From Candidatus Saccharibacteria bacterium CG_4_10_14_0_2_um_filter_52_9 (lineage in GTDB: Bacteria > Actinomycetota > Acidimicrobiia > Acidimicrobiales > RAAP-2): a stretch of 49,342 bases of DNA. Below the pieces are notes generated by a model. It saw only the letters and a program-made list of their open reading frames with translations, did not search any database and was not told the origin of the DNA. Shown here piece by piece: positions 1-49,342 of this stretch. The stretch spans positions 1-49,342 of the forward strand of contig CAJCJA010000021.1 in NCBI GenBank assembly GCA_903970515.1, in the 5' to 3' direction. How positions within the stretch are numbered: position 1 is the first letter of the stretch; every line of letters begins with the position of its first letter. The position numbers and the translations under genes are program-made.

Positions 1-501
1 GTTGTAATAAAACGCGTAATCACCAATCGAGGTGACTGCGGAGGGAATGGTAACTGACGTGAGGTCGTTGGCTCCGAAAGCGTCCCTACTTATCGATGTG
101 ACGGAGGAGGGGATGGTCACTGAAGTAAGACTGTTTTCGGCGAAAGCGCTGTCACCAATCGAGGTGACTGAGGAGGGAATGGTAACTGACGTGAGGTAGT
201 TGTAATAAAACGCGTAATCACCAATCGAGGTGACGGGGTCGCCCCCAATGGAGGAAGGGATTACCAGGTTAGAGGAACAAGTAGAGGAACAGCCGGTGAG
301 CGTGAGGTCGCCGCCGCTCACCGTGAAAGACCAACCACCGCTGGGAGAAGTCGGGTCCGCGGAAGCTGTTGCGGTCCACAACGGCGCCACGAGCAGCGCT
401 GTCATGGTCGCGAGCGCAGTGAGAAGGAGCATGAGACGACGGAATTCCCATCTCCGGGGTCGACCACTCTCGCTCGCTGATTGTGGAGACTCTTTGAACA
501 T
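1..501 (-). CDS. Secreted leucine-rich-repeat (BspA-type) protein, C-terminus outside the window
   Basis: The minus-strand frame opens with ATG at 501, preceded by an AGGAA ribosome site, and runs off the left edge after 167 codons. Residues 1-50 look like a Sec signal peptide: an Arg-rich start, a hydrophobic stretch [18 protein letters not shown], then an Ala-rich cleavage region before ADPTSPSGG. From about residue 95 it consists of 22-residue repeats of the form [20 protein letters not shown] followed by GD, the BspA/LRR_5 repeat found in surface proteins. Known members are cell-surface or adhesin-like; the ligand here is unknown. At least three repeats are visible, and two are identical at the DNA level over 36 nt. 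This is an N-terminal fragment only. Confidence 0.85.
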
Positions 502-1486
502 CTAAGAATTCCTGATAATCGACAAAGGGCGAAAAAGGAATCGAAGCGATTTCTTCGCTCGAGGATTTCTATTCGACGATTGAGTACAGACGTTGGACAC
601 GTTGCTCCCTTTGCGAGTTGACACCGATAAGCGAATGCTGCGGTTGCCGGGGATTTGAGCAACTCCAGCGACAGTACTCCTTCACTTCGTAATCGTCAAC
701 CAGTTTCTTCAACGAGATTGGATGTTTCTCCTCGTAGACACGGGTGCGTCGCTGTTCGTCACGCTTCCATTAATCCGTTGACTTTCAATGTCTCGTCGTC
801 GCTTTTGTTCAGAAAATGCCGAGGAGAATCCAAGTATTTGCGTCCTTGTTCTTTCGAAGCGCAGAGTTTAGGAACTTTGTTGAACCAAATGATTGACGAA
901 GTTGAGCGTGCACGATTCGAGGAGCCTGAGTGCAAACGTACGGGGACCATTTTTGAAGCGCCAGAATGAGCGACGTATAGCGCCCGCGATGGAGTTCATT
1001 GACTTGCTCTGGAAAATCTCTGGCTAACACTGAAAAACATGCCGCAACGTCGCTGGATCGTCCACCCGAGGAGTGCCCGCGAAGTCTATGAAAAGCCTTT
1101 ATCGGTCGATATTGACGAGAATGAACGTGAATCTTTAAGTAAAGGACCTTGTATCGATCAGGTTGACCCTTGGCCAACTTGAGGTTAATGAATTGAATAC
1201 TAAAGAAATGTGTAGTGGTACTAGGCGACGAGTTGAATCGGTATGGGCGCAGTGATTCTCATGGCGCTACGTTGCTGGGGCCACAGACCACGCGAGGGAA
1301 TAGCACTGCGACTACCTGCACAACACGCAAGTGGTGGCAACGACATTCGATGACAATGAGGGTGACTGAAAAACGTCGGCGCACGGACGCCAGCAACGCT
1401 TTCAGCAGCAATCGATGTGAGAAGGAATGGATCGAGAAAACACGACACGGCAAAGCTGTGCTACTCGCTGGCACCGAAGGTGAAAG
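502..1486. other. Long stretch with no recognisable gene
   Basis: About 1 kb between the repeat protein and the membrane protein. Several open frames exist on both strands, up to about 120 codons, but none has a convincing ribosome site, a recognisable domain or a composition unlike chance. The base composition is visibly more AT-rich than that of flanking genes. No tRNA cloverleaf or strong hairpin was seen. It may hold decayed coding sequence, for example the plus-strand segment around 1040-1180, but I cannot assign it. Confidence 0.4.
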
Positions 1487-1936
1487 TCACATCGGAGGCT
1501 TGACTTCCTCCGTCGACATGATCCCTCGCGACGAGCTATCAGCTACTTCGTCATGGACACCGAAGATCGTCATTCCAACGAAGAACGCAACGCCACCCGC
1601 ACTGCCAATGACATCTTCTTGCCAATAGTTCTTGTTCAAAGCGATCAAGATGAAGGCGATACCGTAGCACAGGGCGAACATCACGAGCATCGCGAGTCGC
1701 GACGCCTTCATGATCACTTCTCGTTGCCGCTCGTCGGTTCGGCGCCGGTAGATGGCGCCGACGTCACCCTTCGTACCGGCCAAGAAGAAATCGAAGAGAG
1801 CGATGGCGACGATAATGATCTCGCTGATGAGCGCGTCGCTCCAGGTATGGCCGATCCCTACCGCTACCACCATGACTGAACCAATTGCCAAGACTGCTCC
1901 TGGAGCGAGCAAGCGTGGGTGCTTTCGTACGTTCAT
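1487..1936 (-). CDS. Small four-helix membrane protein paired with an HTH regulator
   Basis: 149 residues with four hydrophobic segments, at about 10-30, 36-54, 79-100 and 108-127. A charged cytoplasmic-looking loop (RRRTDERQREVIMKASR) lies between the second and third. The ATG at 1936 overlaps the stop of the upstream regulator gene by 4 nt (ATGA), so the two are translationally coupled. Small DUF2178-like integral membrane proteins are often encoded directly after a short Cro/CI-type regulator, as here, and I infer that the regulator controls this gene. The function is unknown. The assignment to a DUF2178-like group is by overall pattern only. Confidence 0.75.
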   Translation of the reverse strand: MNVRKHPRLLAPGAVLAIGSVMVVAVGIGHTWSDALISEIIIVAIALFDFFLAGTKGDVGAIYRRRTDERQREVIMKASRLAMLVMFALCYGIAFILIALNKNYWQEDVIGSAGGVAFFVGMTIFGVHDEVADSSSRGIMSTEEVKPPM

Positions 1937-2139
1937 TGCACTTCCTCCTCTGATGGGTCGAACATCGTTTCGACGGGGACTTCGAAGAACTTCGCGATTC
2001 GAAACGCCAACGGCAGTGACGGCGAGTACCGACCACTTTCAATGGCGATGACCGTTTGACGAGAGACACCCAGACCCTCCGCGAGATCAGCCTGGGACAA
2101 CTCTCGCTTGCGTCGGAACTCGCGCACTTCATTCTTCAT
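1933..2139 (-). CDS. Short Cro/CI-type HTH transcriptional regulator
   Basis: 68 residues starting MKNEVREFRRKRELSQADL. The whole protein is one helix-turn-helix domain of the XRE/YozG size class, with the recognition-helix region LGVSRQTVIAIESGRYSPS at about residues 21-39. I chose ATG 2139 because the longer open frame would read through a perfect inverted repeat just upstream and adds no domain. It heads a two-gene unit with the membrane protein (4-nt overlap). The inverted repeat at 2141-2188 ends 1 nt before its start codon and is the likely operator for autoregulation (inference). Confidence 0.85.
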   Translation of the reverse strand: MKNEVREFRRKRELSQADLAEGLGVSRQTVIAIESGRYSPSLPLAFRIAKFFEVPVETMFDPSEEEVQ

Positions 2140-2140
2140 G

Positions 2141-2188
2141 ATGTAAAGGGTACTTGACATACGTCGGAATGTCAAGTACCCTTTACAT
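2141..2188. promoter_or_regulatory. Perfect 20-bp inverted repeat with 8-nt centre; probable operator/promoter of the HTH gene
   Basis: The arm at 2141-2160 (atgtaaagggtacttgacat) is the exact reverse complement of 2169-2188, with 8 nt between. It fills the whole gap between the stop of the phospholipase-like gene and the start of the HTH gene. Read on the minus strand it contains TTGACA followed 17 nt later by TACCCT, a possible promoter for the HTH gene. Alternatively the transcript would form a very stable hairpin and could terminate or attenuate transcription from the upstream gene. There is no U-tract, so operator is the favoured reading. Confidence 0.6.
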
Positions 2189-3201
2189 CATTTGCGGGGA
2201 GCGGGCGACGCTCCGATGGCGAAGTCGACGTCAACGGTCGTGCGGACTGCCTGCACCGCGCCGCGCGTCGAAGTGATAATCCCGAGTTCGCGGTTGTAGT
2301 CAAGTGAAGAAGTGGAGAAATTCTCACTCCCGATAAAGACGGTGCCGGCATCTGGCGTGCAATCGGCGCAGATCACTTTCGCGTGAATGTAGATCTGTGA
2401 TGCGCCGAGTAGTCGCACGTGCACACCGGACGCCGCAAGTTGACCCAGCGCGACCGTCCATTCAGCATCCTTCGTCATGACGATACTCACGTCGACACCT
2501 CGATGGGCCGCGGCGATGAGAGCCTTTTCGACGGGAGAAGAATCCATCTCCTCGTTTTCGATCAGAAGTGATTGACGAGCGAGGGAAATGAGATCTACGA
2601 GAGCGTTCGTTGAGCCTGGGCTCCACACCAGTCCGCCGCTCGCTTGATTCGTGGTCTCGGCACCGTTGAAGTCACTTTTGAACGTGGCGGTGATCGCCGA
2701 TACGTCGGAGGGTTGCGTGTCCGCCACCCAGAAATCTCGAGTTGACGAATAGTCGTGCGGCACAAAGTTCCCGGTACCGATGTAGGCCGTGTCGTCGACG
2801 ACCATGTACTTCGCGTGGAAGATCTGATTGTCCGGGGCCCACACGACGTGGACGGAGCCCGCCCGCAGCGCATCGAAGGCAGCCTCGTTCTCGGACTTCC
2901 CCTCGTAGTCGGCATTCAAAATGACTTTCACGCTGACGCCACTCTGGGCCCTGTCAATCAGTGCAAGCTCGATCGCGGTGTCAGACAGCTCGTACATCGA
3001 AAGTTCAACGCTCGTCCGGGCGTGATTAATCGCCTCGAGGATAAAGCCGTAACCGCTCGCTGGTTCGGTCCAAATCGTCGACACCATCGACGTTCTTACG
3101 GTGGCGCTCGCCGATGCGCTCGTGCCTTGCATCATCAGAGTGATCACGAGTACCGCCGCAAGCACCGTGTGTGAGTACATTCGCGCCCGTTGGAATCCCA
3201 T
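2188..3201 (-). CDS. Secreted phospholipase D-like (double HKD) protein
   Basis: 337 residues. An N-terminal hydrophobic stretch (TVLAAVLVITLMMQGTSASA) is a Sec signal peptide. Two HxKxxxxD motifs are intact: H129/K131/D136 in HAKYMVVDDTAYIGTGNF and H273/K275/D280 in HAKVICADC, each followed by a G-x-x-N/E-N-F segment. This is the two-domain active site of the phospholipase D/nuclease superfamily, which acts on phosphodiester bonds. The substrate could be a phospholipid or nucleic acid and cannot be decided here. An alternative start at M8 (3180) would still leave a signal peptide. The gene is divergent from the kinase-like gene, and their longest open frames overlap by about 30 nt. Confidence 0.88.
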   Translation of the reverse strand: MGFQRARMYSHTVLAAVLVITLMMQGTSASASATVRTSMVSTIWTEPASGYGFILEAINHARTSVELSMYELSDTAIELALIDRAQSGVSVKVILNADYEGKSENEAAFDALRAGSVHVVWAPDNQIFHAKYMVVDDTAYIGTGNFVPHDYSSTRDFWVADTQPSDVSAITATFKSDFNGAETTNQASGGLVWSPGSTNALVDLISLARQSLLIENEEMDSSPVEKALIAAAHRGVDVSIVMTKDAEWTVALGQLAASGVHVRLLGASQIYIHAKVICADCTPDAGTVFIGSENFSTSSLDYNRELGIITSTRGAVQAVRTTVDVDFAIGASPAPRK

Positions 3202-3221
3202 CTGGCAGTCTTACACCCTTC

Positions 3222-3968
3222 GTGATCGCCGATCTGTCGGCAGTTTTGTATGACCGATATTCTCGAGGCGTGGACGCACCTGGCAAGTTACTCGGAGTAG
3301 GTCGTGACGCCGATGTCTTCGAGTACGGCAATGGAGCGGTCCTGCGTCGTTCACGTAAGGGTCGCTCGCAATTATTTGAAGCAAGGGTGATGCAATTCGT
3401 GCGCGCCCAGGGGTTCCCCGTGCCTGAAGTGCTTGAGGTGAGCGAGGATGGCGTCGATATGGTCATGGAACGCATCGAAGGTCCGACCATGGTCCAAGCG
3501 GCCTCCACGCAACCATGGAAGTTGCGTCGTTTTGGATCTGAATTGGCTCAACTTCACGAAGTTCTTCATGGCATGTCGGCACCAGAGTGGATGCCAGCGG
3601 CCCCTTGTGGCATCGGCAGTCAACTCCTCCACATGGACTTACATCCCCTCAATGTGATGATCTCGAGAAAGGGTCCCATGGTGATCGACTGGCCGGGTGC
3701 GGCGCGCGGTGATCCTCTCATTGACGTCGCCGCGACGTGGGTGCTGCTTGCTTCCGCAAATGCACCGGGTGGTCGTCTGAAAAGAGCAGAGGCGAGAATC
3801 GGGCGGCAAATTCTTTTAAAGGCGTTTCTCCGTCCCTTCCTGAAAACTGATCTCGAGTCGGTTCTCGCCACCGTTGTCGAATGGAAGTGCCAGAACCCCA
3901 ACATGACGGCGGGCGAGATCGAACGAATGCGTTCGATGCTTTCGGTTGTTGTGGACGACCACAAGTGA
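3222..3968 (+). CDS. Aminoglycoside-phosphotransferase-fold kinase
   Basis: About 248 residues of protein-kinase-like fold. The N-lobe begins LLGVGRDADVFEYGNGAVLRR (glycine-rich loop region). The catalytic loop is HMDLHPLNVMIS and the metal-binding segment is VIDWPGAARGDP, the pattern of the APH/choline-kinase/Fructosamine-kinase superfamily. It would transfer phosphate from ATP to a small molecule; the substrate is unknown. The start is uncertain. The longest frame starts with GTG at 3171 but would overlap the divergent phospholipase-like gene, so GTG 3222 is preferred, with GTG 3270 also possible. None has a clear ribosome site, so the message may be leaderless. Confidence 0.75.
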   Translation: MIADLSAVLYDRYSRGVDAPGKLLGVGRDADVFEYGNGAVLRRSRKGRSQLFEARVMQFVRAQGFPVPEVLEVSEDGVDMVMERIEGPTMVQAASTQPWKLRRFGSELAQLHEVLHGMSAPEWMPAAPCGIGSQLLHMDLHPLNVMISRKGPMVIDWPGAARGDPLIDVAATWVLLASANAPGGRLKRAEARIGRQILLKAFLRPFLKTDLESVLATVVEWKCQNPNMTAGEIERMRSMLSVVVDDHK

Positions 3969-4058
3969 GATCACGTGATTCGCGAGTTGCACACCCTCAT
4001 CGAGTCCGATGCAACTCGACACCAACGACAAGCGCTGACGATGAAGTCGCACAATGGA

Positions 4059-4544
4059 TTAGAAGCGCTGGTACATAACGTGAAGACCGACGAGGCCGAA
4101 TTCAGAGTGACGAAACGCCTTCGGCACGGTCGTGAGAATCTCGAAACCCAATTTCGTCCATAGGTGCACGGCGGCCTCGTTGGTCTCGACGACCGCGTTG
4201 AACTGCATCGCGAGGTACCCACCGCTTCGGGCCCACTCCAGCGCGTATGTGCCCAACGCCGTGCCCACGCCTCGACCTTGCTGGGCTGCGTTCACCATGA
4301 AACTCGCCGTCGCGACGTGCGCACCTCGACCGGGGCGGTTCGGTCCCATTTTCGCCGAACCCAACACGACACCTTCGTCAATCGCGACCACGGTGAGAGC
4401 GGGTGGCGATTCCATCCAAAAGGGACGTGCTTCTGCCAACGACAGTCCCTCGGGGAGCGCGTAGGTCGTACCCGCGTCGACGGTGTCGCGGAAGAACCGA
4501 TAGATGCTCGGCCAATCGTTCTCCTCCGCCACGCGAATCTCCAC
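4059..4544 (-). CDS. GNAT-family N-acetyltransferase
   Basis: 161 residues starting VEIRVAEENDWPSIYRFF. Motif A of the GNAT fold is QQGRGVGTALGTYALEWARS (Q/R-x-x-G-x-G/A, acetyl-CoA pyrophosphate loop), and motif B carries ETNEAAVHLWTKLGFE. Family members acetylate amines of small molecules or proteins; the target is unknown. The open frame continues upstream to an ATG at 4658, but the extra 38 residues match no domain and would leave only 39 nt to the divergent MFS gene. I therefore place the start at GTG 4544. It could be a phosphinothricin-acetyltransferase-like subgroup member, but this is not certain. Confidence 0.78.
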   Translation of the reverse strand: MEIRVAEENDWPSIYRFFRDTVDAGTTYALPEGLSLAEARPFWMESPPALTVVAIDEGVVLGSAKMGPNRPGRGAHVATASFMVNAAQQGRGVGTALGTYALEWARSGGYLAMQFNAVVETNEAAVHLWTKLGFEILTTVPKAFRHSEFGLVGLHVMYQRF

Positions 4545-4697
4545 AGTGAGGAATCGTACTTGGGCCGATTCGCTCGCAGGTTCACCCTGCGAAACTTCGC
4601 GTCCCGAAGCGTTCAAAGTCCCACGTGCCCTGCTGGTGTCAAATACGAATGAGTCCATCGAAGTGTCGCGTTAGACCCGGGCGAATACGCTTTGGTG

Positions 4698-5936
4698 ATG
4701 CAACTAAACGAGTGGGTGGGTGCCCTCAGGGAACGAAACTTTCGCCTCTTCTTCGTGGGACAGACGGCCTCACAAATCGGTAGCGGAATGGCGCCGGTCG
4801 CGATCGCCTTCGCGGTGCTACAGCACGGCACGGCGAGCGACGTGGGTTTCGTCTCGGCATCAGGCCTCACGCCCCTCGTAGTGCTGTTACTGGTCGGTGG
4901 CGTCATCGCGGATCGTTTCAGCCGCCGCGTCGTCATGTTGAGTGCGGACTTGTTGCGCACGTTCGCCGAGCTTGGTTTAGGTGTCTGGATCTTCCTAGCG
5001 ACTCCACCTCTGTGGGGGTTTATGGCGCTCGCCGCTGCTGTCGGGATTGGAACCGCTTTTTTCATGCCAGCGCTGACGGGGCTCGTCCCGCAAGTCGTAT
5101 CGGAAGCAAAACTACTCCAGGCGAATGCGCTCAATAGTTTGTCAAGTTCGTTCGCTGGGATCATCGGTCCCGCGATTGCGGGGATCATCATCGCCGTCTC
5201 TAACCCAGGTTGGGCCGTCCTCGTTGATGGTGCGACGTATGGCGTGAGTGTCGTCTCCCTGTATCTCATCAGCATCGAGTGGATTCCTAGCGAATCGGTC
5301 GAGACCTTCCTGTTCCAGCTTCGCACTGGATGGACTGAATTCTGGTCACGCACCTGGCTCTGGGTCATCGTGGTCGAATTTTCATGCGTGAACGTGCTGA
5401 TCTTTGCCCCGATGTTCGTTCTCGGACCGGTTATCGCCAAGCAGTCGCTTGGCGGAGCGCCCGCGTGGGGATTGATACTTGCGCTCGAAGGGGCGGGTTC
5501 CGTACTCGGCGGACTTGTGATGTTGCGATGGAATCCGACGAGGCCGTTGTTGACGGCGACGCTCGCCACGTTGCTGTGGGTATTTCCTCTGGTGGCATTA
5601 GCGATGCGGGCACACGTTCTGATCATCGGTGTCGGCGGCTTCGTCGCCGGATTTGGATTGACAGTGTTCGGCACGCTATGGGCGACCACGATGCAACGCG
5701 AAATACCCTCCGAAGTGCTGTCGCGCGTGAGTGCGTATGACTGGTTCGGGTCGCTGGTATTCCTGCCAATCGGAATGGCGGTTGTCGGCCCAATTCAAGA
5801 AGTCTGCGGAATGACGACGACAATTGTCGGTGCGGCGGTTCTACTCGCGGTGTTTGTCGGAGGGACGCTTCTGTTTCCAAGCGTTACGGGCATGCGAGCG
5901 CCGGCGGACAAATCTCCAATGTCCTCCGACGCGTAA
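4698..5936 (+). CDS. MFS transporter (EntS/MFS_3-like exporter)
   Basis: 412 residues with about a dozen hydrophobic segments and the loop motif GGVIADRFSRRVVMLSAD between helices 2 and 3, typical of major-facilitator exporters. The N-terminus LRERNFRLFFVGQTASQIGSG is characteristic of the MFS_3/EntS-like group that exports siderophores or drugs. The substrate cannot be read from sequence. ATG 4698 was chosen over the upstream TTG 4692 and GTG 4695. It is divergent from the acetyltransferase and has no operon partner. Confidence 0.85.
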   Translation: MQLNEWVGALRERNFRLFFVGQTASQIGSGMAPVAIAFAVLQHGTASDVGFVSASGLTPLVVLLLVGGVIADRFSRRVVMLSADLLRTFAELGLGVWIFLATPPLWGFMALAAAVGIGTAFFMPALTGLVPQVVSEAKLLQANALNSLSSSFAGIIGPAIAGIIIAVSNPGWAVLVDGATYGVSVVSLYLISIEWIPSESVETFLFQLRTGWTEFWSRTWLWVIVVEFSCVNVLIFAPMFVLGPVIAKQSLGGAPAWGLILALEGAGSVLGGLVMLRWNPTRPLLTATLATLLWVFPLVALAMRAHVLIIGVGGFVAGFGLTVFGTLWATTMQREIPSEVLSRVSAYDWFGSLVFLPIGMAVVGPIQEVCGMTTTIVGAAVLLAVFVGGTLLFPSVTGMRAPADKSPMSSDA

Positions 5937-6205
5937 AGCGCCACTTGCCTGAGGTGGAGCGATCGACCGTTCGACCACATTGCGTCACGTCGTCAATCTT
6001 GGCGCCACACTCGCTCGCGACCTTCAAAGGTGGATTTCAACGCTCGATCCCCCCAGTGCTTGACCGCGACCGACGCGAACAGCGTGTGCCGTTGAGCCCT
6101 ATTTATTTATTAGCTCGACAACGACGCCGCCACGGCTCGACGGAGCTCGCGGGAGACGAAGCACTGATATTCCAACCGAAATAGGCCGCAGCCAGGGCGG
6201 AGGCG

Positions 6206-6562
6206 TCAATTCACCGAGCGCCGGCGTAGCACGCAGAATTCGTTGCCTTCTGGATCGGCGAGAACGACCCACGTTTGCTCACCCTGACCAATGTCAACCT
6301 TTGAAGCGCCCAATGTGAGCAATCGATCGACCTCACGTTCTTGATCGTCGGGGCGCACGTCGATATGGAGCCTGTTCTTCCCCGTTTTCAACTGCGGCAC
6401 TGCGACGAAGAGAAGGCCTGGTAATTGGTCGGGGGTCGGACGGATCTCGAATTCGTCAGGGTCGTCGTTGACGATGACCCATTGGAGTGCTTCTTGCCAC
6501 CAACGCCCTAATGACGAAGGGTCCTTCGCATCGACTGTTACCTGTTCCCATTCGAGGCTCAT
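6206..6562 (-). CDS. VOC-superfamily (glyoxalase-like) protein
   Basis: 118 residues from ATG 6562 (MSLEWEQVTVDAKDPSSLGR). The paired beta-alpha-beta pattern ends in WVVLADPEGNEFCVLR, a hallmark of the glyoxalase/bleomycin-resistance fold. HIDVRPDDQEREVDRLLTLGA forms the second half. Such single-domain proteins are metal-dependent lyases, dioxygenases or binding proteins, and nothing here specifies the reaction. The frame is open further upstream to 6667, but that extension is Arg-rich and domain-free. The neighbour upstream on the same strand is the DNA glycosylase. Confidence 0.8.
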   Translation of the reverse strand: MSLEWEQVTVDAKDPSSLGRWWQEALQWVIVNDDPDEFEIRPTPDQLPGLLFVAVPQLKTGKNRLHIDVRPDDQEREVDRLLTLGASKVDIGQGEQTWVVLADPEGNEFCVLRRRSVN

Positions 6563-6663
6563 GCTCTTGAGCGTACATTGACGTCGAGATGGCACTCCGA
6601 GGGAGCGGCGGGGACCAACTGTGACGGTCGAAATATATGGCCAGCGAACCCAAACCTCACGGA

Positions 6664-7242
6664 TCAACGCCTCTTCGATATTGCGGGACTAGCCACGATG
6701 AAATATCGCGACATTCGCTCGCGGTTTTGCGATATTCCGATTCGCTCCGATACTCCGATTTCGAACGACAACGGTTCGTCACGACGCTCGAATCGGAATC
6801 TCGCCGGAGTCCCTTGGCAGCAGTCGGCGCCATTGTCGACACCGCCAATGCCGAGTTCACGCGTAAGAATGCCGGGACCGCGCAGGAGTCTCGACGTGCC
6901 ACCCAGTGAGGGCTGCGACGCGGAACTTGGAAGAATCTGTCCGGCGCGAAGTAGGACCGCGGACGCGATACCGACGCGCTCAGTGACCACGTTCATACAC
7001 CAGTGAATCCCGTAGCTACGATAGATGTAGAGCACTCCCGCCTTGTCGAACATAATCGCCGAACGTGGCGTTGGACCTCGAAAGGCGTGCGAGGCCGGAT
7101 CGTCGAGCCCACCATACGCCTCGGTTTCCTCGATACGCACACGCGTCGCGACGCCATCCTGGCGAACAATCATGATTGAGCCAATGAGTTCGCGCGCGAC
7201 CGTATCGGGTGGCCGCTCAAAGAATTCCCGCTTTAGGAGCAC
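6664..7242 (-). CDS. DNA-3-methyladenine glycosylase (AAG/MPG family)
   Basis: 192 residues. The N-terminus LLKREFFERPPDTVARELIG is the conserved opening of the AAG family. RIEETEAYGGLDDPASHAFR contains the catalytic Glu region, and YIYRSYGIHWCMNVV matches the conserved Y-G-x-H-x-C-x-N-V-V block. The enzyme excises alkylated purines at the start of base-excision repair. GTG 7242 is preferred because it lies about 11 nt after GAGGAT and gives a normal family length. The longer frame to 7338 begins with TTG and adds a domain-free tail. It has no partner repair gene nearby. Confidence 0.85.
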   Translation of the reverse strand: MLLKREFFERPPDTVARELIGSIMIVRQDGVATRVRIEETEAYGGLDDPASHAFRGPTPRSAIMFDKAGVLYIYRSYGIHWCMNVVTERVGIASAVLLRAGQILPSSASQPSLGGTSRLLRGPGILTRELGIGGVDNGADCCQGTPARFRFERRDEPLSFEIGVSERIGISQNRERMSRYFIVASPAISKRR

Positions 7243-7410
7243 GCGCCCGGCATCCTCTGATCCATGCGTTTGTCCGCGCAGAGGCGCACTACTTGGCCGT
7301 TGAGGAAGAACTCTCGAGATGGAGTACTGGGCACACAACTCCGAGACAAGCCATGGGATTGGTTCGCCCGAACGCCATCGACGACCGATGAAGCCAATTC
7401 ACACAGGAAT

Positions 7411-7716
7411 CTAAAAAGTCCCTGGACCGTCGATTGAGTCATAGATCGTGATGGTAGGCGCGCCATTCATTCCAATTGAGCCCATAACATCGCCGATCTT
7501 CGGGTTGGCGGCGAAGAAACTTTGGAAGTGCTCCGCCGTGTCCCATTCATCGATAACCATGAGTTCGCCTTCCCCAGCCACAAATCGGTGGCTGACCACG
7601 CCGGCACCCTTCGTACTCGCTGATGTTTCCTCAAAAAAAGTCGAATTACTGTGAAGACCCTCGATCGCCTTGGCAACGTCAGCCACAGGAAAACTAATCG
7701 TAACGACGACACTCAT
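7411..7716 (-). CDS. Small ABM-like (dimeric alpha-beta barrel) protein
   Basis: 101 residues from ATG 7716, which has a strong AGGGGGA ribosome site 8 nt upstream. MSVVVTISFPVADVAKAIEGL and ELMVIDEWDTAEHFQSFFAANP follow the pattern of antibiotic-biosynthesis-monooxygenase/quinol-monooxygenase-like ferredoxin folds, in which W-D-x-x-x-x-F follows the third strand. No catalytic residue can be named. A single gene, followed downstream by a short gap to the DNA glycosylase. Confidence 0.7.
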   Translation of the reverse strand: MSVVVTISFPVADVAKAIEGLHSNSTFFEETSASTKGAGVVSHRFVAGEGELMVIDEWDTAEHFQSFFAANPKIGDVMGSIGMNGAPTITIYDSIDGPGTF

Positions 7717-8114
7717 ATTGTTGTCCCCCTTGGACAAAGACGCGCCTCGCCCGAGGCGTTCACGGAAGACTACCGTAGGGCGCTCTTAATTTCGATGGAA
7801 ATCTCCGTCGTTCTACCATCTGAACTCGTACCAGGAAATCTGTGGTTGCAATCACGGGTTGCGTCGGATGCCCGGGCGGGCGAGAGTATCCAACTGATCC
7901 GCTCGGCGAGGTGTGGTCGTCGCTCGGACCGTCTTCTCGAATGGTGACGGCGAGATCCAAAAACTTCGAGTCGGTGCTTTTGACAAGGTGTAGGTTCCAA
8001 CCCTAGTGGCGTGCGCGATGTGAGGTGCCCGAATCAAAGTCGTCGATGAGTTCCTTGCGACTGGGAACGATTGCGACGGTCGCGCAGTGCACGATACGAA
8101 ATGAGGGGAGCAAA
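7717..8114. other. Divergent intergenic region, no gene recognised
   Basis: About 400 nt between the ABM-like gene (minus) and the alpha/beta hydrolase (plus), so it should hold both promoters. A short GC hairpin (CGCCTCG/CGAGGCG) lies at about 7745-7760, close to the minus-strand start. The open frames here are short, lack ribosome sites and resemble nothing I know. No RNA gene was seen. Confidence 0.4.
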
Positions 8115-8897
8115 ATGTCGTTTGCAGACGTGAATGGTCAACGCCTGTATTTTGAGGACTCCGGGGGAGAGGGTGCGCCGGTCCTCTTCAGTCACGGCTT
8201 TCTCATGGACCACGAGATGTTCGAGCCGCAGGTGGCGGCGCTCGCCGACGAATTTCGTTGTATCACGTGGGACGAGCGCGGATTTGGTGCCACCGCGGCA
8301 ACTGCGCCCTTCACGTATTGGGATTCGGCGGATGACGCTCTCGCACTGCTAAGTCATCTGGGAATCGACGCAGCTTTCTTCGTCGGTATGTCGCAAGGCG
8401 GTTTCTTGTCGATGCGCGCTGCGCTTCGTGCTCCCGAGCGGGTACGCGGACTCGGATTGATCGACACCCAGGGCGGCGTCGAAGCGGACGACGTGCGACC
8501 TCTCTTCGAAGCAATGAATGCCGACTGGGTCGAGAATGGTCCGTCTGACGTGACCCTCAGCGCGGTCGCCGACATGATCATGAGCCCCGGTTATGACCAC
8601 TCGCCTTGGGTCGCCAAGTGGGTCGCCCGGGCGAAAGAGGACAACGTCATCCCGTTTCGTGCCTTGATGGATCGAGACGACATCTGGGATCGAATCCCAG
8701 AGATCACGGCGCCGGCCATTATTTTCCACGGCGAGGACGACGTCGCAATCTCGATGGACAAGGCGGAACGATTGGAGTCATTGCTGCCTCACTGCGAGAA
8801 GCTCGTTCGTATCGCCGGCGCGGGACACGCGTCGAACCTGAGTCATCCCGATGAGGTCAACGGACCCCTCCGCAGTTTCCTTCGGAGTCACTCGTAA
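8115..8897 (+). CDS. Alpha/beta-fold hydrolase
   Basis: 260 residues from ATG 8115, preceded by GGGGAG. The catalytic triad is readable: nucleophile S93 in FVGMSQGGF (G-x-S-x-G), acid D208 or D209 in IIFHGEDDVAIS, and H238 in IAGAGHASNL. The oxyanion strand is FSHGFLMDHEMFEPQ. The general pattern fits esterases, lactonases and ring-fission-product hydrolases; the substrate is unknown. The frame is open upstream to 8025, but the ribosome site fixes the start. A second hydrolase follows 130 nt downstream on the same strand and is not obviously a duplicate. Confidence 0.85.
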   Translation: MSFADVNGQRLYFEDSGGEGAPVLFSHGFLMDHEMFEPQVAALADEFRCITWDERGFGATAATAPFTYWDSADDALALLSHLGIDAAFFVGMSQGGFLSMRAALRAPERVRGLGLIDTQGGVEADDVRPLFEAMNADWVENGPSDVTLSAVADMIMSPGYDHSPWVAKWVARAKEDNVIPFRALMDRDDIWDRIPEITAPAIIFHGEDDVAISMDKAERLESLLPHCEKLVRIAGAGHASNLSHPDEVNGPLRSFLRSHS

Positions 8898-9029
8898 GCA
8901 GCGTTTGTTGTGTATCCAAACACCGAGCATCTCTGGTCGTTGGGTGAAGCGTCAATTGCGTGAAGCGAGAAGAGCCAGTGTCCTGAGCAAACGAATGTGA
9001 CGTGCGACCGCACGAAGTAGTCTGACGCC

Positions 9030-9896
9030 ATGTCAAGCGCACAAGCCAACGGAATAACTATTGAGTTCGACACGTTCGGTGACCCGAACTCACCGCCCGT
9101 CTTGTTGATCATGGGACTCGGCGTGCAGATGACCTTGTGGGACCCTGAGTTCTGTCAGAGCATCGCCGACCGAGGGTATTACGTGATTCGTTTCGATAAC
9201 CGCGACGTGGGACTGTCCAGCTCGTTCGATGACACCGGGGTCGATGATCTCGGCGAGGTCATGTCGGGCAAAGTCAGTGCACCGTACGCACTCACGGACA
9301 TGGCGGCTGACGCGGCGGGCCTACTCGACGCACTCGGCATCTCTTCAGCGCACATCGTGGGTGCGTCAATGGGAGGCATGATCGCTCAGACATTCGCGAT
9401 TGCGTACCCCGAAAAGACTCGATCACTCACCTCGATCATGTCGACGACAGGCGACCCGGAGGTGGGTCAAGCTTCGCCGGAAGCACTCGGCGCACTCTTG
9501 GGACCGGCACCGACCACGAGGGATGAGGCGATCGAGTCGCGCGTTCGTACGTCGAAGGTGATTGGCTCGCCGGGCTTCCCGCCGGACGAGGCGCAACTTC
9601 GCGAGTACGCGGGCTCAGCCTACGATCGGGCGTTTCATCCCTCCGGAATGGTCCGCCAGCTCGCCGCGGTCATTGGACAACCCAACCGCACCGAAGCCCT
9701 TCACGCAGTTGACGTACCGACGCTCGTCATACACGGCGCCGACGATCCGCTGGTCAATCCGTCGGGAGGAGTGGCCACCGCCGACGCTATTCCTAACGCA
9801 CTACTCAAGATCGTGCCTGGCATGGGGCACGACGTACCTCCGGCGTTGTACGGAGAGATTGTGGAATCGCTCGCCAAGAACTTCGCTCGCGCCTAA
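9030..9896 (+). CDS. Alpha/beta-fold hydrolase
   Basis: 288 residues starting MSSAQANGITIEFDTFGDPN. The nucleophile is S113 in IVGASMGGMIAQ, the acid Asp lies in VIHGADDPLVNPS, and the His is in KIVPGMGHDVPP. The N-terminal VLLIMGLGVQMTLWDPEF and FDNRDVGLSS are typical of a widespread actinobacterial hydrolase group related to the aclacinomycin methylesterase RdmC. That function is only by family resemblance. It is a separate gene from the hydrolase upstream (low identity outside the triad), and the two may be cotranscribed. Confidence 0.85.
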   Translation: MSSAQANGITIEFDTFGDPNSPPVLLIMGLGVQMTLWDPEFCQSIADRGYYVIRFDNRDVGLSSSFDDTGVDDLGEVMSGKVSAPYALTDMAADAAGLLDALGISSAHIVGASMGGMIAQTFAIAYPEKTRSLTSIMSTTGDPEVGQASPEALGALLGPAPTTRDEAIESRVRTSKVIGSPGFPPDEAQLREYAGSAYDRAFHPSGMVRQLAAVIGQPNRTEALHAVDVPTLVIHGADDPLVNPSGGVATADAIPNALLKIVPGMGHDVPPALYGEIVESLAKNFARA

Positions 9897-10041
9897 GTCG
9901 CAGTTTCATCGTTGCTCCCAACGCCGTTAGGTGATTGTCAGATGAATACGCCGAGTGCCTCGCAATGCCCAGCGACGAAGTCTTGGTGATCCGGTTGAGC
10001 AACGCAGAGCAGGAGAACCTCCTCTTCAATTTCTGAAGGCG

Positions 10042-10428
10042 TCAGTAGTCGTCTGGACTGGAAGGGACGTCGACGCCATGCTCGCGGAGAATTTCGAGAG
10101 GCACAATTTCGAGTGCTCTTTCGTGGGTCGACGCGAGAACGACGAACGCTGCTGCACCGTCGTGGTGGGCACGCAGCCAATTGACCGCAGTCACGCACCA
10201 TCGGTCGCCGGGCACCAATCCTGGGAACCCGTACTGAAGCATTGGTGTGGTCAAGTCGTTGCCAATTGACTTTTGGTGTTCGAGAAATTCTGCGGTGACG
10301 ACCGCACAGATTGTGTGGCTCCCGAGGTCTTCTGGCCCTGAGGTGCAGCAACCGTCGCGGTAGAAACCGGTGACGGGGTCAGTGCCACAAAGCTCCAATG
10401 GTCCGCCCAAGACGTTGCGATCCGTCAT
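10042..10428 (-). CDS. DUF2237 family protein
   Basis: 128 residues from ATG 10428 (MTDRNVLGGPLELCGTDPVT). The block TGFYRDGCCTSGPEDLGSHT followed by CAVVTAEFLEHQKSIGNDL and FPGLVPGDRWCVTAVNWL is diagnostic of DUF2237, a conserved small protein whose role is not established. Several Cys residues are conserved. The longer frame to 10470 has no ribosome site. Shadow frames cover the same DNA on the other strand and are not genes. Confidence 0.85.
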   Translation of the reverse strand: MTDRNVLGGPLELCGTDPVTGFYRDGCCTSGPEDLGSHTICAVVTAEFLEHQKSIGNDLTTPMLQYGFPGLVPGDRWCVTAVNWLRAHHDGAAAFVVLASTHERALEIVPLEILREHGVDVPSSPDDY

Positions 10429-10522
10429 GGGTCCAGTATCGCTTACTCGAGCGTCCAGCCCACTGGACATTCTTTACTTATTTCGTCTCCGCTCACAGAG
10501 TGTTTCTTAGCCCGACCTGTCA

Positions 10523-10741
10523 TCAGTCAGAATCGAGTGCTTCGAGTCGCGCCACGTCAGCGTTGTCCTGCGGCCCGCCGGCGACGCGCTTATTAGCAAT
10601 AAGGTCATCGGGGCTCATGAAGGGAACGACTAACCCATCGATACGAACCGTGATGCGCCGCGACCATGCAGCGTCAAACTCGACACCTTCCATCGAGGTG
10701 AGAATACCGATGCGATACGGAGGGTATCCGGGACTGCTGCA
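10523..10741 (-). pseudogene. C-terminal remnant of a nucleotidyltransferase-like protein
   Basis: Reading the minus strand from just after an in-frame stop at about 10742 gives GYPPYRIGILTSMEGVEFDAAWSRR, then VRIDGLVVPFMSPDDLIANK and a tail GGPQDNADVARLEAL, ending at a TGA at 10523-10525. (The segments are contiguous; they are split here for length.) This resembles the C-terminal half of nucleotidyltransferase-fold proteins of the kind with a DLIANKxAxGRxxDxxDVxxL ending. The N-terminal nucleotide-binding half is missing, and upstream sequence on this strand holds stops. I therefore call it a decayed fragment. It could also be translated from the internal ATG as a 50-residue peptide. Confidence 0.55.
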
Positions 10742-11008
10742 CGTTTAGTTGACTGTCGTCAGTCCTCTTGTCAGAGGGGTTTTTGTGATCACAAGAGCCA
10801 TAGAAACTGAAGCTCGCGTCTTTGCAGTCACATTCCAATTCTGCCGGAGGCAGTCACACTTCAAGATGCAACACTTCCTCGCTATTTGCAGGTTGTGCAC
10901 AAGATATTCGGACAATGGCGGATGAGGACTAACCAGCAAGCGCATTGACTAAGGTCAAGTCCTCGAGCGTCGCGCATTCAATTCTTGCGTCGCATTTCCA
11001 ATCGGCGT

Positions 11009-11659
11009 TCAACTCTTGTTGTTAACAACAATCGTCACGGGCTGACTCAGAAGGGTACCGTCCGCTGTTCGTGCGTTCACCTTGAAGCTAAAACTACCTG
11101 ATGCCGTTGGTGTTCCATGAAGGTTCCCATTCGGGTCAAGTTTCAGACCTTTGGGGAGTGTCTTTGACGGTCCCGGTTCAAAATGAAATTTTGCAGATTT
11201 CAGACCATTGGCGCTGAACTGATACGAATAAACTTGGCCAACGGTTCCCTGTGGGGGAGCGCTTGTGATCGATTGTGCGTTGCCTTGCGAAAGATTGACG
11301 ACAGCACTGACAGCTTGATCTGTTGCCTTTGATGAGAAATAAAACGTCACGGCGGCACTCGCGCTCGCGATGAGGCCGCCCAAGAGTGTGCTTCTTAGTT
11401 GTTCGTCGTTCACAACGAACGCCGCAGTGCACAAGACGAGCAAGCCGAAGACTAGCGATATAGCTAACCAGCTGCGGATCACCGATTCTGATGGATCAGG
11501 AGTTGTCTTTGAGCCCCAAAACCGTCCACGGCCGATGAGCACAATGATGCCAGCAAGGAGAGCGCCTCCAACAACGAAAGAGAGAAAGACAACGTCTTGG
11601 CTGAACGACAGAACCGGATTCGTCGCGTTGTTCGCAATTGTCGTCGTGGTAGTGCCCAT
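11009..11659 (-). CDS. Membrane protein with an extracytoplasmic Ig-like domain
   Basis: 216 residues from ATG 11659, preceded by a GGGGGAATC ribosome site. Hydrophobic segments at about 20-42 and 60-82, plus a weaker one at 88-105, are followed by a soluble C-terminal domain. That domain has the He_PIG/putative-Ig pattern: a Y-x-Y-x-F strand followed by LPKGLKLDPNGNLHGTPTAS and GSFSFKVNA. Such domains are carbohydrate- or protein-binding beta sandwiches. The function is unknown, and no operon partner is seen. Confidence 0.75.
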   Translation of the reverse strand: MGTTTTTIANNATNPVLSFSQDVVFLSFVVGGALLAGIIVLIGRGRFWGSKTTPDPSESVIRSWLAISLVFGLLVLCTAAFVVNDEQLRSTLLGGLIASASAAVTFYFSSKATDQAVSAVVNLSQGNAQSITSAPPQGTVGQVYSYQFSANGLKSAKFHFEPGPSKTLPKGLKLDPNGNLHGTPTASGSFSFKVNARTADGTLLSQPVTIVVNNKS

Positions 11660-11967
11660 TGATTCCCCCAACATCTAGTTGTCGGCGGAGATTTTTCGAC
11701 TCGGCCGTACTACTTCTCAATGGCTTGGGGGCACCATCAGTCACGTGCTCATGCGAATGTTACCTCGTCGCCAGCGATTTTTCTCGTCGGAGAGGTTAAT
11801 TTCGCGGATGTTCGAGATTCGAATCAATCGATCAGTTGCGCCGATGACGCCTAGAACTCAGCAGTGTTTCCATGTTTTTATTGAGCGGAAACGTTTGTGC
11901 CGCGACGAGAGGTTGTTGCCCGTCGGACTAGTTTAGATTTCGCAATGGGGTACGGGGAGGCGCGCAC
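11660..11967. other. Divergent intergenic region upstream of the first Liv operon
   Basis: 308 nt between the Ig-domain membrane protein (minus) and livG (plus). It must hold the promoters of both. It is AT-richer than the flanking genes, and I could not single out a convincing -35/-10 pair. The ribosome site of livG (GGGGAGG) lies at its right end. A plus-strand frame of 85 codons is present but unsupported. Confidence 0.4.
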
Positions 11968-12726
11968 GTGGTGACCTTGGCGTTTAACAACGTGTCGGTG
12001 CGCTTTGGCGGGCTCCTCGCACTGAGCGACGTCTCCTTCGAGGTTCCCGAAAAACAGATCGTCGGGTTGATTGGACCAAACGGCGCCGGTAAGACGACTG
12101 CATTTAACGTTGCCTGCGGGTTTCAGAAACCAACGTCGGGCACCGTTGATTTTCCAGAGCTTGGACGTGGTCGACTGAAGCCGTCTCAACTCGCGCGTGC
12201 CGGAGTGGCCCGAACTCTGCAGGGTGTCGGCCTCTTTAGCCACTTGAGCGTGCTTGAGAACGTGATGGCGGGGGCACAAAGTCGACCCGGCGGAAGTGCG
12301 TGGCGCGCCCTTGTCGGACTGCCTAGCGTCGCTCGCCAAGAGCGACACCTCCGAGAAGAAGCTCTCAGTCAGATGGATCGCTTGGGCATCGTTGAATTCG
12401 CACGTTCGTTACCGGGCGGCATTCCGTACGGCGTGGCGAAGAAAGTTTCCATCGCTCGGGCCCTCATGTCACAGCCTCGCCTTTTGATGCTCGATGAACC
12501 GGCGTCTGGACTCGACGAGGCGGAACTTGAAGTTTTCGAGGAACTCATCGTCGGACTACGCGCTTCAATGAGCGTCCTCTTGGTCGAACACAACATGGAT
12601 TTCGTGATGCAACTCGTCGATCAGTTGGTGGTCTTGAATTTCGGGCGCGTCATTGCGCAGGGTTCTCCCCGCGACATCAGTACGAACGCCGATGTGCTGG
12701 CCGCTTATTTGGGAATCGACGAATGA
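11968..12726 (+). CDS. livG: Branched-chain/aromatic-type ABC importer ATPase, LivG-like
   Basis: 252 residues from GTG 11968, with GGGGAGG 8 nt upstream. Walker A is GPNGAGKTT, Walker B is LLMLDEPASGLDEAE, the signature region is PYGVAKKVSIARAL, and the H-loop lies in LLVEHNMDFV. The C-terminal stretch VIAQGSPRDIS is typical of LivG. It energises uptake with the LivF-like ATPase and two permeases encoded just downstream. The last codons overlap the next start by 4 nt (ATGA). The substrate is not determinable from an ATPase. Confidence 0.9.
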   Translation: MVTLAFNNVSVRFGGLLALSDVSFEVPEKQIVGLIGPNGAGKTTAFNVACGFQKPTSGTVDFPELGRGRLKPSQLARAGVARTLQGVGLFSHLSVLENVMAGAQSRPGGSAWRALVGLPSVARQERHLREEALSQMDRLGIVEFARSLPGGIPYGVAKKVSIARALMSQPRLLMLDEPASGLDEAELEVFEELIVGLRASMSVLLVEHNMDFVMQLVDQLVVLNFGRVIAQGSPRDISTNADVLAAYLGIDE

Positions 12727-13433
12727 TCCGCGTCGACAACTTGTCGGTGAATTACGGAGCGGTCCGCGCTTTGCGCGAGGTTGGCTTTGAAGCGCCCAGT
12801 GGGCAAATCACCGCGGTGCTTGGCGCGAACGGTGCGGGCAAAACGACGTTATTGCGCACGATTTCCGGTCTCGTAAAACCCCGGCAGGGAGCCATCTACA
12901 TTGACGAGTTCGATGTCGTGGGCATTGCGACCGAGAACATCGCGCGCCGAGGTGTGGGTCACGTTCCCGAAGGACGTGGGGTCATCGAGGAACTGACGGT
13001 CGAAGAGAATCTTCGCCTCGGTGCGCTCTCGGCCCAGGTCAATCTGACCGACGCCCTCAATGAGGAATACGAGCGTTTTCAGGTTTTGGGCGAGCGTCGA
13101 AAGCGTCATTGCTCCACGCTTTCGGGGGGAGAGCGTCAGATGTTGGCGATGGCGAGAGCGTTGATTGCGCGACCTCGCGTTCTTCTCCTTGATGAGCCTT
13201 CACTCGGCCTCGCACCGCAGGTGACGGCACAACTAATGCGGACGATTGCGCAATTGTGCGAAACCGAAAACTTGACGGTGCTATTGGTGGAGCAGAATGC
13301 CAAATCCGCGTTGCGTATCGCTCACCGTGCGGTTGTGTTGCACTTGGGCAGTGTCGTCGCGAACGGCGCGGCAGCCGACGTGGCGGCGGATGAGGATCTT
13401 CGTCGCTACTACTTGGGTGTGGTGACGTCGTGA
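12723..13433 (+). CDS. livF: ABC importer ATPase, LivF-like
   Basis: 236 residues. Walker A is GANGAGKTT, the signature is LSGGERQMLAMARALI, Walker B is VLLLDEPSLGLAPQ, and the H-loop is replaced by the usual LivF form VLLVEQNAKSAL. HVPEGRGVIEELTVEENL is the LivF-characteristic Q-loop-to-helical region. It starts inside the livG stop (ATGA) and its own stop overlaps livH (GTGA), so the operon is tightly coupled. It pairs with LivG as the ATPase heterodimer. Confidence 0.92.
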   Translation: MIRVDNLSVNYGAVRALREVGFEAPSGQITAVLGANGAGKTTLLRTISGLVKPRQGAIYIDEFDVVGIATENIARRGVGHVPEGRGVIEELTVEENLRLGALSAQVNLTDALNEEYERFQVLGERRKRHCSTLSGGERQMLAMARALIARPRVLLLDEPSLGLAPQVTAQLMRTIAQLCETENLTVLLVEQNAKSALRIAHRAVVLHLGSVVANGAAADVAADEDLRRYYLGVVTS

Positions 13434-14326
13434 GCGTGTTTCTCTCCTCGTCCTTCATACACAACATCTTTGGTGGTCTGGCGACCGGAGTTATCTACTC
13501 GCTCGTGGCCCTCAGCTTGGTGATCATCTGGCAGTCCACCCACGTGCTCAACTTCGCACAGGGAGCCATGGCAATGTTCGCGACCTACATCGGGATGACC
13601 GAAATCGACCGAGGGGTCGGCTATTGGTGGTGCGTGATCATATCGGTGGCGGTGGGCATGATCCTCGGCGGCATGACCGAAAGGGTTTTAATCCGGCCGC
13701 TTTACGGTAAGCCCGAGATTAATCCGATTGTCGTGATGGTGGGTTTCTTAGGAGTTCTTGAAGCACTGGCTTCCGCGATTTGGACGAGTACTACGCGCAA
13801 CATTACCGAGCCGTTCTCCCAGGTGTATTACCAAGATCACGGCCACTTAATCTTCCTTTCCGCCTTCGTCATTTTTCAGATGGTCTTGGCGATTGGCATC
13901 ATGTTGCTCGTCGCCGCACTGTTCCGTTTCACCAAGCTCGGTTTGCAACTGCGCGCCTCGGCACTCGCCCCCGAGGTCTCGCGACTTTTGGGGATTCGCG
14001 TCGGTCGAATGCTGACGATTGGTTGGATGCTCTCGGCGGGTGTGGGGGCCATCGCCGCCGTCATCGTCGCCTCGGGAAACTTCGGGCTCTTCCCGACCAA
14101 CATGGACGGAATTTTCGTCGCGGGATTTATCGCGGCCGCTATCGGGGGACTCGAGTCACCGATGGGCGCGGTCGCGGGTGGACTGCTCATTGGGCTCGCG
14201 GAGCAGTTCATTCTCGCGTACTGGTCGCCCAACGTCGCACCGCTCGGTGGGATCATCATCTTGGTCGTCGCGCTGATGGTTCGCCCCCAAGGTCTTTTCA
14301 CCAAGCGCATGAGCCGGAGGGTCTAG
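13430..14326 (+). CDS. livH: ABC importer permease, LivH-like
   Basis: 298 residues, with about eight hydrophobic segments and the LivH family opening IFGGLATGVIYSLVALSLVI and THVLNFAQGAMAMFATYIGM (N-x-A-x-G-x-x-x). The cytoplasmic coupling region is FRFTKLGLQLRASALAPEVS followed by LLGIRVGR. The end VRPQGLFTKR is typical. GTG 13430 overlaps the livF stop. The stop at 14326 overlaps the next GTG start by one base. Confidence 0.9.
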   Translation: MSVFLSSSFIHNIFGGLATGVIYSLVALSLVIIWQSTHVLNFAQGAMAMFATYIGMTEIDRGVGYWWCVIISVAVGMILGGMTERVLIRPLYGKPEINPIVVMVGFLGVLEALASAIWTSTTRNITEPFSQVYYQDHGHLIFLSAFVIFQMVLAIGIMLLVAALFRFTKLGLQLRASALAPEVSRLLGIRVGRMLTIGWMLSAGVGAIAAVIVASGNFGLFPTNMDGIFVAGFIAAAIGGLESPMGAVAGGLLIGLAEQFILAYWSPNVAPLGGIIILVVALMVRPQGLFTKRMSRRV

Positions 14327-15414
14327 TGAACTGGTGGCGCGCGTTTCCGCGACAAGAGACGACGAACTCGCGCGTTGTGGGCGTGGCGATACTCACGCTG
14401 ATAGCGCTCCTCGTGACTATCGTGCTGCCACCCGTCGCGAACTCCGAATTGGCTGGCGGCGCGGCGATTGCGATCGTCGTGCTGGGCTTAAGTTGGCTGA
14501 CGGGCTGGAGCGGTCAGATTTCTCTTGGCAATTCAGGTTTCATGGCGGTGGGCGCCTACGCCGCAGGCATCTGGGCTCATCATCACATGACAACGCCAGT
14601 GATCTTCACGTTGGCGCTCGCCCTGGTCGCGGGTGGCCTCAGCGGACTGGTCGTTGCGATACCCTCAACGCGATTGCGCGGTCCGTACTTGGCCGGCATG
14701 ACCCTCGCCTTTAGCGCGGCAGTGACCCCGCTCGCGCAAAACTTCACCTCCGTCACGGGGGGAGAGGGAGGAATCTTCCTCAACGCCCTCGTGACCCCTT
14801 CGTGGTTCGCCCATTTCTTTCATGGTCAGAACGCGTCGATAAATGCCAACGCCCAGTGGACCGCCGACCTCTCGGTCGTCGTCGCGGGGATCATGTTTTT
14901 CTTCATGGCCAATTTGTTCCATTCACGCACTGGTCGTGCGATGCGACTCGTGCGCGACAATGACGTGGCAGCGGAGTTGATGGGCGTGAACCTCTCGCGT
15001 ACTCGCACGGTGGCTTTCGTTGTCTCCGCTGCGTACGCGGGCGTAGGTGGTGCGCTCTATTCCCTCCTGCAAGAGTCCGTGCGACCAGAGACCTTTCCAC
15101 TGACGCTCTCGATCACGCTGTTGACATTGATGGTGCTTGGAGGAATGGGCACCTTGAGCGGCGCCGTGATCGGCGGGATAATTTACTCCTTCAGTGCGAA
15201 TTTGGTTGCCCACGTGAACTCGCTCACGGGCGTCAATCCCACCTCGAACTTGGGCGCCAACATGCAGGGCATCATCTTTGGGGTCTTGTTGATACTGGCG
15301 ATGTTGTTCGCGTCTCGAGGCATCGTTGGTCTGGTGACGCCACTACGCAGCTTGTGGCGTGTCGTAATGTCACGCCGGCGTCGTCTACGAGATACATTAG
15401 GTACTACGCAGTAA
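14326..15414 (+). CDS. livM: ABC importer permease, LivM-like
   Basis: 362 residues from GTG 14326 (TAGTG junction with livH, ribosome site GGAGGG just upstream). Family landmarks are WLTGWSGQISLGNSGFMAVG, the coupling segment RTGRAMRLVRDNDVAAELMG with the following NLSRTRTVAF, and the late motif LGGMGTLSGAVIGGIIY. A much longer frame beginning inside livH is a shadow. It forms the second half of the membrane channel. A 125-nt gap with a stem-loop separates it from the binding-protein gene. Confidence 0.9.
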   Translation: MNWWRAFPRQETTNSRVVGVAILTLIALLVTIVLPPVANSELAGGAAIAIVVLGLSWLTGWSGQISLGNSGFMAVGAYAAGIWAHHHMTTPVIFTLALALVAGGLSGLVVAIPSTRLRGPYLAGMTLAFSAAVTPLAQNFTSVTGGEGGIFLNALVTPSWFAHFFHGQNASINANAQWTADLSVVVAGIMFFFMANLFHSRTGRAMRLVRDNDVAAELMGVNLSRTRTVAFVVSAAYAGVGGALYSLLQESVRPETFPLTLSITLLTLMVLGGMGTLSGAVIGGIIYSFSANLVAHVNSLTGVNPTSNLGANMQGIIFGVLLILAMLFASRGIVGLVTPLRSLWRVVMSRRRRLRDTLGTTQ

Positions 15415-15462
15415 AGGATGTTGTACTTAAGAGTTAATAAGGACAAGGGGCTGTCTTTCGTA

Positions 15463-15502
15463 TTCTTCATTGATTCGATTTCAAATACGGGCTAATGAAG
15501 AA
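15463..15502 (+). promoter_or_regulatory. Stem-loop between livM and the binding-protein gene
   Basis: Arms TTCTTCATT (15463-15471) and AATGAAGAA (15494-15502) pair perfectly with a 22-nt loop. It lies between the importer permease and the highly expressed partner gene, which has its own very strong ribosome site (AGGGGGGG). Such intercistronic stems can stabilise the 3' message or mark a separate transcript. That role is inference, and a 9-bp AT-rich stem can also arise by chance. Confidence 0.35.
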
Positions 15503-15539
15503 ATACGTTGGGAACCAAAAAATCCTATAGGGGGGGAAA

Positions 15540-16898
15540 ATGATTAAAGGTAAATTGCGTCGATTCTTGACGCTCGTGTCCGCGTCGGCGCTCGCGCTGG
15601 CGGGGATCGCAGTGGGGACAATTAGCTCGGGTGCGGGCGCGGCGGGTTCAACGCCGGGCGTTACGGCGACGACCATCACGATTGGTGCGACCGTGCCCCT
15701 TTCGGGTATTGCCGCAAGTTACGCCCCAGTTTCGGCGGCGGCAAACGCAGTCTTCAAGTGGGTGAATGCCCATGGCGGGGTAAATGGACGAAAGATCAAG
15801 TACATCCGCTTGGATGACTGCTACGACCTGGCCGCCTACGGCCTCGGTTGCACCGCGGGTGCGAGCGTCACCACGCTGAGCCAAAACCAAGTCCTCGTTG
15901 CCCAAGATCACGTTTTCGCGACGGTAGGTTCACTTGGCACTGCGGCCGAGGAGAGTGTAGAGAGCTACTTGAAGCAGAATGGCGTACCGCAACTGTTCGT
16001 GAACTCGGGCTCCAAGTCATGGAACAACGCGAAGCAATATCCAGATCTTTTCGGTTTCCAAACGAGCTACAACGCCGAAGGTAAGATTTTCGCGAAGTAC
16101 ATCAAGGCGCATTACCCCGGTGAGACCGTTGGGTTCATTGGTCAGAACGACGACTTCGGCGCCAACGGATACTTGGGACTCGAAGACGGCGGATTGAACA
16201 TCGCATCGGCGAATCACCTCAGCTACAACGCGGCCGACGCCATCACCGGGTCGTCGAGCGACATCCAAGCTGACGTGGGAACGCTTGCCGCCAACAAGGT
16301 CCAAGTGGTCGTGCTAGATGCTGTACCAGGATTCGTCACGGGTATTCTCGAAGTCGCTCACGCGCTGAGTTACTCACCCACGTGGATTATCTCGAGCGTC
16401 GGTTCGGACCCGATATCGGTGAACTTCGCCGGCGAAGCAGGAGCGCTCACGCTTGACTACTTGCCGGAGGTGACCGACAATGCTGACCCGTGGATTCCTT
16501 GGCTCCGCGAAGTCTTGATGGCCGATCCAGCGGACTTCCCCAACGTCACCGCGAATTCGGTTCTGGACGCGAACTGGCTCTACGGAGCCGGTTATGCGGT
16601 TGCGTTCGTGGAGGCGCTGAAGGCTGAAGGTAGAAACGTGACACGCGCGGGAATCGTACAATCGATGCTGACCACGAAGTATGCGGACCTACCGGTTGTT
16701 CCCTTAGCATTCTCTGCTAACAATCACCAGGGTCTCCAAGGTGGACTTATTACCAAGATCGCGTCCAACGGGACCAATCCACCGGACGTTGCTTTGTTCA
16801 CGAGTTCTAACGTCTACACGACCGGCAACGCCAAGTCGTCTCCAATTGTTACGTCGACGAAACTGACGATCTCGCCGATACCGGCCTGGTTGAAGTAA
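15540..16898 (+). CDS. Periplasmic-type ABC substrate-binding protein (LivK-like)
   Basis: 452 residues. The signal peptide is MIKGKLRRFLTLVSASALAL with cleavage near GAGAAG, with no lipobox Cys, so it is exported rather than lipid-anchored unless cleaved otherwise. The mature start ITIGATVPLSGIAASYAPVS and VNAHGGVNGRKIKYIRLDDC are Peripla_BP_6 landmarks. Two Cys residues in the LDDCYDLAAYGLGC segment could form a disulfide. It is the last gene of the livGFHM operon, 125 nt downstream. Family members bind amino acids, amides, urea or aromatic acids; the substrate cannot be fixed. It is distinct from the Tat-type binding protein of the second operon. Confidence 0.88.
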   Translation: MIKGKLRRFLTLVSASALALAGIAVGTISSGAGAAGSTPGVTATTITIGATVPLSGIAASYAPVSAAANAVFKWVNAHGGVNGRKIKYIRLDDCYDLAAYGLGCTAGASVTTLSQNQVLVAQDHVFATVGSLGTAAEESVESYLKQNGVPQLFVNSGSKSWNNAKQYPDLFGFQTSYNAEGKIFAKYIKAHYPGETVGFIGQNDDFGANGYLGLEDGGLNIASANHLSYNAADAITGSSSDIQADVGTLAANKVQVVVLDAVPGFVTGILEVAHALSYSPTWIISSVGSDPISVNFAGEAGALTLDYLPEVTDNADPWIPWLREVLMADPADFPNVTANSVLDANWLYGAGYAVAFVEALKAEGRNVTRAGIVQSMLTTKYADLPVVPLAFSANNHQGLQGGLITKIASNGTNPPDVALFTSSNVYTTGNAKSSPIVTSTKLTISPIPAWLK

Positions 16899-16912
16899 CA
16901 CGTCAACGAACG

Positions 16913-16955
16913 CCCTGGAGCCACCACCGCCCTCTGCGTGGTGGTGGCTCCAGGG
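16913..16955 (+). terminator. Strong hairpin after the first Liv operon
   Basis: A perfect 16-bp stem: CCCTGGAGCCACCACC (16913-16928) pairs with 16940-16955 across an 11-nt loop, starting 14 nt after the stop codon of the binding-protein gene. There is no long T-run, so it may act as a terminator or as a 3'-end stabiliser. Confidence 0.7.
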
Positions 16956-17246
16956 ACGGACGTTTCTCACTGCCATCGAAGAACGCTTGGGACATTAATA
17001 GTTGAACTGAATCCATTTATTAAGTTCACCACTAAGTGCTTGAAACCCAAATTTTTGACTCTGTTCTATCCGTCATCGATGCGAGCAATAAAGGTCCTCG
17101 CTGGACTCATTGAATTTGATATCTGCAAGATCTTCAGCAGCGCGCAAAACGCGTCAGTCCCTCTGGATCGTTGAAGGGACCCGTGGATTAGATCCGACGA
17201 CGGCGTCACCTCTTGACGTTGAAAAGAAACTCTCTGGCTGCGATTA

Positions 17247-17960
17247 CTAGCTGGGAAGTTTGGCGCGGGCGGTGGGAATTGCGACTGATGTCGCATCCCA
17301 CTTACTGAAGTAAAGGAGTCCATCTGTTCCAGGAGGCCCAGATATTGCGAATGGCAAAGGCTTCGACGTGTAAGTGACATCCATCGTCATTTCTACAAAT
17401 CCGGATCCACTCGCAAAAAGGTTCGATGCCCCGGTCAGTTCAATCACGCGAACACCATGCAAAACCAGAGTGCCCTCGTACACTGCCGAACGCTTCCAGC
17501 CTATTGAGCTAAAGGAGAACACTTGAGCGATGGATTGTGCACCGCCAGGCGACGCAATAGATACATAGCGAGGGTCGCTGCTGGGGACTTCATACCAGAT
17601 TCCAACTTCGGCCGCCGTCGGTTTCTTGACCTCTAATTCGCTATGCAGCACCGCAATCGACGATGCTTTGACAAAGCAATAGTTTTTCCCTATTGGCTGA
17701 ACCTCGTCTTCGGTGCCAATGCCTGACACCGTCGTGGTGCCCCCATTCACACGGGCGGCAAAACCACCGTTCAAACTCAAAGTAGAACCCGACGCCGTGA
17801 GGGTTCCCGAAAGTGTCACGTTCGCCTCGCGCGATCCATCGCCGAGTGCTTTGGTCAGGATTGCAAGCGCGTTGGGGGTGGCAGCTCCGACGTTTGACGT
17901 GACTACAGGAGCCGTTAAACACAATGCGATGACGATTGTACGAACAACCTTGAGTACCAC
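17247..17960 (-). CDS. Secreted protein of unknown function (LppX/LprG-like pattern)
   Basis: 237 residues from GTG 17960, chosen because GGAGG lies 6 nt upstream; the longer frame starts with TTG. A signal peptide, VVRTIVIALCLTAPVVTSNV, ends near GAA-TPNAL. The mature protein is beta-rich, with a WYEVPSSDPRYVSIAS segment and an ending YTSKPLPFAISGPPGTDG. This resembles LprG/LppX-like lipid-carrier folds, but no lipobox is present and the resemblance is weak. It stands alone between the Liv terminator and a VOC gene. Confidence 0.7.
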   Translation of the reverse strand: MVLKVVRTIVIALCLTAPVVTSNVGAATPNALAILTKALGDGSREANVTLSGTLTASGSTLSLNGGFAARVNGGTTTVSGIGTEDEVQPIGKNYCFVKASSIAVLHSELEVKKPTAAEVGIWYEVPSSDPRYVSIASPGGAQSIAQVFSFSSIGWKRSAVYEGTLVLHGVRVIELTGASNLFASGSGFVEMTMDVTYTSKPLPFAISGPPGTDGLLYFSKWDATSVAIPTARAKLPS

Positions 17961-18043
17961 GAGATTCCTCCAACGATTCAACTATCAATAACTTCAAAAG
18001 TGACAAACGATCACTCTCCACGGCGACTGCAAATCTCTTATCG

Positions 18044-18430
18044 CTACTTCGCGCTTAGGAAGAATTCCAACTGAATATTGTCGGGGTCACGGAATGCCAA
18101 ACCAGATCCGTAGAATGCATCGACAATCGCGCCATGGGAGACTCCCAATTCGTCTAAGCGCACGATCCAATCTTCCAGTTGATCGCGACTGTCGCAGCCG
18201 AAAGCAATATGGTCGAGTCCAACGTGAAGTTCGTTGAATGCGGAACCGTCGGATTGAGCGTGGTGCTGGTGTAATGCAAACATCGGCTCCAACCACACAG
18301 CGAATCTGTATGTAGTTTCGTCAGCCACGATAAGCGGAGCAGCCCCAAAAAGCCTCTCGTACCAGGCGACACTGCGGTTGAGCTCACTTACCGTAAGTGC
18401 AAAGTGGGTCAAGGGTGGGAATGCAGTCAT
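18044..18430 (-). CDS. VOC-superfamily (glyoxalase-like) protein
   Basis: 128 residues from ATG 18430 (MTAFPPLTHFALTVSELNRS). VAWYERLFGAAPLIVADETT, then HVGLDHIAFGCDSRDQLEDW and an end DPDNIQLEFFLS follow the glyoxalase/dioxygenase fold: metal-ligand positions H9, a central H in LDHIAF, and the C-terminal E are all present. The reaction is unknown. The next gene on the opposite strand is an ABM-like monomer; the two may share regulation. Confidence 0.82.
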   Translation of the reverse strand: MTAFPPLTHFALTVSELNRSVAWYERLFGAAPLIVADETTYRFAVWLEPMFALHQHHAQSDGSAFNELHVGLDHIAFGCDSRDQLEDWIVRLDELGVSHGAIVDAFYGSGLAFRDPDNIQLEFFLSAK

Positions 18431-18538
18431 TGTGCGACAATACATCCGAAGGGTCGCCCTAGGGATGCTACTTTCTGCGATTACTCTTCGAATCGAAGTT
18501 TGGTACCTAATTCAACATGGGAAAGCGATGGCGCACCA

Positions 18539-18829
18539 ATGCAAAAAGTGACACTTCTCTGTAAAGGTCAGCCCGGCATGAGCCAAGTCTTGTTAGATGG
18601 ATTCCAAGCCACGTTGCCAGATACTCGAGCGTACGAAGGTTGCGTATCGGTTGAGGTTTTCATCGACGTTGACGTACCGGACACGTTGCTGCTCATTGAG
18701 GAGTGGGAGTCACGGAGTCACTATGAGCAATACATGGCGTGGCGGATCGAGACGGGTACGATCGCGCTGCTGGAGTCGATTTTAGAATCGCCTCTAGAGG
18801 TGCGTTTTCTCGACCCTCGCCCGGTCTGA
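18539..18829 (+). CDS. Antibiotic-biosynthesis-monooxygenase-like small protein
   Basis: 96 residues from ATG 18539 (MQKVTLLCKGQPGMSQVLLD). The pattern TRAYEGCVSVEVFIDVDVPD, LLLIEEWESRSHYEQYMAWR is that of ABM/quinol-monooxygenase folds, which work as dimers without cofactors or act as heme-degrading or quinone-modifying enzymes. The specific role is unknown. The longer frame back to 18404 overlaps the divergent VOC gene and has no domain. Confidence 0.78.
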   Translation: MQKVTLLCKGQPGMSQVLLDGFQATLPDTRAYEGCVSVEVFIDVDVPDTLLLIEEWESRSHYEQYMAWRIETGTIALLESILESPLEVRFLDPRPV

Positions 18830-19047
18830 GAACGAGGGAGGTATTGGTTCGAAAATCGCACCATCGGCGCGACACGCAAGTGGTTATTCCCCCTGTCGTT
18901 CGTTGCGGAGTGAAATGGATCACTTGAACGAGCTCACTGAGTTCGGTGTAAGTGAGCACTTCAGCAACGTCGAAAAAACGCACGAACGTGGGGGACGGCC
19001 GAAAGCAACGAACTCGATATACACCCGGCGAGATGCCCAAGGATCCA

Positions 19048-19409
19048 TCAACACCATGTATTCCCTTGCAGCCCGATTGACGTTCTAAACCCGTCGTCAA
19101 TGTTCTCGAGAGTGGTCGGGTGAGCCCGACCAATTCGTCGGCCGAGTTCGCTCGTATCAAGTGTCACTACCGCCATTACGCGAGCGACGCACTCACGTGC
19201 CATCCGGCTTCAACCTTTGCTATTCGGACATTATTTGGCATGGCTGCACGACGAATGGTTCCTCTCAAGGCGATCGCTTTGACGGTCCCAATCTTGCTGG
19301 CGCTGTAGCGGTCATCCGAAATAACTAGTACCGGACGACGGTGAGCTGATCGAGACAATTCTGGTTCGCCAAGATCAACCCAGTAGACGTCGACACGTTG
19401 AATTACCAC
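19048..19409 (-). pseudogene. mazF: mazF-family toxin, broken by a frameshift
   Basis: The GTG frame at 19409 reads RVDVYWVDLGEPELSRSAHR and RPVLVISDDRYSASKIGTVK, the N-terminal half of a MazF/PemK endoribonuclease, and continues to NVRIAKVEAG. It then runs into a premature stop after WHVSASLA. In the neighbouring frame the C-terminal half is intact: ARECVARVMAVVTLDTSELG then RRIGRAHPTTLENIDDGF, ending at a TGA at 19048. Restoring one T in GGATGG (to GGATTGG) rejoins the two halves as EAGLARECV. The toxin is therefore either inactivated by a 1-nt deletion or affected by a sequencing error. Confidence 0.8.
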
Positions 19410-19650
19410 TTGGTAGTGTCGGGCTTCGTCAAAGTGCGACGTGCCGCCGTCGCGATGAATTCATTCGTATCAATTTCGATAGCATCCATACGGCATTGAT
19501 CTGATCGATGACATCGTCCGACGTAGTGGTCTCGGCTAGTTCGTTTTTGCCGGCTACGGTGAAAAAGGCTGAGCGACTTGTTCCAAGCTCCTTTACTCGT
19601 CGCGCCGCGCGTGCGTACACCTCACTGGGGACCGAGTTTGTCGTCTTTAT
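19403..19650 (-). pseudogene. mazE: mazE-family antitoxin, broken by a frameshift
   Basis: The frame reads KTTNSVPSEVYARAARRVKE, LGTSRSAFFTVAGKNELAET, TTSDDVIDQINAV, a ribbon-helix-helix MazE-type antitoxin. It then shifts: the expected tail DAIEIDTNEFIATAARRTLT with a final KPDTTKW is in the next frame and stops at 19403. In that frame the stop lies within 7 nt of the mazF GTG (19409), the normal mazEF arrangement, which supports the reconstruction. The expected initiating ATG is ATA (19648-19650), so the start codon may be lost too. An open frame extends upstream to a GTG at 19695, but that part is not antitoxin-like. Confidence 0.75.
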
Positions 19651-19742
19651 GAACTGACCAAATTTTCTAATGACGCATAGTAGAACCAGGGACACCGTAT
19701 TGATATCAACGAAATGGCATGATTACTATGGTGTAGCGAAAT

Positions 19743-19759
19743 GTAGCAAAATGTGCTAC
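19743..19759 (+). promoter_or_regulatory. Probable operator of the Phd/PIN antitoxin-toxin operon
   Basis: GTAGC (19743-19747) and GCTAC (19755-19759) form an inverted repeat 10 nt before the antitoxin start. A further GTAGCGAAAT copy lies just upstream at about 19733, giving tandem GTAGCRAAAT half-sites. Phd/YefM antitoxins bind short palindromes overlapping their own promoter, and TACGAT at 19757-19762 could be a -10 element. Confidence 0.5.
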
Positions 19760-19768
19760 GATACTGGG

Positions 19769-20017
19769 ATGGCAAAGACAATTGCTCAAAGGGATTTACG
19801 AAACGACAACGCCAAGTTGATCAATGAGGTGGTCGCAGGGGAAAGTTTCGTGGTGACTCGGAACGGAGTTCCAGTGGCTGAGTTATTGCCTTTGCGCGCC
19901 CATCGGCAGACCGTTGTGTCCAAAGCTGCGGTACTAGAAGCGTTTACTAGCGGACCACGAATTGACGCAAAACAGTTTCGCAAGGATCTCGACGACGTAA
20001 TAGATCAGGAGCTTTAG
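19769..20017 (+). CDS. Phd/YefM-family antitoxin
   Basis: 82 residues from ATG 19769 (MAKTIAQRDLRNDNAKLINE). The N-terminal DNA-binding half shows the Phd pattern with GESFVVTRNGVPVAELLPLR. The C-terminal tail with AVLEAFTSGPRIDAKQFRKD and LDDVIDQEL is the toxin-neutralising region. It is followed without a gap by the PIN-domain toxin (TAGATG junction), the usual antitoxin-first arrangement. It would bind its own operator at 19743-19759 (inference). Confidence 0.88.
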   Translation: MAKTIAQRDLRNDNAKLINEVVAGESFVVTRNGVPVAELLPLRAHRQTVVSKAAVLEAFTSGPRIDAKQFRKDLDDVIDQEL

Positions 20018-20413
20018 ATGACTGCAGGGTTATTGGACACGTCAGTGATTATTGACTTGGACGACCCGACGGTTCAGGCTCATTTACCAGAAGAGATATC
20101 AGTATGTGCTATCTCTCTCGCGGAACTGGCTGCGGGCCCAATCCTCGCGAACACCGCAACCGAACGAGCTCTCAGGCAGAAACGATTGCAGCAGATCGAA
20201 TCGACGTTTGATTCGTTGCCCTTTGATGCGAGCGCTGCGCGAAGTTACGCTCAGGTGGTTGCGGCGACGATTGAGTCAGGTCGAAAGCATCGATCTCGAG
20301 TTGCCGACCTCTTCATTGCTTCGATTGCCCACTCGAATGATCTTGACTTCTACACAAGGAATCCAGATGATTTTACGGGTCTAGAAGAACTTATTCGTAT
20401 CATCATCATCTAG
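20018..20413 (+). CDS. PIN-domain (VapC-type) toxin ribonuclease
   Basis: 131 residues. The acidic active site is readable: D7 in LLDTSVIIDL, E36 in ISLAELAAG, D97 in RVADLFIASIAH, and the NPDDF motif (D117/D118) near the end. VapC toxins cleave tRNA or rRNA and are held inactive by the partner antitoxin. The C-terminus RIIII is slightly unusual compared with the common hydrophobic V-x-V ending, but no active-site residue is missing, so the module looks intact, unlike the mazEF pair next to it. Confidence 0.88.
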   Translation: MTAGLLDTSVIIDLDDPTVQAHLPEEISVCAISLAELAAGPILANTATERALRQKRLQQIESTFDSLPFDASAARSYAQVVAATIESGRKHRSRVADLFIASIAHSNDLDFYTRNPDDFTGLEELIRIIII

Positions 20414-20681
20414 GGCCGGTACCCTCTTCGATCGCCACCCATAAACGAAGTGTGCTCAACCAGCTGCGAGACTCGCAAGAGGTTGCGTTGAAGTTGAGTG
20501 AAGTGTTCGAAAGAAATAGGTGTGGCACCCTAGAGGAGTAGCTAACCAATCATCTCTAAGGCGTCAAGAAGCGCGTCCCGTCGGCAGCAGCATCGGCAGC
20601 GCCATCGATGCAGTTGAAACTGTTCGCACGATCGTGTCCAGGGTAATTCCGTTTTCGATAGGGCGCTGTTTTGACGGGAGA

Positions 20682-20861
20682 ATGAAGTTTACGGTTCCCA
20701 TCATTCATGAAGCAGCCTGGTGCGTGGCGCGATGTCTTGAGGTTGATGTTGTAAGTCAAGGCGTGAGTGCTGAAGAAGCCACCCGTTGCAATCATTTGTT
20801 GGGCGATGCTTCTTTGGCTCTAATGAACATCGACGGGCCAGTTGAACTTCACAGCCCGTAG
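20682..20861 (+). pseudogene. HicB-like antitoxin remnant
   Basis: From ATG 20682, with GGGAG just upstream, the frame reads MKFTVPIIHEAAWCVARCLE then VDVVSQGVSAEEA. This is the beta-strand core of HicB-like proteins (pattern M-K-[FY]-T-V ... W-x-[VA]-[AR]-C-L-E-x-D-V-x-S-Q-G). After EEA the expected helix (NLREAL-type) is not conserved, and the frame runs into the 3' end of the convergent DoxX gene (41-nt overlap). No HicA toxin is present. I read it as a truncated, probably non-functional copy; a short functional protein of 59 residues cannot be excluded. Confidence 0.5.
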
Positions 20862-21356
20862 ACGACGAGCCAACAGAGCGTCGACACTGAAGCGACCCGA
20901 TCCCAATGCGAGGACGACGAGGGCCAAGGCGATAAGGACCAGGTTGAATTCGTAGCCGGGCGTCGCGGTGAGTGAGTTAATCCCGTGTTTGCCAGTCACG
21001 GTGATGATTGCCATGGCTTGATCACCAATGAGGGCCAAGGCGCCAAGACGGGTGCCAATCCCGAGCACCAACGCGAGCGCAGCACCAAACTCGATGAGAC
21101 CTCCGAGAACGGCAAAGAATCCCCCAGGGTGCAAGTGGGCAGTCGTGGAAAAAAAGATGGCCGTTCGATGAATACCCGGACCATTGAACCAGCCGAAGAG
21201 TTTGCCTGAGCCGTAGTAAACGAATACCCAAAAGAGCACGATACGCCCGGTCACGATTGCCACTTCCTCCGCCGCAGTTGTGTCGTTCGCCGACGACATG
21301 GCAATCCGAACCAGGAGTGTCTTCGAATCGACGATCAGGCGACGCGACGAAATCAC
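20820..21356 (-). CDS. DoxX-family membrane protein
   Basis: 178 residues if started at GTG 21356, whose GTGA overlaps the hydroxylase stop; 159 residues if started at ATG 21299. Four hydrophobic helices are seen, with DoxX landmarks ATGRIVLFWVFVYYGSGKLF-like (here IVTGRIVLFWVFVYYGSGKL) and GGFFAVLGGLIEFGAALALV. DoxX/SURF4-type proteins are linked to thiosulfate-quinone oxidoreductase or membrane redox homeostasis. The coupling with the hydroxylase gene suggests a membrane-related joint function (inference). Confidence 0.82.
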   Translation of the reverse strand: MISSRRLIVDSKTLLVRIAMSSANDTTAAEEVAIVTGRIVLFWVFVYYGSGKLFGWFNGPGIHRTAIFFSTTAHLHPGGFFAVLGGLIEFGAALALVLGIGTRLGALALIGDQAMAIITVTGKHGINSLTATPGYEFNLVLIALALVVLALGSGRFSVDALLARRLRAVKFNWPVDVH

Positions 21357-22396
21357 TGCGGTACCGGCGGCAGTTCCGTCCGGTCACGGCGGCTTTCCAA
21401 GGGTCGAAATGGTGCCACAAGTTGGGTGGCCAACACCGACAGGTGTCGTGGACGCTGCGCTGCTTGCTCGACTCGTAGAGGTCGGCCCGGTAGTCCCGTG
21501 TCTGCTCGAATCGTGTCCTTCGTAGGAAATACCGCTCGGCGTGAGAATTGGTCCCAAATCGTTAGGGCGAAGCCCAAGTTGACATCCTGGCGACCGTCCA
21601 AGCGATGGTGGATTCGGTGATAGTTCGGGCTTACGAACATCCGCTCTAGGGGGCCAAATCCTAGGTTCGTGTTGGAGTGTTCCAACGCAACGAACGCCGC
21701 GTAAGCCACCAACAAGGTGATGGGTACTGCGCCATTGGCGATGAGGACGATTCCGGGTACCAAGGTGATGAGGTACGAGACGTGAATGAGCGGATGAGTC
21801 CGAAAGACGGTCAGGACACTCATGTCTTCCTGTGAATGGTGCAATTCGTGGAAACGCCAAAACATTTGGATGTGATGATTTGCGAGATGAGCGAGCCAAT
21901 TACAACCGTCCATCAACACAAAGATGAGCGCGATCACTACGGCGCGCGGCAAGAAGTCGATTCGCGGGATAACTATCCATGGCAGGATTTTTCGGGCGGC
22001 TATGGCGAACGACAAAGAAAGAGCGACCACTAGGGGTGCGACGATCGTTGCGTTCAAAATCGTGTAGATCAGATCCTGACGATAGCCTCGAGCAAAAATG
22101 GGCCGCCGCTGCGCGGGATGTAATCGTTCGAGCACCATTAGTGCGGCGAGTATCGCGAGTGCGACCGGCCCAACAAGAATTACACGCTGGCTGCTCATTG
22201 AGGCGGCAAAGCTGTCGCCACCCCAGTGACTCGCCCAACCAATGGCCACGAGAACCATCGCCACTGCGAGAATGGAAAACGCCGGAACGTAGACGCGAGA
22301 ACGCCACTTCGCGCGCGTGCGGTGAACGGATGGAAAATCCGCATGCTTGGAAGAAAGCGGTGAAAATGGTGTTCGCGAAATTGTCTGGGTGGACAC
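21353..22396 (-). CDS. Fatty-acid hydroxylase / sterol-desaturase family membrane di-iron enzyme
   Basis: 347 residues from GTG 22396 (AAAGG ribosome site). Several hydrophobic segments flank the His clusters HLANHH, FHELHHS and HRIHHRLDG, the eight-His di-iron ligand set of the fatty-acid hydroxylase superfamily. Members hydroxylate fatty acids, sterols, carotenoids or plasmalogen-type lipids with O2. The N-terminal 35 residues are polar and the C-terminal 40 are Arg/Pro-rich. It is coupled to the DoxX gene downstream. Confidence 0.88.
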   Translation of the reverse strand: MSTQTISRTPFSPLSSKHADFPSVHRTRAKWRSRVYVPAFSILAVAMVLVAIGWASHWGGDSFAASMSSQRVILVGPVALAILAALMVLERLHPAQRRPIFARGYRQDLIYTILNATIVAPLVVALSLSFAIAARKILPWIVIPRIDFLPRAVVIALIFVLMDGCNWLAHLANHHIQMFWRFHELHHSQEDMSVLTVFRTHPLIHVSYLITLVPGIVLIANGAVPITLLVAYAAFVALEHSNTNLGFGPLERMFVSPNYHRIHHRLDGRQDVNLGFALTIWDQFSRRAVFPTKDTIRADTGLPGRPLRVEQAAQRPRHLSVLATQLVAPFRPLESRRDRTELPPVPQ

Positions 22397-22422
22397 GTCG
22401 TACCTTTTGGTTGGTTGAATCG

Positions 22423-22974
22423 CTAGAAGCCGACCCCGCCACCACCGGGGCTCGTGGTCGTGGTCGTCTTACCGGAGCCGGCGGGCTTGATCGTTACCAC
22501 GTCGGACCACGTGCCCCACGTGTCAGTCACATTGCCCCTGACCTCTCCGGGTGCCGTGTCGGGAGCGAACCAGTAGAGTGCTTTTCCGTCGTAGGTGACC
22601 TGCAGGACACCACCGGGACGAGCAATCGTGCCGAGTTTCTCTGCACTGACGCCCTTGCCTGCGGTCGCCTTCTTCACACCTTTTGGAAGAATGACTTCGG
22701 GCCAGATCTTGTGGCACGCGACACCACAGGCGACATCACTTGGCTTCAATGTGTACACCGTCGTGTTGCTAATGAGTATCGTGCCAAAAGTCGAAGTCTT
22801 CAACGAGGAGATGATGACGCTCTTCGCGAGATGGCTCGATGCCGCGCCCGCCGGATTTACGCCGATCGCGATTGAAACGAGTCCACTCAAGGCGAAGCAC
22901 GCCGCCGTGAATTTACCGGTGACCGCTCGAGAACCCAAGCGACGTTGTGATGGTGAGGTACGACGAACTCGCAT
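22423..22974 (-). CDS. Secreted COG4315-like protein with GGGVGF tail (paralogue A)
   Basis: 183 residues from ATG 22974, after AAGGAG. The signal peptide is Arg-rich, with core FTAACFALSGLVSIAIGV and an AxA site near PAGA-ASS. The domain resembles the COG4315/PF03640 secreted-repeat family: VYTLKPSDVACGVACHKIWP with two Cys, and VTYDGKALYWFAPDTAPGEV. The protein ends in KTTTTTSPGGGGVGF, a short Thr-rich stalk and a tail shared with paralogue B at 24437. It has the shared ECF-type promoter at 22989-23028. The function is unknown; the family is associated with the cell surface. Confidence 0.85.
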   Translation of the reverse strand: MRVRRTSPSQRRLGSRAVTGKFTAACFALSGLVSIAIGVNPAGAASSHLAKSVIISSLKTSTFGTILISNTTVYTLKPSDVACGVACHKIWPEVILPKGVKKATAGKGVSAEKLGTIARPGGVLQVTYDGKALYWFAPDTAPGEVRGNVTDTWGTWSDVVTIKPAGSGKTTTTTSPGGGGVGF

Positions 22975-22988
22975 GATGCACTCCTTAT

Positions 22989-23028
22989 TTCGACATCATG
23001 ACTACGTGCGGGACGACCTCCCGGATCA
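22989..23028 (-). promoter_or_regulatory. ECF-type promoter of paralogue A
   Basis: On the minus strand TGATCC (23023-23028) is followed after exactly 17 nt by GTAGTCATGATGTCGAA (22989-23005). The same two blocks with the same spacing precede paralogue B (24385-24424), and a close version precedes the sigma gene. The spacers are unrelated, so conservation of the blocks implies function. Confidence 0.75.
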
Positions 23029-23037
23029 CGAAACTGA

Positions 23038-23706
23038 TCAGGTTCGTAGAGTCGCGCTCGCGATCACCGCGCCACTCGCACCTATCAACTCGGCGCCACG
23101 AATTTGATTCGCGGCGACGTTGAGGCGAGAGGTCCACGCGCCATAACCGTGCTTTAACGAAAAACTACCGACGTCTACCACGCGTCCGTCTTTCAGCGTG
23201 ACCTCGCACCACGCCACGCCGGTCAAACTGTCATCATCCACGCTCATGTACAACCATGGGGGTCGACCAGGCGAGACGAACACCTGGCCGAGGACTTCGC
23301 CGTCTGACATAAGACGTGCCGTCAAAGGTTTCGACGTCGCGCTTGGTGTTTTGCTCGTACCTTCGTGGATCGTGGTACCAATACCGAAGCTCACGACGAA
23401 AATGAGTGCCGCCGCTACCAGCCACAGCGCGCGGTGATGGCGCCGCGCCATCGGGGCCGCGCTGTCGCTGAATCTTTCGACCACGCGCGACTCAAATCCC
23501 AAAGGTGGTTCCGCCTGGGGCGCGAGCCACAACAGGGAATCGGTCACCGCCGTCAGCGACGCCAACTCCGCTCGGCAATCTGAGCAGGACTCAAGATGTT
23601 CTATGAGCACTGATCGATGGTTGCCCGAAATCGTCCCGAGCGCGAATTCGAGAAGATTCGCGCTGATGGCCTCGCAACTGGCGCGGTCGCGTGGGTCTTC
23701 GCTCAC
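23038..23706 (-). CDS. Zinc-type anti-sigma factor, membrane-anchored
   Basis: 222 residues. The N-terminal ZAS motif H37-x3-C41-x2-C44 (HLESCSDCRAEL) is the zinc-associated sigma-binding domain. A single transmembrane helix lies at about 93-113 (ALWLVAAALIFVVSFGIGTT), followed by an exported C-terminal domain with an anti-sigma-K-like beta pattern (ARLMSDGEVLGQVFVSPGRP, YMSVDDDSLTGVAWCEVTLK). GTG 23706 overlaps the sigma stop by 4 nt (GTGA). It should hold the sigma factor at the membrane and respond to an outside signal. Confidence 0.88.
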   Translation of the reverse strand: MSEDPRDRASCEAISANLLEFALGTISGNHRSVLIEHLESCSDCRAELASLTAVTDSLLWLAPQAEPPLGFESRVVERFSDSAAPMARRHHRALWLVAAALIFVVSFGIGTTIHEGTSKTPSATSKPLTARLMSDGEVLGQVFVSPGRPPWLYMSVDDDSLTGVAWCEVTLKDGRVVDVGSFSLKHGYGAWTSRLNVAANQIRGAELIGASGAVIASATLRT

Positions 23707-24284
23707 GACGCCTCCCTCGTTCCGATGGCGTCGCGCAGTTTCGCCATGCCGAGCCGGACCCTCCCTTTGGCGGTACCGAGGGGGATTGATTCGAGTTCGG
23801 CGACTTCGGCCATTGTCCTTCCGTACATGGTTGCCAGCACGACTGCCCGTCGTTGCTCCACGGGCAAGGTAGCCAGTGCGTCTCGGGCGCGAGCCACGGT
23901 GTCGGTCATCATTACGGCGTCGTCCATGTTTCGTTCCTCACTCATAAGGTTCATGAACACGCGATCCTGAGGAGCCGTGGGAATCGATCGACGTACTCGA
24001 AGCGAGTCGATGGCGAGATTGCGAGTAATGGTGAGTGACCACGACGTAACAGAACCGCGTCGTGCATCAAAGACAGATGCGTGTCGCAGAATCCGGATCA
24101 ACGCTTCTTGGGTGACGTCCTCCGCCAATCCCGGGTCGCCGAGGATGCCAAGGGCAAGACCAAACAATCGTCGCTGATATCGGCGCACGAAAATGAGAAC
24201 TGACTGATCATCGTTGACCGCGATGCCCGCAAGCAGCGCCTCGTCCGAGATTTCGTCATTCGATCCAGTTTGACTTCGCATCAT
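23703..24284 (-). CDS. ECF RNA-polymerase sigma factor
   Basis: 193 residues. Region 2 runs FVRRYQRRLFGLALGILGDP, LAEDVTQEALIRILRHASVF. Region 4 is LATLPVEQRRAVVLATMYGR with TMAEVAELESIPLGTAKGRV, a sigma-70 region 4.2 HTH. The size and architecture are those of ECF factors of the SigK/RpoE type paired with a ZAS anti-sigma. The frame opens upstream to GTG 24305, but the predicted -10 (GTACTA, 24289-24294) lies inside that extension. The tandem ATGs at 24284 and 24281 are therefore the likely start, possibly leaderless. Confidence 0.88.
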   Translation of the reverse strand: MMRSQTGSNDEISDEALLAGIAVNDDQSVLIFVRRYQRRLFGLALGILGDPGLAEDVTQEALIRILRHASVFDARRGSVTSWSLTITRNLAIDSLRVRRSIPTAPQDRVFMNLMSEERNMDDAVMMTDTVARARDALATLPVEQRRAVVLATMYGRTMAEVAELESIPLGTAKGRVRLGMAKLRDAIGTREAS

Positions 24285-24288
24285 TAGA

Positions 24289-24317
24289 TAGTACGGCGCA
24301 GCCACCTGAAACGATCA
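24289..24317 (-). promoter_or_regulatory. Probable autoregulated ECF promoter of the sigma gene
   Basis: Minus-strand TGATCG (24312-24317), then a 17-nt spacer, then GTACTA (24289-24294). Compared with the two paralogue promoters, one of six bases differs in the -35 block, the spacing is identical, and GTA is kept in the -10. ATG codons follow within 5-8 nt, so the transcript would be leaderless or nearly so. Confidence 0.6.
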
Positions 24318-24384
24318 CTCAACGCGACGGCACATGAAGTGCAACACGAGGCGGTGGTCATGCAGACAATTGCGCATCACGTCG

Positions 24385-24424
24385 TGATCCCTGCAAGGCA
24401 GCTGGCCGTAGTCATGATGTCGAA
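24385..24424 (+). promoter_or_regulatory. ECF-type promoter of paralogue B
   Basis: TGATCC (24385-24390), 17-nt spacer (24391-24407), GTAGTCATGATGTCGAA (24408-24424). Both blocks are identical to those upstream of paralogue A. The AAAGGAG ribosome site of the gene follows at once. Confidence 0.75.
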
Positions 24425-24436
24425 CAAAGGAGCTTT

Positions 24437-25078
24437 ATGAATGTACCGCACGCGCCAGTTTCAAAAAGTATCTTCGCATCAAGATTTTCTAAAGGAAGGT
24501 TGGCGGTCGCCTGCTGCGTCGCCATTGGTTTCGCACCGCTCTCGAGTGGTGCGGGTGCTTCGGGTTCGTCAGTGAGTCATGACACAAAAAGCGTCGTCAT
24601 CTCGACTCTGAAGACGACTAAGTTCGGAACGATTTTGGTGAGTGGTACCACCCTGTACACCTTGATACCTAGTGGCGTCGCCTGTGGCGTAACGTGTCAA
24701 AAGTACTGGCCCGAAGTGCTCCTTCCCGAGGGTACGACGAGGGCAATCGCCGGCGTTGGCGTCAAGGCATCCCAGCTCGGGACGCTCACTCGTCCTGGGG
24801 GTCTTCGTCAAGTCACCTACTTGGGCAACGCGCTGTACCGATTTGTTCTCGACACTGCGCCGGGACAGGTTCGGGGCAACGTGAGTGACACGTGGGGTAG
24901 GTGGTCCGACGTGGTGACGTCCAAGCCAGTGGGCACTCTCAAGTCCACCACGACGACCGTGAAACAAACGACGACAACTACGCTCAAGTCGACCACCACG
25001 ACGAATGCGCCGGAAACGACCACCACCGTACCGCCCACCACGACCACTGTCCCGAGCGGAGGGGGCGTTGGATTCTAA
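24437..25078 (+). CDS. Secreted COG4315-like protein with long Thr-rich stalk and GGGVGF tail (paralogue B)
   Basis: 213 residues from ATG 24437 after AAAGGAG. A signal peptide ends near GAGA-SGSS. The globular part closely follows paralogue A: KSVVISTLKTTKFGTILVSG, VACGVTCQKYWPEVLLPEG, then LDTAPGQVRGNVSDTWGRWS. The Asp of the YTLxPSD motif is Gly here (LYTLIPSG). It is followed by about 45 residues of Thr-rich repeats (TTTTLKSTTTTNAPETTTT-like), suited to spanning the cell wall, and the tail VPSGGGVGF. It faces the sigma operon and is driven by the shared ECF-type promoter. Function unknown. Confidence 0.85.
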   Translation: MNVPHAPVSKSIFASRFSKGRLAVACCVAIGFAPLSSGAGASGSSVSHDTKSVVISTLKTTKFGTILVSGTTLYTLIPSGVACGVTCQKYWPEVLLPEGTTRAIAGVGVKASQLGTLTRPGGLRQVTYLGNALYRFVLDTAPGQVRGNVSDTWGRWSDVVTSKPVGTLKSTTTTVKQTTTTTLKSTTTTNAPETTTTVPPTTTTVPSGGGVGF

Positions 25079-25313
25079 AGTTTCGCTAGCAAAGGAACGC
25101 GAAACTCGATGTTCAATCAGTGCAATTCCCTCGATGGTTGACACGGACCACGCCATAGTTCTTGGCGCCCCGATTCGAGAGTCAAGATGGTCGTAGGCTC
25201 CCGGCACCTTGAGTTGCCCCAGCGCCATGAAGCATCGCGTTACGTTGAAGCTATTCCTTCTCCGCGTCACGGCTGTGCGCCGACGAGTTTCTTACGCGGT
25301 TAAGAATGAATGG

Positions 25314-25898
25314 ATGAATTTTGCGATCGCCATCACCGTCTTTCCGATCATCCTTATCGGTGAACTACCCGACAAGACGATGTTCGCTTCGCTGGTCATG
25401 TCAACGCGCGGAAAGCCTTTCGCCGTTTGGTTGGGTGCTGCGGCGGCATTTGTCGTACACGTCGTGATTGCCGTGACGTTAGGGGTGGCGCTCTTTCATC
25501 TTCTTTCCCACCGACTCGTCGACGGCGTGGTGTCGATGATGTTTCTCGTCGGTGCCGTGCTGGCCCTTCGCGAGGCTGGTAAGCAACGAGAAGAGAAAAC
25601 ATTCGTCGAACAGGAGTCAACCCCAGGTCGTCGCGTCACGACCACGGCGTTCATCGTAATTTTTCTGGCGGAATGGGGTGATTTGACCCAAATCCTGACC
25701 GCCAACTTGGCCGCTCACTACCATGCACCTTTGTCGGTGGGCGCGGGCGCGGTGTTGGCTCTCTGGTGTGTCGCGGCGCTTGCCGTGATTGGGGGGCAAG
25801 GCTTGCTGAAATACGTCAACATTTCGACTGTCCGCGTGGGAACCGCTCTGGTACTAGTGATTCTTGCTGGCGTCGCGGGCTGGAACGCCTTTCGATAG
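25314..25898 (+). CDS. TMEM165/GDT1 family (UPF0016) cation transporter
   Basis: 194 residues from ATG 25314, six hydrophobic helices. The two inverted-repeat motifs are present: IGELPDKTMFASL in the first half (E-x-P-D-K-T, where most members have E-x-G-D-K-T) and AEWGDLTQILTANLA in the second (E-x-G-D-x-T). Characterised members move Mn2+ or Ca2+ across membranes. A longer frame opens at 25209, but its N-terminal part is basic and lies outside the fold. Its location near the iron locus suggests metal homeostasis, but no regulatory link is visible. Confidence 0.85.
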   Translation: MNFAIAITVFPIILIGELPDKTMFASLVMSTRGKPFAVWLGAAAAFVVHVVIAVTLGVALFHLLSHRLVDGVVSMMFLVGAVLALREAGKQREEKTFVEQESTPGRRVTTTAFIVIFLAEWGDLTQILTANLAAHYHAPLSVGAGAVLALWCVAALAVIGGQGLLKYVNISTVRVGTALVLVILAGVAGWNAFR

Positions 25899-25957
25899 TG
25901 ATGAGGACATTGCCTGACGCAGCGCTCGGTCGTAGCGCCGACTCGTTCGACTTTGAA

Positions 25958-26404
25958 TTATCCCCACTTGCTTATGTGGGCGTCATTCGGATACGCAACC
26001 GATGTACCGCCTTCAAGCATGTTCTTGAGCCCCAGCAAGAAGTAGGCCCATTTTGTGCTGCAGTGATGCATAAACGGGCCGGTGTCGTTCCAATCGGCGT
26101 GGGTGAATAGAACTGCCGTCTCGTCATCATCGTGGCTAATGTCAAAAATGATCTTCGTGTGAACCCATTCAGCCGGTCCCACCATGCATCGCCACCGCAC
26201 TATGCGTTGATTTTTTATCTCGTCGACGCGCATGACGGCGCGCGGCGTCTCGCCGATGAAGTAAAACCGCAACAATTCTCCTTCGCGGCATTCACCATCG
26301 ATTCTTTGGGTCCAGAAAGTCTTGAGGCCGTCGATCGTTGCGAACGTACGAAACACATCGTCAACGGGGGCTTTAATACCTACACGGAGGCGAATGTCGG
26401 CCAT
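25958..26404 (-). CDS. SRPBCC (AHSA1-like) ligand-binding protein
   Basis: 148 residues from ATG 26404. MADIRLRVGIKAPVDDVFRT, FATIDGLKTFWTQRIDGECR and a C-terminal long helix region (STKWAYFLLGLKNMLEGG) match the START/Bet v1-like fold of AHSA1-domain proteins. Family members bind hydrophobic ligands or act as small chaperone-like or stress proteins. It has no gene partner; the neighbouring downstream gene is convergent. Confidence 0.8.
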   Translation of the reverse strand: MADIRLRVGIKAPVDDVFRTFATIDGLKTFWTQRIDGECREGELLRFYFIGETPRAVMRVDEIKNQRIVRWRCMVGPAEWVHTKIIFDISHDDDETAVLFTHADWNDTGPFMHHCSTKWAYFLLGLKNMLEGGTSVAYPNDAHISKWG

Positions 26405-26486
26405 GGATTCTCCTGTTCCCTTGGGCAGCGCATGTGCGCACGTTTGAGTATTTCACGATTCGGTCAGTTCGTGCATCTCCGTCGGG

Positions 26487-27410
26487 TCAATGGCGGTCCA
26501 ACTCGATGTACGAGATTTTCGCCTCGTTGTTCTCGATAATTCCTTGGCCGATGCCCGCGGGGCCCGTGACTCGAAGTCAGACGTTTGCGGTCAAAGCGAC
26601 GCGTTCATTGGCGACAAGGTAGAGAAGATCACTGTCGTAGGTGACGTGCTCAGTCCCGCCAGCTCGCCTGACGAAGCCGAGCGCGCCGCCGTGTACTACA
26701 CCAACTACCCGAGGATCTCCCTCGGAGAGGAGTGGCACCCAATCATTTTCACAGGCTGGGTCGCAGTCAGCGACGCCACCGGCATCCTTACGAAGCATGT
26801 AGACGGTGAGGGCCAGGGGACGGACATTGACGTCACGCTCGACGGCGAGGACTCTGGTCCCGTTGGGCAAGACGCCAGGTTCCATCGTCGCCACGCCGGG
26901 GGCCGGCGCGCCATTCAACGAGGAGACGAGTTCCCAATAGCCGCGCCACGGAGCGAGGGGATGGACCGTCTCAACGTAGTCTTCCCCTTCAGGCTTGAAC
27001 GGACGAGACGGTGGATCGAAATGGCGCCACTTCGCGCAATCGGCGTTCCTCTCGTTGTAAAGGCAGGCCAATCGTCGATGGCGTTACCCTGCAACATGTC
27101 GCGCATTGGTCCTGACCAAGTAAGTGGCACACTCGCGATCGGGCCCAGATCGTACCCTTGGGCCATCGTGATGCCACAACCAAATTTCGAGCCGTGGTCG
27201 CCGCTGAATTCGTAGAGGGGATAGCCCGAGAGGACGCCCGAACCTACGACGAGGATTGATTCGTACTGCGACGTGTTCTACACAGAAACTTCGGAACCCA
27301 CTCGCGACGTGGCGAAGGCAACTGAGGCGTGCGGGACTATAACTATTGATGAAGCTGCAACGAGCAGGCCAACGAGAACTCGAACAACACGGCGGATTTC
27401 AAGCCGCAAG
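26487..27410 (-). pseudogene. Decayed larger COG4315 secreted-repeat gene
   Basis: Starting with a TTG that overlaps the DtxR-gene stop, the frame gives an apparent signal peptide (RRVVRVLVGLLVAASSIVIV). An in-frame TAG follows, then a family block SGYPLYEFSGDHGSKFGCGI, PIASVPLTWSGPMRDML, DDWPAFTTRGTPIA. About 30 expected residues are then missing and the frame shifts. The rest, FDPPSRPFKPEGEDYVETVH, APWRGYWELVSSLNGAPAPG, TVYMLRKDAGGVADCDPACE and RRAGGTEHVTYDSDLLYLV, is in the next frame. A second in-frame stop (TGA) interrupts the tail before GPAGIGQGIIENNEAKISYI. At least three lesions make this a pseudogene. Intact relatives of COG4315 have two such repeats. Confidence 0.75.
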
Positions 27411-28070
27411 TTCCACCCAAATCAATTGCGCCGCCGCACGCGGAAGCACCACGTGTCTTCCTTCAACGACCAACTCAACTTCGCTGGTTTCCTCGGGCGA
27501 TGCGACGACTTCGATGAAGCTGCCTTCGGAGATGTCGTTCGCGGTAAGCATCGTCAAGAGATCTTTCGCTTCGTGTTCGGCGACTTCGGAAATCCTTCGA
27601 ACGTTTGCCCTTGTTCCTGTCCCCAGCGTCGCGAGCGCTGCCAGTTCACCGTACGCGGCTTCGCGGCCAGGAATCGGATTGCCGTGCGGACAGGTCAAGG
27701 GACGTTGCAGCGATGCATCGATCCGATCAATGAGGAAATCCGACACGGCGGACGAGAGACGCTCGGCCTCGTCATCGGCGCTTGCCCAATCGAGCCCAAG
27801 AACGTCGGTTAACCATCGCTCGAGAATTCGGTGGTGTCGGACTAGGTTTGATGCGACCTCGGTGCCTTTGGATGTCAAAGTGACGCTTCGATCGTGGTGA
27901 ATCTCAATCCATCCGTCTCGCTCGAGCCGCCGCATCGCTTCACTGACAGTCGGGGGACTTACCAAGAGCCACGCGGCAATCTTGCCCGGCCGTACGACCT
28001 CACCCTCCGCGGCGATGTAGAAGATCACCTCGAGATACTTATCGACCGTCGCAGAGTTATTGCTCGACAC
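27399..28070 (-). CDS. DtxR-family regulator with substituted metal-binding residues
   Basis: 223 residues from GTG 28070, ribosome site GAGGG. The N-terminal winged HTH is at about 8-65 (LLVSPPTVSEAMRRLERDGW). The dimerisation domain contains VRHHRILERWLTDVLGLDWA, and the FeoA/SH3-like domain follows from about 150. Aligned with DtxR, the ancillary-site H79 and E83 are kept, but primary-site residues appear changed: M10 to K (TVDKYL), H98 to D, C102 to E, E105 to S and H106 to S (DDEAERLSS). It overlaps the FTR1 permease stop by 14 nt. It may be metal-independent or use a different metal (inference). Confidence 0.85.
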   Translation of the reverse strand: MSSNNSATVDKYLEVIFYIAAEGEVVRPGKIAAWLLVSPPTVSEAMRRLERDGWIEIHHDRSVTLTSKGTEVASNLVRHHRILERWLTDVLGLDWASADDEAERLSSAVSDFLIDRIDASLQRPLTCPHGNPIPGREAAYGELAALATLGTGTRANVRRISEVAEHEAKDLLTMLTANDISEGSFIEVVASPEETSEVELVVEGRHVVLPRAAAQLIWVELAA

Positions 28071-28971
28071 TGAGGTTTCCCTCCTTCGTAGCGGGCGGCA
28101 CCTGCGCCGAAATGGTGGCGCTCGAGGAACGTGCAGAATGCCCGCCCCCGCGACCCAATCGCACGAAGAGCGTCACGCTGACGATGATGTAGGCGAGCCA
28201 CACCACGACTTGCAAGACCGTCGGGTGGTCGGCGTAACCGAGTAAGGAATGCAGGATGTCGCCGACACTGGACGACTCGGAGACGACACGTGAAGAGTTC
28301 CACAGCACGTGCTCGCCAAAAGGAAGCCAACCCAACTGCTGCAAGTTCTCAATCGCGTCGGCGAGCAGTCCCGCGGCAAAAACCATGAGCACCGTGCCGA
28401 GCACGCGAAAGAAGCGTCGCATGTTCAAGCGCGCACCCATCTTGAAGATGGCGTAGGCAATAATGAGGGCGCACGCGAGTCCGAGGGCCGCGCCCAGAAG
28501 CAAGAGGTTGCCGTGAACGGGCGTCGCGGCTTGACGTGAGCTGGCGAACACGATCGCGAGCGTGAAGACCATCGTCTCGAGTCCTTCACGGCCCACCGCC
28601 TGGAAGGCGAGGAGCGCGAGTCCCCAACGGTTACCGCGAGATAGCGCGAGGTCGCTGCGTCGTTCGAGTTCCTTCGAAAGTCCCTTTGCGTGGCGTTGCA
28701 TCCAAAAAGTCATGTACGTCAGCACTGCTGCCGCCACCAGGTAGGTCGTCGTTTCGAAGTACGTCTGAATGTTCGAACCGTCATATTGTTGAATGAGTTC
28801 AAAGGCGGCGATCCCACCGCCAATCACCAGGACCAATGCCGCCGCTACACCCCAGTAGACGTCTCGAAAGTGGCTTCGTTTTCCAATACGTTGGAGGTAA
28901 GCGAGAAGGATCGCGACGATCATTGATGCTTCAATGCCTTCACGCAAGAAGATGACGAAAGTTGGAATCAC
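28057..28971 (-). CDS. FTR1-family iron permease
   Basis: 304 residues with seven hydrophobic segments. The two iron-binding R-E-G-x-E motifs are present: FLREGIEAS near residue 10 and VGREGLETM in the second half. Members (EfeU/FTR1) take up ferric iron with a periplasmic or surface partner; no efeO or efeB gene is visible here. It is the first gene of a two-gene operon with the DtxR-type regulator, and a consensus iron box lies 34 nt upstream of its ATG. Confidence 0.9.
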   Translation of the reverse strand: MIPTFVIFLREGIEASMIVAILLAYLQRIGKRSHFRDVYWGVAAALVLVIGGGIAAFELIQQYDGSNIQTYFETTTYLVAAAVLTYMTFWMQRHAKGLSKELERRSDLALSRGNRWGLALLAFQAVGREGLETMVFTLAIVFASSRQAATPVHGNLLLLGAALGLACALIIAYAIFKMGARLNMRRFFRVLGTVLMVFAAGLLADAIENLQQLGWLPFGEHVLWNSSRVVSESSSVGDILHSLLGYADHPTVLQVVVWLAYIIVSVTLFVRLGRGGGHSARSSSATISAQVPPATKEGNLSVEQ

Positions 28972-29004
28972 CGTTCTATCCCTACGTATGGAGAATTCAT
29001 ATCC

Positions 29005-29023
29005 TTCGGTTAGGCTAACCTAA
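29005..29023 (-). promoter_or_regulatory. DtxR/IdeR-type iron box upstream of the FTR1 gene
   Basis: On the minus strand the sequence reads TTAGGTTAGCCTAACCGAA, matching the DtxR/IdeR 19-bp consensus (TTAGGTTAGCCTAACCTAA) at 18 of 19 positions. It lies 34 nt upstream of the permease start, a position that would block transcription when occupied. Either a chromosomal IdeR or the local DtxR-type protein could bind. Confidence 0.85.
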
Positions 29024-29339
29024 GTCTCCGCGACTGTCAACATAATGCCGAAACGGTCCGACGAATCTGAGGACCACGGCCACGGGCCACTCGAGCACCG
29101 TACGCCTCGCGCCTCGAACGAAGAGGATTGCGATACTCATGGCGGTAATATGCGCCATCACCTTCTCATTCAGTGTAATGAGAATCCCTTCGACCCCCGC
29201 GGAATTTCTGCACGACGAGTAGCGGACAAGTCAAGGCATTTTCTTCGCATTATGCAAAAGGCTTGAGTACAGGTGCCGCGAGAACAGCATTCAGACTTGC
29301 CCATGATCTTACGACGAAGTTCACCAGCGATACTCTTGC
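29024..29339. other. Intergenic region with one doubtful small frame
   Basis: 316 nt between the iron operon (minus) and the reductase gene (plus). A plus-strand frame of 73 codons from ATG 29045 (MPKRSDESEDHGHGPLEHRT, His- and charge-rich) is present. It lacks a ribosome site and shows no third-base bias, so I do not call it. No RNA gene seen. Confidence 0.35.
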
Positions 29340-29888
29340 GTGGTGCGGCCCTTGCGGTACACCATCAACGTCACCTTGGATGGCTGTTGCGATCATCGGA
29401 CGATCCCTCCGAGCGAAGACCTGCATCGTCACGCGACCGAGGGCATCAACCACGCGGATGCCCTTCTCTTCGGTCGGGTGACCTATCAGATGATGGAATC
29501 TGCGTTTCGGTCACCGGATCCATCGGCAACTCGATACGAGTGGGAAGACTCGTTCACCCACGCGATCAACGCGGCAAGGAAATACGTCGTCTCGAGCACT
29601 CTTGAGCATGTGGATTGGAATGCGGAGCTCGTGCGAGGGGATTTGGACGCGGCGGTAAGGGAACTAAAGCGCGAGCCGGGTAATGGGCTTTACGTGGGAG
29701 GCGTCACGCTCCCTTTGGCGCTCGCGGAGTTGGGATTAATCGATGAATATGAATTTGTGGTGCACCCCAGGCTCGCAGGGCACGGACCGACGTTGTTTTC
29801 TGGACTCGCGAAGTATGTCGACTTGGAACTCGTGAGCACGAAGGAATTCAGCTCCGGAGTGGTGGCGTTGCGTTACGAGCCGCGATAG
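29340..29888 (+). CDS. Dihydrofolate-reductase-fold (RibD C-terminal family) protein
   Basis: 182 residues from GTG 29340. Family landmarks: RYTINVTLDGCCDH, ADALLFGRVTYQMMESAF, ARKYVVSSTLEHVDW, GNGLYVGGVTLPLALAELGL and VVHPRLAGHGPTLF. This is the DHFR-like NADPH-binding reductase group (RibD_C/YyaP-like), whose physiological substrate is usually unknown. The second GTG (29343) is also possible. No operon partner. Confidence 0.82.
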   Translation: MVRPLRYTINVTLDGCCDHRTIPPSEDLHRHATEGINHADALLFGRVTYQMMESAFRSPDPSATRYEWEDSFTHAINAARKYVVSSTLEHVDWNAELVRGDLDAAVRELKREPGNGLYVGGVTLPLALAELGLIDEYEFVVHPRLAGHGPTLFSGLAKYVDLELVSTKEFSSGVVALRYEPR

Positions 29889-29999
29889 TTGCCGCAGGAG
29901 CATTGAAGCAATGTTTGACAATGCATTGCGTCGTGGTCCATGGCTAATGCGCTTCGGCTACGCCATGCTCCCATAGAACTAGGACGTTTCGCCGATGCT

Positions 30000-30676
30000 T
30001 TACGCTTCAAACGCCCACGCCACCATGGACGAGAATTCTCCTAGCCACAACGCGTCACCGTGCGACGCGACTCGCTCGCTCATGACCACGTCGGCTCCTG
30101 CGTGACGCAAAGCGTCGGCCCATCGTGTGGCGTTGTTGAGAAAGAATGGTTCCCGCGTGCCGGCGACGAGGTACGTGCGCGGAATCGTTCGTGGCAACTC
30201 ACTGGGCGGTTGGTAACCCGCACCTGGTGAACCAGAGAGAATGACGCCGTAAATATCGGGGTGTCGATGCCCGAGCGCGAGCGCGAGTTCTCCTCCCGCC
30301 GATACCCCAAGTACGGCGGTGCGTTCGGTAGGTGGCGCGACGCCGAAGCGAGACCGTACCCAGTCACGAACCTCGCGGCATTAAAGACTGGAGAGTATTC
30401 CTCAAGTCGCCGCATCTCGTTTACGAGCCCATGCACGCCAACGATCATCGTCGGCACGAAGTCGGAAGACTCAAGGGTCTTGGCCCACTTCAAAATACCC
30501 TGGCCGTCCCCGGTGAAGACAATTGCATTGGCTGAACCAACGGGAACGTAGACGCTGACCAGTCGACCGCCGTCAAAGTCGAACGTCTTAGTGACGAGTT
30601 CTCCAGTCAATGAAACGGCGCATGGTGACGTCGCCGGTGGATTGCTGGAATTAACGCCGATACTTTCGTCTTCCAT
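30000..30676 (-). pseudogene. Esterase (enterochelin-esterase-like alpha/beta hydrolase), frameshifted
   Basis: From ATG 30676 the frame reads through FDFDGGRLVSVYVPVGSANA, FTGDGQGILKWAKTLESSDF, MIVGVHGLVNEMRRLEEYSP up to FNAARFV. It then leaves the family. In the neighbouring frame the remainder is intact: EVRDWVRSRFGVAPPTERTA, VLGVSAGGELALALGHRHPD (nucleophile G-V-S-A-G), RTYLVAGTREPFF, VMSERVASHGDALWLGE. About 8-10 residues expected between NAAR and EVRDW are missing, so an internal non-multiple-of-three deletion is likelier than a single-base error. Inactive unless the assembly is wrong. Confidence 0.75.
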
Positions 30677-30716
30677 TGTCGTTCGCCTTCCCTCGGTGAC
30701 GCTTTGAACCTTTTCC

Positions 30717-32039
30717 CTAGGTGGGTCGGCACTCCGTGATGTCGGCAGCGACTGCCTGAGTCGTGTCGGCATCGAGTTCGGCCTGCGCGGCGAACAATGG
30801 CCATTGATCGACACTGTCCAAGACTTCACGAACGGCCCGCTTATACCCAGGTATCTCGTGGCGCTCGCCGACGGCGTAGAGATCGTTCCGCGTGATTGCT
30901 TCGACCTTGCCGTTCACGCGTAGGTTATGACGACTCGTCCATTTACTGGCGGGGCGGTGAGTGTGGAGAATGTCGAAAGCGGGGGCGAGTTGCCATCCCG
31001 CGTCGCGTGCCCGGAGAAACGCAAAATTTTTGGTGTGATCATCTCGATTGACGGCCGCCACGTTGAAGACCATACGCCGAAAGGCTTGTTGAAGGCTCTG
31101 GTCGTCAAGCTTCAATCGTTTGACCGTGCCGAGGTATTGGTCGTAACTGTGGGCGCCCACCTGTCGGGGATCAAGGTGGGCGAGTGCGGCGAGCGAGATC
31201 GCGTGGATTCGTTCACCGCCACTGTTGCGGTCGAAGCGTCGGGTCATGAAGTGTTGCCGAGGACCTTCAGCGAGTAGACGACACTCGGTCATGTCGATAC
31301 CAGCGGCACGCGCCATGAGGCTGTAAGCGAATTCGACGCGACCATACGGTGTGCTTTCGCCGAGTCCGTCGCCGTGACCGTCCATACCGATGTCGCTCAC
31401 GCCATCGAGTTTGATGATCCAATGTTCAAAGTCCTCGTCGAGCGGTGCAAACGCCGACGCGATCTGGTAGGTCGAGGGATTGAACGCGACCACCGCCTTC
31501 GCTCGCGCACCTCCCGCACTCGATCCGACTTGGATCAGTTGTTGGATCGCAGCGTGCGCACTTTCGTCGCTTGCCAGTTCGCCACGCACCGTCAACCGCG
31601 CGGCGAGCACGAGGTCGGCGAGGGCCAGAACGCTCGTTGAATCCTTGGCGTTGGTGAGTGCGGGCGGTCGAAACTCGAGTGCACCCATCGCACGGTTGGC
31701 GGCGTAGGCCAGACGGTCGAGAGGAGAGATGTTCTCCGTGGCGATACCCTGCTCCGCCATCCACGCGTTGACGAGTGCATTTCCGAAGGCGTCAGGCAGA
31801 CTGTCCGCCACGAGAGGGACGAGGCCTAGGAACGCATCGGGCGCGAGGTTCGACCACTGGCTGTTGTCGTAGGGGCGTTCGCGAAGCGGCATTTCGAGTG
31901 GCGAGAGCTCCAAGCCCGTCGCGATCCACGCGGGATCGTAGGCAAAGACCTGGCGTTGCGTGACGGGGTCCGGGGCGACGGCCCCAACCCGCATGCCCCA
32001 TGCCCATACTTCGATGAGTCGAGTTTGGTGATACGTCAT
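30717..32039 (-). CDS. hipA: HipA-family serine/threonine kinase toxin
   Basis: 440 residues from ATG 32039, overlapping the hipB stop by 4 nt (ATGA). The N-terminal subdomain has FAYDPAWIATGLELSPLEMP and ANRAMGALEFRP. The Gly-rich nucleotide loop is VGSSAGGARAKAVVAF, the catalytic loop is VNRDDHTKNFAFL, and the metal-binding Asp lies in APAFDILHT. HipA toxins phosphorylate tRNA synthetases or similar targets and cause growth arrest. All kinase motifs are present, so it looks active. An in-frame extension to 32156 runs over hipB and is a shadow. Confidence 0.9.
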   Translation of the reverse strand: MTYHQTRLIEVWAWGMRVGAVAPDPVTQRQVFAYDPAWIATGLELSPLEMPLRERPYDNSQWSNLAPDAFLGLVPLVADSLPDAFGNALVNAWMAEQGIATENISPLDRLAYAANRAMGALEFRPPALTNAKDSTSVLALADLVLAARLTVRGELASDESAHAAIQQLIQVGSSAGGARAKAVVAFNPSTYQIASAFAPLDEDFEHWIIKLDGVSDIGMDGHGDGLGESTPYGRVEFAYSLMARAAGIDMTECRLLAEGPRQHFMTRRFDRNSGGERIHAISLAALAHLDPRQVGAHSYDQYLGTVKRLKLDDQSLQQAFRRMVFNVAAVNRDDHTKNFAFLRARDAGWQLAPAFDILHTHRPASKWTSRHNLRVNGKVEAITRNDLYAVGERHEIPGYKRAVREVLDSVDQWPLFAAQAELDADTTQAVAADITECRPT

Positions 32040-32350
32040 GACGAGTTTTTGCGCTGACGCACGCGCTGAACCGGTCGGTTGGAGGAGGATTGGCGTTTTC
32101 CAATGAGATCGAGTGGATTGAATGGCGCCGAAGTGGGCGTCAAGGACTCCAACCATTGGTCTTGGCCCAAGGCATGAACCACGCGAACCATCGTCGCGAT
32201 CGACGCTCGGCCTCTCTCGAGGTTCCTCACCGCGCCAAGGGACACGTTTGCGCGTTCGGCCAGTTCGCTCTGGGTGAATCGTCGTTCAATGCGCAAGGAC
32301 CGCAAGCCCGCGCCAAGGGAGATGGCGTGTGCATCATCACGAATGGTCAT
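32036..32350 (-). CDS. hipB: HipB-type antitoxin / HTH regulator
   Basis: 104 residues from ATG 32350, with AAGGAG 5 nt upstream. HTH_3 domain at about 10-65: LRSLRIERRFTQSELAERAN, VSLGAVRNLERGRASIATMV. The Arg/Ser-rich C-terminal tail (SSSNRPVQRVRQRKNSS) is longer than in E. coli HipB and may contact HipA. It should neutralise HipA and repress the operon through the palindrome just upstream. Confidence 0.88.
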   Translation of the reverse strand: MTIRDDAHAISLGAGLRSLRIERRFTQSELAERANVSLGAVRNLERGRASIATMVRVVHALGQDQWLESLTPTSAPFNPLDLIGKRQSSSNRPVQRVRQRKNSS

Positions 32351-32366
32351 GGTCACTCCTTAACAT

Positions 32367-32410
32367 TCACCTTGGTGACTATTATAGGGGACTCGGAAAA
32401 ATTTTGTCAA
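32367..32410 (-). promoter_or_regulatory. hipBA promoter and palindromic operator
   Basis: On the minus strand: TTGACA (32405-32410), 18-nt spacer, TATAAT (32381-32386), a near-perfect sigma-70/SigA promoter. Immediately downstream, TCACC and GGTGA separated by 2 nt (32367-32378) form a palindrome between the -10 and the hipB ribosome site, well placed as the HipB operator. Confidence 0.75.
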
Positions 32411-32537
32411 AATAAAGTCCAGAAATATAGTTTTTAATCGATAAATTCCCTCGTATAACTACTTTTGAGCACTTTATAACGACTAATTTCCCACTCTCAA
32501 GAAAGGTTCTCGCCCAGCGGGAACGATGCCCCCGGAG

Positions 32538-33608
32538 CTAACGATCCTTCGATTCGGGTGCGCTCGGTGGTTCGATGTCCTTCACGTCGAGGGTGACAGC
32601 GTGAGCGATGACCTCATCCAGCAGGGCGATTGCTCCTTCGATGTTCGATTCGGCGCCGGAACTCGCGTTAAGACGACCCTTGTCGATACCGTCAGCAACG
32701 CGCCCGTGGTTGATGTCGTAGACCGGTCGACTCGCCGAATTCCTACCGTGAAACCATGCTCGGGCCAATGAAGCCAGTTCTTCAAACTTCAGATTCTTCG
32801 TGTTGGCTGCTAATTCCGTCATCGTCGCGACGGACGTCGCGACGTCGTAGGGACTCGTCATCGGGGCGTCGAAGCCCGAACGAATTGCGTCTTCGAAGAC
32901 GATCGTTGCGCTGCGCACGGCGACGTCGAGCAAGTCGGGCCGTTCGAGTGTGACGCTCGCTCTGGAGAGTGCGAATTCTTGAAGGTGACCCCACAAATGA
33001 GGTCGTCCCTGTTCGTCGGGTGAGTTCATGAGCACGTCGCCATTTCTGCGCCCGGCAATCTCATCGCACCACGATGCAATCGTTGAATACCCGAGACGCG
33101 AATCCTCGTTTCGTAATTCAATCGCGGTGAGGACGTGTAGCGCTCGAACGTCGGCGGGGACTTCGTCGCCATCGAAATGAAGTGCTCCTCGACGCAGGGC
33201 GTCTTCGATTCGTTGGTCATCGAAGTACGTGCGTCCGTTCGCCAGCGCGAGCATTGCTCGTGCTTGCCAGAAGTGACCTCCCGCGACGGACGTGCGTGTC
33301 TCGTCGTTGATCGTACCGTCCCAATCTTTGATGAAATTGCACCACGCACCGTCGTCGCGTTGCATCGCGAGGATGAAGTCCAAGAGACCGTCGCACCATT
33401 GCTTGGCCCAGGCCATATTCGTCTTGTGCCACAGGGCGCAGTAGAGCTGAAATGCCCGAGCCGCATCGTCGACGCAGGCGACTCCCTCGAAGCCCGCTTC
33501 GCGCGCCGTCACCAAATCTCCCTTGGCGTCGGCGTACACCGCGATCGCGACCGCGTCTGGTGAGAGTGCCGGGACCGGCTTCGCCAATCTCGCGATCTGT
33601 CGAATCAA
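32538..33608 (-). CDS. Alpha-hairpin (six-hairpin glycosidase-like) protein
   Basis: 356 residues starting with a TTG at 33608 that overlaps the glycosyltransferase stop (TTGA). It is rich in Trp- and Asp-containing helices: ACVDDAARAFQLYCALWHK, QRDDGAWCNFIKDWDGTIND, GGHFWQARAMLALANGRTYF. This is the (alpha/alpha)6 pattern of glycoside hydrolases and epimerases. No family can be named and no catalytic pair assigned with confidence. The tight coupling to a GT4 enzyme and the nearby GH130 gene suggest a role in making or processing one oligosaccharide. Confidence 0.72.
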   Translation of the reverse strand: MIRQIARLAKPVPALSPDAVAIAVYADAKGDLVTAREAGFEGVACVDDAARAFQLYCALWHKTNMAWAKQWCDGLLDFILAMQRDDGAWCNFIKDWDGTINDETRTSVAGGHFWQARAMLALANGRTYFDDQRIEDALRRGALHFDGDEVPADVRALHVLTAIELRNEDSRLGYSTIASWCDEIAGRRNGDVLMNSPDEQGRPHLWGHLQEFALSRASVTLERPDLLDVAVRSATIVFEDAIRSGFDAPMTSPYDVATSVATMTELAANTKNLKFEELASLARAWFHGRNSASRPVYDINHGRVADGIDKGRLNASSGAESNIEGAIALLDEVIAHAVTLDVKDIEPPSAPESKDR

Positions 33609-35002
33609 GCGCCGGCCCCGCGTTGGGGAGAGTGCGCCATGATCTTTCGCCGGCCCTCGGAAGTTCGCACGTGTTCGTGCGCCAGATTGAGGAACGCCCG
33701 AGCAGACTTGGGCCACGTCGTCTCACGACCATAGACGTAGGTCGCGTGTTCGAGTCGACTCTTGAACGCGTCGTCGTCAAGGATCGAGTTCGTCGCGAGA
33801 GAGAGTTGTTGGGAATCGCGAAAGTCGACCAGGATTCCCCTGCCTTCGCCGAGCGCTTCGATCGCGTGCAGATAGCGCGTCGAGATGATGGCCTTGCCCG
33901 CACTCAGCGCGTACGACAGGGTCCCGCTCGTGATCTGGTTGGGATCGAGGTAAGGCGTGACGTAGACGTCGCTCGCAAGCAATAACTCAATTATCTCTCG
34001 AAGGGTCATGTAATTGTCAATGAAACTCACGTGTTCTTCGATGCCGTGGTGACGAATCAGATCGCGAAGTTCGTTTCGGTATGCCTCGCCCTGGACGCGC
34101 AAGAGATCGGGATGCGTCTGGCCCGCAATGAGGTAGAGCGAATCAGGATGTTTCTCCAGGACGTCGGGCATCGCCGCGATCATGTACTCGAGGCCCTTGC
34201 GAGGATCAACGAGTCCGAATGTGGAGATCAAGGTGCGGTCCTTCAAACCCATTTTCGCCTTGAAGGTGTGACGGCCACTCGGGTCGATGACCGGTGTGCC
34301 GTGAGCGATGACGCGAATTGGCTTGTCGATGCCGTAAATCGTCTCGAGCAACCACACCGCGGTGTTCGACATGACGACTACCTCGTCGCTTATCTGGGCG
34401 ATGGAGCGAATCGCTTCGCGCATGCTCTCAGTGGGCTCGGGCAGCACGGTGTGCAGTGTCGTGATGACCGGTTTCTTCAATTCGACGAGGAACGACCAGA
34501 GATAGTCGTGATAGACGCTGTGGGTCGTCCCGTCACTCGCCACTTCTTCGCTCCAGATGCCGTAGAGACCGAACTCGTGCTGGACGACCACGATGTCGAC
34601 GTTCGACACGTTGATGTCGCGCGCAGCCTGGCGAAAGCTGTTCTCGCGATCTTGGCGGATGCGCCAGCGCACGTTCGATTTGTACGCCCGAAGCGCACTG
34701 GGTTCGTCAATTGCGGCGACGTAGCAGGTGACCTTCGGATCGACGTCTTCGATCGCGCTCATCAAATCGGCGCTGAACGTGGCGATGCCACACCGCCGGG
34801 GTGGTGCCGTGGAGATGAACGCGATTCGTATCCGTCCAACATATCGTTGGTCGCACGACGTCGTTCCGATGGTTTTCGCACCCGAGTTTCCTTGATAATC
34901 GAGGCAAACCGCCGGGTCTGCCGGGGACCTTGTAGCGAGGTGGCGCCACGCTGGAACCCAAAGTCCCACGTCAGCGACCTTTTCGAGACGCGAACTATCC
35001 AC
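33605..35002 (-). CDS. GT4-family glycosyltransferase
   Basis: 465 residues. The GT-B fold starts at about residue 57 (RIRIAFISTAPPRRCGIATF). The acceptor side holds VVVQHEFGLYGIWSEEV. The donor side has TFGLVDPRKGLEYMIAAMPD, YLIAGQTHPDLLR and the late E-x7-E region with SDVYVTPYLDPNQITSGTLS. GT4 enzymes are retaining transferases using GDP-mannose, UDP-glucose and others. The first 55 residues match nothing, so the true start may be further in. It is divergent from the GH130 gene by about 185 nt. Confidence 0.85.
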   Translation of the reverse strand: MDSSRLEKVADVGLWVPAWRHLATRSPADPAVCLDYQGNSGAKTIGTTSCDQRYVGRIRIAFISTAPPRRCGIATFSADLMSAIEDVDPKVTCYVAAIDEPSALRAYKSNVRWRIRQDRENSFRQAARDINVSNVDIVVVQHEFGLYGIWSEEVASDGTTHSVYHDYLWSFLVELKKPVITTLHTVLPEPTESMREAIRSIAQISDEVVVMSNTAVWLLETIYGIDKPIRVIAHGTPVIDPSGRHTFKAKMGLKDRTLISTFGLVDPRKGLEYMIAAMPDVLEKHPDSLYLIAGQTHPDLLRVQGEAYRNELRDLIRHHGIEEHVSFIDNYMTLREIIELLLASDVYVTPYLDPNQITSGTLSYALSAGKAIISTRYLHAIEALGEGRGILVDFRDSQQLSLATNSILDDDAFKSRLEHATYVYGRETTWPKSARAFLNLAHEHVRTSEGRRKIMAHSPQRGAGA

Positions 35003-35187
35003 CTTTGTCGCCGCGCGATCGAGAACACGCGATTGTCATGCGTGTGACACGGAGTTGGGAGAGAAGAAGGTTAGAGTTTCACGGATGCGGGGCACAAAAA
35101 GGGGATTGATAACGCCATTGTGCGTTCTGACGTCTTCTGACGGGGTCGTCGCGACACATGAAATGACGTGGTGACTCGTTGTCATCA

Positions 35188-36324
35188 ATGTCCTACACCG
35201 ACAAGGATGGCATGAATCCCTTCGTTTTGAAACCGCTGCCGCTGCTTATTGAAGCCGACATCAACGATCCCAACGAAGTCGAGGGGATTCTCAATCCGGC
35301 CGCCGCCCGCGGCCCCGATGGGGAGCTCTACCTCTTTCCGAGAATCGTCGGCAAAGGGAATTACAGCCGTATTGGGATTATGCGGGTGATTTTCGACGAG
35401 CACGGCGAGCCAACGGGCGTCGAACGAATCGGTATCGCGCTCGAGCCCGAAGCCCCCTATGAATTGCGCGGGGACGGCACTGGCGGATGCGAAGATCCTC
35501 GGGTCACCTACGTCGAACCCATTGATTTGTACGTCATGACCTATACGGCCTGGTCCATGCAGGGACCCCGAATCGCCATCGCGGTCTCGCGTGACCTCTT
35601 GCAGTGGGACCGCCTGGGCTTGGCGAAATTTGATCCAGTCGGTGCGATCACGTTCGACAACGTTGATAACAAGGACGCCGTCATGTTTCCGCGACCGGTG
35701 CCCGGCCCGTCAGGTGCCCTCGAACTCGCCCTTCTTCACCGTCCCTATTTCTGCGGCGAGGAACACGAAGAGACGCTACGTTTTGGCGAAGAACGACAAC
35801 TCGATCTCAGTCGCGAAAGCATCTGGTTGTCGTTCAGTCCGCTGCAAGTTGACGACGACCGCGAAGAATTGATCCGGTTCAATACGCACGTCCCGCTCGT
35901 GACGCCAGAAGCACCGTGGGAGAGTCTCAAAATCGGCTCGGGGACACCGCCCGTGCTGACGTCCGAGGGGTGGCTGATTATTTATCACGGGGTGAGCAGC
36001 GAATTTGATCACGACGCCGGAAAGGAACGACTCACCTATTCGGCGGGCATCACGATCCTCGCCGAGGAGAATCCTCTCGACGTGGTGTTTCGAACCCAAC
36101 ATCCGATATTGACGCCGGTGCCGACACCAGGCCCTCGTGGGACGAGCGCGGACGTCGTATTTCCTACGGGCATCGATCGTCGCGACGACATTGGCCAGCC
36201 GGACCGATTCGACGTGTACTTCGGCATCAATGATTTTCGTATTGGTGTGGCGCGTCTCGACTTCCCCCCGGACGTCGCGCGCTCGAATGCCGGTCAAGTC
36301 GCGAACGCGGCGTCGTCAGTGTGA
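35188..36324 (+). CDS. GH130-family beta-mannoside phosphorylase/hydrolase-like protein
   Basis: 378 residues from ATG 35188 (the TTG at 35179 is less likely). Five-bladed propeller landmarks: GILNPAAARGPDGELYLFPR, GGCEDPRVTYVEP, VDNKDAVMFPRPV, KIGSGTPPVLTSEGWLIIYHG, and an ending DVYFGINDFRIGVARL. GH130 contains phosphorylases acting on beta-1,4- or beta-1,2-mannosides and some beta-1,2-mannosidases; which one cannot be told here. No signal peptide, so it acts in the cytoplasm. It is divergent from the GT4/hairpin pair. Confidence 0.85.
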   Translation: MSYTDKDGMNPFVLKPLPLLIEADINDPNEVEGILNPAAARGPDGELYLFPRIVGKGNYSRIGIMRVIFDEHGEPTGVERIGIALEPEAPYELRGDGTGGCEDPRVTYVEPIDLYVMTYTAWSMQGPRIAIAVSRDLLQWDRLGLAKFDPVGAITFDNVDNKDAVMFPRPVPGPSGALELALLHRPYFCGEEHEETLRFGEERQLDLSRESIWLSFSPLQVDDDREELIRFNTHVPLVTPEAPWESLKIGSGTPPVLTSEGWLIIYHGVSSEFDHDAGKERLTYSAGITILAEENPLDVVFRTQHPILTPVPTPGPRGTSADVVFPTGIDRRDDIGQPDRFDVYFGINDFRIGVARLDFPPDVARSNAGQVANAASSV

Positions 36325-36367
36325 TGGTGGGTGCCGGCGACACTACCGCTGGTACGCGAAGCTCTCG

Positions 36368-36757
36368 CTAACCGACGAACTTCTTCACGTCCGCGATCAG
36401 CTTGTTTTCGACCTCGAGGCTCCACGCGGAATCGGCGATGTCGACGACCAAAAAGAGATCAGAGAGTAGCAACGTTTCGATCGCGGCGACCCCCAAATGC
36501 TGGAGCCATTTCCCGACGCCGAAATGCACGTTGAAGTCCGCGGACGTGCCAGTGATTGAGATCGTAAAGGCGCGATCGGCGTCGACTACCTCGCGCAGGA
36601 AACCAGACTTCTTGGCCTGAATGACGGTTCCCTTGTCGCTCGCTGCCGACGTTTGAACCGTGAAGCCGTCGTCAGTGAGGTACTTCTGAATGTGAGTTTG
36701 TAGAGCGCCGAGATCCGTGCCTTTTCCTACGAAGTGTTCTTCTTTGTCGCCGAGCAT
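36368..36757 (-). CDS. Conserved-looking small protein of unknown function
   Basis: 129 residues from ATG 36757, preceded by GGAGGG. The body resembles a two-strand/helix domain (HIQKYLTDDGFTVQTSAASD, GTVIQAKKSGFLREVVDADR) followed by FTISITGTSADFNVHFGVGK and a hydrophobic but not clearly membrane-spanning helix (LGVAAIETLLLSDLFLVVDI). I do not recognise the family. It is convergent with the GH130 gene. Confidence 0.65.
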   Translation of the reverse strand: MLGDKEEHFVGKGTDLGALQTHIQKYLTDDGFTVQTSAASDKGTVIQAKKSGFLREVVDADRAFTISITGTSADFNVHFGVGKWLQHLGVAAIETLLLSDLFLVVDIADSAWSLEVENKLIADVKKFVG

Positions 36758-36908
36758 TGGGCCCTCCTGGGTCATGTGGATTGTTCGTCGTCGTCAATCC
36801 TAGTGAGCGGCATCTAAAATTCACCTAAGTATTGCGCCTTCAGAAAGACGCCTCACCGCACTCTTGACAAAGAGTGAAGTTGGTACGAGCCACCATATGA
36901 TGCAGCGT

Positions 36909-37343
36909 ATGGCGAGATATCAGACAGAAATTGACTCCACGTTGAGTGTCGGTGATGCGTTTCGGTACATGGCGGAGTTTCAAAATGTCGAACACTGGGA
37001 TCCCGGTGTGAAGAGCGCCGAGAAGCTGGACGACGGCCCCGCGCGTCTCGGCACCCAGTTTCGAGTGTTGACCGTGACCAACGGGCGAGAGATCCCAATC
37101 GTCTATCGAATAAGTGAAATTGACGACGACTCTCGTGTGGTCCTCACCGGGGAGACGTCCCGCCTTATCTCACAAGACGAGATCACCGTTCGCGAGAAAG
37201 GTGATGGTTCACTAGTCACGTACACCGCCAATCTCAAGTTGCGTGGGGCGCTCTCAGTTCTCAATCCATTCTTGGGGGGCACCCTCAAGAAGATTGGTGA
37301 TCGAGCCCGAGACCAACTGAGGACATCGTTGAACCCGGCGTAG
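36909..37343 (+). CDS. SRPBCC (polyketide-cyclase/dehydrase-like) protein
   Basis: 144 residues from ATG 36909 (MARYQTEIDSTLSVGDAFRY). MAEFQNVEHWDPGVKSAEKL and a C-terminal helix PFLGGTLKKIGDRARDQLRT are typical of START-like ligand-binding folds in the polyketide_cyc2 group. An earlier in-frame start at 36864 would add 15 residues. Role unknown. Nearest neighbours are on the opposite strand on both sides. Confidence 0.8.
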   Translation: MARYQTEIDSTLSVGDAFRYMAEFQNVEHWDPGVKSAEKLDDGPARLGTQFRVLTVTNGREIPIVYRISEIDDDSRVVLTGETSRLISQDEITVREKGDGSLVTYTANLKLRGALSVLNPFLGGTLKKIGDRARDQLRTSLNPA

Positions 37344-37426
37344 GGTCGCCGCCGCGTTAGGCGTACTTTTTGTCTCTTTCGATCGGCGTTTTCATGTGGT
37401 GTACTGAGTGCCCGCAAGGGATCGCC

Positions 37427-38158
37427 TCAGGGCTTCGACCATTCGCCGCTGGTGCGACTCGCGACTCTCGCGCACAACGCAATCGCGAGGACACCAATGG
37501 CGGCGAGCAGCAAGGGCAAGTAGATCTTGGAATGCAGCACCAGAATCGCCCCCGCCAGTCCGCCAATAAACATGCCGAGAATCGAGATGCCCCGCCGAGC
37601 GTTGATGGCGGGCAGTTTGTCAACGTGCCCGATGTCAGCGACCATGCCCGTGATCGTGAGCGTCAGGACCGTGGTGGTGAGGTCTGGTATCGCCAGTTTT
37701 CGCGCGGTCGCGTTTTGTAGTCCCATCGCGATCCCCATCACACCAATGAGGGCGAACCGATAGCCCCCCGTCGAGGGGTCGATGGTCTGGGTCGCCAAGA
37801 CGAACGCGACCACGAGGAACACACTCTGAATCGAGGCGGCGGTCGCGAGTAACGAGCCACGGTGCGCGGCGCGATGGACGAACAAGCGCCCGCCCAGCGC
37901 CGCCCCTACGACGAACGCCGCGAGCGCGGCGAGCGAGGCGCTGATGGAGAAACCAGGTGCGCCCGCCAGAGCAAAACCGAGAAAGACGATGTTGCCCGTC
38001 ATATTCGCGACGAACACGTGACCCAGTACCAAGTAGCTGAAGGCGTCGACGAGACCCGTGACGACGGTCATAATTACCATCATCGAGGGCAGCGGACCGT
38101 GTCGCAGGTTCCTTCGCGGAATGAAGGTGTCGGCAGCGTCAGTAAAGATTCGCGGCAT
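37427..38158 (-). CDS. DUF1275 (YoaK-like) integral membrane protein
   Basis: 243 residues, six hydrophobic helices. The signature VTGLVDAFSYLVLGHVFVAN followed by MTGNIVFLGFALAG, and later MGLQNATARKLAIPDLTTTV with LTLTITGMVADIG, is diagnostic of the DUF1275/YoaK family. No transport substrate is established. It follows the second Liv operon on the same strand (72-nt gap), so read-through is possible. Confidence 0.88.
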   Translation of the reverse strand: MPRIFTDAADTFIPRRNLRHGPLPSMMVIMTVVTGLVDAFSYLVLGHVFVANMTGNIVFLGFALAGAPGFSISASLAALAAFVVGAALGGRLFVHRAAHRGSLLATAASIQSVFLVVAFVLATQTIDPSTGGYRFALIGVMGIAMGLQNATARKLAIPDLTTTVLTLTITGMVADIGHVDKLPAINARRGISILGMFIGGLAGAILVLHSKIYLPLLLAAIGVLAIALCARVASRTSGEWSKP

Positions 38159-38229
38159 GATTCCTCCTCAGTCGATGCGAGCAGACACGGGTCGGCGACT
38201 GCTCGCCGAACCGCCCAGGCGTTCAAGAA

Positions 38230-39249
38230 TCATTCGGTGTCGACGTGGAGTTGGTGGCGAAGTGGCACCACGGAACGTCGGTGTTGTGGATCAAGCGTGC
38301 CCCAGATTCCCCGAGGCAACCACAGTGTCACGATGATGGCGAACGCGCCAAGAATCACCAGGTACCACACTCCGTAATTGTCGAGTGACTGTTCAAGAAT
38401 GAAGAAGATCACCGCTCCGATGATGGGACCCTCGAAGGAGCCAATGCCGCCGACGAGGACCATGAAGATCATGAACGCCGAGTACTGGATGGAAAAGGAC
38501 GAGTTCGGTTGGACTTCAAGATTCGAGATGATGAGCAGCGTGCCCGCCCCTCCGCAGATGGCGGCCGAGAGGATGAAGATGAGTCGCTTCGTGCGCACGA
38601 CGTTGACGCCGGTGGCGGCGGCGGAATGCTCATCGTCACGTACCGCGACGAGGGCCATGCCAATGCGACTGCGCAAAAGCAAGCCGGTCACGCTCAACGC
38701 CAGCACGCTGAGAGCGAGGGCGAACCAGTAGGTGATGTTGTCACGGGTGATAGGGCTTAAGTTGTTGAGGTCGTTGAGTGATGCTCCCGCCCCGCCGCCC
38801 AGATTCGACTGCTGGCCAATGACGAGTTGGAATACCTGGGCGATGACCCAAGTCCCAATGGCGAAGTAACCGCCGCGAAGTCGAAAGGCGAGAAAAGAAA
38901 CAGGGATGCTCACGAGCCCTGATAGGGCGATCGCGATGGGTATTGCGTACCACGCCAGTACGCCATGGAGAGAGAGGTCGAGCACCGCGTAGGACCCAAA
39001 ACCAATGAAGGCCTGCTGGCCAATGCTGATCATTCCGCCATAGCCCGCCACGAGATTCCAACCCACGGCCATGATCAGGAGAATGAAGAATTGGGTGAGG
39101 TCGTTGGTCGTGGCCTCACCCGTCACCGCGGGTGCGAAAGCGAGGATCACCGCGACAGCAATCCCGGTGCCCAGTCCAACGCGCGATCCTCGTGTGCCTC
39201 GCGTGACGGTGGCCGTCTCGTCGAGTGGGGTTCTCGTGAGTTCGCTCAT
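38230..39249 (-). CDS. livM: Second importer permease, LivM-like
   Basis: 339 residues from ATG 39249 (4-nt ATGA overlap with the LivH-like gene). Landmarks: MAVGWNLVAGYGGMISIGQQ, FIGFGSYAVLDLSL, the coupling loop SRIGMALVAVRDDEHSAAAT with GVNVVRTKRL, and VLVGGIGSFEGPIIGAVIFF. A much longer frame to 39735 is a shadow. Last gene of the five-gene importer operon. Confidence 0.9.
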   Translation of the reverse strand: MSELTRTPLDETATVTRGTRGSRVGLGTGIAVAVILAFAPAVTGEATTNDLTQFFILLIMAVGWNLVAGYGGMISIGQQAFIGFGSYAVLDLSLHGVLAWYAIPIAIALSGLVSIPVSFLAFRLRGGYFAIGTWVIAQVFQLVIGQQSNLGGGAGASLNDLNNLSPITRDNITYWFALALSVLALSVTGLLLRSRIGMALVAVRDDEHSAAATGVNVVRTKRLIFILSAAICGGAGTLLIISNLEVQPNSSFSIQYSAFMIFMVLVGGIGSFEGPIIGAVIFFILEQSLDNYGVWYLVILGAFAIIVTLWLPRGIWGTLDPQHRRSVVPLRHQLHVDTE

Positions 39250-40121
39250 CGGGCGATCACGCTCCTTAGACTCAACAAGCCTTGTGGTCGAAACGCGAGC
39301 ACGGCGAGGAAGACTAAGTCGCCAATCAAGATGCCGTCGGCAGGATTGATCTGACTTCCTATCGTCTGGGCGACGCCGAGCGCAAAGCCACCAATCAAGG
39401 TGCCCCACAAGCTCCCGAGTCCACCAATGATCACGGCCTCGAAGGCGAACAATAAGTCCGATGATCCTGACGTGGGGGCGAAGGACGTGCGCATGGCGAG
39501 AAACAATCCGCCAATCGCCACGGTGGCGAGTGCAATGGCGGTCGCGATGGAACGAGTTCGCTTCGGATTGATGCCACTCAGTGACGCGGCACGTCGATTG
39601 TCTGCGGTTGCTCGAAGGGCGAGTCCGGTACGAGTCTTGGAGAGGAAGAGCTGGAGTCCAATGATCACGATCACGGCAATCACGAAGATAATCACGTTCA
39701 ATCTCCCTACGTACACGTCCGTCGTTACCTTCCAACTTTGATACGAGAGTGCTCCAATGTTGAGCGACTGGTCGTTCGCGCCAAAGGTCTGTTGCAGGAG
39801 GTTCTCGATGATGATGGAGAGACCAAACGTCACGAGGAGCGGCGAGAGTTCGCCGCCGTCAAGAGCCCGATCGAAGAGAAGTCGCTGGAGAAAGTAGCCG
39901 ACGAGGGCTGCAACCGGAATGACCGCCGCGAAGGTCCACAGGGGATTGCCGCCCAGATGCTCAATCAAGATGATGGAAAAATACGCGGCGAGGACTCCCA
40001 TATCGCCGTGGGCGAGATTGACGAGGCGCATGACGCCAAACATCAAGGAGAGACCGCACGCGAAGATTGCGTAGAGCCCACCGAGCAGAAGCCCTTGAAT
40101 GACTGCGTTTACCCAGATCAC
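39246..40121 (-). CDS. livH: Second importer permease, LivH-like
   Basis: 291 residues from GTG 40121 (GTGA overlap with livF). Landmarks: NAVIQGLLLGGLYAIFACGL, MRLVNLAHGDMGVLAAYFS, SKTRTGLALRATADNRRAAS and FEAVIIGGLGSLWGTLIGGF. Forms the channel with LivM. It is clearly diverged from the first LivH of the window, so the two importers are not a recent duplication. Confidence 0.92.
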   Translation of the reverse strand: MIWVNAVIQGLLLGGLYAIFACGLSLMFGVMRLVNLAHGDMGVLAAYFSIILIEHLGGNPLWTFAAVIPVAALVGYFLQRLLFDRALDGGELSPLLVTFGLSIIIENLLQQTFGANDQSLNIGALSYQSWKVTTDVYVGRLNVIIFVIAVIVIIGLQLFLSKTRTGLALRATADNRRAASLSGINPKRTRSIATAIALATVAIGGLFLAMRTSFAPTSGSSDLLFAFEAVIIGGLGSLWGTLIGGFALGVAQTIGSQINPADGILIGDLVFLAVLAFRPQGLLSLRSVIAR

Positions 40122-40846
40122 GACGCAGCCTTCGACGAAGGACCGAGGTCGTGGCCAAAATACGCTTGACTAATCTCACGTTGACTCAGCGACTCAGGTT
40201 TCCCCTCGAGCACCACCCGTCCTTCGAGAAGACAGATGGCGTAGTTCGCGACCGAGAGTGCCTCGGTAATGTTCTGTTCAACAACTAAGAGCGTCGTGCC
40301 CTCCGCGGTGATGCGACCGAGCGCGGCGTACAGGTCGCGAATGATAACCGGAGCCAACCCCAAGCTCACTTCGTCGAGCAACAGGAGTGACGGGTTGGAC
40401 ATGAGAGCCCTTCCGATCGCGACCGCTTGTTGTTCGCCGCCCGACAACACGGCGGCGCGATGCTTACGTCGAGCTGCGACGAAGGGAAAGAGTTCATAGA
40501 CGGCGTCCAGGCTCCAGGTGCCTCGTCGCCTGGTCGAAGCCCCGCTACGCAAATTGTCCTCGACGCTGAGTGTTCCAAACAGATGACGACCTTCGGGAAC
40601 GAGGGCGATTCCCTCTCGCACCCGCAGGTGTGGGGCGAGCTGGGTGATGTCCTTGTCCTGATAGAAGACGCGTCCTTCGCGGGGATGAAGTTCCCCTGAG
40701 ATAAGTGAAAGAAGCGTGGACTTCCCGGCGCCGTTCGCGCCAAGAACGGCGAGAATCTCGCCACGGTTGACGGACAAATTGAGTTCTTGAAGTGCTTGAA
40801 GGTGTCCGTAGTACCCGGTCACGCCTTCGAGTTGCAGGAGCGTCAT
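40118..40846 (-). CDS. livF: Second importer ATPase, LivF-like
   Basis: 242 residues from ATG 40846 (ATGA overlap with livG, ribosome site GGAGGCG). Walker A GANGAGKST, signature LSGGEQQAVAIGRALM, Walker B LLLLDEVSLGLAPV (Glu after Asp kept; Pro of the usual DEP is Val). ALVPEGRHLFGTLSVEDNL is the LivF hallmark. It pairs with the downstream permeases. Confidence 0.92.
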   Translation of the reverse strand: MTLLQLEGVTGYYGHLQALQELNLSVNRGEILAVLGANGAGKSTLLSLISGELHPREGRVFYQDKDITQLAPHLRVREGIALVPEGRHLFGTLSVEDNLRSGASTRRRGTWSLDAVYELFPFVAARRKHRAAVLSGGEQQAVAIGRALMSNPSLLLLDEVSLGLAPVIIRDLYAALGRITAEGTTLLVVEQNITEALSVANYAICLLEGRVVLEGKPESLSQREISQAYFGHDLGPSSKAAS

Positions 40847-41589
40847 TGTTCGCCTCCGATGAGCGCTGCGCTTCCGAAGTAGCTTTCAACGACCGCTTCA
40901 TTCTGGAGCACATCCGTGGGCGTACCCTGGGCGATTATCTGTCCACCACTCAGGCACACCATGGAATTTGCTGTCGCGAGAAGCGCCCGCACCACGTGTT
41001 CGACCCAGACGAACGTCATGCCAATATCGCGTAACGAAAGGATGATGTCGCTCAACACGACTACCTCGGTATCGCTGAGACCACCCGCAACTTCGTCGAG
41101 CAGCACGAGCGAGGGTCGCCCAGCAATCGCTCGCGCGACTTCGAGGCGCTTGCGGTCAAGGAGGCGCAGTTGCGCGCCGGGGACATTCGCCAACTTGTTC
41201 ATCCCGCATCGTTCGATTGCGAACGCGGCACTCGCCTTCGCGTCACTTCCGCGAAGACCGCCCGCTTGGTGCGCGGCGAGAAGTGCGTGTTCGAAGACGG
41301 TGAGCCCGACAAACGGGCGCGGGATCTGGTACGTCCGAGCTAGGCCGAGACGTGCGCGTTGCGATGAACGCAGTCGCGTCACGTCTCGGCCGTCGAACAA
41401 GATCGTGCCGCTGTCGGCACGGACGTCGCCACCAATCATTGCCAACATCGTCGTCTTACCGGCTCCGTTAGGTCCGACCATCCCTACAATGCTTCCGCGC
41501 TCGACACTTAGCGAGACGCCGTCAGCAATGACGACTGATCCCAGACGCTTCTCGAGTTTGGTTATTTGAAGGAGTGGTTGATCCGTCAG
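40843..41589 (-). CDS. livG: Second importer ATPase, LivG-like, with probable CTG start
   Basis: 248 residues. Walker A is GPNGAGKTT, signature LLDRKRLEVARAIA, Walker B LVLLDEVAGGLSDTE, H-loop WVEHVVRALL. The first ATG in frame (41481) lies just before Walker A and would remove the first beta strands. The frame is open upstream through LLQITKLEKRLGSVVIADGV to a stop inside the binding-protein gene. The only initiator-like codon there is CTG at 41589, 7 nt after GGGAG and overlapping the binding-protein stop (CTGA). I therefore infer a coupled CTG start. Confidence 0.82.
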   Translation of the reverse strand: MTDQPLLQITKLEKRLGSVVIADGVSLSVERGSIVGMVGPNGAGKTTMLAMIGGDVRADSGTILFDGRDVTRLRSSQRARLGLARTYQIPRPFVGLTVFEHALLAAHQAGGLRGSDAKASAAFAIERCGMNKLANVPGAQLRLLDRKRLEVARAIAGRPSLVLLDEVAGGLSDTEVVVLSDIILSLRDIGMTFVWVEHVVRALLATANSMVCLSGGQIIAQGTPTDVLQNEAVVESYFGSAALIGGEQ

Positions 41590-42926
41590 ACGGTTGCTCC
41601 CGCAATCACCTCAGGCTTGCCACCGAGAGGGATGTTGGGGTGCTGGGCGTTGGTGACGACGACGAGCGCGTAGCCCGACTGCGTATTACCAGAGCGCCAC
41701 TGACCACCGACCAACGGTGTCTTGGTGACGTTGGGCACGGGACCCTTCTGCCAGTCAAGCGGTCCGACGATCGTGTTGAGCTTGAGCTTCGAAAGAGCCG
41801 ATACGAAGGCACTTGGATTGTGCGCCTCGCCCGAACTCTTCAGCGTGGCGATAGCCACTTCGAAGAGGGCGTGGACGAAACCAATGGGCTGGGTCCACTG
41901 GTCACCGGTCTTCTTCTCGTAAGCGGCGGCAATGTGCGCGCAATTCTGCTTGGTGAGCGAACTTACGAAGGGGTGCGTGGGACCCCACCAATACTCAGTG
42001 CCGATGTTCTCGGCGAGCGAACCAAGCGCTTGCGCGGAGCTCGGAAAGAGCATGGCCTTGGCAATCGTCGCGACCTTGGGGATGTAACCCTGTGACGCCG
42101 CTTGCTTGTAGAACGTCGTAAAGTCCGGCGGGATTGGCACACCCGTGAGAATCTCGCAGTTGCCGTTGCGAAATGCGGTGATCTGTGCCGTGAAGTCCGT
42201 CGTCAAGTCGGCGTAACGGCCCGGGTCAACGATGCTGTAGCCCAGTGGCTTCGCGAAGGACGGAAATCCCGTGGTGGTGTCCGCGAAGGCGTCGCCATCA
42301 CTGTCGTTTGGCCACAGGCCTCCGATGATCTTGTTGGTTGTGACCGCGCTCCAGATGTCGGAGTACACGGCCTCAACGTCTTCGAGTCCCCAAAAGAAGT
42401 GATACGTCCACTTGTACTTCGTCGTGGGTGTCGCACCGCGTCCAAAGAACCAAGATTGCCAAGGTGCGACAGTGCTGATGCACGGTACGTGGTTCGCCTC
42501 ACATTGATCCGAGACAGGATTGGTCGTGTCGGGCGTCGAGGACACGAGGATGACATCGACCTTGTCGTTCTTGATGAGGTCCTCGGCAACGGACGCCGCA
42601 GTCGCATCAGTTGATTGGCTGTCCTTCACGATCACTTCGATCGGATATGTGACGCCCTTGATCGTGACACCCTTCGCGAGCAATGACTTAAGCGCGCCGA
42701 TCACGAACGTGTCGGCTGCCCCGAATGCCGCAAGTGGACCGGTTTCGGGACTCACGTAGCCAAATTTGATGGTCTTTCCGACACTCGTCGCTCCTGCCGC
42801 GAGCGGATCCGCCAAATCGACGGCGCTGCTCAGTCCCACAGCGGCGAGACCCGCGAGACCGCCCTGCAGCAATGTGCGCCGGCTCAACTCGCGCTCGGAC
42901 GTCACCCCTTCATTCTCATTGCGCAT
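41586..42926 (-). CDS. Tat-exported ABC substrate-binding protein, likely aromatic-compound type
   Basis: 446 residues from ATG 42926, ribosome site AGGGGGA. A twin-arginine signal, ELSRRTLLQGGLAGLAAVGL, precedes IKFGYVSPETGPLAAFGAAD, the Peripla_BP_6 opening. VGKTIKFGYVSPETGPLAAF and the late DWQKGPVPNVTKTPLVGGQW fit members that bind aromatic or other organic acids. It is the first gene of the importer operon and diverges from the hydroquinone operon. I infer the cargo is a phenolic precursor; the sequence alone does not prove it. Confidence 0.85.
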   Translation of the reverse strand: MRNENEGVTSERELSRRTLLQGGLAGLAAVGLSSAVDLADPLAAGATSVGKTIKFGYVSPETGPLAAFGAADTFVIGALKSLLAKGVTIKGVTYPIEVIVKDSQSTDATAASVAEDLIKNDKVDVILVSSTPDTTNPVSDQCEANHVPCISTVAPWQSWFFGRGATPTTKYKWTYHFFWGLEDVEAVYSDIWSAVTTNKIIGGLWPNDSDGDAFADTTTGFPSFAKPLGYSIVDPGRYADLTTDFTAQITAFRNGNCEILTGVPIPPDFTTFYKQAASQGYIPKVATIAKAMLFPSSAQALGSLAENIGTEYWWGPTHPFVSSLTKQNCAHIAAAYEKKTGDQWTQPIGFVHALFEVAIATLKSSGEAHNPSAFVSALSKLKLNTIVGPLDWQKGPVPNVTKTPLVGGQWRSGNTQSGYALVVVTNAQHPNIPLGGKPEVIAGATV

Positions 42927-43316
42927 TCTAAATTCCCCCTGATCTAGATACTGCCTTGGCGAAACATACCATTCAACCAGAACAAAATTAATACTTGATT
43001 TTGAATCTTTTTGTGGTTATGTTCAGGCAACATCTGAATGGTGTTCGCGAGCCCCGCGAGACACGTCGTCGCGGACCTGACATTGACGAGGTGCGAGGTT
43101 GTCGGCCAGTGCGTTTTTCCGTTTTCAGAATGTATATTTAGGGGGAATACGGCATAAGCAGAAACAAGGGAACTGTTCTAGTACGTGGAAGCGCCGAGGC
43201 GAAGTTGGTTCTTCGAAAATGGGGACAGTTTGGGCACTTGCGATGATCCAAAGTGCACGTTGCGCCGTTGACAGTTTGTATGTTTACTTAGGTCTGGAGA
43301 TAGTGAGGGAGGGGCT
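42927..43316. promoter_or_regulatory. Divergent control region between importer and hydroquinone operons
   Basis: 390 nt, AT-richer than the genes. Inverted repeat ACCATTCA (42968-42975) / TGAATGGT (43035-43042), 59 nt apart, could be paired operator half-sites. TTGACA at 43268-43273 is a candidate -35 for the plus-strand operon, but no good -10 follows. A ribosome-site-like AGGGGGAAT at about 43139 is not followed by a start codon. No regulator gene is encoded in the region or in the operons. Confidence 0.45.
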
Positions 43317-43814
43317 GTGACGAAGTACAAGACCGTGTTCGCCGGGCTCGACGGCTACCAAAAGGGCGGCGTCGAAGTCATTAACGACGATCCTAAGAAT
43401 TATGTTTTCTCCAATATCTTCGAAGTGGCAACGAAGGCGAAACCGTGGGAGAAGGTGGCCGTCGCGAAAAACCAAGAATACGTCCTCGAAGTCATTCGCG
43501 CCGAAGGTACCTCTAGTTGGCGCGCGACACCCCACGATGAGTTCGCCATGGTCGTCGACGGTGAAGTTGTCATCGATCTACTTGATCCAGAACAGTCACT
43601 TGTGGACCCGTCGGCGTCCGGATCCATCGCGGTGAGCGGCGAACCAAAAGGTACACCGATGGGCAAGATCACGGCACGTCGCGGCCATCTCGCACTCCTT
43701 CCCGCGGGACGGTGCTATCGAATGCGAGCCGAGAAGCCGTCGGTGGTATTGCTGCAAACGGTCTTGGGCCCTGACACGGTCGAGCGCTGGTCCGAGATTT
43801 GTCAAAAGTACTAA
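43317..43814 (+). CDS. hapC: Hydroquinone 1,2-dioxygenase, small subunit
   Basis: 165 residues from GTG 43317 after GAGGGAGGGG. The sequence YKTVFAGLDGYQKGGVEVIN, VLEVIRAEGTSSWRATPHDE, FAMVVDGEVVIDLLD and ITARRGHLALLPAGRCYRMR matches the small (about 18 kDa) cupin-like subunit of HapCD/PnpCD hydroquinone dioxygenases. It supports the iron-bearing large subunit encoded next (17-nt gap). It has no obvious metal-ligand set of its own. First gene of a seven-gene operon. Confidence 0.85.
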   Translation: MTKYKTVFAGLDGYQKGGVEVINDDPKNYVFSNIFEVATKAKPWEKVAVAKNQEYVLEVIRAEGTSSWRATPHDEFAMVVDGEVVIDLLDPEQSLVDPSASGSIAVSGEPKGTPMGKITARRGHLALLPAGRCYRMRAEKPSVVLLQTVLGPDTVERWSEICQKY

Positions 43815-43831
43815 GTGAACGAGGAGACATC

Positions 43832-44812
43832 ATGACAACTTCACCTATTCAGTTGGGGGACGTACCTAACGAGCACGGGTATCGCCCCTTCACGCTGGGC
43901 GGTTTTCACTTTGAGCGTGACGAACACTTTGTGCACGTCACGTGGCCCACAGGTCGCCACGTCACCGCGGCCGAGCCATTCCTCAAGGCAATGATGCGTG
44001 ACGTCGCGTGGAACTTCTTTTACGGCACCGTCAACTTTGACGCGGTCATTGGAACGCTGAATCATTACGGCAACGTGGATCTCTTCGCGGGTCGCTTCAA
44101 CGAGGAGTATCGAAAGGCTGAGCTCGATCACTCGGAGAATTTTCCCCACGATGAAATTAAGGCTACGTTTCAGGCAATTCTCAACGATTGGGTGAACGCG
44201 GACTTCGACCCCTTCGCGGCGCCCATGGAGACGGGTTCCGCCTACGGCGAAAAGACAGGGAGCAATACTGCGGCGGTTACCCGTACACGAATTGCCGCAA
44301 AGCGAATGGTCGGACTTCCCGACGATGAGCCGTTACGCAGTGACGAATCAGGGTACCCCGTCAACCGGGCGTTCTTGGACGTCGACCTTGATGAGCCAAT
44401 TGTCGAGGTTGAGAAGGGATACGAAAAGGAAGTTTCTGCGTTCAACTTCTTCGGATATCTGTCGCGGAGCGACGTTACCTGGAACCCTTCGGTCGTCTCG
44501 GTGTGTCGCGACAGCCTGATGTGCCCCACGACCGAGGAGTTCATATTGCCCATCATCCACGGTAATGACCGCGTGGAGTGGTTCCTCCAACTGAGTGACG
44601 AAATAATCTGGGAAGTAGAGGACCGCGAATCAGGTAAGCCAAGGGCCAAGGTCGTCATGAAGGCGGGTGACTGCGCCGCAATGCCCGCCGACATTCGCCA
44701 CCAGGGTTACTCGCCGAAGCGTTCGATGCTGCTCGTGTGGGAGAACAATTCACCAGACCTTCCCGACATGATCGCTCGAGGCGAAGCGCCCACCGTCCCG
44801 GTCACGTTCTAG
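43832..44812 (+). CDS. hapD: Hydroquinone 1,2-dioxygenase, large (catalytic) subunit
   Basis: 326 residues from ATG 43832 after GAGGAG; the longer frame from 43799 overlaps hapC. Cleaves hydroquinone to 4-hydroxymuconic semialdehyde using Fe(II) and O2. The putative iron ligands H243, N245 and E249 (IIHGNDRVEWF) and H290 (PADIRHQGY) are spaced +2, +6 and +47. As I recall, this is the spacing of His256/Asn258/Glu262/His303 in the PnpCD structure, which supports the assignment. Length is close to the roughly 338 residues of HapD. Confidence 0.88.
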   Translation: MTTSPIQLGDVPNEHGYRPFTLGGFHFERDEHFVHVTWPTGRHVTAAEPFLKAMMRDVAWNFFYGTVNFDAVIGTLNHYGNVDLFAGRFNEEYRKAELDHSENFPHDEIKATFQAILNDWVNADFDPFAAPMETGSAYGEKTGSNTAAVTRTRIAAKRMVGLPDDEPLRSDESGYPVNRAFLDVDLDEPIVEVEKGYEKEVSAFNFFGYLSRSDVTWNPSVVSVCRDSLMCPTTEEFILPIIHGNDRVEWFLQLSDEIIWEVEDRESGKPRAKVVMKAGDCAAMPADIRHQGYSPKRSMLLVWENNSPDLPDMIARGEAPTVPVTF

Positions 44813-44818
44813 GTCGCG

Positions 44819-46285
44819 TTGCTTACTCGCGGGCTCTACATCAACGGCGAGTTCGTTGATGCCCTCGACGGCGCGACATTGGATGTGCTCAACCCGCACG
44901 ACGGGAGCGTCATTGCGGTAGTTGCGGAGGGCGGGGAGAAAGATATCGACCGGGCGGTGCGGGCGGCGGGAGCTGCCTATCCCGGTTGGTCGTCGCTCGC
45001 TGCGGCTGATCGAGGTCGACTGCTGCTGCGACTCGCCGACCTCATCGAAGAGCATTCGGTGGAACTCGCGCGTCTGGAGTCACTCGACACGGGACATCCA
45101 CTTCATGACTCGACGTTGCTCGATGTGCCACGCACGGTCGCCACTTTTCGCTACTTCGGCGGTATGGCAGACAAGTATCAGGGTTTCCTTCCCCCGGTCG
45201 AAGCGGGTTTTCTCAACTACGTCACGCACGATCCGATTGGGGTGGTGGGACAGATTGTTCCATGGAACTTCCCCTTGATGTTTTGTGGCTGGAAATTAGG
45301 CCCAGCCCTCGCCGCGGGCAACACCGTGGTGATGAAGCCTTCAGAATTGGTGCCGCTATCGACGTTGCGACTGTGTGAACTCATCGCGGACGCTGGGTTT
45401 CCGCCGGGGGTGGTCAATGTTGTCCCCGGCTATGGTGCGCGTGCGGGTGCACGCCTCGCGGCCCATCCAGACGTTGGCAAGGTGAGCTTCACGGGATCAA
45501 CCGCGATGGGTCGCTCGATCGTGACGCAGTCGGCAGGAAACTTGAAGCGCCTGCAACTCGAACTTGGCGGAAAGGGTGCCAATATTGTTTTCTCCGATGC
45601 CAACCTCGTAGCCGCGGTCAACGGCTCCGCGTTCGCAATCTTTCACAATCAGGGCCAAGCGTGTATCGCAGGCTCACGGCTGATCGTGCACGAGTCGATC
45701 GCCGATGAGTTCCTCGAGAAGTTTCTCGCACTGGCAACGACGATTCGCGTGGGCGATCCGTTGGATGAGCGCACGGAAATGGGCCCCCTTACGTCGGCGA
45801 TGCACCGCGACCGAGTCCTCAACTACGTTGACATTGCGCGCGCCGAAGGGGGCGAGGTGCTCACGGGTGGCAAGGCGCCAGCGAATCCAACTCTCGCGAA
45901 AGGTTTCTACGTCGAACCCACCATCGTGAAGGCGTCGCCCGACAGTCGGGTGTGCAAGGAAGAGGTGTTCGGTCCCTTCGTCAGCGTGTCTACGTTTTCG
46001 AGCGACGAAGAGGCGACGCAGATTGCCAATTCCACGGACTACGGCTTAGGTGCCGGACTCTGGACGAACGATTTGTCGCGCGCGCACCGTATGGCCGGAG
46101 TGCTTCGCGCGGGCATGGTGTGGGTCAATTCGTATAAGCGGGTGAATCCCGGCTCACCATTTGGGGGCGTCGGAAGTTCGGGTTACGGACGAGAGATGGG
46201 TTTTGAAGCGATGCACGAATACACCGAACCGAAATCAGTCTGGATCAACGTGAACGCGGCCATCCCTCCTTGGTATCCGCGCTAG
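44819..46285 (+). CDS. hapE: 4-Hydroxymuconic semialdehyde dehydrogenase (ALDH family)
   Basis: 488 residues from TTG 44819, 6 nt after the hapD stop. ALDH landmarks: VPWNFPLMFCGWKLGPALAA, VSFTGSTAMGRSIV (NAD binding), the general-base Glu in LQLELGGKGANIVF, the nucleophilic Cys in FHNQGQACIAGSR, and an ending GVGSSGYGREMGFEAM. By position it oxidises the ring-cleavage semialdehyde to maleylacetate with NAD+. The family cannot give substrate specificity alone; the operon does. Confidence 0.88.
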   Translation: MLTRGLYINGEFVDALDGATLDVLNPHDGSVIAVVAEGGEKDIDRAVRAAGAAYPGWSSLAAADRGRLLLRLADLIEEHSVELARLESLDTGHPLHDSTLLDVPRTVATFRYFGGMADKYQGFLPPVEAGFLNYVTHDPIGVVGQIVPWNFPLMFCGWKLGPALAAGNTVVMKPSELVPLSTLRLCELIADAGFPPGVVNVVPGYGARAGARLAAHPDVGKVSFTGSTAMGRSIVTQSAGNLKRLQLELGGKGANIVFSDANLVAAVNGSAFAIFHNQGQACIAGSRLIVHESIADEFLEKFLALATTIRVGDPLDERTEMGPLTSAMHRDRVLNYVDIARAEGGEVLTGGKAPANPTLAKGFYVEPTIVKASPDSRVCKEEVFGPFVSVSTFSSDEEATQIANSTDYGLGAGLWTNDLSRAHRMAGVLRAGMVWVNSYKRVNPGSPFGGVGSSGYGREMGFEAMHEYTEPKSVWINVNAAIPPWYPR

Positions 46286-46288
46286 GCA

Positions 46289-47155
46289 ATGACAAAATTT
46301 TCGACGCTGTCAGAGGCCATTGAGGCGAACGTGCACGATGGAGACCGCGTCGCTCTTGAGGGCTTCACGCATCTCATTCCCTTCGCGGCCGGTCACGAAA
46401 TAATTCGCCAGGGACGACGCAACCTCACGCTCGTGCGCATGACGCCCGACATCATTTATGACCAGCTGATCGGCATGGGGTGCGCGTCAAAATTGATCTT
46501 CTCGTGGGCGGGCAATCCCGGCGCCGGATCGCTGCACCGATTCCGCGACGCCGTTGAACGCGAAATTCCTGGTCCATTGGCCATTGAAGAGCACTCGCAT
46601 GCGGGAATGGCGACGCGCTACGCGGCGAGCGCGAGTGGCCTGCCCTTTGGGATCTTGCGTGGCTACGCGGGGACGGACTTAGTTGAGGTGACCGACAACG
46701 TTCGCTTCGTCTCGTGTCCCTTTACCGGTGAATCTCTCGCCGCCGTGCCGGCGCTCGACTTGGACGTGGGCATCATCTGTGCCCAGCAGGCCGACCGTCA
46801 GGGCAACGTCATGCTCTGGGGCATCACGGGCGTCCAAAAGGAGACGGTCCTGAGCGCCAAGCGCTCAATCGTGCTGGTCGAAGAGATTGTCGAGCACTTT
46901 GTGCCCCACGTGAACGGTGTCGTATTGCCGAACTGGGTGGTGGGCACCGTCGTCGAGTGCCCTTCAGGCTCGTTTCCTTCCTATGCGCAGGACTACTCCG
47001 AGCGGGCCAATGATTTTTATGCGTACTGGGAACCAATCAGTCGCGACCGCGATCGGTTTCTCGCGTGGATGGGCGAACACGTGCTTATGACCGAGACCAA
47101 CGCTGGATTTCTCGCCTCGCTGGATTCGCACTTGGTGGAGTCGACTCGTGCCTAG
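46289..47155 (+). CDS. catI: 3-Oxoadipate CoA-transferase, subunit A (CatI-like)
   Basis: 288 residues from ATG 46289, 3 nt after hapE. Family-I CoA-transferase alpha subunit: FTHLIPFAAGHEIIRQGRRN, LTLVRMTPDIIYDQLIGMGC, KLIFSWAGNPGAGSLHRFRD, VMLWGITGVQKETVLSAKRS. The length is that of the CatI/GctA type rather than the shorter PcaI type. With subunit B it transfers CoA from succinyl-CoA to 3-oxoadipate. The stop lies inside the start of subunit B (8-nt overlap). Confidence 0.85.
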   Translation: MTKFSTLSEAIEANVHDGDRVALEGFTHLIPFAAGHEIIRQGRRNLTLVRMTPDIIYDQLIGMGCASKLIFSWAGNPGAGSLHRFRDAVEREIPGPLAIEEHSHAGMATRYAASASGLPFGILRGYAGTDLVEVTDNVRFVSCPFTGESLAAVPALDLDVGIICAQQADRQGNVMLWGITGVQKETVLSAKRSIVLVEEIVEHFVPHVNGVVLPNWVVGTVVECPSGSFPSYAQDYSERANDFYAYWEPISRDRDRFLAWMGEHVLMTETNAGFLASLDSHLVESTRA

Positions 47156-47915
47156 TGACGTCGTGCAGGACGTGACCTGGACCAGCGATGAGATGATGGC
47201 GGTCGCCGCGGCACGTGAATTAAGTGATGGCACCGTGTGCTTCGTGGGCATTGGGCTACCGAGCACGGCCGCCAATCTCGCTCGAGCGACGCACGCGCCT
47301 CACGTGGTATTGATTTACGAGTCCGGGTGCATTGGCGCGAAGCCAGACCGAATCCCGCCTTCGATCGGTGACGGTGTCCTCAGCGTCAGCGCCGACGCGG
47401 TCGTTGGCGTGCCGGAAATATTCGCCTATTGGCTCCAAGCTGGTCGTATCGACGTGGGGTTTCTGGGTGCCGCGCAGGTGGATCGCTGGGGCAACATCAA
47501 TACGACCGTGGTGGGGAACTACCAGTCGCCCGCGGTGCGTTTGCCCGGGGCGGGCGGCGCGCCCGAGATTGCCGCATCGTGCGACCGAGTGATCATCACG
47601 CTTCGCCACAGCGCACGAGGGCTCGTAGAAAAGATCGACTTCATCACGTCGCTAGGCCACGGCGACGGTTCGGGCGTACGCGAACGACTAGGGCTTCCTG
47701 GTCGGGGGCCGCAAGCCATCATCACCGACCTCGGAGTCTTGCGCTACGACGACTCGCAGCACCAATTCCTCTTGAGTGAGGTGCACCCGGGCGTCGGTGT
47801 TGACGATGTCCTCGCTGCAACAGGATGGCCTCTTCTCGTGGCGGATTCGCTTCACGAGACTCCCGCGCCCACGACGAGCGAACTCTCGGCGCTACGTTCG
47901 TTCACTGGGGCGTGA
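47148..47915 (+). CDS. catJ: 3-Oxoadipate CoA-transferase, subunit B (CatJ-like)
   Basis: 255 residues from GTG 47148. The catalytic Glu is in VLIYESGCIGAKP (the E-S/N-G-x-x-G motif carrying the CoA thioester). GFLGAAQVDRWGNINTTVVG and VRLPGAGGAPEIAASCDRVI follow. Forms the transferase with the preceding subunit. Glutaconate-type CoA-transferases look alike, but the surrounding genes favour 3-oxoadipate. Confidence 0.85.
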   Translation: MPSDVVQDVTWTSDEMMAVAAARELSDGTVCFVGIGLPSTAANLARATHAPHVVLIYESGCIGAKPDRIPPSIGDGVLSVSADAVVGVPEIFAYWLQAGRIDVGFLGAAQVDRWGNINTTVVGNYQSPAVRLPGAGGAPEIAASCDRVIITLRHSARGLVEKIDFITSLGHGDGSGVRERLGLPGRGPQAIITDLGVLRYDDSQHQFLLSEVHPGVGVDDVLAATGWPLLVADSLHETPAPTTSELSALRSFTGA

Positions 47916-47917
47916 CG

Positions 47918-48970
47918 ATGGAATCCTTCAACTACGACGCCCTTCGAGGCCGTGTCGTCTTTGGTGCGGGCCGACGACGCGAGATCGCCGACGAGGTCGA
48001 CCGACTCGGCGTCGAGCGAGTTCTCTTGATCGCCGACGGCTTTGACCTCCGTCTCGCCGATGAGATTGCGGGCTACTTGGGAGATCGCTGCGTCGCGAAA
48101 TTCACCAACGTCGTCCAGCACGTGCCCGTCGAGTTGGCGGAAGAAGCGCGCGCCATCGCTATCAACGTCGAGGCCACCGCCATCGTGACGCTCGGTGGGG
48201 GTTCAGCGACGGGATTCGGCAAAGCCGTCACGCTCTCGACGCGCCTACCACAACTGTGCATACCCACAACGTACGCTGGTTCAGAATTGACGCCGATCTG
48301 GGGCATGACCGAAGGCGAAGTGAAAACAACGGGTCGTGACCTTGGCGTCCAACCGGTGACGGTCATCTACGACCCCGAGTTGACGTTGCAGCTTCCCGTT
48401 GACATAGCGGGTCCGAGTGCGATGAACGCCCTCGCCCACGCGGTCGAGGGTCTCTATGGTCCTGGCGCGAATCCAGTCATGTCCGCACTCGCGCTGGAGT
48501 CTGTGCGCGTCTTGGCGATGCATCTTCCTCGAATGATGGATGAACCGACCAGCCTCGAGGAGCGTACCGGCGTCCTCTACGGGGCCTATCTCGCGGGAGC
48601 AGTGCTCGCCGTCGTGGGCACGTCGCTGCACCATAAGACGTGCCACGTACTTGGCGGACTCTACGGGCTTGATCACGGCAAGATGAACGCGGTCGTCTTG
48701 CCGCACGCACTGGCCTTTAACGAACCTGCGATCGCCCCCGCCTATGAGCGACTTTCGCAAGTCCTCGGAGGCGATGCGGCGGGAAAACTCTATGACTTGG
48801 CACGGACGCTACACACCCCCTCGTCGCTGCGCGCGATTGGTTTCCCCGATGACGGAATTGCCAAGGCGGCACCACTGGTCGCGAAGGCCGCGCACGGTAA
48901 CGTACGCCCGATCGACGAGGCGCAAGCTCGCGCTCTGCTCGAGGCGTGCGTGCGAGGCCAACGCCCGTGA
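47918..48970 (+). CDS. macA: Maleylacetate reductase
   Basis: 350 residues from ATG 47918, 2 nt after catJ; a GTG 6 nt earlier is the alternative. Iron-type alcohol dehydrogenase fold: FGAGRRREIADEVDRLGVER, TLGGGSATGFGKAVTLSTRL (NAD loop), PTTYAGSELTPIWGMTEGEV, and NALAHAVEGLYGPGANPVMS, HHKTCHVLGGLYGLDHGKMN. The pattern TTYAGSE is characteristic of maleylacetate reductases. It reduces maleylacetate to 3-oxoadipate with NAD(P)H, the step between the ring-cleavage dehydrogenase and the CoA-transferase. The stop overlaps the thiolase start (GTGA). Confidence 0.9.
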   Translation: MESFNYDALRGRVVFGAGRRREIADEVDRLGVERVLLIADGFDLRLADEIAGYLGDRCVAKFTNVVQHVPVELAEEARAIAINVEATAIVTLGGGSATGFGKAVTLSTRLPQLCIPTTYAGSELTPIWGMTEGEVKTTGRDLGVQPVTVIYDPELTLQLPVDIAGPSAMNALAHAVEGLYGPGANPVMSALALESVRVLAMHLPRMMDEPTSLEERTGVLYGAYLAGAVLAVVGTSLHHKTCHVLGGLYGLDHGKMNAVVLPHALAFNEPAIAPAYERLSQVLGGDAAGKLYDLARTLHTPSSLRAIGFPDDGIAKAAPLVAKAAHGNVRPIDEAQARALLEACVRGQRP

Positions 48971-49342
48971 GCCAGTCCTACATCGTCGACGCTGTGCGAA
49001 CCCCGCTCGGGCGAATCGGTGGCGCCTTGTCCGGGGTACGCCCCGACGACCTGGCGGCGAACGTCATTGCGCGACTCCTCGAGCGCAGTCCCCTCGATCG
49101 CGAATTGATTGGAGACGTGTTCTTCGGTAACGCCAACGGGGCGGGCGAGGAGAACCGCAACGTCGCTCGAATGGCGCTGTTGCTCGCGGGTGTGCCAGTA
49201 ACAGTCCCGGGAGTGAGCGTCAACCGCCTGTGCGGCTCAGGGCTTGAAGCGGTTGTCCAGGCAAGTCGTTCGCTGATGGTCGACGACGCCGACATTGTCG
49301 TGGCGGGTGGCGTCGAATCAATGACGCGCGCGCCCTGGGTGC
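48967..49342 (+). CDS. pcaF: 3-Oxoadipyl-CoA thiolase, N-terminal part
   Basis: The first 125 residues from GTG 48967, running off the right edge. AVRTPLGRIGGALSGVRPDD, GNANGAGEENRNVARMALLL and the nucleophilic Cys in VNRLCGSGLEAVVQA are thiolase landmarks; VAGGVESMTRAPW follows. It cleaves 3-oxoadipyl-CoA with CoA to succinyl-CoA and acetyl-CoA, the last step of the pathway. Ordinary acetyl-CoA acetyltransferases share these motifs; position makes PcaF the best call. Confidence 0.85.
   Translation, partial: MSQSYIVDAVRTPLGRIGGALSGVRPDDLAANVIARLLERSPLDRELIGDVFFGNANGAGEENRNVARMALLLAGVPVTVPGVSVNRLCGSGLEAVVQASRSLMVDDADIVVAGGVESMTRAPWV

Follow-up and report, generated by a model that had tools for sequence, protein, structure and literature searches.

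Three genes in and beside a predicted ECF sigma operon are each preceded by a similar pair of short sequence blocks, raising the question of whether the sigma factor directs its own transcription together with that of neighbouring genes for secreted proteins. The window (the whole stretch of DNA analysed, 49,342 nt) is contig CAJCJA010000021.1 of a 1.97 Mb soil actinobacterial genome in 56 contigs, labelled Candidatus Saccharibacteria bacterium CG_4_10_14_0_2_um_filter_52_9 and placed in the Acidimicrobiia. A preliminary description had proposed a two-block promoter in front of the sigma gene and of two paralogous genes, here called A and B, and hence a candidate self-regulated surface-protein regulon. 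From the comparisons below, we conclude that the locus very probably encodes an autoregulated ECF sigma regulon, acting through the element TGATC[CGT]-N16-CGTA and with the A operon and B as targets. The relevant features of the window are as follows.

20820 to 21356, minus strand: DoxX-family protein (PF07681, 8.9e-14; start codon uncertain)
21353 to 22396, minus strand: fatty-acid-hydroxylase-family protein (PF04116, 1.9e-21)
22423 to 22974, minus strand: A, secreted Lipoprotein_15 (COG4315-type) protein, putative regulon target (PF03640, 31.3 bits)
23003 to 23028, minus strand: predicted promoter of A, probably also of the A-hydroxylase-DoxX operon (TGATCC-N16-CGTA)
23038 to 23706, minus strand: membrane anti-sigma factor of the zinc-finger HxxxCxxC type (zf-HC2, 2.1e-6)
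23703 to 24284, minus strand: ECF sigma factor gene (Pfam Sigma70_r2, 4.6e-19; Sigma70_r4_2, 8.8e-9)
24284 or 24281, minus strand: sigma start, ATG at 7 nt or 10 nt past CGTA, respectively
24305, minus strand: beginning of the longest sigma frame
24292 to 24317, minus strand: predicted promoter of the sigma gene (TGATCG-N16-CGTA)
24385 to 24410, plus strand: predicted promoter of B, divergent from the sigma promoter (TGATCC-N16-CGTA)
24437 to 25078, plus strand: B, second secreted Lipoprotein_15 protein, putative target divergent from sigma (PF03640, 26.4 bits)

Genes and promoter elements of the locus

The sigma frame runs at its end into the anti-sigma frame, the hydroxylase gene begins 26 nt after A, and the DoxX and hydroxylase genes overlap at the stop of the latter; A and the hydroxylase gene probably form one operon. 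In Pfam, the sigma protein matched Sigma70_r2, Sigma70_r4_2, Sigma70_r4 and, below its cut-off, Sigma70_ECF, with no model of region 3 at E<=0.01. Regions 2 and 4 without region 3, and a membrane anti-sigma factor encoded alongside (its membrane stretch identified by reading), are both features of ECF (group 4) sigma factors, and the site upstream of the sigma gene fits the predicted autoregulation.

The anti-sigma protein contains H37, C41 and C44, invariant in 17/17 homologues, in the HxxxCxxC arrangement of ZAS proteins, and a single hydrophobic stretch by reading. It gave weak PDB profile matches (E 3e-5 to 4e-4) to 3hug_B, which we take to be RslA, and to RsiW and ChrR. As in the ChrR, RsiW and RslA pairs, an ECF sigma factor is accompanied by a putative zinc-binding anti-sigma factor with an HxxxCxxC motif, whereas the sigma subgroup, promoter and targets differ here, and the C-terminal domain of the anti-sigma factor is presumably unlike the cupin of ChrR.

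For proteins of the A type, we assume the name COG4315. A and B, which are 57% identical, both score above the PF03640 gathering threshold of 24.4 bits, in a family (Lipoprotein_15) that Pfam describes as a 'secreted repeat of unknown function'. Each has, by reading, a signal-peptide-like N-terminus, a Thr-rich linker or C-terminal tail and a GGGVGF end. They resemble the Lipoprotein_15/SCO0930 family lipoproteins in matching PF03640 and part of NF040526, but differ from the SCO0930 family in scoring only 54-55 bits against the NF040526 equivalog cut-off of 275, in having no lipobox cysteine (neither A nor B, by reading) and in their GGGVGF tail. A PDB sequence search with A and B returned nothing credible (best E 0.16), and the AlphaFold2 model of A, with a mean pLDDT of 53.9, was too poor for a fold search. 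The hydroxylase has a distant similarity, far below the cut-off, to the ornithine-lipid hydroxylase OlsE; the hydroxylase and DoxX neighbours would suggest a membrane or cell-surface connection, and A and B may themselves reach the surface.

The three sites upstream of sigma, A and B fall within 1.4 kb and are present as had been described, exact in both sequence and spacing. The form best supported by relatives, TGATC[CGT]-N16-CGTA, is the earlier register with the conserved C, the last base of the spacer, reassigned to the second box. In silico, the identification of these sites as promoters is firm. The downstream block GTAGTCATGATGTCGAA is indeed identical over 17 nt between A and B. We rejected the reading of these 17 nt as a long -10 box: the nearest relative (L108) shares part of the identity past CGTA, more distant relatives retain only CGTA, often followed by GT or CT, and the longer identity therefore lies outside the recognised motif.

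The sigma promoter lies inside the longest sigma frame, as previously noted, and the near-leaderless start suggested on that ground is well supported by a start codon 9-10 nt past CGTA at 13/13 sigma loci. An in-frame ATG is present at 10 nt in 11 of these; L046 has an ATG at 9 nt, and L045 a GTG at 9 nt and an ATG at 6 nt. This leaves no space for a ribosome-binding site, and the mRNA of the sigma gene is thus likely to be leaderless or nearly so. By reading, AAGGAG precedes the ATG of A by 6 nt and that of B by 4 nt.

Conservation of the element at sigma and A/B-type genes

Of 61 related genomes, 30 contained a sigma homologue at E<=1e-20, and 17 of those, the window's included, one at E<=2e-47; stretches were taken around the homologues in the other 16. 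Named records L108-L133, of 80 loci returned, were added, excluding L109, which shares its contig with L041, and L134-L187, which matched more weakly. The resulting set comprised sigma genes of 12 close and 29 distant relatives, with L115/L116 and L113/L119 resolved in the tree as near kin.

For the sigma genes, TGATC[CGT]-N16-CGTA was identified upstream in 12/12 close relatives (window excluded), with a single other match over spacings N8-N25, in one locus at N12, and none in reversed controls. In the distant relatives, [CT][AG]ATC[CT]-N16-CGTA was found in 19/29, 18 with CAATC[CT] and one with TGATCC, and there were no matches at other spacings or in reversed controls. Any NNATCN box before N16-CGTA was present in 21/29; the 8 distant sigma genes without even this form yielded, with one mismatch allowed, 5 candidates at N16 versus 1 at N15/N17. 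The 100% box letters in the matrices arise by construction, and spacing and reversal constitute the actual test.

The complete order of sigma, anti-sigma, A-type gene, hydroxylase and DoxX was retained at 9/12 close loci, and a hydroxylase gene follows the A-type gene in 11/12 close relatives. The contig of L043 ends past the hydroxylase, L042 has the A-hydroxylase-DoxX set a few kb off, and neither hydroxylase nor DoxX was found in the stretch examined for L049. A second A/B-type gene near sigma, as B is in the window, was identified in L042, L046 and L108. No adjoining hydroxylase or DoxX was found at the distant sigma loci.

A/B-type genes were located within the sigma loci by tblastn (E<=1e-5). 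The element was present at N16 in 15/15 close A/B-type genes (E<1e-20, window excluded) and in 11/11 distant ones, with no matches in either group at N10-15 or N17-22 or in reversed controls. The latter represent 11 of the 29 distant loci, among them Tessaracoccus (L128) and a Propionibacteriaceae MAG (L131); no A/B-type gene was found in the stretch examined at the other 18. Weaker A/B-like matches near the close sigma genes of L110 and L041 (E ~1e-11), below the cut-off for this count, are without the element. The retention of the exact spacing at both sigma and A/B-type genes in relatives lends support to the proposed self-regulated sigma regulon.

We additionally investigated A/B-type genes in relation to the presence of the sigma factor. 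An A/B profile search of the same 61 genomes gave matches in 37, and upstream regions of 51 rows from 49 loci were compared, allowing TGATC[CGT] or [CT][ACG]ATC[CT] as the first box; the gene start is uncertain in rows with partial matches. Genomes were classed as having the sigma factor at E<=2e-47 (17 genomes), and the class without it includes weaker ECF homologues of 32-39% identity (e.g. G007, G026 and G060). The element was identified in 13/18 A/B-type rows from genomes with the sigma factor (TG-type 11/14, CA-type 2/4), and in 0/33 rows from genomes without it (31 genes, two double-counted in overlapping stretches). The adjacent-gene set already contains ten of the 13 as linked genes, including the A of the window, and the off-locus evidence rests on three genes on other contigs (G034:C23, G010:C45 and G051:C21). 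The G034 paralogue carries the element at its gene start and encodes a protein ending in GG[VI]GF; the G051:C21 gene carries a CCATCC box, and the G051 sigma gene is itself without a site. The 5/18 rows without the motif in sigma-bearing genomes are distant paralogues, at E 3e-26 or weaker. The regulon reading is thus further strengthened by a site that precedes A/B-type genes only in sigma-bearing genomes, off-contig copies included.

These distributions bear on whether the shared blocks are leftovers of a duplication of A, B and their upstream DNA, devoid of regulatory meaning. The level of identity between A and B, the 17 nt matching exactly past the spacer and the similar downstream block of the nearest relative L108 are what such a duplication might leave behind. 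However, the element is borne also by the sigma gene, which is no A/B paralogue; the spacers diverge, while 12/12, 15/15 and 11/11 genes of other species preserve the boxes and the 16-nt distance between them; and close A homologues in sigma-free genomes (L208, 2e-70, and L209, 2e-63, in genomes that are 96% and 86% complete) are without it. We consider this explanation extremely improbable, and as a full account it is refuted, although duplication may explain the 17 identical nt past the A/B spacer. Chance was likewise rejected, by the spacing controls, the reversed controls and the comparison of genomes.

A scan of the own genome in the form originally proposed (TGATCS-N17-GTASTM) gave 7 matches, 3 of them at the locus, and 1 in the reversed control; with TGATCB-N16-CGTA there were 11 matches, 3 at the locus, and again 1 in the reversed control. 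The 8 further matches fall inside an open frame of >=120 aa in 7 cases and outside in 1 (frames called mechanically), and a larger regulon in this genome is not claimed. Within the genus, motif counts per genome did not differ between sigma-bearing and sigma-free genomes. As the counts do not separate genomes and most matches are background, the motif alone is no predictor of targets. Three of the further matches could be promoters. C43:1674 is located 62 nt ahead of a 191-aa ORF that by reading encodes a membrane protein; C37:65556 is 53 nt ahead of an ORF for a dihydroxy-acid dehydratase, but overlaps the probable start of an IclR gene that is divergent from it; and C22:124628 is 52 nt ahead of an ORF of 110 aa that is NifU-like by reading. 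They are not claimed as targets, since none is shown to be conserved. In these genomes, the short motif, the presence of the sigma factor and an A/B-type gene would together mark members of the regulon.

Relation to SigK systems

Judged by sequence comparison, the nearest known system is SigK-RskA-MPT83, in which we take MPT83 to be a fasciclin protein. SigK was the best NCBIfam match of the window sigma (PRK09646/NF007228), at 120.2 bits against a cut-off of 226, and also its best PDB profile match (4nqw). PMC7509140 describes autoregulation of SigK in Mycobacterium tuberculosis, and a minimal cassette in which a lipoprotein gene, preceded by a sigma site, is grouped with the genes for the sigma and anti-sigma factors. 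As in that SigK-RskA-MPT83/MPT70 cassette (ECF18/ECF19, in mycobacteria and Yersinia), the window combines an ECF sigma factor, a membrane anti-sigma factor and a Lipoprotein_15-family gene with a predicted sigma site.

The same source gives Cys133 and Cys183 as conserved in 94% of ECF18 and 56% of ECF19 members. In contrast, the window sigma has no cysteines, as do the sigmas of 8/12 close relatives, with 2-3 in the other 4/12. The anti-sigma factor matched only zf-HC2 and, below cut-off, DUF6338 (Pfam, E<=0.01), and is not of the RskA type.

A search for SigK-type sigmas with NF007228 covered 119 genomes of the phylum, of which 35 gave matches at E<=1e-45. From the genome to which the window belongs, it recovered not the window sigma but a different gene on contig C27, which is a closer SigK homologue. 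Thirty SigK-type loci were returned for comparison, 17 of them above the cut-off. C[AC]ATC[CT]-N16-CGAA gave 15 matches at these loci (12 above cut-off) versus 0-3 at N10-15 and N17-22; C[AC]ATC[CT]-N16-CGTA and TGATC[CTG]-N16-CGTA gave none. TGATC[CTG]-N16-CGAA gave 5, with 0-4 at other spacings, and TG is therefore perhaps not foreign to SigK-type loci. An ACATCC-N16-CGAA site precedes the gene divergent from the C27 sigma.

The earlier pointer to the xATCC-type -35 boxes of SigK-type factors thus proved apt: distant members of the sigma group that have a site mostly carry CAATCC or CAATCT, and SigK-type loci carry CAATCC or CCATCC with a different -10. The xxATCC -35 and 16-nt spacer are common to both, with TGATC[CG] in the window. 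Unlike the SigK type, the window's group has a CGTA rather than a CGAA -10, with TGATCC as the -35 of the window's clade.

It is unlikely that the window encodes a strict SigK/RskA system with a different cargo. The best NCBIfam and PDB profile matches, the common xxATCC-N16 arrangement, the 5 TGATC[CTG]-N16-CGAA matches at SigK-type loci and a layout of sigma, anti-sigma and secreted-protein genes like that of the mpt83-sigK-rskA cassette (PMC7509140) would all agree with it. Against this stand the low score, the CGTA -10, the cysteine-free sigma, the zf-HC2 match of the anti-sigma, the closer SigK homologue elsewhere in the same genome, and Lipoprotein_15, hydroxylase and DoxX in place of MPT83-type targets. 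The window's system would accordingly resemble the SigK system in how it works, while falling outside it by several tests of membership. As far as these comparisons indicate, it is of a familiar kind, an autoregulated ECF sigma with envelope targets, and distinct in its promoter, type of anti-sigma and cargo. In titles and abstract openings from the top-ranked part of longer literature lists, we found neither the motif nor a sigma regulon of Lipoprotein_15 genes.

The -35 box, the recognition helix and the proposed regulon

Region 4.2 reads GTAK[SG]R[IVL]RL in 14/14 sigmas with TGATC boxes, and GT[AS]KTRIR with T, A, S, Q or N as the next residue in 18/18 sigmas with CAATC[CT]. The changed positions of the helix presumably correspond to 172 and 176 of E. 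coli sigma-E. The 14 TGATC-type sigmas form one clade in the tree (99/95), and the -35 of the window's clade therefore switched from CAATCC to TGATCC once, alongside two residues of the recognition helix; a link from residue to base at the -35 is hypothetical. The change in the helix has a single origin and is one event, with no independent replicates. L050 and L051 combine TGAAC boxes with a T-type helix, so the rule relating helix to box is not simple.

We tentatively raise the possibility, about which we remain rather doubtful, that the two helix changes (T to S/G, and T/A/S/Q/N to L), arising in the ancestor of the window's clade, reprogrammed the first two bases of the -35 from CA to TG, and that this shift, with CGTA versus CGAA at the -10, keeps the regulon apart from the SigK-like paralogue of the same cell. 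The TG-type box is found at the sigma promoter, at linked targets and at one target on another contig. If true, this would be a naturally occurring case in which an ECF regulon has exchanged its entire promoter code, and the -35 box and recognition helix, having changed together, would provide a ready pair for studying the evolution of ECF promoter specificity.

The element could in principle be bound by another co-occurring factor, either a different sigma or a repressor or activator. Binding by the window sigma is deduced from sequence, and the genome contains at least one other ECF sigma, the closer SigK homologue on C27. However, two boxes 16 nt apart, the second being CGTA, near start codons are the anatomy of an ECF promoter; the element precedes A/B-type genes only in genomes with the window-type sigma; the 30 SigK-type loci contain neither C[AC]ATC[CT] nor TGATC[CTG] with CGTA at N16; and the -35 type changes together with the recognition helix of the window-type sigma. 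We regard another factor as very unlikely, and favour binding of the element by the window sigma itself.

We infer the following sequence of events for this autoregulated regulon. The neighbouring gene's product, the anti-sigma factor, would keep the ECF sigma factor at the membrane until a signal, external or in the envelope, frees it. Freed sigma would direct RNA polymerase to TGATC[CGT]-N16-CGTA promoters, including its own, where a nearly leaderless mRNA would yield further sigma and anti-sigma in a positive feedback. The A promoter would drive the co-transcribed genes for A, the lipid-hydroxylase-family protein and the DoxX protein, and the B promoter would likewise be switched on, the output being a remodelled cell surface. 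Lipoprotein_15 proteins would in this way be assigned a promoter together with a candidate regulator and partner genes in an operon, in uncultivated Acidimicrobiia and in a few Propionibacteriaceae.

Finally, among named records, those nearest to the window sigma come from Acidimicrobiaceae MAGs whose labels read bog, palsa and fen, which we take to denote permafrost-peat samples.

C-terminal tails of A and B

Both predicted targets of the ECF sigma factor, the secreted Lipoprotein_15 proteins A and B, share the same C-terminus, which follows a Thr-rich linker in each:

22423-22440, minus strand: GGGVGF-stop end of A
25061-25078, plus strand: GGGVGF-stop end of B

Searched as a DNA pattern, GG[VI]GF-stop gave 10 matches in 7 genomes (4 for the reversed control), all but one of them at loci of the sigma-A/B type and the remaining one in an off-contig regulon member, the G034 paralogue of A/B. 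Some A/B-type proteins at the sigma loci of distant relatives end in GGYGY (L115, L116, L120 and L121); those at L128, L131 and L132 lack such an end. The Thr-rich/GGGVGF tail is possibly a surface-attachment or sorting tail.

Related elements in the same genome

Three further features were identified in the window and its own genome:

26577-27071, minus strand: third Lipoprotein_15/SCO0930-like frame, a poor profile match
contig C37, 65556-65581 (L007): TGATCG-N16-CGTAGTCATGAT
contig C27, 4735-5277 (L276): second SigK-like sigma, accompanied by an anti-sigma-like gene

The third frame scores 14.4 bits against PF03640, below the cut-off, and 23 bits against NF040526, and the genome scan placed no TGATCB-N16-CGTA near it; it is perhaps a decayed copy. 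The C37 match has 12 nt from CGTA onward in common with the A and B promoters, overlaps the point where an IclR gene probably starts, and lies 53 nt upstream of a dihydroxy-acid dehydratase ORF. On C27, an ACATCC-N16-CGAA site is found upstream of the nearer of two genes that are divergent from the sigma gene and read as ferritin-like; this sigma may be an insulated paralogue.

Other genes in the window

Two neighbouring frames at 19670-20413 (plus strand) read like a VapBC-like pair, one resembling a Phd-type antitoxin and the other a PIN-domain toxin. At 27399-28971 (minus strand), a family search identified a DtxR-family metal-dependent repressor gene, overlapping a gene that reads as FTR1-type iron permease-like.
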